Below are positions 1-64,000 of a stretch of DNA of 64,000 nt, piece by piece. The stretch's first letter is position 1. Each line of letters starts with the position of its first letter. Source of the stretch: Clostridia bacterium (lineage in GTDB: Bacteria; Bacillota; Clostridia; Oscillospirales; Acutalibacteraceae); contig JAFVVQ010000050.1 of the NCBI GenBank assembly GCA_017502085.1, forward strand, positions 1 to 64,000. Reading direction: 5' to 3'. The translations under genes were made by a program, and so were the position numbers. The notes below the pieces were generated by a model. That model worked only from the letters and a program-made list of their open reading frames with translations. It had not been told where the DNA came from and made no database searches.

Positions 1-258
1 AAAGGACACACACGACCAAACGGAGAAAAATTCTATACAGCATTTTACGAGCACGGACTTCGTTACAAAAGTTACGGTGAAAACATTGTGATTGTAAGAA
101 GTGTAACTCTATCACAAGAAGAGAAAGCGCTTGATCTTTGGCTGGATTCGGCTTCGCACCGAAAGAACTTACTCAATCCGAAATGGCGATACAGCGGCAT
201 CTCGGTATTAATTTCTGAAGAAGGCTATTACTATGCCGTGCAGTTGTTTGCTTGTTAA
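1..258 (+). CDS. CAP-domain (SCP-like) extracellular protein, C-terminal part
   Basis: The reading frame is open from the window edge to TAA at 256-258, so only the last 85 residues are visible. The segment HTRPNGEKF near the start and SASHRKNLLNPKWRYSGI in the middle match the conserved signature of CAP/SCP proteins (YkwD-like), where the histidines sit in the putative metal-binding cleft. These are usually secreted proteins of unknown activity. The start, signal peptide and any upstream domains are outside the window. It is followed 12 bp later by a small gene. Whether it belongs to the mobile element or to the chromosome next to it cannot be decided here. Confidence 0.75.
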   Translation, partial: KGHTRPNGEKFYTAFYEHGLRYKSYGENIVIVRSVTLSQEEKALDLWLDSASHRKNLLNPKWRYSGISVLISEEGYYYAVQLFAC

Positions 259-269
259 GGAGGAATTAT

Positions 270-434
270 ATGCTCAGAAAAATCATTAAGCTCTGTGAAA
301 CCCTTTTGAAAGTGAAAGAGGTTTTCAGAGAAGCTTATAAACCCAAGAATGAAGATTATTATGACCCGTCTGCTGACGAGTACTCGCTTCATTATTATGA
401 CGGCGACGAAGTAATCATTGATTACAACTCATAA
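270..434 (+). CDS. Small acidic hypothetical protein
   Basis: This 54-residue frame starts with ATG at 270, seven bases after a perfect AGGAGG at 258-263 that overlaps the stop of the CAP-domain gene. A TTG at 252 is in frame but lies before the ribosome binding site and is rejected as the start. The N-terminal half is basic and helical; the C-terminal half is rich in Asp, Tyr and Glu. No family is recognised. The gene is probably cotranscribed with the CAP-domain gene and ends just before an intrinsic terminator. Confidence 0.6.
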   Translation: MLRKIIKLCETLLKVKEVFREAYKPKNEDYYDPSADEYSLHYYDGDEVIIDYNS

Positions 435-463
435 AATTAAAAAACAGTCGAATAGTTACAATC

Positions 464-496
464 AGCCCCGCAAATTCGATTTTGCGGGGCTTTTTT
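464..496 (+). terminator. Intrinsic terminator
   Basis: An 11-bp inverted repeat (464-474 with 481-491, GC-rich core GCCCCGC) closes a short loop and runs straight into a T6 tract. It ends the CAP-domain/small-gene transcript. The rest of the 334-base gap to 768 carries repeated TGCACAAA words and a short inverted repeat, listed separately. Confidence 0.85.
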
Positions 497-543
497 CATT
501 AAAATCACAATTTTTTTGCTGATTTTTTAAATTTCGTTAAAAG

Positions 544-740
544 TGCACAAATTTCTGTTCAGAAACACGGTTCTGACGCAATTTGCGAAATGTTGCACAA
601 AAATCGCCCATAAAAATGCTTTTTTACACTAATTTCCTTTGTCTTTTGATATCGCTTTTTAGGTTGGTTGGCACTTACTCCTATTCAGAAGCACGAGTTG
701 TGACAATTATAAGACATACTTTCTGTACAACATGCACAAA
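544..740 (+). repeat. TGCACAAA repeats and inverted repeat upstream of the replication gene
   Basis: The octamer TGCACAAA occurs three times on the plus strand at 544-551, 594-601 and 733-740, the last just before the ribosome binding site of the replication gene. Between the first two lies TCAGAA-N6-TTCTGA (559-576). Short direct repeats next to an initiator gene are typical of operator or origin sites, but the words are short and the region is AT-rich, so the functional reading is tentative. Confidence 0.35.
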
Positions 741-768
741 TTGCGTGCAAAATCCAGGAGGTATGTGA

Positions 769-2253
769 ATGAAAAAAGAATTCATCAAAGAATTGAACAA
801 GTCCCCACCAACCGAAGTCTTTATCGACACAATCAAAGGCCGCCACCCTGCAGATGAGATGATTCCCGTTGAAGTTCGATGGGAGTGGGACGGTAAGCGA
901 AGATATCATTATGCCGGCGGACTGCCGTTTCTGAATGCGACCGCAAAGTTACTTTTCAAACATCATAAGGACAAGCCTTACGACGGAAACGTGTTATGCG
1001 AATTCAGTGCACCCAAGGTCTTATATGATAACAATAATGTGTGCGGCGTGTTCTATAAGGACCGAAACACACTGTTCTGTGAAGCCAAAGAACTGATGAC
1101 CGACTATTGTATCAACGTCGACCTTGCGGCAATTCCTGTTGATTTCAGAACCTTTGACATAACAAGAATAGATCACAGCTTTTGTTTCTTTCCCAAAAAC
1201 GATGAGGAACAAACAGAGTTTTTCAACTTATTTCGCAAGATGTATCACAAAAACTTAAAACCCGGAAAATTGTGTTCTCAAAAATACGATTATCCAAATG
1301 CCTATGCATTCACATCCCGAAAGCTTGACATTATTCTTTATGATAAGGCAGCACAGCTCAATTTGACTGATGTGAAGCTTCTTCGCATTGAATTCAGATG
1401 TAAAGAAGCTTTTAAGGGAGAAAGCGCATATGGCAGCGACTATTTCGACAGCTTTGACAACACAATGAAGAATGCAAACAAGTGGTTTGCCAAGAAGCTT
1501 GAAAAGTACAACTTCACCTTATCCTTTGTACCAAGAAATGAATACATAGAAGCTGTAACCAAGTGCTACGAAGCCCAGAAAGCTGAATATAAAAGCAGGT
1601 CCGGCAAGAAGCCGTTGTATTTGCTTCACCCGATTTCTTCGCTTCTTGAAAAGATGGAACAAATCAATAAGGAAGGTTGCAATTCATTTCATTCGGCAAG
1701 CAAAACTAACCGTTGTTGGTACAACCGATGTCTGAGTCTTACCAACGATGCAGGGGTGCATATTTTATATACAAATCTTGACCACGAATTAAGTTTTTTT
1801 GACGATGTGTGTCATCACAAGGATCTTCACCGTGTGTTCAAGCCAATTGTTATAAAGCTTCCTGACACTTCACCGTCGTCCGTTGATTTTGCTTGCAATG
1901 CTTTGTTTCACAATCCTATCGAATCTGAAATGCAATTACCTTTATGCTCCGATGAGATTCGTTCCACGTGCAAAAATCTTGAACAAAGTTTTTGGCAGGA
2001 AGCGTCAATAGTCAACAGAATTAAAAGTAAATATCTACTCAATACTGACAGCTTCAAGGAAAGAACATTACACTTATGCTCCGACGAGTTCTTGAGCAGT
2101 CTATGCAACAGTTCGTCTGCGGTCAATACAATTAACAATGTACATCGTAACCGTCACCGCACCAAAAGAGCGTTACCTTTATGCTCCGACGAAAAGTTTA
2201 ACAGCCACGCTTATGCTCCGATTAAGGTTCCCTATTACCACAGACGTATTTAA
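769..2253 (+). CDS. Replication initiation protein, filamentous-phage gene II/X (Phage_CRI)-like
   Basis: This 494-residue protein begins at ATG 769 behind AGGAGGT at 756-762. Residues about 60-240 show the pattern of phage/plasmid rolling-circle initiators of the gene II/CRI type: FSAPKVLYDNN, then ITRIDHSFCF near residue 125, ILYDKAAQL near 190 and LLRIEFRCK near 203. In this family the Asp and later residues form the nicking core, which would start rolling-circle replication of an excised circle. The C-terminal third is unlike the family and holds three copies of LPLCSDE or a variant at residues about 390, 434 and 469. It sits upstream of excisionase and integrase genes, which suggests an integrated replicating element. 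The nicking Tyr was not assigned with certainty. Confidence 0.6.
   Translation: MKKEFIKELNKSPPTEVFIDTIKGRHPADEMIPVEVRWEWDGKRRYHYAGGLPFLNATAKLLFKHHKDKPYDGNVLCEFSAPKVLYDNNNVCGVFYKDRNTLFCEAKELMTDYCINVDLAAIPVDFRTFDITRIDHSFCFFPKNDEEQTEFFNLFRKMYHKNLKPGKLCSQKYDYPNAYAFTSRKLDIILYDKAAQLNLTDVKLLRIEFRCKEAFKGESAYGSDYFDSFDNTMKNANKWFAKKLEKYNFTLSFVPRNEYIEAVTKCYEAQKAEYKSRSGKKPLYLLHPISSLLEKMEQINKEGCNSFHSASKTNRCWYNRCLSLTNDAGVHILYTNLDHELSFFDDVCHHKDLHRVFKPIVIKLPDTSPSSVDFACNALFHNPIESEMQLPLCSDEIRSTCKNLEQSFWQEASIVNRIKSKYLLNTDSFKERTLHLCSDEFLSSLCNSSSAVNTINNVHRNRHRTKRALPLCSDEKFNSHAYAPIKVPYYHRRI
1936..2224 (+). repeat. Iteron-like direct repeats inside the 3' end of the replication gene
   Basis: The 11-base core TTATGCTCCGA occurs four times in direct orientation at 1942-1952, 2074-2084, 2179-2189 and 2211-2221. 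The first three copies extend to about 20 bases (TTACctTTATGCTCCGAyGA) and share one reading frame. The fourth is in another frame and reads HAYAPI instead of LCSDE. Conservation across frames suggests that the DNA sequence itself, not only the peptide, is being kept, as for initiator-binding iterons. Confidence 0.55.
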
Positions 2254-2305
2254 TTTCTTACACCAAATGTCGAGTAATACTTTTTTATAAGAGAGGGCGA
2301 TTAAT

Positions 2306-2548
2306 ATGCACGGAAAATACGGCACACCGATGAATTCAATAGAACATATCGGAAAGCCAAAACCCATCCCCTGCAATTGTGCACGCTGTTATCACAGCAA
2401 AAGAAGTTCTTGGGGCAGTTTGTATTGCACTTTTTACGGCAAACACGACCCAAACAAAACCAGCTGTGCAAGATATTGGTGTACAAAACCTCCCCAGAAG
2501 TCCAAGAAATCCAAGAAGAAAAAGAAGGACGCGCACAAAAAGAAATAA
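2306..2548 (+). CDS. Cys-rich small protein with poly-lysine tail
   Basis: This 80-residue protein starts at ATG 2306 after a GAGAGGG ribosome binding site. Its middle contains CNCARC, then YC, SC and WC, six cysteines within about 35 residues that could bind zinc. The last 20 residues are almost all lysine with some serine and alanine. Such a basic tail suggests nucleic-acid binding. It lies between the initiator and the excisionase and is probably cotranscribed with them. No family is recognised. Confidence 0.55.
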   Translation: MHGKYGTPMNSIEHIGKPKPIPCNCARCYHSKRSSWGSLYCTFYGKHDPNKTSCARYWCTKPPQKSKKSKKKKKDAHKKK

Positions 2549-2603
2549 TATCAACTCAATTAATTACATATTAAAATTTTTTGAATTTAAAGGAGATTAA
2601 TTT

Positions 2604-2804
2604 ATGACAGATCATAATACAATCAACAATCCCGTATATATGTCAATCAACGATGCTGCAAAGACAAGCGGCATGAGCGCTCATTACATCAGAGACCTTG
2701 TAAAGGCAAACAAAATCAAACACGTCAAGTCTGGTATGAAGTATCTTATCAATTACCCGAAGATGATGGATTACTTTGAGTCTCTTGAAAACAACGCAGC
2801 ATAA
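2604..2804 (+). CDS. xis: Excisionase / helix-turn-helix DNA-binding protein
   Basis: This 66-residue protein has a winged-helix pattern of the Tn916 Xis or HTH_17 type: YMSINDAAKTSGMSAHYIRD places the helix-turn-helix at residues about 12-35, followed by a KSGMKYLI wing. It is preceded by AAAGGAG with good spacing. Excisionases of this size bind the ends of integrative elements and steer the tyrosine integrase toward excision. The integrase gene starts 89 bases downstream, which supports the call. Confidence 0.75.
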   Translation: MTDHNTINNPVYMSINDAAKTSGMSAHYIRDLVKANKIKHVKSGMKYLINYPKMMDYFESLENNAA

Positions 2805-2829
2805 GATGCCTGTAAAAACAAAATATCAT

Positions 2830-2856
2830 CTGCCCCTTCCTATGCAGAAGGGGCAG
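2830..2856 (+). other. GC-rich hairpin between excisionase and integrase genes
   Basis: CTGCCCCTTC at 2830-2839 pairs perfectly with GAAGGGGCAG at 2847-2856 around a 7-base loop. No T tract follows, so it is not a standard intrinsic terminator. It may reduce integrase expression relative to excisionase, or protect the mRNA. Confidence 0.5.
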
Positions 2857-2893
2857 GCAAATCAAAAATTATAACCGAAAGGATGAAAAATTA

Positions 2894-4126
2894 ATGGCAA
2901 GTGCAACACCTATGTATAATAAAAACAAAGAATTAACAGGATTCAGAATAAAGGTATCCAGAGGCTATGATGTCAACGGCAAACAGCTTACTCCCTATTC
3001 CATGGTTTGGAAGCTGTTCGAAGACTGGGATAAGTGGGCTAAAAAGCGTCAGCAAAAAGAGCTTGATATTGCAAAAGCTAATTTTCAGGCAGCCTGCGAC
3101 AGGGGCGAAGTCAAAACTAAAGCTGAGAAATCAGCCGAGAAAAAAGCAATAGCAAAACAACTTGCTGAGGAAGATCTGAAAAAGATGAGTTTTGCAGATG
3201 CTTTTGATTTATACATACACGAAACCAAGGAAATTAAAAAGATTAACACGATAACCGGTATCATCACAACTATGAAAAGGGCATTAAGAATGTTTGGTAA
3301 AAGAAAAGTTGAGGATATAAGCGAGAACGACTGCCGGGCATACCTTGATTCTTTATATGAAGAGGATCTTGAAACATCCACAGTCCGTAAGCATTATGAA
3401 ACACTGCACGCTTTTCTGACCTGGTGCCTTGATGAGAAAAATATAATATCGTCTCATCCAATGAAGAAAATCAAGAAGCCTATCATCAAAAAAGGTTCTG
3501 AAACAGTAGCTGTGTATTCTCTTGAAGAACTTAAAAGAATTATCGAGTGCTCAAAGAACGAGCCTTTGATGTGGCAGGTAATGACGCTTCTTCTTGCCGA
3601 CTCAGGAATGCGTCGAGGGGAAGCCTGTGCTTTGCGCTGGTCTGACATTGACTTATCAACAGGAAGAGTGCATATCGTTAACAATGCTCAATACACCGAA
3701 GGTGACGGCACATACGATACCTCCACAAAATCGGGAAAAGACAGAGTCATCTATCTGAACGATCAGGTTATCAAAATTCTTTCAGAATGGAAAGCACTCC
3801 AGAAAGAAGTGATCGAGGGGGTGGGTAAAAAAACTCCCACACACGTTTTTACACATCTTGATTCGGGAAACAGAATAAATCCGCAAGCCCCTACCGCTTA
3901 TTTCAGAAAATTCGGAGAAAAATACGGCATCGAGGATTGCCACCCTCATAAGTTCAGACACACCATGGCGACATTTATGATTCGCAACGGTGTTGACGTT
4001 AAGACCGTATCCGAAAAGCTCGGACATTCAAGCATTGAAATAACGCTCAAGCTGTATGTTCACAGTGACGAAGATACTCAGAAAGCCGCAAACGAAAAAT
4101 TCGCTTCACTTGTGTGGAACGGATAA
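2894..4126 (+). CDS. int: Tyrosine recombinase / integrase of an integrative element
   Basis: The 410-residue protein has a basic arm-type DNA-binding N-terminus (residues 1-60), a Lys/Glu-rich helical linker, a SAM-like core-binding domain (about 100-185) and a C-terminal catalytic domain. Catalytic residues can be placed: R240 in GMRRGE, K279 in the TSTKSGKDR hairpin, H352 and R355 in HPHKFRH, H378 in LGHSS and the nucleophile Y388 in KLYVH. All are present, so the enzyme should be active. The start at ATG 2894 has GAAAGGA upstream. With the excisionase just before it, this is the integration module of the element. No tRNA gene or clear att duplication is visible next to it. Confidence 0.92.
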   Translation: MASATPMYNKNKELTGFRIKVSRGYDVNGKQLTPYSMVWKLFEDWDKWAKKRQQKELDIAKANFQAACDRGEVKTKAEKSAEKKAIAKQLAEEDLKKMSFADAFDLYIHETKEIKKINTITGIITTMKRALRMFGKRKVEDISENDCRAYLDSLYEEDLETSTVRKHYETLHAFLTWCLDEKNIISSHPMKKIKKPIIKKGSETVAVYSLEELKRIIECSKNEPLMWQVMTLLLADSGMRRGEACALRWSDIDLSTGRVHIVNNAQYTEGDGTYDTSTKSGKDRVIYLNDQVIKILSEWKALQKEVIEGVGKKTPTHVFTHLDSGNRINPQAPTAYFRKFGEKYGIEDCHPHKFRHTMATFMIRNGVDVKTVSEKLGHSSIEITLKLYVHSDEDTQKAANEKFASLVWNG

Positions 4127-4172
4127 TCAACAATCAAACAACAAAATTCAAAAAATGAAAGGAATTAAATTT

Positions 4173-4571
4173 ATGTTTAGTATTATTAAAAACAGAGCAG
4201 AACTTGAAGAAATCCTGAATAGTGAGGACTATGCCAATAAAAAGTTGCATATACATGCTGCAGGACATCTTGCAAGGTTTGAACATCTTGATGAAAACGG
4301 CAAAAAAGTCCAACACACCGCTGATTGGCGTTACTTTATCGTGAGCGACTCCAAACACAGCGAAGAAACCATACGTTCAGAATTTTTCGATATGGTAAAA
4401 CAAGATGAATTTACATCGAGAAAACATATGAGAATTGAAACAGATGCGTTACATAAAATTATAGAAATGTACTCTTCAGAAACAGTATCAACTTTTTATT
4501 ATGGCTTTTGGGGTTCTCCTGAACTTGAAAAAGATGATATCAGAGATTTCTTGGACAATCTTTCGGTTTAA
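4173..4571 (+). CDS. Hypothetical protein downstream of integrase
   Basis: The best start is ATG 4173 with AAAGGA at about 4158; an upstream in-frame ATG at 4056 would overlap the integrase gene by 71 bases and lacks a site. The 132-residue protein is soluble, with an N-terminal helix (SIIKNRAELEEILNSEDYA), a central WRYFIVSD strand and an acidic C-terminus. No family is recognised. It is read in the same direction as the integrase and ends at a bidirectional terminator. It could be an accessory gene of the element or a chromosomal neighbour. Confidence 0.6.
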   Translation: MFSIIKNRAELEEILNSEDYANKKLHIHAAGHLARFEHLDENGKKVQHTADWRYFIVSDSKHSEETIRSEFFDMVKQDEFTSRKHMRIETDALHKIIEMYSSETVSTFYYGFWGSPELEKDDIRDFLDNLSV

Positions 4572-4607
4572 TGGTAATGTTTCAAATAATATGATAGTCT
4601 AAATTTA

Positions 4608-4645
4608 AAACCACAGGTTCGGTTTAATCGCCGAATCTGTGGTTT
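4608..4645. terminator. Bidirectional terminator between convergent genes
   Basis: A 15-bp stem (4608-4622 with 4631-4645, one mismatch) begins with AAACCACAG and ends with CTGTGGTTT. It lies between the plus-strand hypothetical gene (stop at 4571) and the minus-strand AlbA_2 gene (stop at 4653). The A-rich left and T-rich right flanks let it serve both strands. Confidence 0.7.
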
Positions 4646-4652
4646 CCTTAAT

Positions 4653-6122
4653 TTAATATTTCAGTTTATATCTGCGGTTTTTATTGTTACCCTCCGGCAC
4701 GATAATATCATCTGAAATCATTTCGCTCAATATTTCCTTAAGCCTTGAACTTTTCAGCCCGACAAGTTCAGCAAGCTCTGAACTTTTTGCAGAAGCGTTT
4801 GTTGTCAGATATTCTATAATGGCCTGCTTATGTGCAAGGGTCTTTATCGCCGCTTTTTTATCGCCGCTTTTTATCGCCGCTTTTTTATCGCCGCTTTTTA
4901 TCGCCGCTTTTTTCAGCGGAAGCGATAGTGTTATGCGTTCAGGATCAAACTCCTCACTAATTGCCGGTGCAGACCAACCTTGCTTGTTCCAAACACTATA
5001 GATATTCGGAATACCGCTTCCTGCACGTTCACCGATATCTATAAGGGTAAACATTTTCATAAGCACTGTATTTCTTGGATCGGATATTCCGCCGGATTTG
5101 GCAGCTTCAAGCTCTATTCTGAAACCACCCGGATTTGAAATCGTGATTTCATCAGGTTTATTTATGATAACAATTCCTCTGGTTCCGTGATAGTCGGAGT
5201 TTATAAGGCAGTTTGCCAAAGCCTCACGGACTGCAATATGGACAGAGGTATCTTCAACACGAATTCCGTTTTCAATCATAAAAGGCACCTTGATATTTTG
5301 CGAAATTTTGTTGTATACCCGAAAGTAGAAATCGTAGATATTGCCGCTCCATTCGCCTGAAGATGAAACTATTCTGTCTGTCCAACGGGTTGCGTCATCA
5401 TATTGTTCCTGATAATCCAGAAAATATGATGGGAATTCACGAACAATTTCATATTCGTGACCAAACATCAGAAGACCCGCAACGGTAGGATGACGCTTAC
5501 CGTCATCACCTCTGCCGACTGCTCCTAATCTCAAAAGAAAATCCTCGTCCTCTAAGGTTTCCCAAACGTGTCCCGGTTTGGAATGCTTCATGCGCATACG
5601 ATAGCTGTGAACGCTTTCAAAGTCAAAAACATCCAAATCCATTTCGTTCAAAACCAGCATATCCTGAGATTTGATTGATGCATCCCGTATCATTGCGTTA
5701 ATTTCTTCTTTTGTGCACTTATAGTCACCCTCGCCGTTTCGGCGATAGCTGTTGATATAATTGCCGTCAAGATAAACAGGACGGTCGGAACGCTGTGCTC
5801 TGGGAACATTTATTACAACTATCTGATTTCCGTCAACATCCTTCACATAAACATCTTTATTTGAAAGAATATTTGCACTGACTTTCTGTGAATTATTAAT
5901 AATATCCCAGAAATCTTTGATAAGCTTATCCGGATCAGGAATATTGATAGGGTGAAGAGTTTTGTCTGCATATTCTTCAACGCCAAGCAATATTACTCCG
6001 CCTATTGTGTTGGCAAAAGCCGAATATGTTTCCCAAATGCTGTGGGGCAATCCGCCTAAAGCTTTTTTAGCTTCAATGCGGTTGTTTTCTTTATATTTTT
6101 CAAGACTTGAGAAATCGAGCAA
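4653..6122 (-). CDS. AlbA_2 / Schlafen AAA_4 domain ATP-binding protein
   Basis: The 489-residue protein opens with an AlbA_2 (divergent AAA_4) domain: RIEAKKALGGLPHSIWETYSAFAN and GGVILLGVEE at residues 15-50. A HATPase_c_4-like segment follows near residues 285-380, with EALANCLINSDYHG, then SNPGGF, then ERAGSGIPNIY. The C-terminal 60 residues form a predicted winged helix. Between them lies a tandem KAAIKSGDK repeat. Such proteins are usually annotated as putative DNA-binding or transcriptional regulators, sometimes linked to mobile elements or defence. The start is TTG with GAGGTG six bases upstream; a TATAAT at 6142-6147 (minus strand) could be its -10. It is transcribed alone. Confidence 0.8.
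   Translation of the reverse strand: MLDFSSLEKYKENNRIEAKKALGGLPHSIWETYSAFANTIGGVILLGVEEYADKTLHPINIPDPDKLIKDFWDIINNSQKVSANILSNKDVYVKDVDGNQIVVINVPRAQRSDRPVYLDGNYINSYRRNGEGDYKCTKEEINAMIRDASIKSQDMLVLNEMDLDVFDFESVHSYRMRMKHSKPGHVWETLEDEDFLLRLGAVGRGDDGKRHPTVAGLLMFGHEYEIVREFPSYFLDYQEQYDDATRWTDRIVSSSGEWSGNIYDFYFRVYNKISQNIKVPFMIENGIRVEDTSVHIAVREALANCLINSDYHGTRGIVIINKPDEITISNPGGFRIELEAAKSGGISDPRNTVLMKMFTLIDIGERAGSGIPNIYSVWNKQGWSAPAISEEFDPERITLSLPLKKAAIKSGDKKAAIKSGDKKAAIKTLAHKQAIIEYLTTNASAKSSELAELVGLKSSRLKEILSEMISDDIIVPEGNNKNRRYKLKY
4846..4913 (-). repeat. 27-bp tandem repeat in the AlbA_2 gene
   Basis: Five half-units of ATCGCCGC plus a T run alternate in length 14-13-14-13-14, giving 2.5 copies of a 27-bp unit. 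On the coding strand this encodes repeats of KAAIKSGDK in the linker before the winged helix. Gain or loss of a full unit keeps the frame; gain or loss of a half-unit or one T shifts it. Confidence 0.9.
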
Positions 6123-6287
6123 TTATTTCACCTCTGCTAATATTATATGTCGTTCTTTGAAATTCAGTATAGCACACTTTTCTGAATATATCAACGCTAT
6201 TTATTTCAAACCAAATCTGTGGTTTTTTCTTAATTATTGACAAAATATTGACATTTTGGATTTTGAGATTATTCTTAAAAAGAAATG

Positions 6288-6318
6288 AACCCTTGGAATC
6301 GTTGAGATTCCAAGGGTT
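6288..6318 (-). terminator. Terminator of the rplM-rpsI operon
   Basis: AACCCTTGGAATC (6288-6300) pairs with GATTCCAAGGGTT (6306-6318), 13 bp with a 5-base loop. It lies 26 bases beyond the rpsI stop on the minus strand and is followed there by CATTTCTTTTT. Confidence 0.75.
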
Positions 6319-6343
6319 TTCGATAATCCCCATTCGGGATAAA

Positions 6344-6742
6344 TTATCTCTTTGAGAACTGGGGTGCACGGCGAGCGCCTTTGAGACCGTACTTCTTTCT
6401 TTCCTTCATTCTGGGGTCTCTGGTAAGGAAACCTGCCTTCTTGAGGGTTGTACGAAGGTTCTCGTCATACTGAAGAAGAGCTCTGGAAAGACCGTGGCGG
6501 ATTGCGCCTGCCTGACCTGTAACTCCGCCGCCGCCTACACGACAAACGATATCAAACTTCTCTGTTGTACCTGTGAGAGTGAGAGGCTGACGAACGATGA
6601 GCTTGAGTGTTTCAAGACCGAAATAATCGTCGATATCTCTGTCATTGATTGTGATTTTGCCTGTACCTGCATATACGCGAACTCTTGCTACTGAGCTCTT
6701 TCTGCGGCCGGTACCATAGAAATAAGGATTTGAATCGTACAT
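6344..6742 (-). CDS. rpsI: 30S ribosomal protein S9
   Basis: The 132-residue protein has all S9 marks: [15 protein letters not shown] near the N-terminus, [20 protein letters not shown] in the centre and the basic C-terminal tail ending FSKR, whose last residues reach the P-site tRNA. Length is normal for the family. It lies 19 bases downstream of rplM in the conserved L13-S9 operon, with a GGGAGG ribosome binding site. Confidence 0.98.
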
Positions 6743-6761
6743 TATTTATAGCCTCCCTTTC

Positions 6762-7190
6762 TTAAAATTCCCAAACTTCGGGTTTCTGAGCTGCGTGAGG
6801 ATGCTCTGCACCCTTAACAACGCGAAGTCTTGTGAGAGCCTTGCGGCCGATAACTGTGTCGGGGATCATACCCTTAACAGCAAGAGTCATAGCAAAGTCA
6901 GCTCTTGTCTTCATAAGAGTGCTGTACTTAACTTCCTTGAGGTGGCCGATATAGCCGGTGTGATGATAATACATTTTCTGATCAAGCTTGTTACCTGTGA
7001 GAACAGCCTTATCAGCGTTGATGATGATAACGTGATCACCGCAGTCTGCGTGGGGAGTGAAGATAGCCTTGTGCTTACCGCGAAGAAGCTTTGCGGCTTC
7101 AACAGCAACCTTACCCATGGGCTTACCTGCTGCATCGATCACATACCAAGCGCGGGTAATGTCGCCCGCTTTAGGCATATAAGTTGACAT
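6762..7190 (-). CDS. rplM: 50S ribosomal protein L13
   Basis: The 142-residue protein matches L13 throughout: WYVIDAAGKPMGKVAVEAAKLLRG near residues 16-39, then HADCGDHVIIINADK, YHHTGYIGHLK and the conserved C-terminal segment HPHAAQKPEVWEF. It is an early-assembling large-subunit protein. The start at 7190 has CGGAGGAAAT upstream and lies about 35 bases below a strong promoter. rpsI follows in the same operon. Confidence 0.98.
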   Translation of the reverse strand: MSTYMPKAGDITRAWYVIDAAGKPMGKVAVEAAKLLRGKHKAIFTPHADCGDHVIIINADKAVLTGNKLDQKMYYHHTGYIGHLKEVKYSTLMKTRADFAMTLAVKGMIPDTVIGRKALTRLRVVKGAEHPHAAQKPEVWEF

Positions 7191-7226
7191 AACATTTCCT
7201 CCGATATAATTTTTTCGTGCTTGGAT

Positions 7227-7255
7227 ATATTATCACAAGGCAAAAGTATTGTCAA
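7227..7255 (-). promoter_or_regulatory. Promoter of rplM-rpsI
   Basis: On the minus strand TTGACA (7250-7255) is separated by 17 bases from TAATAT (7227-7232), preceded by TGTGA, an extended -10. The leader before rplM is only about 30 bases, which leaves little room for a ribosomal-protein leader structure. Confidence 0.8.
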
Positions 7256-7518
7256 TAGCAAAAATGTAATTTTTTAATTTACATTTCACAATCTCGCAAA
7301 TGCTCGTTTTTTCTCCGTTTTTCATAGTAAAAGCTCACTTATGATTTTTAAAAATTTTTTTCTGTTGCACAAAAATAAGAGTTATTTTTTGTGTAATTTT
7401 ACCCAATTAAAGCGAAGAAGCAGAGAAACTCAACCCGCAATTCGGAATACACAATTATAATCAGGTGCGGACAGAGTCCGCCTGCAATTTTTCACTCTTC
7501 ACTTTTTGTTATTCACTG
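7256..7518. other. Intergenic region between rplM promoter and DUF4430 gene terminator
   Basis: This AT-rich stretch has no open frame of note. It contains a near-perfect inverted repeat with arms TTGCACAAAAATAA (7365-7378) and TTATTTTTTGTGTAA (7382-7396), and a short GCGGAC/GTCCGC hairpin near 7468-7482. The GTGCGGAC hairpin followed by repeated TTCACT words up to about 7517 looks like a decayed intergenic repeat. No function can be assigned. Confidence 0.4.
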
Positions 7519-7546
7519 AAAAAGCGCACCGCCGCAACGGTACGCT
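7519..7546 (-). terminator. Terminator of the DUF4430 lipoprotein gene
   Basis: On the minus strand AGCG-ACCG pairs with CGGT-CGCT, with one mismatch, and is followed by T5 (7519-7523 complement). A second hairpin, GTCTGCTCA with TGAGCAGAC (7553-7561/7568-7576), lies between it and the stop codon at 7587. Confidence 0.7.
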
Positions 7547-7586
7547 GCATCTGTCTGCTCAGGCAGGTGAGCAGACGGAACAATTA

Positions 7587-8018
7587 TTATTTGGTATAAA
7601 CCAGACGATATATTTCTTTATCGGCAATCACTGCGCCGTCAACGCCGGTCGAAGCATATTCGCCGTTTATCAGGAAAGCCCAATAACTTTGATTGACACC
7701 GTAATCCGCAAGCATACCATTAACGGTTTTGACATACAGACCGTACTCGCCTTCTTCGCCTTCAATCAGTTCCAGTTCCTGAAGCGCCTCCCCCACAGTT
7801 TCCTTATCCGTTTTAACCGTGAAAACAACAACCTTTTCTTCCGCTTCAACCTCAACTGTTATTGTTTTCTGACCTTTTCCAAGCTGAATATCCTCAGTGT
7901 AAGTTGCATCCGACCATATACTGCCGTCAGAAAGCCCGTTACCTGAACAGGAGACGAGAGAGAAAAGCATAAGAACAGAAACTAATACCGCCAGAGAAGC
8001 TCTGAATTTCTTTTTCAT
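7587..8018 (-). CDS. DUF4430 (transcobalamin-like) lipoprotein
   Basis: The 143-residue protein has a lipoprotein signal peptide: MKKKF, a hydrophobic stretch and LFSLVSC with the lipid-attached Cys near residue 24. The mature part matches DUF4430, related to the C-terminal beta domain of transcobalamin/intrinsic factor: TVGEALQEL, YGLYVKTVNGMLADY, SYWAFLINGEYASTG and a final YRLVYTK strand. It would sit on the outer face of the membrane. The gene stands alone, behind a cobalamin riboswitch with its own terminator, so expression should rise when B12 is scarce. That context supports a role in binding or capturing corrinoids. This role is inference, since DUF4430 domains also occur in other surface proteins. 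Confidence 0.85.
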   Translation of the reverse strand: MKKKFRASLAVLVSVLMLFSLVSCSGNGLSDGSIWSDATYTEDIQLGKGQKTITVEVEAEEKVVVFTVKTDKETVGEALQELELIEGEEGEYGLYVKTVNGMLADYGVNQSYWAFLINGEYASTGVDGAVIADKEIYRLVYTK

Positions 8019-8059
8019 AAAATCATCCTTTTATCATTGATTTTGTATTCAAAAGGATA

Positions 8060-8086
8060 AAACAAAAGCACCCTTCCCCGGGTGCT
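8060..8086 (-). terminator. Riboswitch expression-platform terminator
   Basis: On the minus strand AGCACCC (8086-8080) pairs with GGGTGCT (8073-8067) and is followed by TTTGTTTT. It lies directly after the riboswitch and 49 bases before the lipoprotein start, so ligand binding probably favours termination here. Confidence 0.85.
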
Positions 8087-8088
8087 GT

Positions 8089-8313
8089 GATTTGAAAACG
8101 GTATCCTGCCATACCAAGCCTGCAAACAAAACAGAATTTCATTACACGTCCCCCCGAGTTGCCCAAGAGACTTTTGCGTGTCACAGATTGATAAGCATTC
8201 CGACTTGACCGGTTGAAACCTGAGTTACGGTAATGGCTGTTGCTGCGGATTTTCACCGCAATTTCCTTATCCTCCGGCACAAAATGTGTCGGAGTGCAGA
8301 ATAACTGCAAATC
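8089..8313 (-). promoter_or_regulatory. Cobalamin riboswitch
   Basis: Read on the minus strand, this 225-base leader has the landmarks of the B12 aptamer: closing P1 helix GATTTG (8313-8308) with CAAATC (8094-8089), the core GGTGAAAATCCGC (8257-8245) followed by GCAACAGCCATTACCGTAA, and the B12-box-like GGCAGGATACC (8110-8100). A promoter lies just upstream and a terminator just downstream. Structure class (AdoCbl or aquocobalamin type) was not resolved. Confidence 0.8.
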
Positions 8314-8336
8314 TGTGTTTATTCTTTTGTAAGTGT

Positions 8337-8365
8337 ATTATATCACGTTTCATCACATTTTTCAA
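8337..8365 (-). promoter_or_regulatory. Promoter of the riboswitch-lipoprotein transcript
   Basis: On the minus strand TTGAAA (8365-8360), a 17-base spacer and TATAAT (8342-8337), preceded by GTGA. Transcription would start around 8330, just before the riboswitch P1 helix. Confidence 0.8.
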
Positions 8366-8368
8366 TAA

Positions 8369-8398
8369 CAAAAAAGGGCATACCGAAGTATGCCCTTT
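8369..8398 (-). terminator. Terminator of the MarR/ABC exporter operon
   Basis: AAAGGGCATAC (8373-8383) pairs with GTATGCCCTTT (8388-8398) around CGAA; on the minus strand a T run follows. It lies six bases after the stop of the second ABC gene. Confidence 0.88.
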
Positions 8399-8403
8399 GC
8401 TTG

Positions 8404-10326
8404 TTAATCAAGTTCAAACTGACCCGTATAGAGCTGATAGTATTTACCCTTCTGCTCAATGAGATCATCGTGAGTGCCACGTTCGATAATTTCGCCCTGC
8501 TCCAGAACCATTATCGCATCCGAGTTGCTTACGGTTGAAAGTCTGTGAGCAATGACAAACACCGTTCTGCCCTCCATAAGCTTATCCATACCTTTTTCAA
8601 TAAGACGCTCCGTTCTGGTATCAATGGAGCTTGTCGCCTCGTCGAGAATCAGTACGGGCGGATCTGCAACCGCCGCTCTCGCAATCGCAAGAAGCTGTCT
8701 CTGACCCTGCGAAAGATTCGCACCGTCGCCCGTTATCATCGTATCATAGCCCTCAGGCAGTCTGCTGATAAACGAATGGGCATTTGCAAGCTTTGCGGCA
8801 TTCTCGATCTCCTCATCGGTCGCATCGAGTTTACCGTAAGCAATGTTGTCCCTTACGGTACCCGTAAACAGATGGGTATCCTGAAGCACCATTGCCATTG
8901 AACGGCGAAGCTCAGCTTTTTTGATTTTCTTGATATTGATACCGTCATAGGTAATTTTACCCTCGTCAACATCATAGAAACGGTTAATAAGGTTGGTGAT
9001 CGTTGTTTTGCCCGCACCCGTTGAGCCGACAAACGCAATTTTTTGACCCGGCATCGCATAAAGCGAAACATTCTTGAGAACATCCTTCTTGCCGTTATAA
9101 CTGAAAGTAACGTTATGGAAACGCACGTCGCCCTGCCATTCGGTATAGGTTATCGTGCCGTCTCCGTGAGGATGTTTCCATGCCCAGACACCCGTTCTTT
9201 CTTCGCACTCGGTGAGTGTACCGTCGGAATTCTTCCTTGCGTTGACAAGAGTGACATATCCGTCATCCGCCTCTGCGGGAGTATCAATGATTTCAAAAAT
9301 TCTTTCTGCGCCCGCAAGAGCCATAATAATAGTATTGAACTGCTGTGAAATCTGTGTTATCGGCTGGAAAAAATGCCTTGTATAAGTCAGAAATGCAAGC
9401 ATTGAACCTGCTGAGATTGCAAAAAACGAAGTTTTGGGAATCATCATAAGCATCAGCGTACCTATCATCGTAACTGCAGCATATGTGATATATGAAATAT
9501 TACCCATAACGGGCATCAGTACACTTGCATAGGTATGAGCATTCGTTGCGGCTTTTCGGAGACTGTCGTTAATAACACTGAAATCGGCATTCGCCTTTTC
9601 TTCGTGACAAAACACCTTAACGACTCTCTGACCTTCAATGAATTCTTCTATATATCCGTTGACTGCACCCACACATTTCTGCTGCTCCCTGAAATATTTT
9701 GCACTTCGTGAGCCGAGAGCCTTGATGGCAACGAATCCCAGGCAAAGCATAATAACAACAAACAGTGCAAGTACAGGGCTGAGCCATACCATCATAACAA
9801 AAGTACCGACAACCGAAATCAGCGAAGATGAAAGCTGAACAAAGCTCTGGCTTATGCATTCACGCAAGGTATCGGCATCACTTGTGTATCGGCTCATCAG
9901 TTCACCGTGAGTGTGAGAATCAAAAAACTTTATCGGGAGATCCTGCATATGGTTGAACAGATCTTTTCTGATGATATTGAGTGTTTTCTGAGCCACCTGA
10001 AGCATAATTCTCGAATAGCCGTAAGATGAGACCACACCGAAAACATAAATAAATCCGAGCGAAACAAGAGTTTTGACAAGCGGAGTCAGATCCTTTCCTC
10101 CGCTTTCAATAATCGAAGGAAGCACTTCATCGGTAACCGTTTTGATGAACGACGTACCTATAACACCCGCGAGTGCACTGAATGCAACAAAGACAAATAC
10201 AACAGTAAGCATTGCCTTCGATCTGCCGAGATATGACAGCAGTCTCAGAAACGTAGCTTTGACGTTTCCGGGTTTCTGACCCTTGGGAGGTCCGCCTTTA
10301 CCGGGATGTTTCATTGCAGGTGCCAT
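8404..10326 (-). CDS. ABC exporter, ATP-binding/permease half with intact ATPase site
   Basis: The 640-residue protein has six transmembrane helices (about residues 35-330) followed by a nucleotide-binding domain: Walker A GSTGAGKTT, signature LSQGQRQ, Walker B LILDEATSS with the catalytic Glu, and H-loop IAHRLS. A roughly 50-residue insert between membrane and ATPase domains carries TGVWAWKHPHGDG and is not part of the usual exporter core. Its ATG overlaps the stop of the upstream ABC gene by one base (TAATG), so the two halves are translated together and most likely form a heterodimer. The MarR regulator in the same operon points to export of drugs or other toxic compounds; the substrate is unknown. 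Confidence 0.93.
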   Translation of the reverse strand: MAPAMKHPGKGGPPKGQKPGNVKATFLRLLSYLGRSKAMLTVVFVFVAFSALAGVIGTSFIKTVTDEVLPSIIESGGKDLTPLVKTLVSLGFIYVFGVVSSYGYSRIMLQVAQKTLNIIRKDLFNHMQDLPIKFFDSHTHGELMSRYTSDADTLRECISQSFVQLSSSLISVVGTFVMMVWLSPVLALFVVIMLCLGFVAIKALGSRSAKYFREQQKCVGAVNGYIEEFIEGQRVVKVFCHEEKANADFSVINDSLRKAATNAHTYASVLMPVMGNISYITYAAVTMIGTLMLMMIPKTSFFAISAGSMLAFLTYTRHFFQPITQISQQFNTIIMALAGAERIFEIIDTPAEADDGYVTLVNARKNSDGTLTECEERTGVWAWKHPHGDGTITYTEWQGDVRFHNVTFSYNGKKDVLKNVSLYAMPGQKIAFVGSTGAGKTTITNLINRFYDVDEGKITYDGINIKKIKKAELRRSMAMVLQDTHLFTGTVRDNIAYGKLDATDEEIENAAKLANAHSFISRLPEGYDTMITGDGANLSQGQRQLLAIARAAVADPPVLILDEATSSIDTRTERLIEKGMDKLMEGRTVFVIAHRLSTVSNSDAIMVLEQGEIIERGTHDDLIEQKGKYYQLYTGQFELD

Positions 10327-12059
10327 TATGCCACACTCCCTTCCTGCTGTGATTTATAGACTTCGGTATATATTTTATTTGTACCGAGAAGCTCATTATG
10401 AGAACCGATTGCGTCTATCTTTCCGTCATCGAGAACAATAATTCTGTCGGCGTGTTCGACGGAACTTATGCGTTGGGCAACAATAATCTTTGTGACATCG
10501 GGATGATACTTTCTGAGTCCGTCACGGATTTTTGCATCCGTCGCGGTATCAACGGCACTTGTACTGTCATCAAGAATCAGCACTCTGGGAGATTTAAGCA
10601 ACGCTCTCGCAATACAAAGTCTCTGTTTCTGACCGCCCGAGAGATTGACACCGCCCTGACCGAGATTGGTCCGGTATCCGTCGGGGAAAGACATTACGAA
10701 ATCGTGAGCCTGAGCTATCTTGCAGGCAGTTTCAATCTGCTCCTGCGTCGCATCCGGATTACCCCAGCGGAGGTTTTCTTCAATAGTACCCGAGAAGAGA
10801 AGATTGACCTGAAGCACCATCGCAACGGAATCACGAAGATTCTTGAGCATATAGTCCGAAACAGGTTTGCCGCCTACCTTCACAACACCCTCAGTCACGT
10901 CGTAAAGGCGGGGAATCATCTGCACAAACGTTGTCTTTGCCGAACCCGTTCCGCCGATAATTCCGATTGTTTCGCCTGATTTTATATGAACGTTGATATT
11001 GTCGATAACATTCTTTTTGCCGTTTTTCTTATACTTGAAACAGACGTTTTCCATTTCGATATCTCCGTTATCAACGGTGAGTGACGGGTCAGCATCCTTA
11101 TCGCTGATTTCGGGAACTTCCGCCATAACCTCAATAACACGGTTGAGAGATTCCTTCGACATAACCCCCATAGCAAAAATCATGGATATCATCATCAGTG
11201 ACATCAGTATCTGATTGACGTAGGTAATGAATGCCGCAAGGTCATAAACCGTCATTGACGATTCAACAACAAGATTGCCGCCAAACCAGAAAATTGCAAT
11301 TATGCAGCCATAAACGGTCATCTGCATAAACGGATTGGAAAGAATGAGAAGCTTTTCCGCAGCAATCGATGCATCTTTCAGCTCATCGTTTGAGATACGG
11401 AACTTTTCTTTTTCGTGTCCGGCTCTTACAAAAGCCTTGATAACTCTGATACCGATAAGGTTTTCCTGAACGGATGAGTTGAGTCCGTCAACCTTTTTCA
11501 TCAATGTTCTGAATCTCGGAAGAGCAAGAATTGCCATTACCGCAAGAAGCGAAAACAACACGGGGGCTGCGATAATAAAAATCCTTGAGAGAGTATGATT
11601 CAGTTTGTATGCATAAGAAAATGCCATACAAAGCATAAGCGGTGATCTGACAACGATTCTGACAATCATCGTATATGCCATCTGCATTGTGTTGATGTCG
11701 GTTGTCATTCTCGTGATAAGCGACGGCGTACTGAATCGGTCAATATTGGCGAAAGAAAAATTCTGAATTTTTTCAAAGACAGATGCTCTGACGTTGGCAC
11801 CGAAGCCCATACCTGCCTTAGCGGCAAATCTTGCGGCAGCCGCACCGCTCGCAAGGGCTATCAGAGCCATAAGCACCATTTTCGCGCCCTCTCTGACAAC
11901 AAAATCTATGCCCGCGCCACCGCTGACACCTCTGTCAACAAGCTCTGACATTACAAACGGAAGCTGCACCTCCATATAGACCTCGATGAGGATAAGCAAC
12001 GGCGAAAGCACCGAGGCAAGGCGGTAGCCTTTCGTTTGCCTGAACAAAGTTTTAATCAT
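10326..12059 (-). CDS. ABC exporter, ATP-binding/permease half with degenerate ATPase site
   Basis: The chosen start ATG at 12059 has GGAG nine bases upstream; ATGs at 12068 and 12104 are in frame but poorly placed. The protein of about 577 residues has an exporter membrane domain and a nucleotide-binding domain with Walker A GGTGSAKTT, signature LSGGQKQ and Walker B LILDDSTSA. The residue after the Walker B Asp is Asp instead of the catalytic Glu, and the switch His is replaced in VAQRIS. Heterodimeric exporters commonly have one such degenerate site. The start overlaps the end of marR by 8 bases. Confidence 0.92.
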   Translation of the reverse strand: MIKTLFRQTKGYRLASVLSPLLILIEVYMEVQLPFVMSELVDRGVSGGAGIDFVVREGAKMVLMALIALASGAAAARFAAKAGMGFGANVRASVFEKIQNFSFANIDRFSTPSLITRMTTDINTMQMAYTMIVRIVVRSPLMLCMAFSYAYKLNHTLSRIFIIAAPVLFSLLAVMAILALPRFRTLMKKVDGLNSSVQENLIGIRVIKAFVRAGHEKEKFRISNDELKDASIAAEKLLILSNPFMQMTVYGCIIAIFWFGGNLVVESSMTVYDLAAFITYVNQILMSLMMISMIFAMGVMSKESLNRVIEVMAEVPEISDKDADPSLTVDNGDIEMENVCFKYKKNGKKNVIDNINVHIKSGETIGIIGGTGSAKTTFVQMIPRLYDVTEGVVKVGGKPVSDYMLKNLRDSVAMVLQVNLLFSGTIEENLRWGNPDATQEQIETACKIAQAHDFVMSFPDGYRTNLGQGGVNLSGGQKQRLCIARALLKSPRVLILDDSTSAVDTATDAKIRDGLRKYHPDVTKIIVAQRISSVEHADRIIVLDDGKIDAIGSHNELLGTNKIYTEVYKSQQEGSVA

Positions 12060-12558
12060 TTTTATCATCTCCGTTTCCGCTGTTTTCTTTTGCAATATAT
12101 TCAAAAACCTCTTTATCGCTGACTCCGTCTCCCGAAAGATTTTCGGAAATTCTTACAAGATAATCGGAAAAAGCGTCAATTTCTCTTTCTGAAAAGCCGT
12201 CAAACATTTTGGTATCAACCTTATTGCATTCGGCTCTGCCCGCCCAAAAAGTCTCCCTGCCCTTTTCGGTTATGCGGATTCGGTTGACGCGTCGGTCGGA
12301 TTCGTCCTCCGCACGCTCAACAAATCCCGCTTTACACATCCTTTTGATGCTGGTTGCTATCGATGCCGCCGATACACCCATCGATTCGGATAATTTTTTC
12401 TGCGAGCATTCACCGTTTTCGATGAGATAGCCGAGTATTTCAGGCTGACCTCTGTAAATATTAAGCCCCGAAAGTGCAGTCGAAATTCTGTATCGGTGCA
12501 AAAGCGTTACTCTGCACATTTTATGAACGGTTTCCCGATATAAGTCCTTCAGAAACAT
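12052..12558 (-). CDS. MarR family transcriptional regulator
   Basis: The protein of about 168 residues has the MarR winged helix: ILGYLIENGECSQKKLSESMGVSAASIATSIKRMCKAG as helix-turn-helix, then the wing DESDRRVNRIRITEKG. The start ATG 12558 follows AGGAAAGG; the longer frame to 12615 would run through the palindromic operators and is rejected. It is first in the operon with the two ABC exporter genes and overlaps the next gene. As in other MarR-exporter operons, it probably represses its own promoter and releases it when the exported compound binds. Confidence 0.92.
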   Translation of the reverse strand: MFLKDLYRETVHKMCRVTLLHRYRISTALSGLNIYRGQPEILGYLIENGECSQKKLSESMGVSAASIATSIKRMCKAGFVERAEDESDRRVNRIRITEKGRETFWAGRAECNKVDTKMFDGFSEREIDAFSDYLVRISENLSGDGVSDKEVFEYIAKENSGNGDDKND

Positions 12559-12574
12559 CTCTCCTTTCCTGAAA

Positions 12575-12603
12575 GTTAAGCGATTAACTGTTAATCGATT
12601 AAC
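12575..12603 (-). promoter_or_regulatory. Tandem palindromic operators before marR
   Basis: GTTAATCGATTAAC (12590-12603) is a perfect 14-base palindrome. One base away lies GTTAAGCGATTAAC (12575-12588), the same site with one changed base. They are centred 15 bp apart and end 17 bases before the marR start, a typical layout for autorepression by MarR dimers. Confidence 0.75.
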
Positions 12604-12652
12604 TGATTCCAACATTTTACTGCATTTTTACACCGATGTCAATAACTCACAA

Positions 12653-12678
12653 ATAAAAAAGGCTGTGATTCCACAGCC
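12653..12678 (-). terminator. Terminator of the phosphoesterase gene
   Basis: GGCTGTG (12661-12667) pairs with CACAGCC (12672-12678) around a 4-base loop; on the minus strand it is followed by T8. It lies 27 bases after the phosphoesterase stop. Confidence 0.85.
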
Positions 12679-12705
12679 TGATTATATAAACCATACAATA
12701 TATTG

Positions 12706-13398
12706 TTACCTGTCGACCTCGCCCGTAATCGCATTGATGACGTTATGAAAAACCGCAACGTGTGTGCTCGAAATATATTTATCGAGATGCATCGAACCGA
12801 AAAACCATCTTCTGAATCTGCAAGCCTCCGAAAGCTCTTCGAGATAAGTATTCAGACCCGTTACATTCGCCGCCTCACTGTCTTTCAGCATAAGAAAGCC
12901 CTTGATTTTGAACGGAGGCTCGTGGGTGATGATATAGTCAACTCTGCAATCTGCCTTTTCGATATTTTCAGCACCCTCAAGAAGCTCATCGCGGGTCGGA
13001 ATCTCAAGTTTCGACCAGGCATTCTCCTCAAAGCGGATATCAATATCGGGGCTTTCGCCACCGCCCATCGTAAAGAAAGTCATATTATCAATCTTGAAAA
13101 TCTGACCTCTCATCAGATGATAGACGTTGCCGCAGATATTGTGAACCTTGCCGCCGTTCCATTTTGTGACGGGATAGGCGTTGAGAAGCTCAAAATTTTC
13201 GTGGGTGCCGTCAACAAAGCAGATATTGAACTTCTTTTTGCCAAGCTTTTTCAGGGTTTTCTGTTCTCTTTTACTGTTATCCCAGATAAAACCGAAATCG
13301 CCACAGACTATAAGGGTGTCACCCTTTTTAAGTTTTTTGATTGCAGGCGAATCAAAACGATTCATATCACCGTGCATATCCCCTGTTACATATATCAT
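12706..13398 (-). CDS. Calcineurin-like metallophosphoesterase
   Basis: The 230-residue protein begins MIYVTGDMHGDM, the first metal site (D-x-H), followed by CGDFGFIW (second Asp), GTHENFELL (the usual GNHE with Thr for Asn), and a later HEPP histidine. This is the two-metal fold of metallophosphatases. The Thr in the Asn position and the long VHNICGNVYHLMRGQIF segment are typical of a Clostridia subgroup of unknown substrate. It is monocistronic, with a GGGAGAG site upstream and its own terminator. Confidence 0.85.
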   Translation of the reverse strand: MIYVTGDMHGDMNRFDSPAIKKLKKGDTLIVCGDFGFIWDNSKREQKTLKKLGKKKFNICFVDGTHENFELLNAYPVTKWNGGKVHNICGNVYHLMRGQIFKIDNMTFFTMGGGESPDIDIRFEENAWSKLEIPTRDELLEGAENIEKADCRVDYIITHEPPFKIKGFLMLKDSEAANVTGLNTYLEELSEACRFRRWFFGSMHLDKYISSTHVAVFHNVINAITGEVDR

Positions 13399-13517
13399 AA
13401 AAATCCACTCTCCCAGGATCTGTTGATTTAGATTATATCCTCAGGACAGAAAAAAATCAAGATTATAAAATATTTACCTGTCTAATTTGTAAAAATAGGT
13501 TTATTTTTTCGGATTGC

Positions 13518-13528
13518 TGTGATATAAT
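13518..13528 (+). promoter_or_regulatory. Extended -10 of the D,D-carboxypeptidase promoter
   Basis: TGTGATATAAT fits the Gram-positive TRTGnTATAAT extended -10; the -35 is poor (TTTATT at 13500). It lies 50 bases before the start codon. Confidence 0.6.
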
Positions 13529-13577
13529 AAGCTGAATATCGCAAAAATGCGGTAAAATAAATCCGACGGTGTGAAAA

Positions 13578-14948
13578 ATGAAAAAATTAATCAGCTTACT
13601 GTTGTGCCTGGCTATCACTTTTTCAGCATTTATGAGCATCCCGACGGGCGCAGCTTACGACTCTTCAATGAAGGAACTCGGTCTCCGTTCCGACTGCCTG
13701 CTGCTCATCAGCGCAGATAACGGAGAAATTATTTTCGAACAGAACATCCGCAAACAGACATCTCCCGCAAGTCTGACAAAAATCGTGACGGCACTTGTCG
13801 TTCTTGAAAACTGCAAAGACCTCAAAACTGTTGTAACAGTTCCCGAAGAATGTATCAGAGAACTTGACGGCACGGGAAGTTCGATGGGTAACCTCAAACC
13901 GGGCGAACAGCTTACAGTCTATGATCTGCTCTGCTATATGATGATTCAGAGCGCAAACGATGCCGCTACAACACTTGCAAATTTTATTACCGGCAGCAAC
14001 AGAGCCGCATTCATCGGCAAGATGAACGAGCTTGTCAAAACTCTCGGCTGCAAGAACACAAATTTTGCCAACCCTCACGGTCTTGAACACGAGGATCAGT
14101 ATACATCCGCAGAGGATATGGCGATAATTTTCAAGTACGCAATGGGCAACACAACATTTGCGGAAATTGCAGGTAAACTCTCTCATACCGTACCCGCCAA
14201 CAACCTCAAGGATGCACGAAGACTCAGCAATACATGCTTTCTCTTCAACAAGAACTATGACGATTACTATTGCAAGTATGTCAAAGCGGCAAAAACGGGT
14301 ACAACCAAAAAAGCAGGCAGTTGCCTTATTACATACGCTTCAAAAGACGGATATAACTATATTGCAGTTGCACTCAAATCCTCAATGAAGGATTTCGATA
14401 ACGACGGCACAGATGAAAACGGAGCATTTCTCGACTGCAAAGCCATGCTTGAATGGGCTTTCTCCAAAATTGAACTTGTCGCCATATGCGACCCCGAAAA
14501 AATCGCAGGCGAGGTCAGAGTCAACTACGCAAAGTCAACGGATTTTTTCAGTGTTGTTCCGAAAGAAACGGTTTACAGCCTTGTTCCCATCGGCACAAAC
14601 AAGGGCAGCGTACTTGTTGAACCAATCCCCGAATCCGTACCCGAGTCCGTGGATGCTCCCGTCAGAAAAGGCGACGTCATCTGCAAGGGCAGAGTTCTGT
14701 ATGCGGGCGAGGTGCTCAGAGAAATCGACCTTGTTGCCGCAACCGACGTCAAGCGAAACATTTTCGCTCTCATCGGCACAAAAGCCAAAAATCTTGTGAC
14801 CAACCCCATATTCATCGTTATCTCAATTCTGATTGTTGCGGCAATTATCATATTGCTGTTTATACGCAAGAAAAAACGCAGGTCGCACGCCGTTGCAGGC
14901 AGAGACTATAAAATCCTCAACTACAAAGACTTTTCAAAAATGAAATAA
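13578..14948 (+). CDS. dacF: D-alanyl-D-alanine carboxypeptidase (PBP5/DacF type)
   Basis: The 456-residue protein has a signal peptide (residues 1-26), then the serine peptidase S11 domain with S65-x-x-K68 in SPASLTK, S125-A-N127, and K239-T-G241. It would trim the terminal D-Ala from peptidoglycan stem peptides outside the cell. A PBP5-like C-terminal domain follows, then a transmembrane helix near residues 410-430 and a basic cytoplasmic tail, so it is anchored by a true membrane span and not by an amphipathic helix. The acetyltransferase gene follows after 16 bases and may be cotranscribed. Confidence 0.93.
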   Translation: MKKLISLLLCLAITFSAFMSIPTGAAYDSSMKELGLRSDCLLLISADNGEIIFEQNIRKQTSPASLTKIVTALVVLENCKDLKTVVTVPEECIRELDGTGSSMGNLKPGEQLTVYDLLCYMMIQSANDAATTLANFITGSNRAAFIGKMNELVKTLGCKNTNFANPHGLEHEDQYTSAEDMAIIFKYAMGNTTFAEIAGKLSHTVPANNLKDARRLSNTCFLFNKNYDDYYCKYVKAAKTGTTKKAGSCLITYASKDGYNYIAVALKSSMKDFDNDGTDENGAFLDCKAMLEWAFSKIELVAICDPEKIAGEVRVNYAKSTDFFSVVPKETVYSLVPIGTNKGSVLVEPIPESVPESVDAPVRKGDVICKGRVLYAGEVLREIDLVAATDVKRNIFALIGTKAKNLVTNPIFIVISILIVAAIIILLFIRKKKRRSHAVAGRDYKILNYKDFSKMK

Positions 14949-14964
14949 CAAGGAGACTTAAACC

Positions 14965-16131
14965 ATGGAAATCTACAGAGGCAGATGCAAGAAAGAATAT
15001 ACCGATCATCTCATCGATACACTCGACGATATCTTTTTCTTTGAGGATGACGAAGAAACCAAGCGCGATTTCAGAGGAATTCTTCCCAAGCTTTATAAAG
15101 AGCAGTATAATCCCGCATACAACAACCTCGTTGTTATGGAAGACGACAAGGTCAAGGGCGCTGTAGGTCTTTATCCCATCGACGCAACCGCAGCGGGCAG
15201 AAAGCTCCGCATCGGCGGCATCGGTAACGTAGGTGTTACCAGAGACTGCAGAGGCAAGGGCTATATGAAAGACTGCATGAATATGAGCCTTGAAGAAATG
15301 ATCAAGGATAACACCGACTATTCGCTTCTCGGCGGCCACAGGCAGAGATATGCTTATTTCGGATTCGAGCAGTGCGGTCCCGAATACGATTTCAGAATCA
15401 ATATGAGAAACATCCGTCACTGCATCGGCAAGGACGCAAAAACAACCTTCACCGCACGCGAAATCAAAGCAGAGGATACAGAGCTTCTCGCAAAAACGAT
15501 TGAACTCTATAACCGCGGACCTTACACCATCGACAGAAATCCCGATAACGTTTACGACGTTCTCTGCTCCTGGAGAAGCATTCCCTATGCCGCTTTCGAA
15601 GGCGACGAATTCAAGGGTTACTTTGTTCTTCAGAAGTTCAGCAACAGCATCCACGAAATCTGCCCCGTAAACGTTGACGATACACTCAATCTCATTATGT
15701 GCATCATGGAAACAAGCGAGAAAGACAGCGTTTCCTTCAGTGTACCTATGTACGATACCGAAATGTGCTCATATATGGTCAGATACTGTGACGGTTGGGA
15801 TGTCGGTCACTCTGAAATGATCAACATTCTCAACTACGGCAGATTCATCGAAGCCTTCCTTGCTGTCAAAGCAAATTCCGTTAAGCTCGTTGACGGCTCA
15901 ATCGTTCTTCTCATCCACGGCTACAAGAAGGATGAACAGATTGAAATCACCGTTAACGGCACAGACGTCAAGGTCACTGAAACAGACAAAGCTCCCGACG
16001 TTGAGGTTGAGCATCTCGAAGCGATCCGCCTTGTTGCATCGCTTTTCTCCGAAGCCAGACTTTCTCTCCCCGCATTCGCTCAGAACTGGTTCCCCGTATA
16101 CTTCTCAACCGCCGGTCAGGATAACGTATAA
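14965..16131 (+). CDS. GNAT family N-acetyltransferase, Eis-like
   Basis: The 388-residue protein is about the length of Eis-type acetyltransferases, with two GNAT folds and a C-terminal sterol-carrier-like domain. Residues about 75-130 hold the acetyl-CoA segment GIGNVGVTRDCRGKGYMKDC and LLGGHRQRYAYFGFEQCGP. The substrate is not evident. ATG 14965 follows AAGGAG. The gene ends six bases before a strong terminator. Confidence 0.85.
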   Translation: MEIYRGRCKKEYTDHLIDTLDDIFFFEDDEETKRDFRGILPKLYKEQYNPAYNNLVVMEDDKVKGAVGLYPIDATAAGRKLRIGGIGNVGVTRDCRGKGYMKDCMNMSLEEMIKDNTDYSLLGGHRQRYAYFGFEQCGPEYDFRINMRNIRHCIGKDAKTTFTAREIKAEDTELLAKTIELYNRGPYTIDRNPDNVYDVLCSWRSIPYAAFEGDEFKGYFVLQKFSNSIHEICPVNVDDTLNLIMCIMETSEKDSVSFSVPMYDTEMCSYMVRYCDGWDVGHSEMINILNYGRFIEAFLAVKANSVKLVDGSIVLLIHGYKKDEQIEITVNGTDVKVTETDKAPDVEVEHLEAIRLVASLFSEARLSLPAFAQNWFPVYFSTAGQDNV

Positions 16132-16137
16132 TTCCGG

Positions 16138-16171
16138 AACTCCCCGAAGCATTCCGCTTCGGGGAGTTTTT
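16138..16171 (+). terminator. Intrinsic terminator
   Basis: AACTCCCCGAAGC (16138-16150) pairs with GCTTCGGGGAGTT (16156-16168), followed by T5. It closes the carboxypeptidase/acetyltransferase transcript and separates it from the pyr operon. Confidence 0.93.
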
Positions 16172-16205
16172 AAGGTTGCGATACGATTTTTCTCTCTTTT
16201 ATCCC

Positions 16206-16235
16206 TTGACTAAATATATATATCTATGGTATATT
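16206..16235 (+). promoter_or_regulatory. Promoter of the pyr operon
   Basis: TTGACT (16206-16211), an 18-base spacer and TATATT (16230-16235). Transcription would begin about 25 bases before pyrC, leaving no room for a PyrR-type antiterminator/terminator leader. Confidence 0.75.
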
Positions 16236-16266
16236 TAATTGATTAGAGTTTAAACAGGAGGACATT

Positions 16267-17526
16267 ATGGATTATATCTTCAAAAACTGCAGAGTTTACC
16301 GAAACGGCAAGTTTGAATCCGAAGATATAGGTGTTTGCGGTGGAGTGTTTGTTCCCGCTGTTTCTGTTGATAACGGCATTGTTATTGACTGCCACGATAA
16401 ATATGTTTTACCCGGTTTTGCAGACGTTCACGTTCATCTGCGCGAACCGGGTTTTATTTATAAAGAAACTGTTGAAAGCGGTTCACTCGCATCTGCCGCA
16501 GGCGGCTATACAACGGTATGCTCAATGCCGAATCTCGTTCCCGCTCCCGATTCACTTAAAAATCTTGCACCTCAGCTTGAAGCAATCAGAAACACTGCTC
16601 ATATCAACGTTATACCCTACGGAACAATAACAAAAGGTCAGAACGGAACGGAGCTTTCTGATATGGAGGCACTCGCTCCTTATGTTGCAGGATTTTCGGA
16701 TGACGGTAAGGGCGTGCAGAGTGAAGAACTTATGCTTGCCGCAATGGAAAAAGCAAAATCGCTCGGCAAGATGATTGTCGCCCACTGCGAGGATAACAGT
16801 CTGCTCAACGGCGGATACATTCACGACGGCGAATACGCAAGAGTCCACGGGCACAGAGGAATCTGTTCCGAATCCGAATGGGGTCCCATCAAGCGAGACC
16901 TTGAGCTCGTCGCAAAAACGGGATGCAGCTATCACGTATGTCATATTTCAACGAAGGAAAGCGTTGAATTTATCCGTCAGGCAAAGAAAGCGGGACTTGA
17001 CGTCACCTGCGAAACCGGTCCGCACTATCTTCTGCTTGACGATTCCGACCTTAAGGAAGAAGGCAGATTCAAAATGAATCCTCCCCTTCGCTCAAAGGCG
17101 GATAAAGAAGCTCTTATCGAGGGCATCATTGACGGAACAATCGATATGATTGCAACCGATCACGCACCCCACTCCGCCGAAGAAAAAGGCAGAGGACTGG
17201 AAAAGAGTCTTATGGGTGTTGTCGGAATCGAAACCGCCTTCCCTTTGCTTTACACGTATTTTGTCAGAACGGGAATCATCGGTATGAACAGGCTTATTGA
17301 ACTGATGCACACCGCACCCTGCAAACGCTTCGATATCGGCAGCGAAATCGAAATCGGCGCTCCTGCGGAATTCACCGTTTTTGACCTTGACGAAAAATAT
17401 ACAATCGATCCCGAAAACTTCTTATCCAAAGGCAAAAGCACTCCTTTTGAGGGTGTTGAGGTTTACGGCAGATGTCTGATGACGGTCTGTGGCAGTCACA
17501 TCGCCTGGGAAAGAAAAAAATTCTGA
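16267..17526 (+). CDS. pyrC: Dihydroorotase
   Basis: This 419-residue amidohydrolase catalyses closure of carbamoyl-aspartate to dihydroorotate. The metal-binding HVHLREPG lies near residue 58, followed by FSDDGKGVQ, the metal histidines in IVAHCED and CHIST, and the ATDHAPH motif near residue 300. It matches the long (class I) dihydroorotases of Firmicutes. AGGAGG lies four bases before ATG. It is the first gene of pyrCKDFEBI. Confidence 0.96.
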   Translation: MDYIFKNCRVYRNGKFESEDIGVCGGVFVPAVSVDNGIVIDCHDKYVLPGFADVHVHLREPGFIYKETVESGSLASAAGGYTTVCSMPNLVPAPDSLKNLAPQLEAIRNTAHINVIPYGTITKGQNGTELSDMEALAPYVAGFSDDGKGVQSEELMLAAMEKAKSLGKMIVAHCEDNSLLNGGYIHDGEYARVHGHRGICSESEWGPIKRDLELVAKTGCSYHVCHISTKESVEFIRQAKKAGLDVTCETGPHYLLLDDSDLKEEGRFKMNPPLRSKADKEALIEGIIDGTIDMIATDHAPHSAEEKGRGLEKSLMGVVGIETAFPLLYTYFVRTGIIGMNRLIELMHTAPCKRFDIGSEIEIGAPAEFTVFDLDEKYTIDPENFLSKGKSTPFEGVEVYGRCLMTVCGSHIAWERKKF

Positions 17527-17538
17527 AAGGAACGCATT

Positions 17539-18273
17539 ATGGAGCAGAGTATTTTTACTGTTAAATCAAACGTCTGCCTTGCAAAAGGCGTTTACGAAAT
17601 GATCCTCGGCGGTAACGGTAAAAGCGTAACCGCACCGGGTCAGTTCATCAATATCAAGCTTGACGGATTCTATCTGCGCAGACCCATTTCCGTCTGCGAC
17701 TGGAACGATGAATCCATCACAATCATCTATAAAGTGGTCGGCAAGGGCACCGAGTATATGGCAACTCTTGAAGAAGGCGCTCAGCTTGACGTGCTTACAG
17801 GTCTCGGCAACGGCTATGACACCTCAAAAAGCGGCGACACCGCTCTTCTCATCGGCGGCGGTGCAGGTGTGCCTCCCGTCTACGGTCTTGCAAAAAGACT
17901 GATTGCAGAGGGCAAAAAGGTCAAGGTTATTCTCGGCTTCAACACCGCAGACGAGGTTTTCTATGAAGACAATTTCAAGGATATCGGTGCAGAAACCTTC
18001 GTCACAACCGTTGACGGCTCACACGGTATCAAAGGCTTCGTAACCAACGCATTCGAAGCAGTCGGCGAATATACCCACACTTACTCCTGCGGTCCCGAGC
18101 CGATGCTCAAGGCAGTTTACAATGCTTCCGCAACCTCGGGGCAATACAGCTTTGAAGAAAGAATGGGATGCGGCTTCGGTGCCTGTATGGGCTGCTCCTG
18201 CAAAACAAAATACGGCAACAAACGAATCTGCAAAGACGGTCCCGTGCTTGTAAAGGAGGAGATAATATGGTAA
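17539..18273 (+). CDS. pyrK: Dihydroorotate dehydrogenase electron transfer subunit
   Basis: The 244-residue protein has the ferredoxin-reductase layout: FAD-binding FYLRRPISVCDW, NAD-binding ALLIGGGAGVPPVYGLAK, and a C-terminal [2Fe-2S] site with four cysteines in CGFGACMGCSCKTKYG and RICKDGP. It passes electrons from the type 1B PyrD to NAD. It starts 12 bases after pyrC; its last codons contain the AGGAGG of pyrD. Confidence 0.96.
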   Translation: MEQSIFTVKSNVCLAKGVYEMILGGNGKSVTAPGQFINIKLDGFYLRRPISVCDWNDESITIIYKVVGKGTEYMATLEEGAQLDVLTGLGNGYDTSKSGDTALLIGGGAGVPPVYGLAKRLIAEGKKVKVILGFNTADEVFYEDNFKDIGAETFVTTVDGSHGIKGFVTNAFEAVGEYTHTYSCGPEPMLKAVYNASATSGQYSFEERMGCGFGACMGCSCKTKYGNKRICKDGPVLVKEEIIW

Positions 18274-19178
18274 AAACCGCAACAAATCTCTGCGGCATCG
18301 AAATGACAAACCCCGTTATCCCCGCCAGCGGCACATTCGGATACGGTTATGAGTTTGCAGAGCTTTATGACATCAACTGTCTCGGAACGTTTTCGTTCAA
18401 GGGTACAACAAAAGATCCCCGTTTCGGCAATCCCACCCCAAGAATCGCAGAATGCTCCGCGGGTATGATCAATGCGGTCGGTCTGCAAAATCCCGGAGTT
18501 GAAAAGGTTATTTCCGAAGAACTCCCCAGACTTGCGGAATGCTTCTCAAAGCCTGTTATGGCAAACGTCAGCGGTTTCTCGGTTGAGGATTATGCCTACA
18601 CCTGCGAAAAGCTTGACAAATGCGATCAGGTCGGCTGGCTTGAGGTCAACGTCAGCTGTCCCAACGTTCACGGCGGCGGTATGAGCTTCGGCACTTCACC
18701 CGAAGCAGCGGCAGAAGTGACAAAAGCCGTTAAGGCAGTTACAACAAAGCCCGTCATCATCAAGCTTTCACCCAACGTCACGGACATCGTTTCCATCGCA
18801 AAGGCTTGTGAAGAAGCAGGTGCAGACGGCATCAGTCTTATTAATACACTCCTCGGCATGAGAATCGACCTCAAGACAAAGAAACCCGTTATCGCCAACA
18901 AAATGGGCGGTTTCTCGGGCAGTGCAATCTTCCCCGTTGCAGTCAGAATGGTCTACCAGGTTTATGACGCAGTCAACATTCCTATCGTAGGTATGGGCGG
19001 TGTTTCAAGCGCAGAGGACGTAATCGAAATGATGCTTGCAGGTGCAAGTGCCGTTCAGGTCGGTGCTGCGAATCTCATTGATCCCTTTGTCTGCAGAGAT
19101 ATCATCAACAATTTGCCCAAGGTAATGGAAAAATACGGAATCACAGATTTAAAAGAAATAATCGGAGGTGCTCATTAA
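18267..19178 (+). CDS. pyrD: Dihydroorotate dehydrogenase, type 1B catalytic subunit
   Basis: ATG 18267 overlaps the pyrK stop by seven bases and follows AGGAGG inside pyrK; a longer upstream frame is an overlap artefact. The 303-residue FMN protein shows [13 protein letters not shown] near the N-terminus, the active-site Cys in [19 protein letters not shown], and the phosphate-binding [11 protein letters not shown]. It oxidises dihydroorotate to orotate with PyrK as partner. Confidence 0.96.
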
Positions 19179-19180
19179 TT

Positions 19181-19879
19181 ATGGGAAAAGACGTAATCGT
19201 AGCTTGCGACTTTGCGAGCAAAAAGGAAGTATTTGATTTTCTTGATAAGTTCACAGACGTAAAACCTTTCGTCAAAATCGGTATGGAACTCTTCTATGCG
19301 GAAGGTCCCGAAATCGTCAGAGAAATCAAGGCAAGAGGTCACAAGATTTTCCTCGACCTCAAGCTCCACGATATCCCCAACACAGTCAAGAAGGCAATGT
19401 CGGTTCTCTCAAGACTTGACGTTGATATGACAAACCTTCACGCAAGCGGCACAATCGCAATGATGGAAGCTGCTATCGAAGGTCTCACAAGAGAAGACGG
19501 CACACGCCCCATTCTCATCGCAGTTACACAGCTTACATCCACCTCACAGGAAAGAATGGAAGCTGACCTTCTCATCGAAAAGCCCCTTGACGAGGTCGTT
19601 ATGCACTACGCACACAATGCAAAGGTTGCGGGTCTCGACGGTGTTGTCTGCTCACCCCTCGAAGCAGGCAAGGTACACGAAAAGTGCGGCGACGGTTTCG
19701 TAACCGTTACTCCCGGCGTACGTTTTGCTGACGGCGATATCGGTGATCAGGTAAGAGTTACCACTCCCGCAAAGGCAAAGGAAATCGGCTCCGATTACAT
19801 CGTAGTCGGCAGACCCATCACCGCAGCAGCTGATCCCGTAGCGGCATACAAGAGATGCGTTGCAGAATTCTGCGGCTGA
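19181..19879 (+). CDS. pyrF: Orotidine 5'-phosphate decarboxylase
   Basis: The 232-residue TIM-barrel enzyme converts OMP to UMP. The catalytic D-K-D-K array is in [16 protein letters not shown], and phosphate contacts are in [10 protein letters not shown] and VVGRPITAA. It begins two bases after pyrD, with CGGAGGTG inside pyrD. The length and the D-x-K-x-H-D-I-P-N-T motif identify the bacterial subfamily 1. Confidence 0.96.
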
Positions 19880-19926
19880 TAAACAAGTTTTAAATTTTCA
19901 CTTAATATACAAAGGAGAACAACGAA

Positions 19927-20559
19927 ATGAAACAGCTTATTGCAAAAGACCTGCTCTCAATCAAGGCAGTATTCTTCCGTCCTGAAGAACCCTTCACCTG
20001 GGCAAGCGGAATCAAGAGTCCCGTATACTGCGACAACCGTCTTACTCTCTCGGATATCAAAGTCCGTTCCGACGTTGAAAACGGTCTCGCTACTCTCATC
20101 AAAGAAAACTATCCCGAAGCTGAAGTGCTTATGGGTACAAGCACAGCCGGTATCGCTCACGCAGCCATCACAGGTCACCTTCTCGGTCTCCCCATGGGCT
20201 ACGTTCGTTCAGGCGCAAAGGATCACGGCAGAAACAACCAGATCGAAGGCAACCTCCTTCCCGGTCAGAAGGTTGTTGTTGTTGAAGATCTTATTTCAAC
20301 AGGCGGCAGCGTTATCGAGGTCGTTGAGGTTCTCCGTGAAGCGGGCGCAGACGTTCTCGGCATCGTAAGCATCTTCACCTACGGTATGCAGAAGGGTCTT
20401 GACAGACTTGCAGCAGCCAACGTCAAGAATATCTCCCTCACAAACTTTGACACAATCGCAGAGGTTGCTGCTGAAGAAGGCTACATCAAGCCCGAAGATA
20501 TTCAGCGTCTCATCGCTTTCCGCAACAATCCCTCAGACGAAAGCTGGATCAACAAATAA
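19927..20559 (+). CDS. pyrE: Orotate phosphoribosyltransferase
   Basis: The 210-residue protein carries the PRPP-binding motif VVVVEDLISTGGS and the catalytic-loop Lys region VRSGAKDHGRNNQIEG. It joins orotate with PRPP to give OMP, the substrate of PyrF encoded just upstream. The 47-base gap before it contains only an AAAGGAG ribosome binding site. Confidence 0.96.
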   Translation: MKQLIAKDLLSIKAVFFRPEEPFTWASGIKSPVYCDNRLTLSDIKVRSDVENGLATLIKENYPEAEVLMGTSTAGIAHAAITGHLLGLPMGYVRSGAKDHGRNNQIEGNLLPGQKVVVVEDLISTGGSVIEVVEVLREAGADVLGIVSIFTYGMQKGLDRLAAANVKNISLTNFDTIAEVAAEEGYIKPEDIQRLIAFRNNPSDESWINK

Positions 20560-20600
20560 TCAAACCCCAAAGCAACCCAAATAAATACTAAGGAGAATTT

Positions 20601-21521
20601 ATGAAAAGCCTTATAGATATTATGGAGCTTTCAACGGCGGAAATCGATGAACTCATTAAAACCGCCCTTGATATCATTGATAACCCTGCAAAGTATTCTG
20701 AAAAATGCAAGGGCAAGAAACTTGCTTCCCTTTTCTTCGAGCCTTCAACAAGAACAAGGCTCAGCTTTGAGGCAGCTATGTATGAACTCGGCGGTAACGT
20801 TATCGGTTTCTCCGAAGCTAACAGCAGCTCTGCTGCAAAAGGCGAAAGCGTTGCCGATACCGCACGTACCGTAAGCTGCTATGCGGATATAATTGCAATG
20901 CGTCATCCCAAGGAAGGCGCTCCCTATGTTGCATCGCTCAAGGCAAGTATTCCCGTCATCAATGCCGGCGACGGCGGTCACAACCACCCCACTCAGACTC
21001 TTGCCGATCTGCTGACAATCCGCAAAGAAAAAGGCAGATTCACTGATCTGACAATCGGTCTTTGCGGTGACCTCAAGTTCGGCAGAACGGTTCATTCACT
21101 CATCGGTGCAATGTCCCGTTACACGGGCATCAGATTTGTTCTTATCTCCCCCGAAGAACTCAAGGTCCCCGAATATATCAAATCCGAAATTCTTGACCCT
21201 AAGGGCATTGAATATAAGGAATCAACAAGCCTTGAGGAGGCTATGCCCGAGCTTGATATACTCTATATGACACGTGTTCAGAGAGAACGTTTCTTCAACG
21301 AGGCTGATTACATCCGCCTCAAGGATACCTATATCCTCACAACCGAAAAACTCTCGAACGCAAAATCAGATCTCTGCATTATGCATCCTCTTCCGAGAGT
21401 CAACGAGATTTCGGTCGGCGTTGACGACGACCCCAGAGCCTGCTATTTCAAACAGGTGCTCTACGGCAAATATATGAGAATGGCTCTCATTCTCAAACTT
21501 CTCGAGGAGGCGGCAAAATGA
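20601..21521 (+). CDS. pyrB: Aspartate carbamoyltransferase catalytic chain
   Basis: The 306-residue protein has the carbamoyl-phosphate site [15 protein letters not shown] near residue 50, HPKEGAPY, and [12 protein letters not shown] for aspartate-domain contacts, then HPLPRVNEI near the C-terminus. It makes carbamoyl-aspartate. The stop overlaps the start of pyrI by four bases (ATGA), so catalytic and regulatory chains are translationally coupled. Confidence 0.96.
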
Positions 21522-21949
21522 TTATCGGACAGATAAAAGACGGCATTGTTCTTGACCATATCACCGCCGGACGCTGCATGGACATCTACAACATCCTCGG
21601 TCTTGGCGAAATGGAATGCACTGTTGCCATGATCAAGAATGCAGACAGCAACAAGATGGGCAAAAAGGATATCATCAAGATTTTTGAGTCTATCGAAATC
21701 GACCTCGACGTGCTCGGATACATTGATCCGGGCATTACGGTCAATATTATCCGTAATGGCGAACTCGTCAAACGCAAAAAGCTTTCTCTTCCCGAAGAAG
21801 TAACAGGCGTTATCAAGTGCAAGAATCCCCGTTGCATCACCTCGGTAGAGCAGGAGCTTCCCCATAAATTCAAGCTCACAGACCGTAAGAACAAGGTCTA
21901 CCGCTGCATTTACTGCGAAAGCAAGGCAAATTCAGGCAAAAGCGAATAA
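21518..21949 (+). CDS. pyrI: Aspartate carbamoyltransferase regulatory chain
   Basis: The 143-residue protein has the N-terminal allosteric domain ([19 protein letters not shown]) and a C-terminal zinc domain with four cysteines in CKNPRCI and YRCIYCESK. In ATCases of this class it binds CTP/ATP and sets feedback control. Its presence means the enzyme is probably the heteromeric, CTP-inhibited form, which gives end-product control at protein level. Confidence 0.96.
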
Positions 21950-21958
21950 GCGATAACC

Positions 21959-21992
21959 AAAGTCTGCAGACTGTTGTTTGCAGACTTTTTTC
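21959..21992 (+). terminator. Terminator of the pyr operon
   Basis: AAAGTCTGCA (21959-21968) pairs with TGCAGACTTT (21979-21988), followed by TTTTCTTT. It lies nine bases after pyrI. Confidence 0.9.
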
Positions 21993-22029
21993 TTTCATAA
22001 ACATTAATAGATTCTTAAGATTATATTTG

Positions 22030-22058
22030 TTGATAAAACGACATCGAAGTGCTATAAT
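22030..22058 (+). promoter_or_regulatory. Promoter of the acyl-CoA ligase gene
   Basis: TTGATA (22030-22035), a 17-base spacer and a perfect TATAAT (22053-22058), 38 bases before the start codon. Confidence 0.75.
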
Positions 22059-22096
22059 ATTTCGGATTTGACAAAACATTCTTCGGAGGAAAGTAA

Positions 22097-23752
22097 ATGA
22101 CACCTTATTACTACGGTAACGAAAAACGTTTTTACAACTTCAGAGAAATCATCAATTATTCTGCCGAACACTTTGCAAAAAACACCGCTTTCCAGGTCAA
22201 AACCAAAGACGGCGAATATAAAAATATCAGCTATTCTGAACTCAAAGAGCTTTACTACGGTCTTTGCACAAAGTTTATCAAGATGGGTTATCTCGGCAAA
22301 AGAATCGCAGTTATCGGTGCTAACTCTTTTGAATGGGCACTCTCATATCTCTGCGCTTCAACCGTAGGCATTGTTGTTCCGATTGATAAAGAGCTTCAGG
22401 CAGAAGACGTCAGGGATTTCTTCGATGCAGCCGATTGCGTTGCAGTCTGCACAGACAATGCAAAAATCGAAGCACTCAAGGGCGTTGTTTCCCGTGATAT
22501 TGACTACATATCCTTCAGCGATATCAAGAGCCTTGCAAAAGAAAGCAAAAACACCGCTCTTGTTGATGATATCGAAATCGGCAAGGATGAAATGCGTATT
22601 CTCATCTTTACATCAGGTACAACAGGCAGTTCAAAGGGTGTTTGTCTTTCACAGAATAACATCTGCGCAAATATTCATCAGACAGTCAGTATGGTAAGTG
22701 TCAGAGAAGGAGATAAAACGCTTTCCATTCTTCCCCTCCATCATACATATGAATGCACTCTCGACTTCGTTCTTTTCCTCACAAGAGGCGCAAGCATCTG
22801 CTACTGCGACGGTCTGACAAAAGTACAGAAGAATCTCGCAGAATATAACCCATCAATCCTTGTTGTTGTTCCTGCTCTTCTAAAGGTGCTCAACAAAAGA
22901 ATCAAGAAGGCAATCGCCGCAGATTGCCCCGCCAAATACAAGCCCTATTATGAAAACGAATCCCTTGCAAGTGCGCTGAGCAAAACACCTTTCCTTATCC
23001 GCAAAATTATCTGCTCAAAGGTCAGAAAAACTCTCGGCGGTAAACTCCGTCTTTTCATCGTCGGCGCAGCAGAGCTCGACACCCAGCTTGTTGAGGATTT
23101 CGGTGCACTCGGTATCCGCACCCTTCAGGGCTACGGTCTGACAGAATGCTCACCCCTTCTTGCGGGCAACAACGACTTCCATTTAAACGTCTCTTCAACA
23201 GGCGAGGCTATTCCCGGTGTTGAACTGAAAATCGATAATCCCAATGAAGAAGGCGTCGGTGAAATTCTTGCCAGAGGCGAAAACATTATGCTCGGCTATT
23301 TCAACGACCCAGAAGCAACAGAGGCAGTTTTCCGTGACGGTTGGTTCTGCACGGGCGATCTCGGATATATGGACGAAAACGGCGACCTTTTCATCAAGGG
23401 CAGAATCAAGAATGTTATCGTTACCGAAAACGGCAAGAACATCTACCCCGAAGAGCTTGAAACGAGACTTTCCGAGTTCCCTGAAATCGGCGAAGTGCTG
23501 GTTTTCGGCACAAAAGAAAACGGTGAATCATTTGTCAAGGCAAAGATTTTCCCCAACCTTGATTACCTCAAGGAAAAGCTCGGCAGACAGCCTTCAAAGG
23601 ATGATACCGAAAGCGCAATCCAGAAGGCGGTCAAGGCTGTCAACAAAAAAATCCCCGGCTATAAGCATATCAAAATTGTTGAAGTTCTTACATCCGCACT
23701 TGAAAAGACAACCACTCAGAAAATCAAGCGTTTCGGCAAGAACATAAAATAA
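22097..23752 (+). CDS. AMP-binding acyl-CoA synthetase (long-chain fatty acid ligase family)
   Basis: The 551-residue protein is an ANL-superfamily adenylating enzyme. The P-loop-like motif ILIFTSGTTGSSKGVCLS is near residue 175, followed by LQGYGLTECSP, the GWFCTGDLGYMDENG hinge region and the IKGRIKNVIVTENGKNIYPEE segment with the adenylation Lys region. The order resembles long-chain acyl-CoA ligases (FadD/FACS) of Clostridia. The substrate length is not determined. It follows a clear promoter and ends at a terminator, so it is monocistronic. Confidence 0.88.
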   Translation: MTPYYYGNEKRFYNFREIINYSAEHFAKNTAFQVKTKDGEYKNISYSELKELYYGLCTKFIKMGYLGKRIAVIGANSFEWALSYLCASTVGIVVPIDKELQAEDVRDFFDAADCVAVCTDNAKIEALKGVVSRDIDYISFSDIKSLAKESKNTALVDDIEIGKDEMRILIFTSGTTGSSKGVCLSQNNICANIHQTVSMVSVREGDKTLSILPLHHTYECTLDFVLFLTRGASICYCDGLTKVQKNLAEYNPSILVVVPALLKVLNKRIKKAIAADCPAKYKPYYENESLASALSKTPFLIRKIICSKVRKTLGGKLRLFIVGAAELDTQLVEDFGALGIRTLQGYGLTECSPLLAGNNDFHLNVSSTGEAIPGVELKIDNPNEEGVGEILARGENIMLGYFNDPEATEAVFRDGWFCTGDLGYMDENGDLFIKGRIKNVIVTENGKNIYPEELETRLSEFPEIGEVLVFGTKENGESFVKAKIFPNLDYLKEKLGRQPSKDDTESAIQKAVKAVNKKIPGYKHIKIVEVLTSALEKTTTQKIKRFGKNIK

Positions 23753-23762
23753 AGCATAAGAA

Positions 23763-23792
23763 AAAGGGACTGCGTGCAGTCCCTTTATTTTT
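23763..23792. terminator. Bidirectional terminator
   Basis: AAAGGGACTGC (23763-23773) pairs with GCAGTCCCTTT (23776-23786). A runs on the left and T runs on the right serve the plus-strand acyl-CoA ligase and the minus-strand rhodanese gene. Confidence 0.88.
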
Positions 23793-24216
23793 ATTCTGTT
23801 TCATACGGCCAATCGATGATTCCGCCAAATTCATACACGTTGGTATATCCGAGTGCCGCAAGCTCCGCAGAGGCATTCTTGCTTCTTCTTCCGCTTCGGC
23901 AGTAAACAAGAATCAGCTTATCCTTGTCAGGCAAAACTTCTGAAGCTCTGTTACAGATTTCAGTGTCGGGCAAAAGCACCGCATCCGGAATATGCAACTC
24001 GTTATATTCATCCTGTGTCCTGACATCAAGAATTACGTAATCACTCTCTCCGCCCATAATATTACGGGCATCTTCGGGCGTTATCTGATAATATCCGTCT
24101 GAATTCTTTTCATAAATCATTTCCGATTCCTCCTGCACGTTTCCGCCGCAGCCGACGGTAGTCAATGTTACTGCAACAGAAATCACAAGTAACAATATTC
24201 TCAACAACTTCTTCAT
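23791..24216 (-). CDS. Rhodanese-domain lipoprotein
   Basis: The protein of about 141 residues starts at ATG 24216 behind a GGAGG that lies in the end of the ZIP gene; a longer frame begins inside that gene. A lipoprotein signal ends in TTVGC. The rhodanese domain shows YVILDVRTQDEYNELHIPDA and the active-site loop VYCRSGRRS with the catalytic Cys, then YEFGGIIDWPYE. It would act outside the membrane, perhaps in sulfur or thiol chemistry. It overlaps the ZIP transporter gene and is coupled to it; a shared role in metal or redox handling is inference. Confidence 0.88.
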   Translation of the reverse strand: MKKLLRILLLVISVAVTLTTVGCGGNVQEESEMIYEKNSDGYYQITPEDARNIMGGESDYVILDVRTQDEYNELHIPDAVLLPDTEICNRASEVLPDKDKLILVYCRSGRRSKNASAELAALGYTNVYEFGGIIDWPYETE

Positions 24217-24217
24217 T

Positions 24218-24976
24218 TTATCCTCCAAGCAAAACATCTGAAACGAGCATCACGCAGAAGCCGAAAAGCAACGCATAGGTTGCTCCCCTTTCGTTACCGT
24301 GAGCGTGAGTTTCGGGAATCATTTCATCGCTGACGACGTAGAGCATCGTGCCGCCCGCAAACGCAAGAGCAAACGGCAGAATCGCCGATGCAATGCTGAC
24401 CGCAAAATAACCGATAAGAGTTCCGACAACCTCAACAAGACCCGTTGCCATCGCACAGACAAAAGTCTTTTTCGGGCTGACTCCCGCAGAAAGCATCGGT
24501 CCGATGATAACCATACCCTCAGGTATATTCTGGAGCGCAATACCGCCCGCTATGAGCAACGCTTCGGTGGTGTTACCTGAGCCGAAGCCGACGCCCGCGG
24601 CAATACCTTCGGGAAGATTATGTATTGCTATTGCGGTCACAAACAAAAGCACCTTATCAAGATTTGCATTCTTACTGTGCAATTCAATATCCGCACCGAC
24701 AAGTTTGTGAAGATGCGGCACAAGTCTGTCAATCAGATTAAGACATACCGCACCCGTAAATATGCCCGCAACCGTAACAATAATTCCGTATTTTCCTCCG
24801 TACTCAACCGAAGGAATAATCAGCCCGAGAACCGCTGCCGCAAGCATAACGCCCGCCGCAAACGATAGCACGATATCACTAAATTTATGGGATATTTTTT
24901 TAAAGACAAATCCGATTACCGAACCGATAACCGTTGCACCGCCAACTCCAAGTGCGGTAAGCAAAACCATTTCCAT
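24218..24976 (-). CDS. ZIP family divalent metal transporter
   Basis: The 252-residue protein has about eight hydrophobic segments and the ZIP signature in helices IV and V: AIAIHNLPEGIAAGVGFG with the metal-binding His and Glu, then GGIALQNIPEGMVI. A short HLHKL segment lies in the loop before them. Such GufA/ZupT-like proteins import zinc or iron. The rhodanese lipoprotein gene follows directly. The start has GGAGGG in the leader. Confidence 0.92.
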   Translation of the reverse strand: MEMVLLTALGVGGATVIGSVIGFVFKKISHKFSDIVLSFAAGVMLAAAVLGLIIPSVEYGGKYGIIVTVAGIFTGAVCLNLIDRLVPHLHKLVGADIELHSKNANLDKVLLFVTAIAIHNLPEGIAAGVGFGSGNTTEALLIAGGIALQNIPEGMVIIGPMLSAGVSPKKTFVCAMATGLVEVVGTLIGYFAVSIASAILPFALAFAGGTMLYVVSDEMIPETHAHGNERGATYALLFGFCVMLVSDVLLGG

Positions 24977-25198
24977 ATATGCCCTCCGATTGCATTATTA
25001 CATTTTATATTATATTATACCACACATTTTTTTGTTCATCAAGACGGATATGAATATCCAATCCGAAACAAAATCCGTGACAATTGTCTATTTTTATTAA
25101 CAAATTGTGAACAATTCGAAAACTTCTTCAAAACATTGGTAAAATATACTATAATATAATAGTATATGCAAATCAAAACAAAGGAGAAATAACCGTTT

Positions 25199-26341
25199 AT
25201 GAAGAAATCACTCACAAAACTTCTTGCTCTTATGTTGGTACTGATAACCGTTTTCTCGGTATCGCCCATCAATGCTTTCGCAGAGGAGCTGCAGGAAACC
25301 CCATCCGAGGGACACGCTCTCGTTCTCACAAGCGACAACATTTCCGTTGTTATCAGAAAAACAATCCAGATGTCGGCCTCGGTGACCAACGTAAGCAAGC
25401 AACCCGAATTCACATGGGAATCTTCCGACGAAAAGGTTGCAACCGTTGACGAAAACGGTAAAGTCAGAGGCGTTGCCGCAGGCAAAGCTGTAATCAGAGT
25501 TTCCGCCGTTGTTGACGGTGAGACCCTCCACGGCGAATTTGCAATCAACGTTGTCACAAGAGATAATTTCCTCAAGAATTTTCTCGAAAACCGTCAGGTG
25601 CTCAGCTATATGTACAGTTACGTCGATGATTACTATTACACCAACGACAAAAAATGCTGGCAGTATAACTTCGGCTTCGGCAAAATCTACGATTTCGTTT
25701 CCCCTTATATTCTTCTCGAATACGACTATATCCGTGTCTTCTTCGAATATGAAGGCAAGGACTGGATGCTCCAGATGTGGAAGGGTCAGTACGGTATGAT
25801 TTTTTACGGCGGAGAAATCGGCATCTATAACAGACCTCATTCAGAAAAAGGCATCGGACCCTGGACAATGTTCGCCTGCCCCGCTGAAGAGGATTGGCTC
25901 CAGATGGAAATGACTCTCTGGCACGAAGAACTTGACGGCACCTGGACCCGAGAATTCACCAGAGAATACGACTATTACTGGTGGTGCACAGGCTTCAAGA
26001 ACGGTCACATCAGACAGGAAGAACCCGCAGATGAGCTTCGTCTGACAGGCAGAATCACCTTCAAGGATGAGGAAATGGCAAAGCTTGTTGCTGACGGTTT
26101 CGCTGAATGCGGACTCATCAAAGCAAACTCCAAAGACAGAATCGGCGTCGACGGATTCTATACCGAAGGATCTGATATCTATTTCAGCTGGCAGAATATT
26201 TCAGAAGCCGAAAGCACAATGTTTATCAAGGTAAGTGCAGGCTTCCTCTATAACCTCACAATCCTCCCCTTCTATCCCATCATCCTCCCCTTCGTAGGTA
26301 TGTTCTCAGTAGCAGTTATGCTTGTTAACGTTATTCTTTAA
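25199..26341 (+). CDS. Secreted protein with bacterial Ig-like (BIG2) domain
   Basis: The 380-residue protein has a signal peptide ending in NAFAEE (about residue 29) and a BIG2 domain at residues about 40-120 (TWESSDEKVATVDENGKVRGVAAGKAVI). The remaining 240 residues are rich in Trp, Tyr and Phe (YYYTNDKKCWQYNFGFG, WLQMEMTLWHEE) and match no family I recognise. A C-terminal hydrophobic stretch (residues about 350-378) may anchor it in the membrane. AAAGGAG precedes the start, and a TATAAT (25150-25155) with a weak -35 lies upstream. It is a single-gene transcript. Confidence 0.8.
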   Translation: MKKSLTKLLALMLVLITVFSVSPINAFAEELQETPSEGHALVLTSDNISVVIRKTIQMSASVTNVSKQPEFTWESSDEKVATVDENGKVRGVAAGKAVIRVSAVVDGETLHGEFAINVVTRDNFLKNFLENRQVLSYMYSYVDDYYYTNDKKCWQYNFGFGKIYDFVSPYILLEYDYIRVFFEYEGKDWMLQMWKGQYGMIFYGGEIGIYNRPHSEKGIGPWTMFACPAEEDWLQMEMTLWHEELDGTWTREFTREYDYYWWCTGFKNGHIRQEEPADELRLTGRITFKDEEMAKLVADGFAECGLIKANSKDRIGVDGFYTEGSDIYFSWQNISEAESTMFIKVSAGFLYNLTILPFYPIILPFVGMFSVAVMLVNVIL

Positions 26342-26352
26342 TATCACAAAGA

Positions 26353-26383
26353 AACGAGCCGTCTCAGTGCGAGACGGCTCGTT
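26353..26383. terminator. Bidirectional terminator
   Basis: AACGAGCCGTCTC (26353-26365) pairs with GAGACGGCTCGTT (26371-26383), 13 bp with a 5-base loop, between convergent genes. T tracts are weak on both sides. Confidence 0.75.
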
Positions 26384-26388
26384 GTTGA

Positions 26389-26634
26389 TTATCCGATAAT
26401 TTCTTTGAGCGCTTTTGCAAGCTGGTCGGGGCAGGATGTTCTTTTGAATCCGCAGGTAATTCCGCTGCATTTTTCAATAACGTCTTCCGCCTTCATGCCT
26501 TTGACGAGAGATGCAATACCTTTGAGATTGCCGTTGCAACCGCCCTCGAAACGAACGTTGCCGACGATACCGTCTTCAATCTCAAACTCGATTGAACGTG
26601 AGCAAGTACCTTTTGTTGTGTATTTATAAACCAT
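26389..26634 (-). CDS. TSCPD domain protein (TIGR03905 type)
   Basis: The start ATG 26634 follows AAAGGAGAGG; a slightly longer frame begins within that site. The 81-residue protein matches the TIGR03905/TSCPD family: FEGGCNGNLKGIASLVKGM, then ITCGFKRTSCPDQLAKALKE. The conserved cysteines also occur at the end of some ribonucleotide reductases, where they are thought to bind metal or nucleic acid. The function of the stand-alone form is unknown. Confidence 0.88.
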   Translation of the reverse strand: MVYKYTTKGTCSRSIEFEIEDGIVGNVRFEGGCNGNLKGIASLVKGMKAEDVIEKCSGITCGFKRTSCPDQLAKALKEIIG

Positions 26635-26700
26635 AACTTCCTCTCCTTTCATAAAGCCTTCTCATTCTACAATATTCCGAAAAAATTTTCAACCCCTGAA

Positions 26701-26856
26701 TTACTGCATAATTATGTAAAGCAAGCACAACATCAGCGGCATATCGCCGGAATCAACCGCTATCAACAGAACGAGCGGCAATATCAGACCGACGTCACCT
26801 CCGCCGTTATCGGTTTTCAGCATCGGCATTATAAGCCGCAGAACATTATCGGTCAC
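26701..26856 (-). CDS. Small membrane protein, third gene of small-gene operon
   Basis: A 51-codon frame starting at GTG 26856 (or 42 codons from ATG 26829) ends at TAA 26701-26703. It begins VTDNVLRLIMPML, has a Gly/Asp linker DNGGGDVG and two short hydrophobic stretches, GLILPLVLLIAV and PLMLCLLYIIM. The GTG start overlaps the end of the upstream gene by 11 bases with GGCGG nearby. Overlap, direction and membrane character support it as a real gene; no family is recognised. Confidence 0.5.
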   Translation of the reverse strand: MTDNVLRLIMPMLKTDNGGGDVGLILPLVLLIAVDSGDMPLMLCLLYIIMQ

Positions 26857-27223
26857 TGTTATCGCCGCCTATCATCTGTCCCATCATCGGCAGGATTTCA
26901 AAAAGTTTCAGCATCTGCATCGCATCATCGGCACGTTTTCTTCTTTTCTCGCTAAGAAGCGGCTTGAGCGCTCTGATGAGTTCGGAACGATTATCACGCT
27001 TATTCATCATACTCATCACTGACGAGATTTTTGCCATCATCTGAGCATTGCCGAGAATCGAAGATAAATCGGGCATACCGCCCGTCGGTGCAGAACACTC
27101 TTCTTTTTTTTCCTTTTTTTCATCGTTACCGAAAAAGCTTTCAGCCGCAGACCTCAGATTTTCGATATCTTCCGCACTCAGACTCGCAATAATATCGTTT
27201 ATGCTGTCCATCCCGTCACCCAT
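26846..27223 (-). CDS. Hypothetical Met-rich helical protein, second gene of small-gene operon
   Basis: The 125-residue protein begins MGDGMDSINDIIASLSAEDIENLR, has a charged Lys/Glu linker, then GMPDLSSILGNAQMMAKISSVMSMMNKRDNRSEL split by Met-rich helices, and ends in LFEILPMMGQMIGG. The helical, Met-rich pattern recalls small proteins seen in Clostridia genomes, but I recognise no named family. It overlaps the gene before it by 8 bases and the one after it by 11, so the three are translationally linked. Confidence 0.7.
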   Translation of the reverse strand: MGDGMDSINDIIASLSAEDIENLRSAAESFFGNDEKKEKKEECSAPTGGMPDLSSILGNAQMMAKISSVMSMMNKRDNRSELIRALKPLLSEKRRKRADDAMQMLKLFEILPMMGQMIGGDNSDR

Positions 27224-27422
27224 TGTTGCCGAATTTTTTCATCAGTTTCTGCGCCTGTTCACTTTTCAGAAGTTCTTCGAGCGCTTTTTTATCCCCCAGA
27301 ATGCGGAAAAGTTCGCTTTTCTTGTCATCAGAAAGCTTGTTTTGAACCGCATTGAGCATTTCCTCGGGATTTTTGTTGCGTAGCGAAACAAGTTCATCGA
27401 GAGAAATTTTATCATTATTCAT
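27216..27422 (-). CDS. Hypothetical small protein, first gene of small-gene operon
   Basis: The 68-residue protein is highly charged and helical: SLDELVSLRNKNPEEMLNAV, then LSDDKKSELFRILGDKKALEEL and a final LKSEQAQKLMKKFG. The pattern of short amphipathic helices suggests a protein-protein adaptor. The start has GGCGG upstream. It is the first of three overlapping minus-strand genes and diverges from a phosphodiesterase gene. Confidence 0.7.
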   Translation of the reverse strand: MNNDKISLDELVSLRNKNPEEMLNAVQNKLSDDKKSELFRILGDKKALEELLKSEQAQKLMKKFGNNG

Positions 27423-27491
27423 TGAATCACCGCCTTTTTTATAGTATAATCAATATGTCGGAATTCATTATATTAGAACGGGGGCATCGCA

Positions 27492-27950
27492 TTGAGAATA
27501 CTTGTTTTTTCGGATTCACACGGCAGCAGCCGATGTATCCGGGAGGCACTTTTTATGCACAGAGATGCATCTGCGGTTATCCATCTCGGTGACGGCGAAA
27601 GAGATCTGAACGGTCTTGATGACCTGCTCGAAGGGAAACAACTTATTCAGGTCTGCGGCAACTGCGATTTCGCTTCGGCTCTGTCTCACAATGAACTCGT
27701 CACACTTGGCGGTGTTAAGATATTCTGCACTCACGGATATGCAGAGCTTGTCAAACACGGCACACAAACCCTTTATTCAAAGGCGCGTTCACTGGGTGCC
27801 CGCATTGCATTATACGGTCATACCCACGAAAGCGTGACAGATTATTCCGACGGGCTTTACGTGATGAATCCGGGCGCTGCAAAATACGGCGAATACGGTG
27901 CAATCGACATCACGCCATCCGGCATAATGCTTCTTAAAATGAATCTGTAA
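27492..27950 (+). CDS. YfcE/MJ0936-type phosphodiesterase
   Basis: The 152-residue metallophosphoesterase starts with TTG at 27492 after GGGGG and begins MRILVFSDSHG (first metal site). It continues with HLGDGERD, CGNCD, FCTHGY and YGHTHES, the full two-metal set of the YfcE family. It is close to the normal family length. The family hydrolyses model phosphodiesters; the physiological substrate is unknown. Confidence 0.9.
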   Translation: MRILVFSDSHGSSRCIREALFMHRDASAVIHLGDGERDLNGLDDLLEGKQLIQVCGNCDFASALSHNELVTLGGVKIFCTHGYAELVKHGTQTLYSKARSLGARIALYGHTHESVTDYSDGLYVMNPGAAKYGEYGAIDITPSGIMLLKMNL

Positions 27951-27955
27951 TAATC

Positions 27956-27996
27956 ATCACCGCTACGGCATATTATTTTGCAGGCGGTGATTTTTT
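27956..27996 (+). terminator. Hairpin with T tract after the phosphodiesterase gene
   Basis: ATCACCGC (27956-27963) pairs with GCGGTGAT (27984-27991), followed by T6. The T tract runs directly into the next start codon, so either it is a leaky terminator or AGGCGGTG doubles as the next gene's ribosome binding site. Confidence 0.6.
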
Positions 27997-28512
27997 ATGT
28001 TTGTTTATTCAGTCAAAACCTCAAAAGGCAAAATTGCGGCGCTCGTTCTGGCAATCATTGCAATTGCCGTTGCGATTATTACGGTCATCGGAAGCAAAAC
28101 AGACTCCCCCGTCGTGACTGATTCCGCCGTAAATCACAAGGCGGAAAACGCTGAGCAAAGGGCAGCTTTTCTCTCTCAATTCGGATGGAAATTCTCACAG
28201 GATCCCGTTGAGGTTTCCGAGGTCATAATTCCTTCGGATTTCAGTGCAGGCTATACGGAATATGCCGAGATGAACAAAGCCTCAGGCTTCGACCTGGAGC
28301 CGTATAAGGGTATGCGTGCCAAACGGTGGACTTACGATATTCTCAATTATCCCGGATACGAAAACAAAACGGGCTATATTCAGGCAAATATTCTCGTTTA
28401 TAACGGTCAGGTCATCGGCGGTGACGTATGTTCGCTCGAGCAAGGCGGATTTATGCATTCATTTGAATTTCCCGCTCAGTCCCCCGAAACCGTACCTGCC
28501 ACAAACCCTTGA
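27997..28512 (+). CDS. DUF4830 membrane-anchored protein
   Basis: The 171-residue protein has an N-terminal transmembrane helix (residues about 12-32) and an extracytoplasmic domain that fits DUF4830: AAFLSQFGWKFSQDPVEV, FSAGYTEYAEMNKASGFDL, RWTYDILNYPG and ILVYNGQVIGGDVCS. The family function is unknown. The start codon follows a terminator-like hairpin whose 3' arm AGGCGGTG may act as the ribosome binding site. Confidence 0.8.
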   Translation: MFVYSVKTSKGKIAALVLAIIAIAVAIITVIGSKTDSPVVTDSAVNHKAENAEQRAAFLSQFGWKFSQDPVEVSEVIIPSDFSAGYTEYAEMNKASGFDLEPYKGMRAKRWTYDILNYPGYENKTGYIQANILVYNGQVIGGDVCSLEQGGFMHSFEFPAQSPETVPATNP

Positions 28513-28520
28513 AAGGACAA

Positions 28521-28552
28521 CGGCGGCACCCTGATGAGTGCCGCCGCTTTTT
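28521..28552 (+). terminator. Intrinsic terminator
   Basis: CGGCGGCAC (28521-28529) pairs with GTGCCGCCG (28538-28546), followed by CTTTTT. It ends the DUF4830 transcript. Confidence 0.9.
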
Positions 28553-28558
28553 CAGTTA

Positions 28559-28675
28559 TCAGAATTCTTCTTTCTTCTGCTTCTTCTGCTGAGCATTGTT
28601 GTTGTTCTTGTTCTGCTCATTCTTGTTGTCGGGGCAGTTCTTCTGATTGCCGGGGATATTGTTCTTGTTATCCAT
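28559..28675 (-). CDS. 38-residue Asn/Lys/Gln-rich small protein
   Basis: On the minus strand ATG 28675 opens a frame of 38 codons ending at TGA 28561-28559. It reads MDNKNNIPGNQKNCPDNKNE and then a run of N, K and Q ending in KKEEF. AAAGGT lies about ten bases upstream. It is very hydrophilic and probably disordered, and has one Cys. Short Asn/Lys/Gln-rich proteins are common in Clostridia, and some small acid-soluble spore proteins have a similar look, but I cannot assign a family. Confidence 0.55.
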   Translation of the reverse strand: MDNKNNIPGNQKNCPDNKNEQNKNNNNAQQKKQKKEEF

Positions 28676-28766
28676 TTCTATGCTACCTTTCGATTTGAAT
28701 TACCCGATTTTTTTCGGGCTCGGTTATATTATGACCCGACACACAGCGTTTAATCCCTCAATTATG

Positions 28767-28795
28767 TTGACAAAAAAATTTACCAATGATAAAAT
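28767..28795 (+). promoter_or_regulatory. Promoter of galM
   Basis: Consensus TTGACA (28767-28772), a 17-base spacer and TAAAAT (28790-28795), 48 bases before the galM start. Confidence 0.8.
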
Positions 28796-28843
28796 AATAT
28801 TAATTGTTGATTATAAAACTATACTGTTTTCAGGAGAATAATT

Positions 28844-29875
28844 ATGATTGTTAAAAATTCTTTCGGCATAACCGCAAAAGGTGAAGCGGTTGATATCTAC
28901 ACCATCCGCAATTCCTCGGAAACTGCTGTTGACATCATCACCTACGGTGCAACCGTAAACAGCATTTACGTTGCCGACAAAAACGGCGTTTTCGCAGACG
29001 TGCTTTCAGGCTTCGATACCGTTGAGGGCCATGAAAAGTTTTCAGACTATCAGGGTATGACTGTCGGCAGATACGCAAACCGTCTTGCAGGCGGCAAATT
29101 CAGTATCGACGGCATTGAATATGACGTTGTGAAAAACGAAAAAGATGTCACCTGCCTTCACGGCGGCGGTGAACTTTCCAACGCAGTGTGGAAGGCTTTC
29201 ATCGTTGACGATAACGCAGTTGAAATGAATTACACAAGCCCTGACGGTGCAATGGGATTCCCCGGCAAAGTAGACTTCAAAGTCACCTTCACGCTTCATG
29301 AGGATAATGCACTCAAGATTGAGTATTCGGCAATCAGCGACAAAAAAACCGTTATCAATATGACAAACCACGCTTATTTCAATCTCGCAGGCAAGGGAGA
29401 TATCCTCGCTCACGAGCTGATGATCAATGCCGATTCATATACTCCCATTGACGAATACAGCATTCCCACAGGCGAAATCAGATCCGTCGAAGGTACTCCT
29501 TTTGATTTCAGAGTTGCAAAACCCATCGGCAAGGATATCGGTGCTGAAGACGACCAGCTTGCTATCGGCAAGGGTTACGACCACAACTTCTGTCTCAATG
29601 ACGGCGACGGTCCGATTGCAACCGCCTACGATCCCGAAAGCGGCAGATTCATGGAGGTATTCACAGACCTCTGCGGCGTTCAGCTTTATACAGGCAACTT
29701 CCTTGACGGCACAAAAATCGGCAAGAAAGGCAATCCGCTTATCAAAAACGCAGGCTTCTGCCTTGAAACACAGTATTATCCCAACACACCCAATATGCCC
29801 GAATTTCCGCAGTGCACCTTCAATGCAGGTGAAAAATTCACAAGCTGCACCGTGTTCAGATTCTCCGTGAAATAA
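28844..29875 (+). CDS. galM: Aldose 1-epimerase (mutarotase)
   Basis: The 343-residue protein matches GalM: YGATVNSIYV, GRYANRLAGGKFSIDG, then LHGGG, NMTNHAYFNLAG with the catalytic His, and the catalytic Glu in GFCLETQYYPNTPN near residue 305. It interconverts alpha and beta anomers of hexoses such as galactose. It is transcribed alone from a strong promoter, so the sugar pathway served is not shown by context. Confidence 0.95.
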   Translation: MIVKNSFGITAKGEAVDIYTIRNSSETAVDIITYGATVNSIYVADKNGVFADVLSGFDTVEGHEKFSDYQGMTVGRYANRLAGGKFSIDGIEYDVVKNEKDVTCLHGGGELSNAVWKAFIVDDNAVEMNYTSPDGAMGFPGKVDFKVTFTLHEDNALKIEYSAISDKKTVINMTNHAYFNLAGKGDILAHELMINADSYTPIDEYSIPTGEIRSVEGTPFDFRVAKPIGKDIGAEDDQLAIGKGYDHNFCLNDGDGPIATAYDPESGRFMEVFTDLCGVQLYTGNFLDGTKIGKKGNPLIKNAGFCLETQYYPNTPNMPEFPQCTFNAGEKFTSCTVFRFSVK

Positions 29876-30035
29876 ATTAACTCCGTGATAACAGTTTGTT
29901 CATTTTTGCGGCTATATGTTACAGATTATTATTCACGAATTCACAGTTTTTTTATATATTTAGTTATAATTATAAGTGTAGGCAATATTTTGCTCGTTGT
30001 ATATAAGTGTAAACAATCCAAGGAGGGGATTATTT

Positions 30036-30725
30036 ATGGCATCAGAAAGAATTCTTGTTGTTGATGATGACAGCAATATCTGCGAACTTCTCCGTCTTTA
30101 TCTTGAAAAGGACGGCTACGAGGTAGCAATTGCAAACAACGGCGGCGAAGCAGTCAAAATGTTCCAGGAGCTTTCACCCGACCTTATGTTGCTCGATATT
30201 ATGCTTCCCGTGCTTGACGGCTGGCAGGTATGCCGTGAGGTCAGAAAATTCTCGGACAAGCCCATCATTATGCTCACCGCAAAGGGCGAAACCTTCGATA
30301 AGGTGCTTGGCTTTGAACTCGGTGCAGATGACTATGTTGTTAAGCCCTTTGATGCAAAAGAGGTTATGGCAAGAATCAAGGCTGTTCTGCGCAGAAGCGG
30401 TACGGCTGAAAAAACTGACATCAAAGAAGTCCGTTTTGACAAGCTTGTCATCAATCTCACAAACTATGAGCTCAGAGTTGACGGAAAAAAGGTCGATACT
30501 CCGCCCAAAGAACTCGAACTCATCTACCATCTTGCAAACAATCCCAACAGAGTTTTCACCAGAGACCAGCTTCTTGACGAAGTATGGGGCTTCGATTACT
30601 ACGGTGATTCAAGAACAGTTGACGTTCACGTCAAGCGTCTTCGCGAAAAGCTTGAAGGTGTTTCTGAAAAATGGGAACTCAAGACTGTCTGGAGCGTCGG
30701 TTACAAATTCGAAACCAAAGACTGA
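30036..30725 (+). CDS. OmpR/PhoB-family response regulator
   Basis: The start ATG 30036 follows AAGGAGGGG; an upstream in-frame codon at 29997 precedes that site. The 229-residue protein has a receiver domain with the acidic pocket D10-D12, phosphoacceptor D54 in LLDIMLPVLDG, LTAKGE and the KPF motif, then a winged-helix output domain (TPPKELELIYHL, RTVDVHVKRLREKL, TVWSVGYKF). It forms a two-component system with the kinase gene 23 bases downstream. A TATAAT at 29965-29970 may be its -10. Confidence 0.95.
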   Translation: MASERILVVDDDSNICELLRLYLEKDGYEVAIANNGGEAVKMFQELSPDLMLLDIMLPVLDGWQVCREVRKFSDKPIIMLTAKGETFDKVLGFELGADDYVVKPFDAKEVMARIKAVLRRSGTAEKTDIKEVRFDKLVINLTNYELRVDGKKVDTPPKELELIYHLANNPNRVFTRDQLLDEVWGFDYYGDSRTVDVHVKRLREKLEGVSEKWELKTVWSVGYKFETKD

Positions 30726-30748
30726 TAAAACCGTCGGGGTGAATAACA

Positions 30749-32239
30749 GTGGCAAGAAGCAAGAAAATAAGAGCAGGTCTTTTTCGCAAGTATCTGCTTG
30801 TTACAATTTCAATTATCCTTGCAAGCTTCGTCTTTTTAGGCGGAGCTCTCTTGCTTTTGGTCTCAAAGCTCTGGATGGATGAAAAAATGAAACTGCTGAG
30901 CGAAAATGCGGTCAGCGTTGCACAAAGCACAAGCAACACTCTGCAAAATGACTTTTCAAGCGGAGTCAGTCTGATCTCCGTTCAGCTTATCTGCAACACG
31001 CTTATGCAGACCTCAGATGCAATCGATGCGGATATTTTCATCATCAACCACGAGGGCGACGTCGTTTTTTGTAAGGATACCCTGCAGTCAAATCTTTCGC
31101 TCTATACGGGTTACTGTATGGTGCACGGCAACTACAAAATATCTCCTGATACGCTGAAAAAATCCTTCGGCGGCGTTACCGGATATACGGGCGATCTCGA
31201 CGGTATGCTTGGTGACATCTGCTTCATAGTCAGTGCGCCTGTCAGAGCAGGTGATAAAGTGCTTGGTGTTGTTTATGCAACCCAGCCGATACTCGACGGT
31301 CTTGCGCCCTATGTGCTCGGTATTTTCAGAATGTTCTTCTGGGCAGCGCTTTTCGCTCTCGCCCTCGCATTCATTATAGTTTATCTTGTTTCCTATAAGA
31401 TGACAAAACCGCTTCGCGAAATGTCACAGGCGGCAAAACAATATGCAAACGGCGACTTTTCAAAGAGGATTCCCGTTTCGAAATCACTGTTTATGAATAA
31501 CGACGAAATCGAAGAGCTTGTTATCGCATTCAACTCGATGGCTCAGGCTCTCGCAACGCTTGAAATGAGTCGCAGGAGCTTCGTTTCAAACGTTTCTCAC
31601 GAATTAAAAACCCCGATGACGACAATCGGCGGATTTATCGACGGTATTCTGGACGGCACCATCGACAGTGAAAGACAAAATCAGTATCTGAAAATAGTTT
31701 CCGATGAGGTCAAACGTCTTTCGAGGCTTGTTACAGGTATGCTCAATATGAGCAAACTGGAGGCGGGTGAGCTTGATATCAACCCTGTGGATTTCGATAT
31801 TTCGGAGATGCTTTTCCGTACGTTGCTTGGTTTTGAACAACTGATTGATAAAAAACACATTGAAATTAGAGGTCTCGACGTCATCGGCACCAATCCCGTT
31901 ACCGCTGACAAAGATATGATAAACCAGGTCGTTTTCAATCTGCTCGACAATGCAGTCAAATTCACGCCCGACGGCGGATATATTGAAGTCAGTTCAAAAT
32001 CCGATTCCGAAAAGGTTATTGTCAAAATACGTAACAGCGGCAAAGGTATACCTGCCGAAGAAATTGATAAAATATTTGAGAGATTCTATAAACTCGATAA
32101 ATCACGAAGCTTTGACGTCAAGGGTGCAGGCATGGGTCTCTATCTTTGCAAAACCATCGTTGAACTTCACGGCGGTCAGATTACCGCACGAAGCACCGAA
32201 GGCGAATTTGCAGAATTCATTTTCACTCTCCCGTTATAA
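30749..32239 (+). CDS. Membrane sensor histidine kinase
   Basis: The 496-residue protein starts at GTG with GGGGTG upstream. It has a transmembrane helix (about 14-38), an extracellular sensor domain of roughly 150 residues, a second helix (about 193-215), a HAMP domain, the HisKA box with H284 in SHELKTPM, and an ATPase domain with N-box NLLDNAVKFT and G-boxes GKGIPAEE and GAGMGLYL. It should phosphorylate the adjacent response regulator. The HtrA-like protease gene follows 80 bases later. Confidence 0.95.
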   Translation: MARSKKIRAGLFRKYLLVTISIILASFVFLGGALLLLVSKLWMDEKMKLLSENAVSVAQSTSNTLQNDFSSGVSLISVQLICNTLMQTSDAIDADIFIINHEGDVVFCKDTLQSNLSLYTGYCMVHGNYKISPDTLKKSFGGVTGYTGDLDGMLGDICFIVSAPVRAGDKVLGVVYATQPILDGLAPYVLGIFRMFFWAALFALALAFIIVYLVSYKMTKPLREMSQAAKQYANGDFSKRIPVSKSLFMNNDEIEELVIAFNSMAQALATLEMSRRSFVSNVSHELKTPMTTIGGFIDGILDGTIDSERQNQYLKIVSDEVKRLSRLVTGMLNMSKLEAGELDINPVDFDISEMLFRTLLGFEQLIDKKHIEIRGLDVIGTNPVTADKDMINQVVFNLLDNAVKFTPDGGYIEVSSKSDSEKVIVKIRNSGKGIPAEEIDKIFERFYKLDKSRSFDVKGAGMGLYLCKTIVELHGGQITARSTEGEFAEFIFTLPL

Positions 32240-32319
32240 AAATATTTAATCAATGTTCAAACTGATTTAATAAAATACCAATATACTTTTATCATAGATT
32301 TTAAACGGAGGAACACCGT

Positions 32320-33873
32320 ATGAACGAAGAAAACAGAAGACCAGATGAAATGCTGACTCCAGGAAACACGGCAGAGCCGATTTCTGCCGATACCGTTGAG
32401 GAAACTGTTCCCGAAAACGTCAAAACTGCAGAGGAAGATATTCCGACCGTTGATGCTGAAGAAATCCCTGCAGCCGAAGTTCCGCCTGTAAAAACCGAAA
32501 CGGAAACGCAAAGCGAACAGTACAGTCCCTACGGTAACAGACCGTATGATCCGAATAACTACACCGCAAACCGTAACCCCTATTCTGCGGGACACAATCA
32601 GAGAAGCGGATATAATCCTCCGCCCTCACCTCCCGCAAACCGTAACCGAGGGCTGAAGGTGTTTGCCGCAATCGTCTGCGTGCTTCTCGTCTTTTCACTT
32701 ATATTCAGTGCAGGTGTTGTGCTTAAATATAAGGACAAGAACAACTTTACGCCGTCGGAAAACTCAGTCGGCACCGTAGGTTCCGACAAAAAAGGTGACG
32801 GTCCTTCCCTTAATATTGCATCGGCTCCCGCTGAAGTCGAAGGCGCACTTACCACTGCACAGATTGCAAAAAAAGTCAAACCCAGCATCGTCGGAATCGT
32901 TGTCTACACCAATAACTCAAGTTCAACTGCCGGAGAAGGCACGGGCGTTATTATGGGCGAGGATTCAACGGGCACGTCAACCTATATCGTAACCTGCGCC
33001 CACGTTATTAACGAGGCAGGTATACGAGTCAAAGTACAGACCGAAAACGGCACAACCTACGACGCGGAAATCGTCGGTTTCGATTCAAGAACTGACCTTG
33101 GCGTTGTTAAAATCAAAGCAAAAGGTCTGCCCGCCGCCGAATTCGGCAATTCCGATATTCTTAACGTTGGCGACAGTGTTTTCGCCATCGGTAACCCCGG
33201 CGGTGTAGAATTCTTCGGTTCTTTCACGGGCGGCTACGTTTCCGCAATAGACAGACCCGTTAGCAGTGATATCGGATACACGATGAAATGTATCCAGCAC
33301 GATGCCGCTATCAATCCCGGCAACTCGGGCGGTGCGCTCGTCAACGTTTACGGTCAGGTTATCGGCATCAACTCACAAAAAATCGCCGCTACCGACTATG
33401 AAGGTATGGGTTTTGCAATCCCCACCACGAGTGCAAAGAATATTATCGACAGCCTTATCGCATACGGCTACGTACCCAACAGGCCCAAACTCGGCATCAG
33501 CTATTATTCCGTCAGCGCAAGTGCACAGTACAGTATGATCGCTCAGATTCAAGGATTACCCGCAGGCACACTCATAATCGATAAGATTGATGAGGAAAGC
33601 TCCCTTGCATCTACCGAAGCAAGACAGTACGATATGATTGTCGCTGTCAACGGTAAGGATCTTACAACCGCCGACGTGCTTCTTGAACTCATTGACAAAG
33701 GTAAGGTTGGTGATACTTTCACCCTCACTCTTTGCAGAGTCAACAGCAACTACACCCTTTCAAAATTCGACGTTACCGCCAAACTCGTTGAAGATAAGGG
33801 CGGCTCTCAGGTTGAAGTAACTGAGCCCCAGTACGTTGATCCGTTCGAATATTTCAATCCCTTCGGTTATTAA
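32320..33873 (+). CDS. htrA: HtrA/DegP-like membrane-anchored serine protease
   Basis: The 517-residue protein has a disordered Glu/Pro-rich cytoplasmic N-terminus (1-108), one transmembrane helix (about 110-137), a trypsin-like domain with H228 in TCAHVI, D259 in SRTDLGV and S336 in NPGNSGGAL, and a PDZ domain near the C-terminus. It would degrade or refold damaged proteins on the outer face of the membrane. Its position after a two-component system resembles CssRS control of HtrA proteases in Bacillus. Confidence 0.94.
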   Translation: MNEENRRPDEMLTPGNTAEPISADTVEETVPENVKTAEEDIPTVDAEEIPAAEVPPVKTETETQSEQYSPYGNRPYDPNNYTANRNPYSAGHNQRSGYNPPPSPPANRNRGLKVFAAIVCVLLVFSLIFSAGVVLKYKDKNNFTPSENSVGTVGSDKKGDGPSLNIASAPAEVEGALTTAQIAKKVKPSIVGIVVYTNNSSSTAGEGTGVIMGEDSTGTSTYIVTCAHVINEAGIRVKVQTENGTTYDAEIVGFDSRTDLGVVKIKAKGLPAAEFGNSDILNVGDSVFAIGNPGGVEFFGSFTGGYVSAIDRPVSSDIGYTMKCIQHDAAINPGNSGGALVNVYGQVIGINSQKIAATDYEGMGFAIPTTSAKNIIDSLIAYGYVPNRPKLGISYYSVSASAQYSMIAQIQGLPAGTLIIDKIDEESSLASTEARQYDMIVAVNGKDLTTADVLLELIDKGKVGDTFTLTLCRVNSNYTLSKFDVTAKLVEDKGGSQVEVTEPQYVDPFEYFNPFGY

Positions 33874-33889
33874 TTCAATAAAAATTATA

Positions 33890-33914
33890 AAGGCAGTTCA
33901 TCATGAACTGCCTT
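33890..33914. terminator. Bidirectional terminator
   Basis: AAGGCAGTTCA (33890-33900) pairs with TGAACTGCCTT (33904-33914) around a 3-base loop, between convergent htrA and nrnA; T tracts occur on both strands. Confidence 0.85.
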
Positions 33915-33927
33915 TTGTATTGCAGAT

Positions 33928-34899
33928 TTAATTGTTTTTTGCAAGAAACGCAGTAATTTCATCCTGAATCTCTTTGACCAGACTGTTCGTTGCCTGCTGC
34001 TTTGTACCGTAGAGAGTGCAGCCTGCCGCACCCATATGACCGCCTCCGCCAAGTCTGCCGCAGATTTCAGAAGCATCGATATCTCCGTGAGTTCTGACAG
34101 ACGCCTTGAAGCTGCCGTCTTTGAGTTCTCTCATCGTTACGCCGACAAGCACGCCTTCAATCTGTCTCGGCAGATTTGCAAGACGGTCAACCTCGCTCTC
34201 GTCAGAGCCGCTTCTTCTGTACATATCCTGTGTAACGGTAATGAACGCACAACGGTCGTTACAGTAATAACGCATACTTTCGATTGCAAGTTTTTCGAGC
34301 GCCGCATAAGTTCTTGTCTTGGTCTCAAAGAAAACCTGAATGATGTTATAAGTATCCGCTCCGAGAGCAGAAAGCTTTGCCGCAATCTCAAAAGTTCTTA
34401 CGGTTGTATTCGAGAATCTGAAGCAACCCGTATCCGTTGCAACACCCGTAAAAAGGCAGGATGCAATCAGAGGAGTTATCTGCACACCGAGTTCACAGAT
34501 AAGCAGATAAATCATTTCCGCCGTTGATGCCGATTCCGCATCAAGCCATATCTCGGGTGCATAAAGCACGTTTGAGCCGTGATGGTCGATGCATAAATCA
34601 ATTTTCGATGCATAAATACCTTCAAATTCTCTTCCGAGGAGCTTTGTATCCGCAATATCAATTGCCACAGTAAACTCGGGTTCGAAATCCTGTTCAACCA
34701 TTTCGGCAAACATAAAATCAAAACTCGGAGAAATTCTGTCGCCACACTTGACTGTAACGTTTTTGCCCGTCTGTCTGAGTGCATAAGCAAGAGCCGTTGC
34801 GCTGCCAAGTGTGTCACCGTCGGGGTGACTGTGGCATAAAAGCAGAATATTATTCTTTTCGCTCAGGAGCGTTGCAGTTTCTTTAACGTCAATAAACAT
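33928..34899 (-). CDS. nrnA: DHH/DHHA1 phosphoesterase, NrnA-like oligoribonuclease/pAp phosphatase
   Basis: The 323-residue protein has the DHH metal motifs: LLCHSHPDGDTLGSATAL near the N-terminus, AIDIADT and the DHHGSN motif, and a DHHA1 domain with the GGGGHMGAAGC substrate loop. NrnA-type enzymes degrade 2-5 nucleotide RNAs and dephosphorylate pAp. It is the last gene of the rimP-nusA-infB-rbfA operon, its usual place in Firmicutes. Confidence 0.92.
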   Translation of the reverse strand: MFIDVKETATLLSEKNNILLLCHSHPDGDTLGSATALAYALRQTGKNVTVKCGDRISPSFDFMFAEMVEQDFEPEFTVAIDIADTKLLGREFEGIYASKIDLCIDHHGSNVLYAPEIWLDAESASTAEMIYLLICELGVQITPLIASCLFTGVATDTGCFRFSNTTVRTFEIAAKLSALGADTYNIIQVFFETKTRTYAALEKLAIESMRYYCNDRCAFITVTQDMYRRSGSDESEVDRLANLPRQIEGVLVGVTMRELKDGSFKASVRTHGDIDASEICGRLGGGGHMGAAGCTLYGTKQQATNSLVKEIQDEITAFLAKNN

Positions 34900-34947
34900 C
34901 GTGGTTCTCCTTTCGGGTATTGCCTGACGGCACTATCACGCAAACTC

Positions 34948-35316
34948 TTATTCTTCGTCCTCTTCGACGTCGGTAATAACCATATTGCCGAGTGCTCTGG
35001 TGATATCCATACCCTTTTCGATAGAATCATCCGCAATGAATTTAAGCTCGGGAGTCTTGCGCAGATGAAGACGTTTGCCGACTTCTCTGCGGATGAATCC
35101 CGTTGCACAGGTCAGACCTTTGACTGCAAGCTTCGCAGTTTCAATACCTTCAATCGCACTCACATACACTTTCGCAAACGAAGCATCGGAGCTGATTTCA
35201 ACATTGACAACCGTAAGCATAACGTCTCTGACTCTGGGGTCTTTGAGCTCGCGGATTATCGCCGCAAGCTCTCTTTTTATATCTTCGGATACTCTGTCAA
35301 TTCTGTACCCTGCCAT
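34948..35316 (-). CDS. rbfA: Ribosome-binding factor A
   Basis: The 122-residue KH-like protein begins AGYRIDRVSEDIKRELAAII, followed by DPRVRDVMLTVVNVEISSD and the conserved FIRREVGKRLHLRKTPELKF. It aids maturation of the 30S subunit near the 16S rRNA 5' helix. A short acidic tail (VEEDEE) ends the protein. It follows infB in the conserved translation operon. Confidence 0.95.
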   Translation of the reverse strand: MAGYRIDRVSEDIKRELAAIIRELKDPRVRDVMLTVVNVEISSDASFAKVYVSAIEGIETAKLAVKGLTCATGFIRREVGKRLHLRKTPELKFIADDSIEKGMDITRALGNMVITDVEEDEE

Positions 35317-35344
35317 AGTTAATCATCCTTTTTTATAAGTGGGA

Positions 35345-37828
35345 TCAATCTCTGTATTCTTCGGTAATGAATGCTTCGAAGACGTCGCCTTCCTTGATAT
35401 CGTTGAACTTATTCAGACCGATACCGCAGTCGTAACCTGATGCAACTTCCTTAACGTCATCCTTGAAGCGGCGGAGTGAAGCCATTTCGTCTTCTGTGAT
35501 AACAATACCGTCTCTGACTACGCGGATTTTTGCACCTCTGGTGATTTTGCCGCTGATAACGTGGCAACCTGCGATATTGCCGACAGATGAAATCTTAACA
35601 ACCTGACGGACTTCAGCCTTACCGATATCAACATCTCTGAACTTGGGAGCAAGCATACCCTTGATAGCTGCTTCAATTTCTTCGATGCAATCGTAGATGA
35701 CTCTGTAGCATCTGATTTCAACACCGTCACGCTCTGCATTGTCAGAAGCAACGCTGTCAGGTCTGACGTTGAAGCCGACAATGATTGCATTTGATGCGCT
35801 CGCAAGCATAACGTCGCTTTCGCTGACCGCACCGACACCCGAGTGGATAACTTTAACGCGGACTTCTTCGTTGGAAAGCTTTGCAAGACTCTGCTTGACC
35901 GCTTCTGCTGAACCCTGAACGTCAGCCTTGATGATGATATTGAGGTCCTTAAGCTGACCTTCCTGAATTGAAGCAAAGAGATTGTCGAGAGTAACCTTCT
36001 GGTACTCCTTGAACTGGTCTTCCTTTGCCTTGTTCTTTCTCTGCTCAACAAGCTCTCTTGCAAGGCGTTCGTCCTTAACTGCGTCGAATCCGTCACCTGC
36101 CTGGGGAACTTCGTCAAGACCCATAATTTCAACGGGAACCGAAGGACCTGCAGTATTGACCTTTCTGCCCTTATCGTCTGTCATAACTCTTACGCGGCCG
36201 ACAGACGTACCTGCAACGATGATATCTCCCGCATTGAGAGTACCCTTCTGAACAAGAAGAGTTGAAACGGGGCCTCTGCCCTTATCAAGTCTTGCTTCGA
36301 TAACAACGCCCTTTGCGGAACGGTTGGGATTTGCCTTAAGTTCCTGAACTTCCGCAACAAGAAGAACAGATTCAAGAAGGCTGTCGATACCCATTCTGGT
36401 GTGAGCAGAAACGGGAACGCAGATTGTATCGCCGCCCCATTCTTCGGGAATAAGTTCGTGCTCTGTGAGCTGCTGAAGAATTCTGTCGGGGTTGGCGGTG
36501 GGTTTATCCATCTTGTTGATGGCAACGATAATCTGAACGCCCGCTGCCTTTGCGTGGTTGATAGCTTCAATTGTCTGGGGCATAATACCGTCATCGGCTG
36601 CAACAACAAGGATTGCGATATCCGTTGCCATTGCACCTCTCAGACGCATCGACGTGAACGCTGCGTGACCGGGAGTATCGAGGAAGGTGATCTTCTGCCC
36701 GTTGAGGTCAACTCTGTAAGCACCGATATGCTGTGTGATACCGCCTGCTTCGGTTGAAGTGACGGATGTATTTCTGATTGCATCAAGAAGCGAAGTCTTA
36801 CCGTGGTCAACGTGTCCCATAACAACAACGACGGGATCTCTGGGAAGAAGATTCTCTTCGGTATCCTCCGTATCGTCGATGATTCTGTCTTCGATTGTAA
36901 CAACAACCTGCTTCTCAACCTTTGCACCGAGTTCTTCTGCAAGGATTGCAGCGGTATCGTAGTCGAGAACTTCGTTGACTGTTGCCATCTGACCGAGCAT
37001 AAAGAGCTTCTTGATAACTTCAGCGGCAGTCATCTTGAGCATTGCGGCAAGTTCACCGACGGTGATTTCCTCGGGAAGCTTGAGCTGAAGCTGAGGCTTC
37101 TTTGCTCTTTCAGCGGCAATTCTCTTGAGTCTTTCAGCCTCTGTTTCTCTTCTTGAGGTACGTGTACCCTGTTTTCTGTACTGCTGACTCTTCTGCTTGA
37201 TTTTCTGCTTGCTTACGGAATTATCATGCTGCTGAGTCTTGTTTGTGGGAGCAATATTCTCGTATCTCTCGTTATACTTATCGAGATCAACGTTACTTGC
37301 TCTTGTATCGACAGTACGTGCTTCGCCCTTTGTTCTGGACTGCATCGGCTTATCGTCTTTTTTCTTTTCGAGCTGGGGTGCAGCCTTTTTCTGAGGCATA
37401 GGAGGAAGTTTGTCGGCTCTGGGTTTCTGCTGAACGGGCTTATTATTCTGAGCGGGTTTGCCGTCTTCCTTCTTTGCAGGAGCTGCAGACTTATCGGATT
37501 TCTTTTCATCCTTCTTTTCCTCAGCTTTTTCAGGTTTCTTCTCTTCCTTCTTGGCAGGTGCGGCAGAATCTTCCTCTGTCTCAGCTGCGGGAGCATCTTC
37601 AGACTTTGCAGCCTTGGGTGCTGAAGGAACAAAATTGAAATATTCATTCAGATCTTCTGTCTGATTTTCTTTTGTAAAGGTCTCGAAAATAACGTCAAGC
37701 TCATCTTCTTCGAGAGCTGTCATATGCTTTTTCTGACCGTCAAAATACTTTGTAAGCAAATCAACAACGATGTTGCTCTTGATATTGAAGTCTTTAGCGA
37801 CCTCGTGAACTCTGTATTTACTAATCAT
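35345..37828 (-). CDS. infB: Translation initiation factor IF-2
   Basis: The 827-residue protein has a short N-terminal IF2_N domain (residues 1-55), a low-complexity Lys/Glu/Ala/Pro linker to about 230, a second IF2_N domain ([25 protein letters not shown]), then the GTPase domain with [20 protein letters not shown] and NKMDKP, and the C-terminal domains that bind fMet-tRNA. The GTPase motifs are complete. It overlaps the stop of ylxQ by four bases and precedes rbfA. Confidence 0.97.
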
Positions 37829-38157
37829 TCGGTAACCTCCCCTGATGTTTTCAGAAGCCCAAGCATTGATTTTGCAAAGCCTTCGTCATTAACTGAAAGC
37901 ACTGCGGACCGCAGTCCGGTAGCGCATCTGATATCTTCCATTGTTGAGTGCAGAATGACAACGGGAATGTTTCTGCCATCAAAATTAGCCTCTCGCTCGG
38001 CTTCAAGCCTCAGCCTTTGCGAAGAATCGCTGCTGAGAAGGCAAAGGCGTGCGCTTTTGCTTCTGATTGAACCGATTGCTCCGTCATGACCGCAGCTCAG
38101 CTTTCCCGCTTTGCGGCACATACCGAGAAGAGAAAGGAATTTCGGATTATCCGTCAT
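37825..38157 (-). CDS. ylxQ: L7Ae-like ribosomal protein YlxQ
   Basis: ATG 38157 overlaps the end of ylxR by 11 bases; a much longer frame upstream is antisense-like overlap with ylxR and is rejected. The 110-residue protein shows the L7Ae/L30e fold pattern: [25 protein letters not shown], then [14 protein letters not shown] and [22 protein letters not shown]. It is a probable RNA-binding protein of the K-turn family encoded between ylxR and infB in most Firmicutes. Confidence 0.9.
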
Positions 38158-38419
38158 TTTTAAGTTCATCCTCCATCTTATCGAAAACTCCGTCGGGTAT
38201 TTCGCAGGAGAATGCACGTTCGAATCTTTTTGCTTTTCTGGCCTTTGCAAGGCACTCGGGGTCGTGGCAGACGTAAGCACCTCTGCCGGGTTTCTTGCCG
38301 GTAAGGTCAAGTGAAACCTCACCTTCAGGGCTTCTGACAACCCTGACAAGCTCTTTTTTGGGCTTCATTTCGTTGCAGCCTGTGCATTTTCTCATCGGAA
38401 TACGGCGGGTGGTAGGCAT
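38147..38419 (-). CDS. ylxR: YlxR/RnpM (DUF448) RNA-binding protein
   Basis: The 90-residue protein has the DUF448 signature: RKCTGCNEMKPKKELVRVVR, then GRGAYVCHDPECLAKA and a C-terminal helix. The four cysteines of the two motifs are intact. In B. subtilis the family was reported to bind RNase P RNA and modulate it. It lies between nusA and ylxQ as usual. Confidence 0.93.
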   Translation of the reverse strand: MPTTRRIPMRKCTGCNEMKPKKELVRVVRSPEGEVSLDLTGKKPGRGAYVCHDPECLAKARKAKRFERAFSCEIPDGVFDKMEDELKNDG

Positions 38420-38461
38420 TGGTTCAACTCCTTAATTATATTCGGGACAAACTGCGGAATA

Positions 38462-39538
38462 TCATTCGTCAAAATTGATAACGGGTTCTTCCGTTTCGGG
38501 ATTGATGTCGATTTTCCAGCCTGTGAGCTTTGCGGCAAGACGGGCATTCTGACCCTTGTTGCCGATAGCAAGTGAAAGCTGATTGTTGGGAACAACTACC
38601 TTGCAGGAGCGTTCATCTTCGCTGAGAATTTCAACTGAAACAACGTCAGCGGGAGCAAGAGCAGCCGCAACGTATTCTGCGGGATTCTCGCTGTATCGTA
38701 CGATATCGAGCTTCTCGCCGCCGAGCTGGTCAACGATTCTGTTGACTCTGGCGCCTCTCTGACCGATACATGCACCTACGGGATCAACGTTTTCATCTGC
38801 ACTGTAAACCGCAATCTTGCTTCTTGAGCCTGCTTCACGTGATACTGACTTGATTTCTACAAGACCGTCGAAGATTTCGGGAACTTCGCTTTCAAGAAGA
38901 CGTCTGACAAGACCGGGATGAGTTCTTGAAATTGTTGCTCTGGGACCCTTTGTTGCATCTCTGACTTCTGCGATGTAAACCTTGACGATGTCACCTTCCT
39001 TAAAGCGGTCTGTGGGAAGCTGCTCAGTGCGGAGAAGTCTCTCGGAAATCTTGCCGATTTCAACGAATGCATCGAGAGTTTCGGGGTCAATCTTTGAAAT
39101 CTTTGCGGTAACGATTTCCTGATTCTTATTCTGGAATTCTTCTCTGATCTGACCGTGTTCAGCCTCTCTGATTGCCTGACGGAGAATGTGCTTACCCTTT
39201 TCTGCGGCAATACGGCTGACTTCTTTTGTTTCAAGCTCAATTTCGATAATATCGCCTGCGAGCGCATTCTTCTTGAATCTCTGAGCCTGTTCAACGAGCA
39301 TATCCTCATCGGGGTCAACGATTTCGGAAACAACGTTCTTGCGAACAAACACTCTGATTCTTGCATCATCCTTATCGATTTCGCAAAAAACGATATCCTT
39401 GTTGTTATAGTCTCTCTTAACCGCTGTTACGATTGCTCTCTGAATGCCTTCAAGAAGAGCATCCTGGTTGATATTCTTCTCTTTGCTGAGAAGTCTGACT
39501 GCCTCAAAAAATTCGCTGTTGTTCATTTTGATAATCAA
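38462..39538 (-). CDS. nusA: Transcription termination/antitermination factor NusA
   Basis: The 358-residue protein has the N-terminal RNA polymerase-binding domain, an S1 domain and two KH domains, including VDPVGACIGQRGARVNRIVDQL and LAIGNKGQNARLAAKLTGW. It lacks the extra C-terminal acidic repeats of proteobacterial NusA, the usual form in Firmicutes. It controls pausing, termination and rRNA antitermination. It follows rimP after 27 bases. Confidence 0.97.
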   Translation of the reverse strand: MIIKMNNSEFFEAVRLLSKEKNINQDALLEGIQRAIVTAVKRDYNNKDIVFCEIDKDDARIRVFVRKNVVSEIVDPDEDMLVEQAQRFKKNALAGDIIEIELETKEVSRIAAEKGKHILRQAIREAEHGQIREEFQNKNQEIVTAKISKIDPETLDAFVEIGKISERLLRTEQLPTDRFKEGDIVKVYIAEVRDATKGPRATISRTHPGLVRRLLESEVPEIFDGLVEIKSVSREAGSRSKIAVYSADENVDPVGACIGQRGARVNRIVDQLGGEKLDIVRYSENPAEYVAAALAPADVVSVEILSEDERSCKVVVPNNQLSLAIGNKGQNARLAAKLTGWKIDINPETEEPVINFDE

Positions 39539-39565
39539 TCCTTTCGGTTTATAGTCAAGAATAAA

Positions 39566-40042
39566 TTAAAAACTGAAATCATCAAGTCTGATTTTACTTG
39601 CTTCTTTTTTATCAAACACCATTGCACCGCCGTCTTCAAGGCGGAGTGTGACTGCGTGACCGTCAAAATCCTCAAGAATGCCGTTGAAATCTCTCTGACC
39701 ATCAACTGCTCTGATAAGCTTAACCTTTATTTTTTCACCCCTGCAGGCTTCGAAATGTGCGTCACGCACAAGCTCACGCTCAACGCCGGGAGAAGAAACC
39801 TCGAGGCAGTAGCTCTGCTCAATGGGGTCTGCATCATCGAGAGGCTTATCGATTGCTCGGCTCATATTCTCGCAATCCTCGATGGAAATGCCGCCATCCT
39901 TGTCAATGAAAATACGCAGAAACCAATCAGCACCCTCCTTGACAAATCTGATATCCCAGATTTCAAGACCGAGCTGCTCGGCAATGGGCTTTGCGATTTC
40001 CCATACTGCGGCTACGGTGTTGCCGCCCTTACCTTTTGCCAT
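39566..40042 (-). CDS. rimP: Ribosome maturation factor RimP
   Basis: The start ATG 40042 follows AAGGAGG; the longer frame from 40117 passes through a leader hairpin and is rejected. The 158-residue protein matches RimP: EQLGLEIWDIRFVKEGADWFLRIFIDKDGGISIEDCENMSRAI in pieces, then YCLEVSSPGVERELV. It helps 30S assembly. It is the first gene of the operon that ends with nrnA. Confidence 0.95.
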   Translation of the reverse strand: MAKGKGGNTVAAVWEIAKPIAEQLGLEIWDIRFVKEGADWFLRIFIDKDGGISIEDCENMSRAIDKPLDDADPIEQSYCLEVSSPGVERELVRDAHFEACRGEKIKVKLIRAVDGQRDFNGILEDFDGHAVTLRLEDGGAMVFDKKEASKIRLDDFSF

Positions 40043-40089
40043 GGTGAAATCCTCCTTAATTCTTTTTGAGAATTTTGCTTTTTGCATAA

Positions 40090-40114
40090 ACAAAAGAGCG
40101 GGTCGCCCCACTCT
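40090..40114 (-). promoter_or_regulatory. Hairpin in the rimP leader
   Basis: On the minus strand AGAG-TGGGG-CGA-CCCG-CTCT (40114-40095) forms a stem with one mismatch and is followed by TTTTG. It lies between the operon promoter and rimP, so it may be an attenuator whose readthrough depends on NusA. Confidence 0.55.
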
Positions 40115-40141
40115 CAATCAAAACTAAATCCTACTGTTGTT

Positions 40142-40170
40142 ATTTTAGCACATATGACCGTAAATATCAA
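40142..40170 (-). promoter_or_regulatory. Promoter of the rimP-nusA-infB operon
   Basis: On the minus strand TTGATA (40170-40165), a 17-base spacer and TAAAAT (40147-40142). Confidence 0.8.
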
Positions 40171-40295
40171 GCATTATTTTTATATTTACACCCCAACGGG
40201 ATATTTTCGTTAATTTTCGTACAAAATGGATATTGCTAACCCGATGAATTAGGTATAAAATAATATAAAATTAAGATCACATCAGGTGAATTTCA

Positions 40296-41090
40296 ATGAT
40301 TATCGACTTCCACACACACTGTTTTCCCGATAAAATCGCATCAAAAGCAATGGAGCAGCTTTGCCGCCGCTCGGGAATAATCCGACCCTTCCACGACGGA
40401 AGCGTAGCGGGTCTGCTCGGACTTCAGAAAAAAGACGGCGTTGATTATTCCGTTGTGCTTAACATTGCAACCAATCCCAGACAACAGAAAAACGTCAATG
40501 ACTTTGCAATTTCGCTCAAAGAAATTGACGGTATTATCCCTTTCGGAAGCGTTCATCACAACAGCCCCGATGCTCTTGATGAACTTGAAAGACTGAAAGA
40601 AAACGGAATCAAGGGCATCAAGCTTCATCCCGATTATCAGGATTTTTTTGCAGACGATGAAAAAATGCTCCCGATATATGAAAAAATCGGTCAGTTGGGT
40701 CTGATAACCGTTTTTCATTGCGGTTTCGACATCGGATATCCCGAGCCGATGCACTGCCCTCCCGAAAGACTCGCAAGGATTCTGCCTTCATTCAACGGAG
40801 CGCCCGTTGTTGCAGCTCATTTCGGAGGTCTCTGTGCAAGACAAGAAACACTTGAACACCTTTGCGGCAAAAACGTTTACCTTGACACCGCATATTGCTA
40901 CGGTATGCTTACTCCGAGAAAAGCAAAGGAACTCATCGATATTCACGGCGCAGATAAAATTCTGATGGGCAGCGATGCTCCGTGGAATGCGCCATGGCAG
41001 GATATTGAACTCGTCAGATGCTTCGGTCTCTCTGAAGAAGACGAAAAAGCAGTTCTCGGCGAAAACGCACGAAAACTGCTCGGTCTTTGA
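40296..41090 (+). CDS. Amidohydrolase family protein
   Basis: The 264-residue protein starts MIIDFHTHCFPDKIA with the HxH metal site, then GIKLHPDYQDFF, VFHCGFD, VVAAHFGG and the final catalytic Asp in MGSDAPWNAPWQD. This is the Amidohydro_2-type TIM barrel. The substrate is unknown. The ribosome binding site AGGTG is modest. The gene converges with the HD nucleotidase gene. Confidence 0.85.
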   Translation: MIIDFHTHCFPDKIASKAMEQLCRRSGIIRPFHDGSVAGLLGLQKKDGVDYSVVLNIATNPRQQKNVNDFAISLKEIDGIIPFGSVHHNSPDALDELERLKENGIKGIKLHPDYQDFFADDEKMLPIYEKIGQLGLITVFHCGFDIGYPEPMHCPPERLARILPSFNGAPVVAAHFGGLCARQETLEHLCGKNVYLDTAYCYGMLTPRKAKELIDIHGADKILMGSDAPWNAPWQDIELVRCFGLSEEDEKAVLGENARKLLGL

Positions 41091-41111
41091 TTAACCCGAA
41101 AATATTTCCTG

Positions 41112-41699
41112 TTATCTCAAATCGTCAAGTGTCAGTTCATAAGCAGGAAGAAACTCCTCAAGAAAAACCTTCGCTTCAGGTACATCAAGGGCTTCAACAC
41201 TTTTTCTGACGCCCTCACCCGCCTTGACAAATTCACTGTTGCCCGCTTTTTTCTCTTCAAGACACTTTATGAGAGCACTGATTTTATCAGCCGCCTTGAC
41301 GAGTTTCCAGAGTTCGGCATCCGCTTCATCGGGAATCAGAAACGGTGAAAAATCGGGTCTGAAATCCTCAGGGAGCATTTCAACAAGGCTTTTGCAAGCA
41401 TTATCCTCAACGGTTTTATATGCCGCTCTTACCTCTTCACTGTAATACTTGACAGGAGTCGGCATATCGCCCGTAAGAGTTTCGGGCATATCGTGATAAA
41501 TGCCAAGCAACGCCGTTCTTTCCGCATTATAATTTCTGCCGAACCGCTTGTTTCCGATAACGGCAAGTGCATTTGCAATCACCGCAACCTCAAAACTGTG
41601 TTCGCTGAGATTTTCGCTGTGCTCGTTTCTCATAAGCGCCCAGCGGTTTATATATTTCATTCTTGACGCCATCGCAAAAAATCCGTTATCCATATACAT
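41112..41699 (-). CDS. yfbR: HD-domain 5'-deoxynucleotidase, YfbR-like
   Basis: The 195-residue protein has the YfbR pattern: MKYINRWALMRNEHSENLSEH in pieces, HSFEVAVIANAL, GIYHDMPETLTGDMPTPVKYY and the later DKISALIKCLEEK. The H...HD...D metal set is intact. YfbR enzymes remove phosphate from deoxynucleoside monophosphates, in nucleotide salvage. GGAGG lies just before the start. Confidence 0.92.
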   Translation of the reverse strand: MYMDNGFFAMASRMKYINRWALMRNEHSENLSEHSFEVAVIANALAVIGNKRFGRNYNAERTALLGIYHDMPETLTGDMPTPVKYYSEEVRAAYKTVEDNACKSLVEMLPEDFRPDFSPFLIPDEADAELWKLVKAADKISALIKCLEEKKAGNSEFVKAGEGVRKSVEALDVPEAKVFLEEFLPAYELTLDDLR

Positions 41700-41743
41700 C
41701 CTCCGAAATAAATTAATAAAATAATAACATAAAACCGTTGTTT

Positions 41744-41772
41744 TTGCAACGCCCGATATAGTATATTATAAT
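41744..41772 (+). promoter_or_regulatory. Promoter of the sortase-fusion gene
   Basis: TTGCAA (41744-41749), a 17-base spacer and TATAAT (41767-41772), 30 bases before the start codon. Confidence 0.75.
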
Positions 41773-41802
41773 TATCAGAAATACAACGTAAAGGATTTTG
41801 AA

Positions 41803-43155
41803 ATGAAACGCTGTCTTGCCTGCTACAAAAAATGTGAAGATTCTGTCACAAGCTGTCCGCACTGCGGTTACGGCTCGGAGAATTTTACGCATAATCCGTC
41901 GGCATTGCCCATCGGCACGGTTATAGGAGAAAGATTCGTTACAGGCAAATCGGTCGAAACAGATAACTGCGGTATCGTATACATAGCACTCGATAAGAAT
42001 TCAAAAAAGATTTGCCGTCTGACCGAATACTTTCCGAAAAACAACGTTGTCTCAAGAAAGGGTAATACTGTTGTTTTCAGCGATATCCCGACGGCAGACG
42101 CACGTATTGACGAAATCTGCAAAAGCAACCCCGACTCCGTCAGAGAAAACGGCACCTGCTATTATCTCCCTGCGGTGAATACGGTCGTAATTCCCGAAGA
42201 AAAAAAGCAAAACAAAAAATCGTTACGCAACGTGTTCCGCGCCGTATCATACACCGCAAGTATCATCTGTCTGATTCTCAGCGTGGGTTATCTTCTCAAC
42301 TATTACGTAATTGAGCCATGGCGCCATAACAAACAGACACAGAATCTCTCGGATATGCTTGAGACTACCGCAATATCAAACACAGATATTGACCCGCTTG
42401 AGCAGGTCAGAAAGGATTATCCGGGCGTTGATTTTCCCGACGGTATGAATCTCGCCTTTGCACTTCTTTATTCTCAGAATCCCGAAATTGCGGGCTGGGT
42501 CAGAATCAACGGAACGGATATCGACTTCGCGGTAATGCAGAGTGAAGACAACAACAAGTACCTTAAGACCGACTTTTTCGGCAAAAGCACAAACTACGGT
42601 CAGCCCTATTTCGACTACCGTAACGCTCTTCGCACACTTGACCGCAACACAATTATTCACGGCCACAATATGCGCCACGACGATAAAATCTTCGGTACGC
42701 TTGAGAAATACAGAAACCCTCAGGCGTTCATCGACGCTCCGATCATCGAGATGAAAACTCTTTACGGCAACTATACGTTCAAAATCTATGCCGTTTTCAT
42801 TGTCAACAGTTCACTCGAACAGGATAACGGCAAACGCTTCTACTATAATTTCACTCAGGCTGCCGACGATGATTTTCAGAAATATCTCACTGAACTTGAT
42901 AAACGCAAACTATATACAACGGGAGTGGACATCACGAAATACGATAAAATCATCACTCTTTCAACCTGCTGTTATGATTTCTACGATGCAAGACTTGCCG
43001 TTGTCGGCAGACTTATTCGTGAGGGTGAAAGCACGGAAATTGACCCGTCGCTGGTAACCGTCAACGAAAATCCGAAATTTCCTCAGGCATATTACGATGC
43101 AACAAAAACGGTAAATCCCTATAAAAATGATGAGCACGTTTTCATGGTGCCGTAA
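41803..43155 (+). CDS. Class B sortase fused to zinc ribbon and degenerate kinase N-lobe
   Basis: The 450-residue protein has four parts. Residues 1-24 form a zinc ribbon (C4, C7, C18, C21). Residues 35-92 resemble the N-lobe start of zinc-ribbon Ser/Thr kinases: LPIGTVIGERFVTGK, then IVYIALDK and EYFPKNNVVSRKGNTVV. The Gly-rich loop is lost (ETDNCG) and the ATP-binding Lys of the usual AIKEYFP is replaced (RLTEYFP). A transmembrane helix lies at about 147-170. The C-terminal domain is a class B sortase with H288 in HGHNM, C389 in ITLSTC and R397. The catalytic domain is on the outside, the kinase-like part inside. No sortase substrate gene or LPXTG-type signal is seen nearby. Confidence 0.85.
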   Translation: MKRCLACYKKCEDSVTSCPHCGYGSENFTHNPSALPIGTVIGERFVTGKSVETDNCGIVYIALDKNSKKICRLTEYFPKNNVVSRKGNTVVFSDIPTADARIDEICKSNPDSVRENGTCYYLPAVNTVVIPEEKKQNKKSLRNVFRAVSYTASIICLILSVGYLLNYYVIEPWRHNKQTQNLSDMLETTAISNTDIDPLEQVRKDYPGVDFPDGMNLAFALLYSQNPEIAGWVRINGTDIDFAVMQSEDNNKYLKTDFFGKSTNYGQPYFDYRNALRTLDRNTIIHGHNMRHDDKIFGTLEKYRNPQAFIDAPIIEMKTLYGNYTFKIYAVFIVNSSLEQDNGKRFYYNFTQAADDDFQKYLTELDKRKLYTTGVDITKYDKIITLSTCCYDFYDARLAVVGRLIREGESTEIDPSLVTVNENPKFPQAYYDATKTVNPYKNDEHVFMVP

Positions 43156-43186
43156 ACTGATTTTGCTGAAAAATTGCATAAAATTG

Positions 43187-43213
43187 ACGGGTGTTTTTCG
43201 GCACCCGTTTTTC
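43187..43213 (+). terminator. Intrinsic terminator
   Basis: ACGGGTG (43187-43193) pairs with CACCCGT (43202-43208), followed by TTTTTC. It ends the sortase transcript. Confidence 0.85.
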
Positions 43214-43255
43214 TTTGTTTTTATTTACAAAGGAGTCCCGATATGATACTATTGA

Positions 43256-44776
<1,521 letters not shown>

Positions 44777-44840
44777 CACCTTCATTGCCAATATGCACAT
44801 TTTTTTGTGATGCTTTTGTGCAAAATTACAATATTCAAAA

Positions 44841-44875
44841 AAACTCGCAAAATATCTGTGACATTTTGCGAGTTT
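44841..44875 (+). terminator. Hairpin after abfA
   Basis: AAACTCGCAAAAT (44841-44853) pairs perfectly with ATTTTGCGAGTTT (44863-44875). T's are few on the plus strand, but position and strength fit a terminator. Confidence 0.65.
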
Positions 44876-44923
44876 CGTCATTTATATATGAGAGAAATTT
44901 TGCTCTCAGAAAGGATGGCGAAA

Positions 44924-44959
44924 ATGAGAAAATTTTATTTTGAATTCAGTTTTCCGTGA
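44924..44959 (+). CDS. Possible 11-residue leader peptide
   Basis: ATG 44924 follows AGAAAGGA with ideal spacing and encodes MRKFYFEFSFP before TGA at 44957-44959. A 6-bp hairpin (TGAGAG 44889-44894 with CTCTCA 44903-44908) lies before it, and the stem that overlaps the next gene's ribosome binding site starts one base after its stop. Position, not composition, suggests a leader peptide; it may be chance. Confidence 0.35.
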   Translation: MRKFYFEFSFP

Positions 44960-44995
44960 TTTCATCAAATGAAACAAGTATTTATTTTGATGAAA
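44960..44995 (+). promoter_or_regulatory. Hairpin overlapping the ribosome binding site of the Ig-like protein gene
   Basis: TTTCATCAA (44960-44968) pairs perfectly with TTGATGAAA (44987-44995). The 3' arm covers the first bases of GAAAGG, the ribosome binding site of the gene at 45008. Folding would hinder initiation; ribosomes stalled on the upstream short frame would open it. Confidence 0.45.
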
Positions 44996-45007
44996 GGCGA
45001 TTAAAAC

Positions 45008-47755
45008 ATGAAAACTGTCAAAAAAAGCATTATTATTACCCTTGCATTTATTCTTACTCTGGCAACAACACTCAATGTCTTTGGTGTCAACTCATCGGAA
45101 ACGTTATCCGAATCCAAGGCTATTGCTTCAGAAAGTACAGAAGTGTCACAAGAGTACATTATCCATGAAGAAACAACCTCACCCAATATAACCGAAACCC
45201 CAAATTCTGATATCAAAGGAAAAATATATGGCATCACCCTTAAGCCTGACAAAATATTTATGCTTCCAAATGATACGTTTCAGCTTGAAGTCAACTTTTT
45301 AACGTCTCCGCCTGAACCTCCACTTCGTACCGATTTTATCGAAGAAGAGGAAACCGAGGTTTTAGTCACCGAAACACAGGTCAATGAAGAATCAACCGAG
45401 TTTTCGGAAACAACATCTGAATTTCAAAATGAAGTGTCCAAAACAGATGAAGTCACAACCTATCCCGATGAAACACCTGAAGCAACCGTTAACGAAACAG
45501 AAGAATATACGGAATTTTCAGAAAGTGTTGCTGATACACAATCAGAAACATATGCAGAGAATACATTGGGAATAATCTCCGATCCCGAATTAACATTGAA
45601 ACCTATTACCAAAGAAGAAGGCGATGAAGATTTGGGGTTGATTTGGAGCAGCAGCGACGAAGCGGTTGCGGCGATCGGCTTAAATGGTTTGATCTATTCC
45701 CGTGAGTTAGGAACGGCAATTGTGACAGCCTCAACCCCTGACGGTATTTTCAGCGCTTCTTGTGAAATTAATGTTGTTGAAAAAGTTCCCGAAGAAAATG
45801 AAAACTCCGCAGTGCCTCTCGGCTCTGATTATAGTGTTGCAATTTCTCCAAACACCACCTGGAGCGACAAGCCACGACATTGGCCCGTAAAACTTGCAAC
45901 CGAATTCAGCGTTAATTTTGATGTTTATAAGTGCGACAATGGCGGAAATTACATAGGCGGTGAAGCTGACATCAGCTCTCTTGTTAACTGGCAAAGCAGT
46001 GACACAAGCGTTGCAACGGTTGATATTTACGGAAGAGTAACAGGACACAAAAACGGCTCAACAACAATCACCGTTTCCGCTAAAAACGGGGATACGATTT
46101 CGGTTTACAACACCGTTCACGTAACAGTTTACACCCCATATTCATCAAATCGACCTGGCATGGCAAAGGCATGGGTTAGCCAATACAAGAGCACTATATC
46201 AGACTGCCACACTGACCGTCAAGCAGGAGTTGTTTCTCCCGGTACTGATTTGATACTTTATGGCACATCGGGCAGCTATATTCTCGGAAGCATTCAGGGC
46301 GAAACAGGCAAATATTTCATGTGGGCAAATAACCTGTATGACAAGACCAACGGAGAAATATACGTATGCAAAAGCGGAAACACCTCGAACACCCACAAAC
46401 ATTGGGATGTTTATAAGAATCAGACTATAAGCCTTAAGCTGACAAGCGGCGATTCCGCAAACTGGACAACCAGCGATTCGAGCATCGCCAAAATCAACAA
46501 CTATACAACTTATACAGGCAGAACAGCCACAATCACCCCTATCGCTGAAGGCACCGCTTACATTACCGTAACCAGCGGCGGAAAAATTGAAGTTGTCCAC
46601 GTTACGGTAATTACGAGGTTTTATGATGAATATGGTGTTTCGGAAAACAAAGTTGGCACTACAAAAGTGTGGTGCAACAACTTTAAATGCAGCCACACAA
46701 AATGTACAACTCTTGACAGAAAAGACAGCATAACAAACGAAAAAATCACCGTCACTTTGTACGGGCAAAGCGGTGGTTTCTATTATGCCAATCCCGTAGG
46801 CACAGATAAATACATATATATTTGGAAAAGCAATGTCGTATTACAAGATTTTAATATGCATTGCAAACTTGTAAACAGAGATGTTAATGACAATGAATCT
46901 ATGTATGTACCGCAGGGTTTTGCAGTCGGACAAAACGAGTGTTACTATATTGAAGTTCGCGGAACACCTAGTGCAGAGACCGACCACAGACTTTTCCGTT
47001 ATGATGTAAACACAAGAGAATTAACTCAAATGTCAAAAAAAGAACCTATCGGCAATCTTTGGCACGCAAACGATGCCGCTGTTGTTGAATTCACCGAAAA
47101 CGGCAAAAATGTGCCCTATCTGTTTGTTGCTGCTTTCTCAATGTTAGAGCAAAACTATATAGTAAAACTTGGTTTTGACGGCAATGAATACTATGAGGTG
47201 GTAAGATACGATTTGCCGTCTAACACCATCATATCAGGTATAACTTTGTTGTCCGGCGGCGGCAATCAGTCTGCTGTTTTTTTGCTCAGGGATAGATACA
47301 ATAGGTTTTACGAAGTAACGATTCCTAATGATTATTCTAACCCCGGTGATGACGGATTAACTCATATCTCTCTCAACCTGCCATCACCTAAATTTACACT
47401 TAACACAGAAAATATTAGTGGTGGTGCTCAATCCATATGCTACGATCAGGCAACCCAAAAGCTGTATCTTCCGTATGCCAATATAAGCAGAAACAATACT
47501 AATAGAATATATGTTTATGAAGATATTCAAAACGCAAGCGGTACCTTGTCTTTCGACGATGTATATGATATAAATATATACATTTCTGACACACTAACTT
47601 CAGAATATTATTTTGAACTTGAAGGAATAGGTTTCAGACCTGCTTCAAAAGGTGATAACAGAATGTGGTTTTTAACTTTTGAGAAAGATTCAGGAGATAG
47701 CGGAATATACACTTCAATAAGATATGACAGAAACGGAGAAATCATAAATGGTTAG
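45008..47755 (+). CDS. Large secreted multi-domain Ig-like surface protein
   Basis: The 915-residue protein has a signal peptide (about 1-27). A BIG2-type domain starts at about 75 (ITLKPDKIFMLPNDTF), is broken by about 100 residues rich in Glu and Thr, and resumes with LIWSSSDEAVAAIGLNG. A second BIG2 domain (about 275-378) is followed by two related SH3-like units (KAWVSQY... and KVWCNNF..., each ending in a FMWANN or YIWKSN strand) separated by a third Ig-like domain. The last 290 residues have repeated strand patterns (QGFAVGQNECYYIEV, SICYDQATQKLYLPYA) like a beta-propeller. No cell-wall sorting signal is seen. Base use is more AT-rich than in neighbouring genes. Its stop overlaps the next gene. 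Confidence 0.75.
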   Translation: MKTVKKSIIITLAFILTLATTLNVFGVNSSETLSESKAIASESTEVSQEYIIHEETTSPNITETPNSDIKGKIYGITLKPDKIFMLPNDTFQLEVNFLTSPPEPPLRTDFIEEEETEVLVTETQVNEESTEFSETTSEFQNEVSKTDEVTTYPDETPEATVNETEEYTEFSESVADTQSETYAENTLGIISDPELTLKPITKEEGDEDLGLIWSSSDEAVAAIGLNGLIYSRELGTAIVTASTPDGIFSASCEINVVEKVPEENENSAVPLGSDYSVAISPNTTWSDKPRHWPVKLATEFSVNFDVYKCDNGGNYIGGEADISSLVNWQSSDTSVATVDIYGRVTGHKNGSTTITVSAKNGDTISVYNTVHVTVYTPYSSNRPGMAKAWVSQYKSTISDCHTDRQAGVVSPGTDLILYGTSGSYILGSIQGETGKYFMWANNLYDKTNGEIYVCKSGNTSNTHKHWDVYKNQTISLKLTSGDSANWTTSDSSIAKINNYTTYTGRTATITPIAEGTAYITVTSGGKIEVVHVTVITRFYDEYGVSENKVGTTKVWCNNFKCSHTKCTTLDRKDSITNEKITVTLYGQSGGFYYANPVGTDKYIYIWKSNVVLQDFNMHCKLVNRDVNDNESMYVPQGFAVGQNECYYIEVRGTPSAETDHRLFRYDVNTRELTQMSKKEPIGNLWHANDAAVVEFTENGKNVPYLFVAAFSMLEQNYIVKLGFDGNEYYEVVRYDLPSNTIISGITLLSGGGNQSAVFLLRDRYNRFYEVTIPNDYSNPGDDGLTHISLNLPSPKFTLNTENISGGAQSICYDQATQKLYLPYANISRNNTNRIYVYEDIQNASGTLSFDDVYDINIYISDTLTSEYYFELEGIGFRPASKGDNRMWFLTFEKDSGDSGIYTSIRYDRNGEIING

Positions 47756-48533
47756 AAATAAAATTATAATTTTAGCACTATGCTTAACTGTTATTTTTTT
47801 ATGTTCATGTACCCAAAACAGCAGCACAGACAATACAACATCAATTAATACTACCTCAACAGAGAAAAAGACACCAATCATCACAACAACAAAAACAACA
47901 ACAGACGAGTCCGCTATTCCCGAATTTTCAACCGTTAAAATCAAAACCTCGCCTGATGATCCCTATTCTTTCTTCATTAAAGAAAGATATGAAAAATTCA
48001 TCGAGTCGCTAAGTCATTATGAGCCTGAAGAATATGCCGCTTTCTACAAACGTGCCAGAAATATCTATTATTTTCTCTATGACCTCGACAAGGACGGCAC
48101 TGACGAACTCATAATGGGTGATTGGAAAAAAATGACTATTGATGTTGAAGACCCAAACCCGCCTAAAAAAATCTTTATATCCAGTATTTATACAATAAAA
48201 AACGGCGAAGTTATGGAGATAAACACATACCCTTGGCTGCCTGATGATTATATTTGGGACAGAGTTCTCCTGACTAACGGTTTAATCAGAACAAGTTTTG
48301 GTTATGAGGAATATCCAAACTATTACTTTTTAGGCTTTAAAAACGGAGAAGCTGTATTAAATTGTGCAATTTACTACTATAAAAGCAACGATGGTTACGT
48401 ACAGCAATTTGCCGATATCAACACCAGCATTGATATAACAAAAGAAGAATTTGAGCGTTTGCGCGATGAAGCGAACGGCGACGCAGAGGTTGTGGAAATC
48501 AACTGGAAACGCATTGACGAATACGGTAAATAA
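47748..48533 (+). CDS. Lipoprotein partner of the Ig-like surface protein
   Basis: The 261-residue protein begins in the last eight bases of the Ig-like gene and has a lipoprotein signal ending in FLCSC (Cys near residue 21). A Thr/Ser-rich linker of about 45 residues follows, then a domain with YFLYDLDKDGTDELIMGDW, an EF-hand-like calcium-binding loop common in Clostridia lipoproteins, and a closing charged segment. Coupled translation suggests that it works with the upstream protein at the cell surface. Function unknown. Confidence 0.75.
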   Translation: MVRNKIIILALCLTVIFLCSCTQNSSTDNTTSINTTSTEKKTPIITTTKTTTDESAIPEFSTVKIKTSPDDPYSFFIKERYEKFIESLSHYEPEEYAAFYKRARNIYYFLYDLDKDGTDELIMGDWKKMTIDVEDPNPPKKIFISSIYTIKNGEVMEINTYPWLPDDYIWDRVLLTNGLIRTSFGYEEYPNYYFLGFKNGEAVLNCAIYYYKSNDGYVQQFADINTSIDITKEEFERLRDEANGDAEVVEINWKRIDEYGK

Positions 48534-48577
48534 ATAATAAACATACAAAATCCTTGGATTTCGTAATATAAGATAAA

Positions 48578-48615
48578 AACGGCTTGTACGGAACCCGTAC
48601 AAGCCGTTGGTTTTT
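48578..48615. terminator. Bidirectional terminator
   Basis: AACGGCTTGTACGG (48578-48591) pairs with CCGTACAAGCCGTT (48595-48608), 14 bp with a 3-base loop and a T5 tract. It lies between the lipoprotein gene and the convergent DUF4965 gene. Confidence 0.9.
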
Positions 48616-50512
48616 ATTCTGCTCTCATTTTGTTCATCAGAACTCTCATAAAGAGTCCGCCCTGAACTGTTCTGTGACGGAACGATACCCATCTGCCGCT
48701 GACGGTGTCATACCAGTCGGTAAGCGGCACTCTTGTGGAGCTTTCATCATAAGCAAGCCAGAGGGGTGCGATATAATCCGCAAAAACCTTGTCTGACGAT
48801 GCCATCGATGCTGTCCAGACAAGCCAGTCGGATTTCGTGTAGTCCGCTCTGCTGTCAAGAGGCATACCGTATTTGTTGAAATGCTTCATATTATCGGCAA
48901 TTTCAGCATCCATAAACTCCTGAGCAAAGAGTCCGCTCTTCCACACTCTGTCCCAGACCATATTGTATTTCATAGAATAGGTGTCGGGCTGGTCGAAAGC
49001 GAGTCTTGTTGTGCCGTCTTCGTTGACGGCGGTATTCATCCAGTTCTCAGCCATTTTTTCGGCTTCCGATCTGTAATATGCACTCTTTTCGGAGTCGCCG
49101 AGCATATCGGTAATCATAGACATACCCTGCAGACCCATTATCGCCTTGAGCGAAAGGTTGCAGTTATGAGCAAGATGACCCGCAAAATCGTCGGTGCAAA
49201 GCTGATGGCCCGGGTCGGCACCGTATTCAATGAGGTATCGGCACCATTTTTCGAGCAAATCAAGATGCTCTTTTGCAAAATCTGCATTTCCCGTTACAAG
49301 AGCAACGTTTGCTTCCATAACGAGCATATTGCCGCATTCCTCAACAGGCATCTGCCACTTCTCCTGATTGTCTCCGTAAACCTGACCGTTAAGCAGAGGA
49401 TACTGACCCACGTCGTGAGGTGCAAAATCGAATTTCCACGCATCACTCTCGGCATACTTGTAAACGGGGCGCATCATACCCTTGACAAGTTCGGGATTAT
49501 AAAGAAGAAACATCGGTGTTGAAGGATAAGAAACGTCAACCGTTGCGGCGCATCCGTTTGAGTTGCATTCCTTTGATATGAAAAGGATTTCCCCGTTTTC
49601 ATCGAGTACAAGTTTATGTGCGGCAATGACCTGACGGTATGCGAGTGACAGAAGCTCTGCATATTTTTCGCCGCCTGCGGCAAAAGCATCGTCAAAAAGC
49701 TTCTTTGAAAACTCATCGCACTGCTTTTTCAGCTGCCCGTATTCATCAGCCGCTTCCGAAATCGCATCGAGAATGCATTGACCGTCCTTGTTCCAATATG
49801 AACGGAGATGCTTGCCGAAATACTCGATACTCTCAATATCGTCATATGCAAAATAATAAACCAGAGGCTGATTTTCTTTTATCGGTGCAGAAATTTCAAT
49901 CTGTTTTTCTCCTGATGACTCAGTAACATTACCCTGCGCATCGGGACAGTCCGACGCAAGGAAAAGATATCCCCAGTCGATTCTGACCTGATCGCCGCTT
50001 CTGTTGAGAGGCTTCTGCTCGGAATTGCCCATCTTCATAACGGTAAGACCTTTGTAGCTTATGCTTTCGGTGATAACAGGGCTATCAATTTCTTCGTCGA
50101 GACAAATTTTCTCGTTCGCGGATACGGTGATTTTCACTTCGTGCTCAGCACCGTCAACGGATTCATAGCCGACTTCAAGATATGAAACGGGACGTGTAAG
50201 CAAGCGGTAATCGTCGGGAATAAGCGGCGTAGTGAAAGTTATATCAAGTCGGATTTTGTCGTTTTTAAACGATGCCTTCGTTGACAGAGCATCAATTTCA
50301 AGGGAAACCTGCGGAATTTTTTTGATGTTCTGGTGATATCCGAGAAAAAGCCTCTTTTCTCCGTCAACGGAAACTGTACCGATGATTGAGTTTTCAGTTC
50401 CGGTCCAGTGTTCGGTTTCAGTATGGTTGAGACCGGTGTCGGGTGACCAGACGGAAAAGAACGGGTCAACGGTAATAAGCGGAACTGCAGGCGCTCTGAG
50501 TTTCATTTTCAT
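48614..50512 (-). CDS. Glutaminase A-like protein (DUF5127/DUF4965/DUF1793)
   Basis: The 632-residue protein starts with LRAPAVPLITVDPFFSVWS, the hallmark of the GtaA-like family, followed by WTGTENSIIGTVSVDG and a beta-sandwich domain. From about residue 270 the DUF4965/DUF1793 alpha/alpha-toroid follows: AYRQVIAAHKLV, ISKECNSNGCAATVDVSYPS, HDVGQYPLLNGQVYG and VWDRVWKSGLF. Fungal members are called glutaminases; bacterial members look more like glycoside-hydrolase toroids, so the activity is uncertain. No signal peptide is seen. Confidence 0.85.
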   Translation of the reverse strand: MKMKLRAPAVPLITVDPFFSVWSPDTGLNHTETEHWTGTENSIIGTVSVDGEKRLFLGYHQNIKKIPQVSLEIDALSTKASFKNDKIRLDITFTTPLIPDDYRLLTRPVSYLEVGYESVDGAEHEVKITVSANEKICLDEEIDSPVITESISYKGLTVMKMGNSEQKPLNRSGDQVRIDWGYLFLASDCPDAQGNVTESSGEKQIEISAPIKENQPLVYYFAYDDIESIEYFGKHLRSYWNKDGQCILDAISEAADEYGQLKKQCDEFSKKLFDDAFAAGGEKYAELLSLAYRQVIAAHKLVLDENGEILFISKECNSNGCAATVDVSYPSTPMFLLYNPELVKGMMRPVYKYAESDAWKFDFAPHDVGQYPLLNGQVYGDNQEKWQMPVEECGNMLVMEANVALVTGNADFAKEHLDLLEKWCRYLIEYGADPGHQLCTDDFAGHLAHNCNLSLKAIMGLQGMSMITDMLGDSEKSAYYRSEAEKMAENWMNTAVNEDGTTRLAFDQPDTYSMKYNMVWDRVWKSGLFAQEFMDAEIADNMKHFNKYGMPLDSRADYTKSDWLVWTASMASSDKVFADYIAPLWLAYDESSTRVPLTDWYDTVSGRWVSFRHRTVQGGLFMRVLMNKMRAE

Positions 50513-50594
50513 CTTCCTTTCGGGACGTGATAGAATAATTATATATCATATCGTCATGTAAAGCAACAAATACAGACGGATTATTTAATTTAAA

Positions 50595-50620
50595 AAAGCC
50601 GGGGCTGATGACCCGGCTTT
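50595..50620 (-). terminator. Terminator after tRNA-Arg
   Basis: AAAGCCGGG (50595-50603) pairs with CCCGGCTTT (50612-50620); on the minus strand T's follow. It lies directly after the tRNA 3' end. Confidence 0.88.
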
Positions 50621-50621
50621 C

Positions 50622-50696
50622 TGGCACCCCCAGTAGGAATCGAACCTACAACAGACCCTTAGGAGGGGCCCGTTATATCCATTTAACTATGGGGGC
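50622..50696 (-). tRNA. tRNA-Arg(CCU)
   Basis: The minus strand folds into a cloverleaf of 75 bases: acceptor GCCCCCA with TGGGGGT, anticodon stem GGCCC/GGGTC with loop CTCCTAA giving anticodon CCU, and T-arm GTAGGTTCGATTCCTAC. The 3' CCA is encoded. The first acceptor pair is G-U. The anticodon reads AGG. No integrated element is visible at its 3' end. Confidence 0.95.
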
Positions 50697-50771
50697 AAGT
50701 ATTTTATTGAGTAAAAGATATTTTATCAAAAACATCCGATAAAGTCAAGTGAATTGTGTCGCAACATCAAA

Positions 50772-50799
50772 ACCGCCGAAGCATTTCTGCTCCGGCGGT
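50772..50799 (-). terminator. Terminator of the EF-G-like gene
   Basis: ACCGCCGAAGCA (50772-50783) pairs with TGCTCCGGCGGT (50788-50799) with one mismatch and a 4-base loop; on the minus strand it is followed by TTTTGATG. Confidence 0.8.
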
Positions 50800-50810
50800 C
50801 ATTTTGTTTT

Positions 50811-52862
50811 TTATTCGTCTTCTGCGAGTGCCTTTGCTTCTTCGATAACCTTTGAAGCAACCATTTCGGGAGCTGCTTCGTAGTGGTCAAACTCGAATGA
50901 GAAATAGCCTCTGCCAACTGTTACTGAACGGAGAACTGTTGCGAAATCGCCCATTTCAGCCATGGGAACTTCTGCGATAAGCTCCTGCATCTTGGGATCG
51001 TCTTCGCAGGGACCCATACCGAGAACACGGCCTCTTCTCTTCGTGATATCACCCATGATATCGCCGAGGTTGTCACCGGGCATATAAGCCTTGAGTGAGC
51101 CGTAGGGTTCAAGGAGCTTGGGATTTGCCTGAGGCATACCGTTCTTATAAGCAATCTTTGCAGCCATCTTGAATGCCATTTCGTTGGAGTCAACAGGATG
51201 TGATGAACCGTCATAGAGAGTTGCTCTCAGACCAACAACGGGGTAGCCTGCAAGGGGACCCTTGAGGATAGCTTCACGAAGACCCTTTTCAACTGCGGGG
51301 AAGAAGTTCTTCGGAACGGAACCGCCGACAACTCTTTCAGCAAATTCGAAACCGTCGCCGTCGATATGTTCAAATTCAATCCAGACGTCACCGAACTGAC
51401 CGCTGCCGCCTGACTGCTTCTTATGTCTGCCCTGAACTGCAACCTTCTTGCTGATGGTTTCTCTGTATGCAACTCTGGGAACTGAAAGGTCAACTTCAAC
51501 GCCGAACTTATTCTTAAGCTTTGTAACAACGGAATCAAGATGCTGTTCACCGAGACCGGCAACAATCTGTTCCTTTGTTTCAACGTTTGTTGTGTAGCTG
51601 ATGGTAAGGTCTTCTTCAGCAAGTCTGTTGAGACCTGCAGCAACCTTATCTTCTTCGCCCTTCTTCTTAGCCTTGACAGCCATGGGAAGGCAGGGTGCGG
51701 GGAAGTTAACGCCCTTAAGCTTGATTTCTGACTTGGGTGCACAGAGAGTGTCACCTGTCTTGAAGCCTGAAAGCTTTGTTACGATACCGATATCACCTGC
51801 AAGGATTGCAGAAGCTTCTTCCTGCTTGCCGCCCTTGGGGAATACGATCTTACCCATTCTTTCGGTTTCGCCCGTACGCTCGTTATAAGCGGGAGTATCG
51901 GATGTGATTTTACCCGAAATAACCTTGAAATATGACATCTTACCAACGAAGGGGTCAGCAACCGTCTTGAAGCAGATAGCTGCAACGGGACCGTTTTCAT
52001 CGCAGGTAATGTCACCCTCTGATGCAACGGATGCAGCATCGGGAGCGGACTGAACGATACTGTTATTGATAAGGTCAACAGCTTCAAGCTGATAACCTGA
52101 GCAAGCATATACGGGGCAGATGTCACCTGCAAGGATGCCTTCCTTAAGACCTCTGTCAACTTCCTCATCCGTGAGAGGTTCGCCGTCAAAGAATTTCATC
52201 ATAAGCTCTTCGTCTGCACTTGCAACAGCTTCAACGAATGCCTCTCTCATTCTTTCGATTCTTTCGTCACCCTGAGGCATGGCAAAATCAGAGCGCTTGC
52301 CGTTGCTGTATGAGAAAGCTTCGTTTCTTGAGAAGTCAACATAAGCGATAACCTTGTCACCCTCTACATAAGGAACAACAACGGGACAGATCTTGCTGCC
52401 GTATTCTTCCTGAAGAGAATCGAAGGTCTTATAGAAATGTGCGTTTTCAGCATCGCACTTTGTGATTGCAAACATCTTGTTGATGCCTCTTTCGGTGGCA
52501 GCCTTGTATGCCTTTTCAGCACCGACATCAAGTGTGCTGCCCGATGCGAGAACGATAAGAGCGGCACCTGCTGCACGCATACCTTCACTCACGCCGCCCG
52601 CAAAGTCAAAGAGACCGGGAGTGTCAATAATATTGATTTTTGTGTTCTTCCATTCAAAAGAAGCGATTGCGGATGCAATTGAGCACTTACGTCTCTTTTC
52701 TTCCGCATCAAAGTCCATAACAGTGTTGCCGTCAGGAACTCTGCCGAGTCTTTCTGTTGCTCCCGAAATATAGAGCATAGCTTCTGCAAGAGTTGTTTTA
52801 CCTCTGCCGCCATGACCTGCGAGAACGATGTTTCTAATGTCTTTTGCACTGTAGGCTTTCAA
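50811..52862 (-). CDS. Elongation factor G-like GTPase (paralogue of EF-G)
   Basis: The start is probably TTG 52862, nine bases after AAGGAGG; an in-frame GTG at 52901 precedes that site. The protein of about 683 residues has five EF-G-like domains: P-loop GHGGRGKTTL, IIDTPGLFDF, TKCD in place of NKxD, and the C-terminal GRVLGMGPCEDD segment. The catalytic His after DTPG in true EF-G is Leu here. It belongs to the EF-G-like branch whose role in translation is not settled. The gene stands alone, away from rpsL/rpsG/tuf, so it is not the main translocase. Confidence 0.88.
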   Translation of the reverse strand: MKAYSAKDIRNIVLAGHGGRGKTTLAEAMLYISGATERLGRVPDGNTVMDFDAEEKRRKCSIASAIASFEWKNTKINIIDTPGLFDFAGGVSEGMRAAGAALIVLASGSTLDVGAEKAYKAATERGINKMFAITKCDAENAHFYKTFDSLQEEYGSKICPVVVPYVEGDKVIAYVDFSRNEAFSYSNGKRSDFAMPQGDERIERMREAFVEAVASADEELMMKFFDGEPLTDEEVDRGLKEGILAGDICPVYACSGYQLEAVDLINNSIVQSAPDAASVASEGDITCDENGPVAAICFKTVADPFVGKMSYFKVISGKITSDTPAYNERTGETERMGKIVFPKGGKQEEASAILAGDIGIVTKLSGFKTGDTLCAPKSEIKLKGVNFPAPCLPMAVKAKKKGEEDKVAAGLNRLAEEDLTISYTTNVETKEQIVAGLGEQHLDSVVTKLKNKFGVEVDLSVPRVAYRETISKKVAVQGRHKKQSGGSGQFGDVWIEFEHIDGDGFEFAERVVGGSVPKNFFPAVEKGLREAILKGPLAGYPVVGLRATLYDGSSHPVDSNEMAFKMAAKIAYKNGMPQANPKLLEPYGSLKAYMPGDNLGDIMGDITKRRGRVLGMGPCEDDPKMQELIAEVPMAEMGDFATVLRSVTVGRGYFSFEFDHYEAAPEMVASKVIEEAKALAEDE

Positions 52863-52980
52863 AAGAATTTCCTCCTTAAATACGCTCTGCAGAACGGTCA
52901 CACCGTTCCGCGGCGAAACTGCTTCTGCAGTAAAATTTCAGTGTTTTAATTCAGCGAATTAAAGTGTCACATTAAATGTG

Positions 52981-53009
52981 ATTATATCACAAAAGTTTTA
53001 CCATTTCAA
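52981..53009 (-). promoter_or_regulatory. Promoter of the EF-G-like gene
   Basis: On the minus strand TTGAAA (53009-53004), a 17-base spacer and TATAAT (52986-52981), with TGTGA before the -10. Two palindromes overlap the -10 (see findings). Confidence 0.82.
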
Positions 53010-53066
53010 TAATTTTTTTGTTATTTTTTATTAAAATTTAAGTCGATTTCGGAAAAATAAGTGTTT

Positions 53067-54305
53067 TTATTCCTCATCTGCAGGTACAGACGGCTCTGTC
53101 TCGTCGGTTTTCTGCATATTCCCGTCATTTTCAACAACATTGACCTTCTGCTTTTCTCTGCCCCAGAGATGGATTATTCCCTCGCTGTTAAGGGTTTTCA
53201 GAAGAACGATTGTAATGGGCAGAATAAATATGCCGAGAACTCCGAAAAGCTGAATACCTACATACATACTCGCAAGGGTGAATATTGGGTGAATGCCGAC
53301 GTTCATTGCAACGAGACGGGGCTCGATGACCTGACGGATAACGGTGATCAGAATATAAAGAACAACCAGACCGATTGCAAACGGAATATCACCCATAATA
53401 AGACTGTATATTGCCCAGGGAATAAGCACCGTTCCCGTGCCGAAAACGGGAACAATATCAATCAGCGCCGTTATAATCGAAATGACTACTATATAACTGC
53501 CTTTATAGATATTGAAAAGCGACAGAAGATTAAGACCGACCGCAACCTCACAGAATGTGATAAAAATAATCGTGGCATAAGATTTTATCATTTTGCCGAG
53601 AACATCACCGAAAAGTCTCTTTGTTGAAACAAAGAGCTTTTCCTGCTTTTCGGAAACGTTGCGCTTGAAAATGCTGACAATGTTATCATAATCCGTCGTG
53701 ATAAAGAAACAAGCAATAATGCCGATGAGCAACCCCGAAAGTATGAACGGGATTCTCTTTGCGGTTGAAAGCAACCCGCCCAGAGGTGTCATAAGAGAAG
53801 AAATGCTGAATCCCTCGGGCAACTCCAACTCTCCGCTGAGACCCGCAATACCGTTTTCCGCCGTGTTCTTAATAAGGTCGGCTGAAAAATTGTTGACGGT
53901 TTCCGCAAGAGTATTTTCCACTTTATCGGGCAGAATTTCAAGGATTCCAAGCACCCAGTCGCGGGCAGAAGCAATAGTCTGCGGCAAATTGTTCAGTTTG
54001 AAAATCACAAACTGACCGAACGCTTTGAACTCGAGAAAAAGCTTATAACCCACAAAAACAACAATTCCGAGCACAGTGCATAGAATGAAAAGAACGGTTA
54101 CCACTGATATAAACTTCTTCGGCGCTCTGCTTTTCTTTGCCATAAATCTTATCGGCTTCTGAAGAAGCATAGCAATAAAAAACGCAATAACAAACGGAGC
54201 AACGACATCAAACGCATATTTTACGAAAAGATAGTATGCTGCCGCAAGTAAAACAAAATACGCAACGTTAATCAGCGTTGCCCTTCTTTTTTCAACAACA
54301 GTCAA
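53067..54305 (-). CDS. AI-2E family transporter (YtvI/PerM-like permease)
   Basis: The 412-residue protein has about eight transmembrane helices with the family pattern: paired N-terminal helices (NVAYFVLLAAAYYLFVKYAF), a large extracytoplasmic loop (about 120-200), then VAVGLNLLSLFNIYKGSYIVVISIITALIDIVPVFGTG in pieces and a C-terminal GVLGIFILPITIVLLK helix. Family members export small molecules or act as ion antiporters; the AI-2 label is historical. The C-terminus is acidic. The gene is monocistronic. Confidence 0.88.
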   Translation of the reverse strand: MTVVEKRRATLINVAYFVLLAAAYYLFVKYAFDVVAPFVIAFFIAMLLQKPIRFMAKKSRAPKKFISVVTVLFILCTVLGIVVFVGYKLFLEFKAFGQFVIFKLNNLPQTIASARDWVLGILEILPDKVENTLAETVNNFSADLIKNTAENGIAGLSGELELPEGFSISSLMTPLGGLLSTAKRIPFILSGLLIGIIACFFITTDYDNIVSIFKRNVSEKQEKLFVSTKRLFGDVLGKMIKSYATIIFITFCEVAVGLNLLSLFNIYKGSYIVVISIITALIDIVPVFGTGTVLIPWAIYSLIMGDIPFAIGLVVLYILITVIRQVIEPRLVAMNVGIHPIFTLASMYVGIQLFGVLGIFILPITIVLLKTLNSEGIIHLWGREKQKVNVVENDGNMQKTDETEPSVPADEE

Positions 54306-54503
54306 CGGATGACACCTCCTGAATATATGTTGGCTTAGTTCCTGACAGCACTTTCCGAAACAAAAACCACCTGAAATTTAATAATAATAGAGCAATTGGT
54401 ATTTTTCAGTTTACAACATTTTAAATAAAAAGGCAATTAATATGATAAAAAATACATAAAAACTTAACAAACTTTTATTTTTCTCTTTATTATTCCGAAA
54501 AAG

Positions 54504-54514
54504 TGTGATAATAT
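54504..54514 (+). promoter_or_regulatory. Extended -10 of the hom-lysC promoter
   Basis: TGTGATAATAT matches the extended -10 seen elsewhere in the window; the -35 is not clear. No riboswitch-like fold was found in the 247-base gap (54306-54552) before hom; the rest is AT-rich without an open frame. Confidence 0.55.
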
Positions 54515-54552
54515 ATATTCAATTATTATTTTTAAGAAAGGAAGTGCGTTTG

Positions 54553-55791
54553 ATGTACGTTGCCATTATGGGTTACGGAGTTGTAGGCTCCGGCGTAGCA
54601 AGCCTTCTTAAAAAGAACCATGAGCATATTGTGAAAAAAAGTTTACAGGATGCTATGGAGCTTAAATATATTCTTGACCGCCGTACCTTTCCGGGTGATC
54701 CTTACGAACATCTCGTGATTTCGGATTTTGCAAAAATTGTTGAGGATGACGAGGTTAAAATCGTTGTCGAAACAATGGGCGGTCTCCACCCTGCATATGA
54801 ATATGTTCTTGCAAGTCTCAAGGCGGGCAAGAGCGTTGTAACCTCCAACAAGGAGCTTGTTGCCGCAAAGGGCTGTGAGCTTCTCAAGGTTGCAGAAGAA
54901 AATGACGTTAATTTCCTGTTTGAAGCAAGTGTTGGCGGCGGTATTCCCATCATCAGACCCATCAGCCAGTGTCTTGCCGCAAACGATATCGATGAGATTG
55001 CAGGTATCCTCAACGGCACAACCAACTTCATCCTCACCAAAATGATCAGCGACGGCATGACCTTTGACGAGGCTCTGCTTCTCGCCCAAAGAAACGGCTA
55101 CGCAGAGCGTGACCCCTCCGCTGACGTTGACGGTTTCGATGCCTGCAGAAAGATCTGCATTCTTGCAGCTCTCTGCTTCGGCAAACACGTTTATCCCGAT
55201 TCGGTTTACACCGAGGGTATCCGCAAAATCACTCTCGCAGACGTTGAATATGCAAGAGTATGGGGTGGCGTTATCAAGCTTATCGCAAGAGCAAAGCTCC
55301 TTGAGGATAACAGAGTTGCCGTTATGGTTTCCCCCGCATTCGTTCAGAATCACAGTCAGCTTGCAAGTGTAGATGACGTTTTCAACGCAATCCTCGTCAG
55401 AGGTGACGCTATCGGCGACGTTGTGTTCTACGGCAAGGGTGCAGGCGCTATGCCCACCGCAAGTGCCGTTGTTGCCGACGTTATCGACTGTGCAAGACAT
55501 ATGACAGGCAAAAAATTCTTCGGATGGCAGGATAGCGAAGACGGTTACGTTGCAAGCTATCTCGATACCAAGTCAAGCTTTTATATCCGTATGACCGCAG
55601 AGAATGCGGCAGGTGCTCTTGTTCAGATCAACAAGGCATTCGGAGAAGTTTCAATGCTCACCAGAGCCGATGCTCCCGACGGAGAATTTGCATTTGTTAC
55701 AGACGTAATCAGCGAAAAAGAGCTTGCAGAAAAGCTCCCCGCAATCAGCCTTGCAAATGCTGAATCAGTTATCAGAATCACAGACTATTAA
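54553..55791 (+). CDS. hom: Homoserine dehydrogenase
   Basis: The start ATG 54553 follows AAGAAAGGAAG; a longer frame from 54505 precedes that site. The 412-residue protein has the nucleotide-binding MGYGVVGSGVASLL, the catalytic segment GGIPIIRPI near residue 135, GILNGTTNFILTKM and the ACT domain at the C-terminus. It reduces aspartate semialdehyde to homoserine, for Thr and Met synthesis. lysC follows 19 bases later, which links the two ends of the aspartate pathway. Confidence 0.96.
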   Translation: MYVAIMGYGVVGSGVASLLKKNHEHIVKKSLQDAMELKYILDRRTFPGDPYEHLVISDFAKIVEDDEVKIVVETMGGLHPAYEYVLASLKAGKSVVTSNKELVAAKGCELLKVAEENDVNFLFEASVGGGIPIIRPISQCLAANDIDEIAGILNGTTNFILTKMISDGMTFDEALLLAQRNGYAERDPSADVDGFDACRKICILAALCFGKHVYPDSVYTEGIRKITLADVEYARVWGGVIKLIARAKLLEDNRVAVMVSPAFVQNHSQLASVDDVFNAILVRGDAIGDVVFYGKGAGAMPTASAVVADVIDCARHMTGKKFFGWQDSEDGYVASYLDTKSSFYIRMTAENAAGALVQINKAFGEVSMLTRADAPDGEFAFVTDVISEKELAEKLPAISLANAESVIRITDY

Positions 55792-55810
55792 TCCCTAATG
55801 GAGGTTTCTT

Positions 55811-57022
55811 ATGGCACTCATTGTTCAGAAATTCGGCGGCAGCTCGGTTGCCAATGCCGAAAGAGTTATGAATGTTGCCCGAATCGTTACAGATACTTAT
55901 AAGAACGGAAACGACGTTGTTGTCGTTGTTTCCGCTCAGGGTGACACAACTGACGACCTTATCGACAAAGCAAAGGAAATCAATCCCTCCGCTTCAAAGA
56001 GAGAGATGGATATGCTCCTTGCTTCGGGCGAACAAATTTCAATCGCACTTCTTGCAATGGCAATCGAAAAGCTCGGTTATCCCGTATGCTCTCTTCTCGG
56101 CTGGCAGGCAGGTTTTTCAACAAACTCTGTTTACGGCAGTGCAAGAATCAAGAAGGTCAATGCAGAACGCATCAAACTCGAAATCGGCAAAAAGAATATC
56201 GTTATCGTTGCAGGCTTCCAGGGTCTGAACAAATACGACGATATCACAACTCTCGGCAGAGGCGGCTCAGACACAAGCGCAGTTGCTATCGCAGCTTCAA
56301 TGCACGCAGACCGTTGCCAGATTTTCACTGACGTCGAAGGCGTCTACACTGCAGACCCCAGAAAGATCAAGAGCGCACAAAAGCTCAACGAAATCACATA
56401 CGACGAAATGCTTGAACTTGCAACTCTCGGTGCGCAGGTTCTCAACAACCGCTCGGTTGAAATGGCTAAAAAATACAATGTAACGCTTGAGGTGCTTTCA
56501 AGTCTTGTCCGTGCACCCGGCACAATCGTTAAGGAGGTCACCACCATGGAAAAAATGCTCGTCAGAGGCGTAACAAAGGATACCGATGTTGCAAGAATTT
56601 CAATCATCGGCGTTTCCAACGTTCCCGGTATTGCTTATAAAATCTTCGGCAAGCTTGCCGCAAAGAATATCAACGTAGATATTATCCTTCAGTCCGTAGG
56701 CAGAGGCGACACAAAGGATATCACTTTCACAGTTGCTAAGTCACACGGCGACGAAGCTGTTGAAATCCTCAAGAATCTTGACCTTTGCACAGGTCTTGAA
56801 ATCGTTTGCGATACAAACGTTGCAAAGGTTTCCGTTGTCGGCGCAGGTATGGAAACTCACCCCGGCGTTGCTTCAACAATGTTCGAAGCACTTTTCGAGG
56901 CTGATATCAACATTCAGATGATCGCAACAAGCGAAATCAAGATTTCCGTTCTCATCGATGCCGCTGATGCTGACAAGGCGGTTGAAGCTGTTCACAACGC
57001 ATTTATCCCCGTTATCAGCTGA
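55811..57022 (+). CDS. lysC: Aspartate kinase
   Basis: The 403-residue protein begins with the kinase signature VQKFGGSSVANAERV, then VVVSAQGDTTDDLID, the GRGGSDTSAVAIAA motif and DVEGVYTADPR. Two ACT domains follow (ISIIGVSNVPGIAYKIFG and VSVVGAGMETHPGVAST), the usual lysine/threonine feedback site. The Met before EKMLVRGV near residue 247, preceded by AAGGAGGT at about 56530, could start a separate beta subunit, as in B. subtilis LysC. Confidence 0.96.
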   Translation: MALIVQKFGGSSVANAERVMNVARIVTDTYKNGNDVVVVVSAQGDTTDDLIDKAKEINPSASKREMDMLLASGEQISIALLAMAIEKLGYPVCSLLGWQAGFSTNSVYGSARIKKVNAERIKLEIGKKNIVIVAGFQGLNKYDDITTLGRGGSDTSAVAIAASMHADRCQIFTDVEGVYTADPRKIKSAQKLNEITYDEMLELATLGAQVLNNRSVEMAKKYNVTLEVLSSLVRAPGTIVKEVTTMEKMLVRGVTKDTDVARISIIGVSNVPGIAYKIFGKLAAKNINVDIILQSVGRGDTKDITFTVAKSHGDEAVEILKNLDLCTGLEIVCDTNVAKVSVVGAGMETHPGVASTMFEALFEADINIQMIATSEIKISVLIDAADADKAVEAVHNAFIPVIS

Positions 57023-57040
57023 ACAACATAATAAACAAGC

Positions 57041-57075
57041 AAAGAGCTGTTTCATTGCGAAACAGCTCTTTTTAT
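57041..57075. terminator. Bidirectional terminator
   Basis: AAAGAGCTGTTTC (57041-57053) pairs with GAAACAGCTCTTT (57059-57071), followed by TTTTTATT. It ends hom-lysC and also faces the convergent lipoprotein gene. Confidence 0.92.
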
Positions 57076-57091
57076 TATATACAATATTTAT

Positions 57092-57556
57092 TTACTGATT
57101 GCCCGTAAGAGTTTTTACGGTGTAAATCTTATCAACCGCTTCAAAATCGGTTTTGTAGTCACCTGTGTTTGCGGTGTTTGTCGCCATTTTGATGCTGCAT
57201 GATGCATCATCCTTGATGATTGCAGGATTCTTCAGACCGAATTCCACAAGAGCGTTTTGATAATACGATTCATTTGAATAAAAACGGTGAATTGCCTCGC
57301 CCGTTTTCTTGCCGTTATCATACTTGACAACTATATATTCGAGATATTCATCAGCATACTGATAACCAACGATGCAGTTGTTCTCAACGGAAATTCCGAA
57401 AGTATCGATAACCTTCTGCTGTTTTGCGGAAAAATCGCTCTGGCTGATGTTTTCTTCTATCTTTCCCGTACTTTTGCCGCCCGATGATGAACAAGCCGCC
57501 ATTGACAGAAGCATCAGTACCGCTGTCGCAAAGAAAAAAATTCTTTTCATTTCCAT
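57092..57556 (-). CDS. Hypothetical lipoprotein
   Basis: The 154-residue protein has a lipoprotein signal ending in LSMAAC (Cys near residue 22) and a Ser/Gly linker. The mature part (SDFSAKQQKVIDTFGISVE, CIVGYQYADEYLEYIVVKYDNG) matches no family I recognise. ATG 57556 or 57550 are both possible starts, after GGAG. It follows another lipoprotein gene on the same strand, with a hairpin between. Confidence 0.7.
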   Translation of the reverse strand: MEMKRIFFFATAVLMLLSMAACSSSGGKSTGKIEENISQSDFSAKQQKVIDTFGISVENNCIVGYQYADEYLEYIVVKYDNGKKTGEAIHRFYSNESYYQNALVEFGLKNPAIIKDDASCSIKMATNTANTGDYKTDFEAVDKIYTVKTLTGNQ

Positions 57557-57582
57557 TCACTCCAAAACATTGATAAACATAA

Positions 57583-57606
57583 CCGCCGCATCCGAGGATA
57601 CGGCGG
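57583..57606 (-). terminator. Hairpin between two lipoprotein genes
   Basis: CCGCCGCAT (57583-57591) pairs with ATACGGCGG (57598-57606) with one mismatch. On the minus strand it is followed by TTATGTTTATC, a weak T tract, so it may be a partial terminator. Confidence 0.6.
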
Positions 57607-57619
57607 ATAAACTGTCTGA

Positions 57620-58555
57620 TTACTCAGCTGCAACAGGTGCGTTGGGATCAGTTCTGTCAAGCTCATACTTGAGGAAGCTCTCATAACGGAAGTTAACGGG
57701 AGTTTCTGCGAGACCTGCAAGTGTGCCTGCACCGACAACAGATGTTGCGACGTCGATACGCTTGATATATTCAATAGCAGTGATTTCATCGGTTTCGATG
57801 TTGACCGTAACGATCATCTGGCAATTATCATAGCTGAGAACGGGATCGCCTGAAACAACCATATAATCCTTTGCAGTTGCAAGTTCAGCAAGAATTTCTT
57901 CCTTGTTGCCCATGCTGTAAAGCTTTTCGATTGTAGCGGGAGCGGCTGCATCTTTGAGAGTGATTGTGATTGTTCTGAGAGGACCTTCGTCCTTGCAGGT
58001 CGCGCTCTTGACTTCTGCACGGGTAAGGGTTGCGAGATGCTGGAGAGGAAGAACCTCTGCGAGAGACTTCTCACCATATTCTGTTTCTGAATCAAAAACA
58101 ACAACCTGACCCTTTTCAGTGCCTACAAAGCTCTGTGGATTCTCATTTTCAGCGCCTGTGATAAGCATATACTTGGAGAGAGTTTTGACTGCTGCATTAA
58201 GATTGTCGTTATCGCTGAAGGGAATATCGTTATCTTCAGCATCTTTTGCCTTTGTGATGCCCTTGGAAAGGTTGATTCTGACTGCTGCCTTCGCGGTCTT
58301 GAGCTCTTCGCTCTGAGCAAGAAAATATGCAAAGATCTTATCGGAGTTGGCTTCAAGCTGCTCAGGTGTGTAGTCTGTCATTGTGATGGTTTCGCCCTCT
58401 TCGTTCACAGAGCTTGTGATGTCTGCGGGAAGAACAGTCTTAACCTTCTGAGTTGTGGTTGTTTCCTCTTCGGGTTCGGAGTTGCATCCGGCAAAACTGA
58501 AGAGCATAGCGAATGTAAGAATAACGCTTACTAATGCAAGAATTTTTCTGTTCAT
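57620..58555 (-). CDS. Hypothetical lipoprotein
   Basis: The 311-residue protein has a lipoprotein signal ending in FSFAGC (Cys near residue 24), then an acidic/Thr linker (EPEEETTTTQ). The mature part has helical and beta segments: LEANSDKIFAYFLAQSEELKTAKAAVRI in pieces, VVFDSETEYGEKSLAEVLPL, NCQMIVTVNIETDEITAIEYI. The last segment resembles strands of proteins that bind envelope components, but no family is recognised. It has an extended -10 promoter upstream. Confidence 0.7.
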   Translation of the reverse strand: MNRKILALVSVILTFAMLFSFAGCNSEPEEETTTTQKVKTVLPADITSSVNEEGETITMTDYTPEQLEANSDKIFAYFLAQSEELKTAKAAVRINLSKGITKAKDAEDNDIPFSDNDNLNAAVKTLSKYMLITGAENENPQSFVGTEKGQVVVFDSETEYGEKSLAEVLPLQHLATLTRAEVKSATCKDEGPLRTITITLKDAAAPATIEKLYSMGNKEEILAELATAKDYMVVSGDPVLSYDNCQMIVTVNIETDEITAIEYIKRIDVATSVVGAGTLAGLAETPVNFRYESFLKYELDRTDPNAPVAAE

Positions 58556-58604
58556 TATGATATTTCTCCTTTCGCAAGCAGCGATAATTATTTGTTATTA
58601 ACTG

Positions 58605-58615
58605 ATTATATCATA
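58605..58615 (-). promoter_or_regulatory. Extended -10 of the lipoprotein gene promoter
   Basis: On the minus strand TATGATATAAT fits TRTGnTATAAT; no clear -35. It lies 50 bases before the start of the lipoprotein gene. Confidence 0.6.
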
Positions 58616-58711
58616 TAACTCCGCAATAAAACAGTTAATTTTACAAAAACACAAATTTTTGTTAAATGATTTAAAAATTGATACTGTTATTTGTTAAAAT
58701 TGCCTAATCAA

Positions 58712-59986
58712 TTACACGTTAAGACCCTTTTCATCATAGAGGAACATCGTTTCAAGGCAGATATCAACACCTGCTTCGATTGTTTTGAGGTCAAGATTCT
58801 CGTGTGTATCGAGTCTTGTGTGATAATAACGTGCGGGGGCGGGATCCATTGCGGCAAAAGCGGCAGCTTTCATTCCGCACTTGCTCTTTGTTACCGCAGC
58901 GGCATCCGTTGCGCCGAGCGAAACGGGTTTGAAGGGAAGGTCATATCCCGCAATCTTACCGCCCTCTTTGATGAGGTTGCAGACATCCGCATCGTTGGTA
59001 ACGGTGAAGGTCATATCCTTGTTGTATATAGCCATAAAATCAAAGTCACGGATTGTGTCGAGAGCAATGAAAACAGTTTCAACGTCCGACAGTTCCTTGC
59101 CGTGCTTTTCACAGAAAGCCTTTGAGCCTCTCAGACCGATTTCCTCGGATCCTGCACAAAGTACCCATACTTCGGTATTTTCAAAACGGATATCGTGATC
59201 CTGAAGGAATTTGAGCATTGCGATTGACGCGAAGCAGCCGGTGAGGTTATCGTTTGCACCCTCAACGATTCTCTTCTTATCATAGAAAAGCGATGCACAG
59301 AGGAAAACAACAACGAATGCGAGAAGCACGTAGCTGATAATATCAACAGCCTTTGTTGCGATGAATGCGGGGTCGATAATGCTCTTGACAACAACAACAA
59401 TATCGCAGACAAGAGTCACGAGAATACCGACAAAGCTTCCGCCAATAACGGGAATAACAAGTTTGGGACCGCCGTAATATGTAAAACGCCATTCCATTGA
59501 AGAGTCAGCGTGTCCGCAGAAGATGATGCGGCGCTTTGTTTCGCCCGAAGCTTTTCTGTATCCGTACGCATTATATGAAGTCTTCTTCTTCACAAACGGA
59601 TCGATTGTTTCCTTATAGAAAAGGAATTCCGTTACGATAAAGAAAAGAGTAACTGCGACCAATCCGATTGAAACAAAAAGGAACTGCCACGCAAGGTTGA
59701 AAAACGCAACCGCAAAGAAAAGAATCGACGAGATTGTCATCAGAACAACTGCAAGAGGAATCCAGCCGAGAAATGCCATCGGGCTGACGGTATATTCATC
59801 CGTACCAACCTCGTCACAGCAGCTTCTGAGGTCATCCGCCATATATTCAATGGCTTTCTTTTCCTGCTCGGAACCTGCAAAACGCGGACCGATTTCCTTA
59901 CATACTTTCTTGATGCTTCTTGCCGTGTAGTTTGCGTACATCCTTCTTTCGGAAGGGTAGTTCTTTACACTTTCGTTTGCTTTCAA
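58712..59986 (-). CDS. Membrane-embedded M28 family peptidase
   Basis: The start is uncertain: TTG 59986 has AAAGGAG nine bases upstream, while ATG 59995 abuts that site. The protein of about 424 residues has the M28 Zn-peptidase motifs (IFCGHADSS, EGANDNLTGC, LCAGSEEIGLRG, TDAAAVTKS, YYHTRLDTHENL), interrupted by two membrane blocks: a helix pair at about 70-120 and two helices at about 185-255 between the first His and NDN. The substrate and the side on which it cleaves are unknown. Confidence 0.82.
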   Translation of the reverse strand: MKANESVKNYPSERRMYANYTARSIKKVCKEIGPRFAGSEQEKKAIEYMADDLRSCCDEVGTDEYTVSPMAFLGWIPLAVVLMTISSILFFAVAFFNLAWQFLFVSIGLVAVTLFFIVTEFLFYKETIDPFVKKKTSYNAYGYRKASGETKRRIIFCGHADSSMEWRFTYYGGPKLVIPVIGGSFVGILVTLVCDIVVVVKSIIDPAFIATKAVDIISYVLLAFVVVFLCASLFYDKKRIVEGANDNLTGCFASIAMLKFLQDHDIRFENTEVWVLCAGSEEIGLRGSKAFCEKHGKELSDVETVFIALDTIRDFDFMAIYNKDMTFTVTNDADVCNLIKEGGKIAGYDLPFKPVSLGATDAAAVTKSKCGMKAAAFAAMDPAPARYYHTRLDTHENLDLKTIEAGVDICLETMFLYDEKGLNV

Positions 59987-60085
59987 AACAAACATCTCCT
60001 TTCGATTTTGTGCTGCTGCAACAGCGTAATATATAATCTGTATAACAGTTAATTTTTGCCTGTTTGTAAATTCCGCTCCGGGGGT

Positions 60086-60114
60086 TTGACTTTTGAGCAA
60101 TTTCGTTATAGAAT
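60086..60114 (+). promoter_or_regulatory. Promoter of the VanY-type carboxypeptidase gene
   Basis: TTGACT (60086-60091), a 17-base spacer and TAGAAT (60109-60114), 35 bases before the start codon. Confidence 0.75.
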
Positions 60115-60148
60115 AAATAACGGAATATATATACAGGGGGATAAACCG

Positions 60149-61051
60149 ATGAAAAAAACACTTACTGCAATTCTTCTCGGCATTCTTGCCGTCATTCTTG
60201 TTGGATGCGTTATCTTTGCAATCAAGGATAACAGCAAGCCTTCAATCAGTACCGGTGAGCCGAACAGCCTCGGCGAATCGGCAATTTCAGACAAATCCGA
60301 TACGGATAAATACGAAGAAATGCCTTCTGACGGAACATCATCCGATACGGAATCAACTTTATCTGAAGCGGCATCCGATGCAAAGCCTTCGGAATCAGCC
60401 AAACCGACCAATACAACCTCAAAACCCGCAGACAACAGTGAATATGCCTACGCATATGCAGGATTTTCACCCGCTTATGCCGATATGAACGTTGCCGACT
60501 GGAAACTGATTCTCGTTAACCGTGATTACATCCTCCCCGACGGCTACAAACCGAAGCTTGAAAACGCAGTCGATGACGGCTACGGTGACATTTATCTCGA
60601 CGAAAGAGTTGCGCCTCATTATAACAGAATGTATGAGGCGGCATACAAAGACGGAATTCATCTTGCCCCCATTTCGGGATACCGCTCCGTTGACCGCCAG
60701 AAAAGAAATTTCGAAAACAAGATAGATTACTATATGGATAAGGGCTATAGCAAAGTCGAGGCTACCCAAAAAGCCGCAACAATAATTCTGCCTCCCGGTA
60801 CAAGCGAACACAATGCCGGTCTTGCAATGGATATATGCAGTCTTGAGCAGAATTTCGAGGATACCAAGGAATTCAGATGGCTTTGCGAAAACGCTGCAGA
60901 TTACGGCTTCATTCTTCGTTATCCCGAAGATAAACAGGATATCACCAAAATCATCTACGAGCCCTGGCACTGGAGATATGTCGGTGTTGATGCCGCACGT
61001 GAAATGAAGGCAAGCGGAGAATGCCTTGAGGAATATTTAGGGCTTGCGTGA
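60149..61051 (+). CDS. VanY-type D-alanyl-D-alanine carboxypeptidase (peptidase M15B)
   Basis: The start ATG 60149 follows AGGGGG; a longer frame from 60056 passes through the promoter. The 300-residue protein has a signal anchor with LVGC (possible lipobox), a Ser/Thr/Glu linker of about 80 residues, and the M15 domain: SGYRSVDRQKRNF, SEHNAGLAMDIC with the metal His and Asp, and PWHWRYVG with the last His. It trims the terminal D-Ala of peptidoglycan. Without vanRS/vanA-type neighbours it is more likely a housekeeping enzyme than a vancomycin-resistance gene. Its 3' end overlaps the convergent sugar transferase by 15 bases. Confidence 0.9.
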   Translation: MKKTLTAILLGILAVILVGCVIFAIKDNSKPSISTGEPNSLGESAISDKSDTDKYEEMPSDGTSSDTESTLSEAASDAKPSESAKPTNTTSKPADNSEYAYAYAGFSPAYADMNVADWKLILVNRDYILPDGYKPKLENAVDDGYGDIYLDERVAPHYNRMYEAAYKDGIHLAPISGYRSVDRQKRNFENKIDYYMDKGYSKVEATQKAATIILPPGTSEHNAGLAMDICSLEQNFEDTKEFRWLCENAADYGFILRYPEDKQDITKIIYEPWHWRYVGVDAAREMKASGECLEEYLGLA

Positions 61052-61627
61052 GTTTCCCTTTTCGCCGCCTTCAAGTATGTTCTCTCTTTTAAGAACAACC
61101 ATAACGGTCTTGAATAAAATTTTAATATCGAACAAAAAGCTCTGTTTTTCGACATATTCCTTGTCGAACAGGGCTTTTTCTTCTGCCGAAAGCATATCCC
61201 TGCCGTTGATCTGAGCAAGACCTGTTATGCCGGGTCTGACGGAATAAACGTTATATTCCTTGCGGAGCTGTCTGATTTCTTTTTCTTCGGGAATCAGAGG
61301 TCTGGGACCGACAAAACTCATTTTACCCGTAAGCACGTTGAAAAGCTGAGGAAGCTCATCAAGGCTGGTTTTACGCAGAACACGTCCGCTTCTGGTGATT
61401 GCCTGTTCCGCTTCGCTGAGATCATCCGTTGATGCATTGCGGGTATTGACCCTCATCGTGCGGAATTTATAGATATAAAACAACTTGTTGCCTTTGCCGA
61501 CTCTGTATTGCCTGAAAATAACGGGATGACCCGAATCAACAAGCACAACAAGAGCCACAATCAGAAATACGGGACTCAGAAATATTATGAGCAGAAGGCT
61601 CACCGTAAAATCAAATATGCGTTTCAT
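61037..61627 (-). CDS. Undecaprenyl-phosphate sugar-1-phosphate transferase
   Basis: The 196-residue protein is a short monotopic phosphoglycosyl transferase: one membrane segment (residues about 8-30), the motif FRQYRVGKGNKLFYIYKFRTMR, then SFVGPRPLIPEEKE and RPGITGLAQINGRD. It moves a sugar phosphate onto the lipid carrier to start capsule, exopolysaccharide or glycoprotein synthesis. The length is that of the PglC-like catalytic core without extra N-terminal domains. No other glycan genes are adjacent. Confidence 0.93.
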   Translation of the reverse strand: MKRIFDFTVSLLLIIFLSPVFLIVALVVLVDSGHPVIFRQYRVGKGNKLFYIYKFRTMRVNTRNASTDDLSEAEQAITRSGRVLRKTSLDELPQLFNVLTGKMSFVGPRPLIPEEKEIRQLRKEYNVYSVRPGITGLAQINGRDMLSAEEKALFDKEYVEKQSFLFDIKILFKTVMVVLKRENILEGGEKGNSRKP

Positions 61628-61648
61628 TTTGCACCTCAGAAGGTAACG

Positions 61649-62248
61649 TTATTTTGACCAGAAGATATAATCCTTGATAAGAACGGCTCTCACGGGCGCA
61701 CCATCAAGACCGTCATAGAGTACGGGCGGAGCGAAAAGAAAATATTCGCCCGGAGCAACTCTTGTAAGATCAAGACCCTCAAGAATCGCAACACCCTCGC
61801 TGAGAAACGCTCTGTGAGGACCCGTCTGATTACCCTTGCAGCCAACAGAAAGAGAATCCGTGCCGATAAGCCACAAACCTCTTTCGGTAAGCTCCTGTGC
61901 GGATGAATCCATGAAATATGCCGTACCGCCACCCTTGACGAGAAGTCTTCTGCACTCCTTCGGGAAATGCTCGTCAACGTATTCCCCGGTTATGACCCCT
62001 CCGGGTACTTCTATAACGGTACACGGACCGATATACGGCTCGAGAGCCATTTCATCAATCGGCATACCGTCGGGAATGAAATGCAACGGAGCATCGGCGT
62101 GAGTTCCGGTGTGAACGCAGGCGTGCACCGCCGTGAGGTTGCATTCGGAATCATCGCCTATTTCGGCAATCTGTTCCGCCTCGGGCTTCGGATCGCCCGG
62201 ATAAACCTCACAGCTGAAAAACCTTCGGCTTATATCGATGATTTCCAT
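61649..62248 (-). CDS. Cyclase family protein (kynurenine formamidase-like)
   Basis: The 199-residue protein has the family signature HTGTHADAPLHFIPDGMPIDEM, which holds the metal-binding His and Asp residues, plus DISRRFFSCEVYPGDP at the N-terminus and a late GLDLTRVAPGEYFL segment. Some members hydrolyse N-formylkynurenine, others cyclise or lactonise; no kynurenine genes are nearby, so the substrate is open. It is 21 bases upstream of the sugar transferase and may share its transcript. Confidence 0.9.
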   Translation of the reverse strand: MEIIDISRRFFSCEVYPGDPKPEAEQIAEIGDDSECNLTAVHACVHTGTHADAPLHFIPDGMPIDEMALEPYIGPCTVIEVPGGVITGEYVDEHFPKECRRLLVKGGGTAYFMDSSAQELTERGLWLIGTDSLSVGCKGNQTGPHRAFLSEGVAILEGLDLTRVAPGEYFLFAPPVLYDGLDGAPVRAVLIKDYIFWSK

Positions 62249-62283
62249 ATTACCGCCTCCCGCCTGATTAATTGACGGATAAA

Positions 62284-63393
62284 TCAGTTTTTCAACGATT
62301 CCATTTTGAGATATGCATTGATGAAGCCGTCAATGTCGCCGTCCATAACAGCGTTGATGTTTCCTGCTTCAAAGCCTGTTCGGTGATCTTTGACGAGAGT
62401 ATAGGGCATAAATACATATGAACGGATCTGGCTGCCCCAGGCAATTTCTCTCTGTTCACCCTTGATATCGTCAATCTTGTCAAGGTGTTCACGTTCCTTG
62501 ATTTCAATAAGCTTTGATTTGAGCATCTTCATCGCAACATCTCTGTTCTGATGCTGGCTTCTTTCTACCTGACAGGCACATACGATGCCCGTAGGAATAT
62601 GAGTGATACGTACCGCAGATGAAGTTTTGTTAACCTTCTGACCGCCTGCGCCGCTTGAACGGTAGTAGTCGATCTTGAGGTCATCAGGATTGATTTCAAC
62701 CTCAACCGTATCGTCGATTTCAGGCATTACCTCGAGAGATGCGAAAGAAGTGTGACGCCTGCCCGATGCATCGAAGGGAGATACTCTGACAAGACGGTGA
62801 ACGCCCATTTCGCCCTTGAGATAACCATAAGCGTTTTCACCTTCAAACAGAAGAACAGCTGACTTGAGACCTGCTTCATCACCGTCAAGAAAGTCAATCA
62901 TACTGACCTTGAAGCCGTGCTTCTCGCCCCAGTGCTGATACATTCTGACAAGCATCTGGTTCCAGTCCTGCGCCTCCGTTCCGCCCGCACCTGCGTGGAA
63001 AGTAAGAATACAGTTCTTTGCATCGTATTCACCCGAGAGAAGCGTGCTGAGAGTCATATCGTCAAGTTTCTTTACAAAACCGTCGACTGCCTCCTTGCAC
63101 TCATCGAGCATATCAAGATCCTCTGCTTCATCACCGAGTTCGATGAGAACGAGAGCATCGTTATATTCGCCCTCAAGGGAATTATAGGCGTTGATTTTGT
63201 TTCTGAGCTGGCTGATTCTCTGCTGAACCTTCTGCGAATTTGCAAGGTCGTTCCAGAAACCGTCCTGAGCGGTCTGTTCTTCAAGTTCCTGCGCTTCTTT
63301 ATTCATTGCATCAAGGCCGAGTGCATCGCGAAGCTGCTTGAGTTTTTCTTCATAATCGAGTACGGAAAGCCTCAATTCTTCAAACTGAATCAT
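62284..63393 (-). CDS. prfB: Peptide chain release factor 2
   Basis: The start ATG 63393 follows TAGGAG; a longer frame from 63495 is rejected. The 369-residue protein has the RF2 anticodon tripeptide SPF in VRVSPFDASGRRHTSF and the GGQ motif in SSGAGGQKVN, which trigger release at UGA and UAA. No +1 frameshift site (CTTTGA) interrupts the early codons, so the gene reads through in one frame. It is monocistronic. Confidence 0.95.
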   Translation of the reverse strand: MIQFEELRLSVLDYEEKLKQLRDALGLDAMNKEAQELEEQTAQDGFWNDLANSQKVQQRISQLRNKINAYNSLEGEYNDALVLIELGDEAEDLDMLDECKEAVDGFVKKLDDMTLSTLLSGEYDAKNCILTFHAGAGGTEAQDWNQMLVRMYQHWGEKHGFKVSMIDFLDGDEAGLKSAVLLFEGENAYGYLKGEMGVHRLVRVSPFDASGRRHTSFASLEVMPEIDDTVEVEINPDDLKIDYYRSSGAGGQKVNKTSSAVRITHIPTGIVCACQVERSQHQNRDVAMKMLKSKLIEIKEREHLDKIDDIKGEQREIAWGSQIRSYVFMPYTLVKDHRTGFEAGNINAVMDGDIDGFINAYLKMESLKN

Positions 63394-63585
63394 AAAATTT
63401 CTCCTAATGCGTAATTTTTCACAATGTATTATAACTAAAAATTTGTCACTTGTAAAGAATAAAATCATTTTATATATATTTATTTGCATATTCATAAATA
63501 TTTTTCAAATAGTAATTGAAATTTTAATCATTATTAGTTAGAATAATATGGAATACATATTTTATTTGAAAGTGTGAATCCGAAA

Positions 63586-64000
63586 ATGAACTATTATAAT
63601 CTGCCGTGTCCCGTCTGCGGAGGGATTTTTAAAGACGGCGATGACATTGTAGTCTGTCCCGAATGTGCAACACCGCATCACCGTGAATGTTGGCACAAAA
63701 ACGGCTGCTGTATCAACAGCGAACTTCACTCAACGGATTTCGTATGGGATCGTAAAGCTCAGAAAACAGAAGAATCCGTACCTGAAACACCAACTCCCGA
63801 AACACATAACCCGTTTGTCGAAGAAAACCCTGACACAACCGTTTGCCATATATGCGGCAGCGAGAATCCGAAAGATGCTCTTCATTGCGGTAACTGCGGT
63901 GCACTTTTCGGCGAAACGGAAAACCCGACAAAAAAATGTCATATCTGCGGCACGGATAATCCCGCAGGAAGACTCAACTGTCACGAATGCGGCGCTCCCC
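63586..64000 (+). CDS. Prokaryotic RING-type/zinc-ribbon protein, N-terminal part
   Basis: The frame opens at ATG 63586 and stays open to the window edge (138 codons). Residues 1-40 match the prokaryotic RING family: CPVCGGIFKDGDDIVVCPECATPHHRECW with Cys/His ligands. A Glu/Pro/Thr-rich linker follows, then two zinc ribbons, CHICGSENPKDALHCGNCG and CHICGTDNPAGRLNCHECG. Such proteins usually continue into a membrane domain. It is not a shadow frame; the minus-strand frames opposite show no family. Confidence 0.8.
   Translation, partial: MNYYNLPCPVCGGIFKDGDDIVVCPECATPHHRECWHKNGCCINSELHSTDFVWDRKAQKTEESVPETPTPETHNPFVEENPDTTVCHICGSENPKDALHCGNCGALFGETENPTKKCHICGTDNPAGRLNCHECGAP

Follow-up and report, generated by a model that had tools for sequence, protein, structure and literature searches.

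To our knowledge, sortases are generally regarded as enzymes of the outer face that lack a control domain inside the cell, the inner tail of described SrtB proteins is short only, and isolated kinase N-lobes are very unusual. Among pseudokinase proteins of the membrane, EssB/YukC has an extracellular part that is not an enzyme, and MviN, with its many membrane spans, is a lipid II flippase and not a transpeptidase. According to PMC9600267, YukC/EssB comprises a cytosolic pseudokinase, a membrane helix, and an extracellular domain, and it is by way of the cytosolic pseudokinase that the protein binds its partner YukB; the extracellular part of EssB is helical (PMC3694306). PMC12599244 describes MviN as a back-to-back dimer in which the constraints of the family are concentrated at the interface, in the N-lobe, and its text contains no mention of 'sortase' or of 'zinc'. 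A sequence-only reading of 64,000 nucleotides of Clostridia DNA (the window, meaning the whole stretch analysed) had proposed a gene that joins a zinc ribbon and a degenerate kinase N-lobe to a sortase, an architecture it did not know from described sortases; we likewise found no sortase-kinase fusion in the literature searched. As far as our searches show, this is an undescribed domain architecture of a known enzyme class, present in one genus of uncultured Clostridia.

The gene is a plus-strand open reading frame at 41803-43155 that starts with ATG and encodes 450 aa. Its parts and immediate surroundings are listed below.

41112..41699, minus strand: divergent neighbour, presumably HD-domain-like (named from its motif), the synteny anchor
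41744..41772, plus strand: promoter-like TTGCAA-17-TATAAT upstream of the gene, by consensus scan only (11 such sites in the region against 4.0 in shuffles)
41803..43155, plus strand: whole gene of 450 aa, with zinc ribbon, kinase N-lobe, membrane helix, and class B sortase
41803..41874, plus strand: zinc ribbon, residues 1-24, with C4/C7/C18/C21, by alignment and identity among short forms
41899..42171, plus strand: degenerate kinase N-lobe, residues 33-123, by profile match, AlphaFold2 model, and motif script
42172..42240, plus strand: basic juxtamembrane stretch, the place of the kinase C-lobe loss, by alignments
42241..42297, plus strand: membrane helix, residues 147-165, N-terminus probably inside by the positive-inside rule
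42448..43026, plus strand: class B sortase domain, residues 216-408, by PF04203, TIGR03064, and SrtB chain alignments
42664..42666, plus strand: predicted catalytic His288, by alignment
42967..42969, plus strand: predicted catalytic Cys389, by alignment
42991..42993, plus strand: predicted catalytic Arg397, by alignment
43027..43152, plus strand: C-terminal tail, residues 409-450, with NPKFPQAYYDA and NPYKNDE, similar in 13 aligned fused forms
43186..43209, plus strand: terminator-like hairpin and T tail directly 3' of the gene, by consensus scan only (6 such sites in the region against 1.7 in shuffles)

The gene's neighbours, named from sequence and ORF lists, presumably correspond to rimP, nusA, and infB, and those in relatives also to shikimate-pathway-like genes. 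Further along the window, a 915-aa ORF at 45008-47755 carries bacterial Ig-like repeats (Big_2) and an N-terminal region rich in Glu/Thr; after it, at 47748-48533, comes an ORF of 261 aa that resembles a lipoprotein and matches Imm41 weakly.

The outer part had been read as a complete class B sortase, and the profile evidence bears this out. PF04203 matched the protein above its cut-off (E 4.9e-9), TIGR03064 (class B) matched with E 1.4e-40 and 139.1 bits, short of its equivalog cut-off of 153.75, and solved SrtB chains matched at E ~1e-27 (phmmer); most of the 15 matched PDB sequences are named sortase B. His-288, Cys-389, and Arg-397 align with the catalytic residues of sortases. By these alignments the ORF is a class B sortase, closest to SrtB, with predicted transpeptidase activity. 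A single membrane helix at ~147-165 links it to the inner part, as the sequence-only reading had proposed, and the sortase match begins ~50 residues beyond it. Because 6 of the 15 residues ahead of the helix are Lys or Arg, the N-terminus probably lies inside the cell. The zinc ribbon has the spacing C4-x2-C7...C18-x2-C21; Pfam zinc-ribbon models reached only sub-threshold scores on the protein (E 0.06-0.26, one 0.82), and the alignment shows the four cysteines retained in 15 of 16 fused proteins.

Pfam gave no kinase match in the window protein. The inner part was searched with a profile built from the genus's own zinc-ribbon kinases: 23 zinc-ribbon ORFs were extracted (3 plus 20 chosen from the matches listed in a 60-genome search), the 8 in which a script found two or more of the motifs VAIK Lys, HRD, and DFG (4 with all three) were kept, the other 15 were excluded, and the zinc ribbon was removed before the search. 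This profile search had been set beforehand as the test that could refute the kinase likeness. Residues 25-129, likewise without the ribbon, matched with E 2.1e-11 over residues 30-91; among 1000 shuffled sequences, 500 derived from short forms of the family (defined below), the top score was E 0.53. The same profile found the remaining three short forms at 9.5e-11 to 3.2e-8 and nine long forms at 2.3e-42 to 8.8e-33. Profile-profile comparison with the zinc-ribbon kinases scored 98.0% for the short forms (E 1.6e-13, 95 columns, residues 29-123) and 99.9% for the long forms (263 columns).

Structure prediction, which had been proposed as a check, gave a complete kinase N-lobe for residues 1-135 (AlphaFold2, pLDDT 88.2, pTM 0.80, from an input alignment of 16 rows, 12 of them long forms). 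The modelled strands span 45-53, 57-64, 69-76, 82-86, 89-92, 113-115, and 118-121, with a helix at 95-108, so that beta1-beta3, alphaC (95-108), beta4, and beta5 are all represented, without GxGxxG and without the VAIK Lys. A zinc ribbon followed by the start of a kinase lacking the Gly loop and the ATP Lys had thus been read correctly from the letters; HRD and DFG are absent from the window protein as well. The sequence-only reading had confined the kinase-like part to the first 92 residues: the likeness holds, and the boundary moves, since both the profile-profile match and the model extend to beta5 at ~121-123.

The fusion occurs in at least 16 of 45 genomes of the genus, 4 with a short and 12 with a long form (at least 14 of 37 in the first search, which covered 60 genomes in all, and 2 of 8 in a further search); many of these genomes are incomplete, so absence is not provable genome by genome. 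A search of GTDB species genomes returned 66 loci: 15 are fused (3 short and 12 long forms), and the remaining 51 were read as other sortase genes. For 13 of the 15 fused loci the record title mentions a ruminant host; for two it mentions none. Outside the genus, no match spanning kinase and sortase was present among those listed from samples of the order (394 genomes, E up to 1e-10), the family (398, 1e-60), and the phylum (398, 1e-45). The wider search scored at most 3 candidates per genome and was blind to the short-form N-lobe, including the one encoded in the window's genome; fusions elsewhere that are divergent or resemble the short form may therefore have been missed.

The short forms (449-454 aa) are the window gene, L051, L052, and L053. 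The long forms (599-622 aa; L054-L065) consist of a zinc ribbon, a full-length kinase-like domain, the same membrane helix, and a sortase, the zinc ribbon being present in 11 of the 12 and missing in L059. Residues 1-308 of L060 were modelled as a two-lobed kinase (AlphaFold2, pLDDT 91.4, pTM 0.87), and a profile of the 12 long and 4 short forms found PpkA, PknA, StkP, and PknB in the PDB (E 8.7e-19 to ~1e-9). On five long forms, Pfam Pkinase matched four below threshold, one of them only at E 0.1, and did not match the fifth. The VAIK Lys is absent from all 16 fused proteins; HRD is changed to HG(S/C/G/A) in 12/12 long forms, and DFG to TGY or SGY in 11 of them by script and to TGL in the twelfth by eye. 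From these substitutions the kinase-like domain of the long forms looks dead. An active Hanks-type kinase is rejected, the catalytic motifs being absent in the window protein and in all 12 long forms. The long forms fit a pseudokinase by sequence and model; the window protein holds the N-lobe alone, without a C-lobe. At the sortase end, Arg is replaced by Lys, Asn, or Ser in 3 of the 16 fused proteins (the long forms L058, L064, and L065), in which His and Cys are still present. Separately, the window's own genome encodes a zinc-ribbon PASTA protein (contig C60, L032:5671-7569) whose degenerate kinase domain has HRG and GFC in place of HRD and DFG, and several other genomes of the genus have proteins with similar N-termini and motifs.

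Short forms 58-69% identical to the window protein stand at the same locus in the genomes of three other species, which answers the earlier concern about an assembly error. All 16 fused genes lie within ~2 kb of one HD-like gene (coordinates read by eye); the HD-like gene was found automatically at 11 of 30 neighbour loci with 1.5 kb flanks, and at 5 more fused genes just past the flank. Aligned with the long forms, the short forms are missing everything between the hinge and the C-lobe's end, together with 15-17 residues near where alphaC ends. In a tree of 31 proteins (the 16 fused ones and 15 other sortases hand-picked from the 51), the short forms make up one clade (support 100/99), and the fused forms are set apart from the other sortases (95/89). 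Since 12 further species of the genus carry the full-length pseudokinase, the window gene is, by these alignments, derived from such a form by a deletion that removed the C-lobe and left the N-lobe; the degenerate N-lobe is thus the remainder of a whole pseudokinase, a point that goes beyond the sequence-only reading. A tree of the neighbour gene (26 rows, 4 of 30 not being extractable) places G063, a 95% complete genome in which no fused gene was seen, with the four short-form genomes (99/98). The fused gene can apparently be lost and is dispensable, as G063 belongs to the short-form clade and shows none.

In five hand-picked pairs of long forms, omega was 0.04-0.12 for the N-lobe (4 pairs computable) and 0.08-0.17 for the column block with the C-lobe and membrane helix (5/5 pairs). 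These ratios indicate that the pseudokinase of the long forms is under purifying selection, and hence that a dead kinase is kept for something. Among the six short-form pairs, synonymous sites are mostly or nearly saturated, and omega for the N-lobe was computable in three (0.23, 0.24, and 0.44). The four short forms are 75-88% identical in the zinc ribbon, 37-52% in the N-lobe, and 68-80% in the sortase; LPIGT, TGK, Y-x-A-x-D, EY-x-P, and N-x-T-x-Y are invariant in all four.

The explanation that we consider best, and on which we are evenly poised, would start from a gene for a class B sortase, paralogous to the other membrane sortases of the genus, which gained its cytoplasmic part from a zinc-ribbon transmembrane kinase by taking over the kinase's inner half. 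The kinase part would have lost catalysis, and selection would have maintained it as a pseudokinase. The common ancestor of the window species and its three relatives would then have lost all of the C-lobe and some of alphaC by deletion, so that the zinc ribbon and N-lobe remained as a platform for binding and dimerisation. Through the N-lobe face and the ribbon, this platform may dock the sortase to secretion or division machinery or to a second kinase or pseudokinase of the membrane, which would let the extracellular transpeptidase act where and when its cargo emerges; possible partners are the best Pkinase match in the window's own genome (C19:13155, E 1e-58) and the zinc-ribbon PASTA pseudokinase of C60. 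Because the C-lobe could be lost while the ribbon and N-lobe were kept, a docking or dimerising surface fits better than nucleotide or substrate binding. Leaning slightly to doubt, we further propose that the family is a pseudokinase-controlled sortase, one clade of which was reduced to an isolated N-lobe, retained as the minimum needed for dimerisation or docking. Against a platform stand the fast divergence of the short-form N-lobe, the lack of the gene in G063 and of the zinc ribbon in L059, and the three long forms with a replaced Arg.

The same fast divergence, together with the near-saturated synonymous sites, means that the short-form N-lobe may be slowly decaying baggage. The pseudokinase would then have worked in the long forms, and its remnant in the short forms would do no more than anchor or stabilise the N-terminus of a sortase that acts by itself. 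The low N-lobe identity, the loss of the C-lobe and part of alphaC, and the clade member without the gene all suit this reading, which we nevertheless hold to be unlikely: the zinc ribbon is better conserved among the same proteins, the five landmarks are invariant, omega stays below 0.45 in every computable pair, and the N-lobe fold is predicted with confidence. Improbable, in our judgement, is an allosteric sensor whose cytoplasmic part binds a ligand or phosphorylated partner and switches the sortase across the membrane. A kinase-like part inside and a single membrane helix, the layout of transmembrane kinases, and a pseudokinase fold under constraint would agree with such a switch, but one helix and ~50 residues before the sortase match offer weak mechanical coupling, and the Gly loop and ATP Lys are gone, as is DFG in the long forms. 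Docking or dimerisation seems at least as likely as sensing. We reject, with practically no credence left to it, a fusion created by assembly or annotation or a kinase likeness by chance, because one open frame at one locus in 16 genomes, the shuffle control, and the profile-profile match outweigh the origin of the GTDB fused loci in metagenome assemblies and the missing Pfam match.

On docking by a retained pseudokinase part, the architecture suggests that surface-protein anchoring is steered from inside the cell: a sortase joined to a conserved pseudokinase would be genetic evidence that cell-wall anchoring is controlled or placed from there. The series within one genus, from whole pseudokinase to N-lobe only to no gene, would show which part of a pseudokinase is sufficient.

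The sequence-only reading had suggested a search for substrates. The window's own genome holds three candidate cargo proteins with IPNTG, IPSTG, or IPVTG, a hydrophobic stretch, and a basic tail, the third of them below the model cut-off; TIGR03063, the SrtB-target model, gave no match above cut-off, and a private substrate of the fused sortase was not found among 40 tails chosen from the matches listed. Since a protein search found three sortases in this genome, the IPxTG signals are unassignable to the window sortase, and the other two, on contig C12, could also handle this candidate cargo. A PF04203 search of the same genome reported one sortase, which apparently reflects the initial filter of that search, as the window protein itself matches PF04203. 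Those two lie side by side (L031:9349-12616) and adjoin a cinA-like gene; one has ~500 residues with an acidic start ahead of its sortase domain. IPxTG occurs in 20/20 chosen tails from fused genomes, and the first residue in 20 tails from fusion-less genomes is I (8), V (6), T (2), A (2; one, L269, a mis-scored VPNTG), L (1), or N (1). The motif follows kinship and assigns nothing, because fusion-less genomes, G063 and G001 included, have it too. Just past the window, at C52:65719-65832, lies a small surface protein with an IPNTG sorting signal in a 162-aa frame, and similar short proteins, with I, V, or N first in a PxTGS signal, occur in many of the genus genomes examined. Among the best 30 anchor-signal loci listed, LPxTG was present in 18 of 21 from fusion-less genomes (of these 21, L248 yielded no motif) and in 0 of 9 from fused genomes; the LPxTG loci, among L235-L252 and L255, are presumably pilin-like.

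The fused family can be set against several known systems. With the genus's zinc-ribbon Hanks-type kinases (comparison set L046, L047, L131, L132, L133, L136, L141, and L142) it shares the zinc ribbon, the L-x-x-GT...RY...GK and EYxP-type landmarks, and the N-lobe likeness. Those kinases differ in having the VAIK Lys, HRD, and DFG in 4 of 8 and two of the three in the other 4 (by script), and, in the two whose C-terminal part was inspected, in carrying DUF6273 (L047) or a long repeat-rich tail (L046) and no sortase. CinA-sortase fusions (L048, L049, and L050) also place a cytoplasmic domain ahead of the sortase membrane helix, but the inner domain is CinA, not a kinase, and the locus is another. 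These in-frame fusions of a sortase behind CinA (PF02464), at L049:8336-10573, L048:8616-10424, and L050:8202-10925, come from three other families of the order, and the CinA part of L049 also has molybdopterin-binding and KH domains; further CinA-like starts were seen by eye in L102, L104, and L113. No sortase-CinA fusion was found in the literature searched.

Class B sortases such as SrtB have the same catalytic domain, His/Cys/Arg, and N-terminal membrane helix; the window family differs by bearing, on the inner side, a zinc ribbon joined either to a kinase N-lobe or to an entire pseudokinase. MviN of mycobacteria, an ActPs3 pseudokinase, is likewise a membrane-linked pseudokinase tied to the cell wall (PMC12599244). 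EssB/YukC of type VIIb secretion shares the order of cytosolic pseudokinase, one helix, and extracellular domain, whereas the window short form lacks a C-lobe and has a sortase where EssB/YukC has a helical extracellular part. By analogy with the pseudokinases of EssB/YukC and MviN, the inner part of the fused protein probably serves for docking or dimerisation and in this way positions or gates the sortase.
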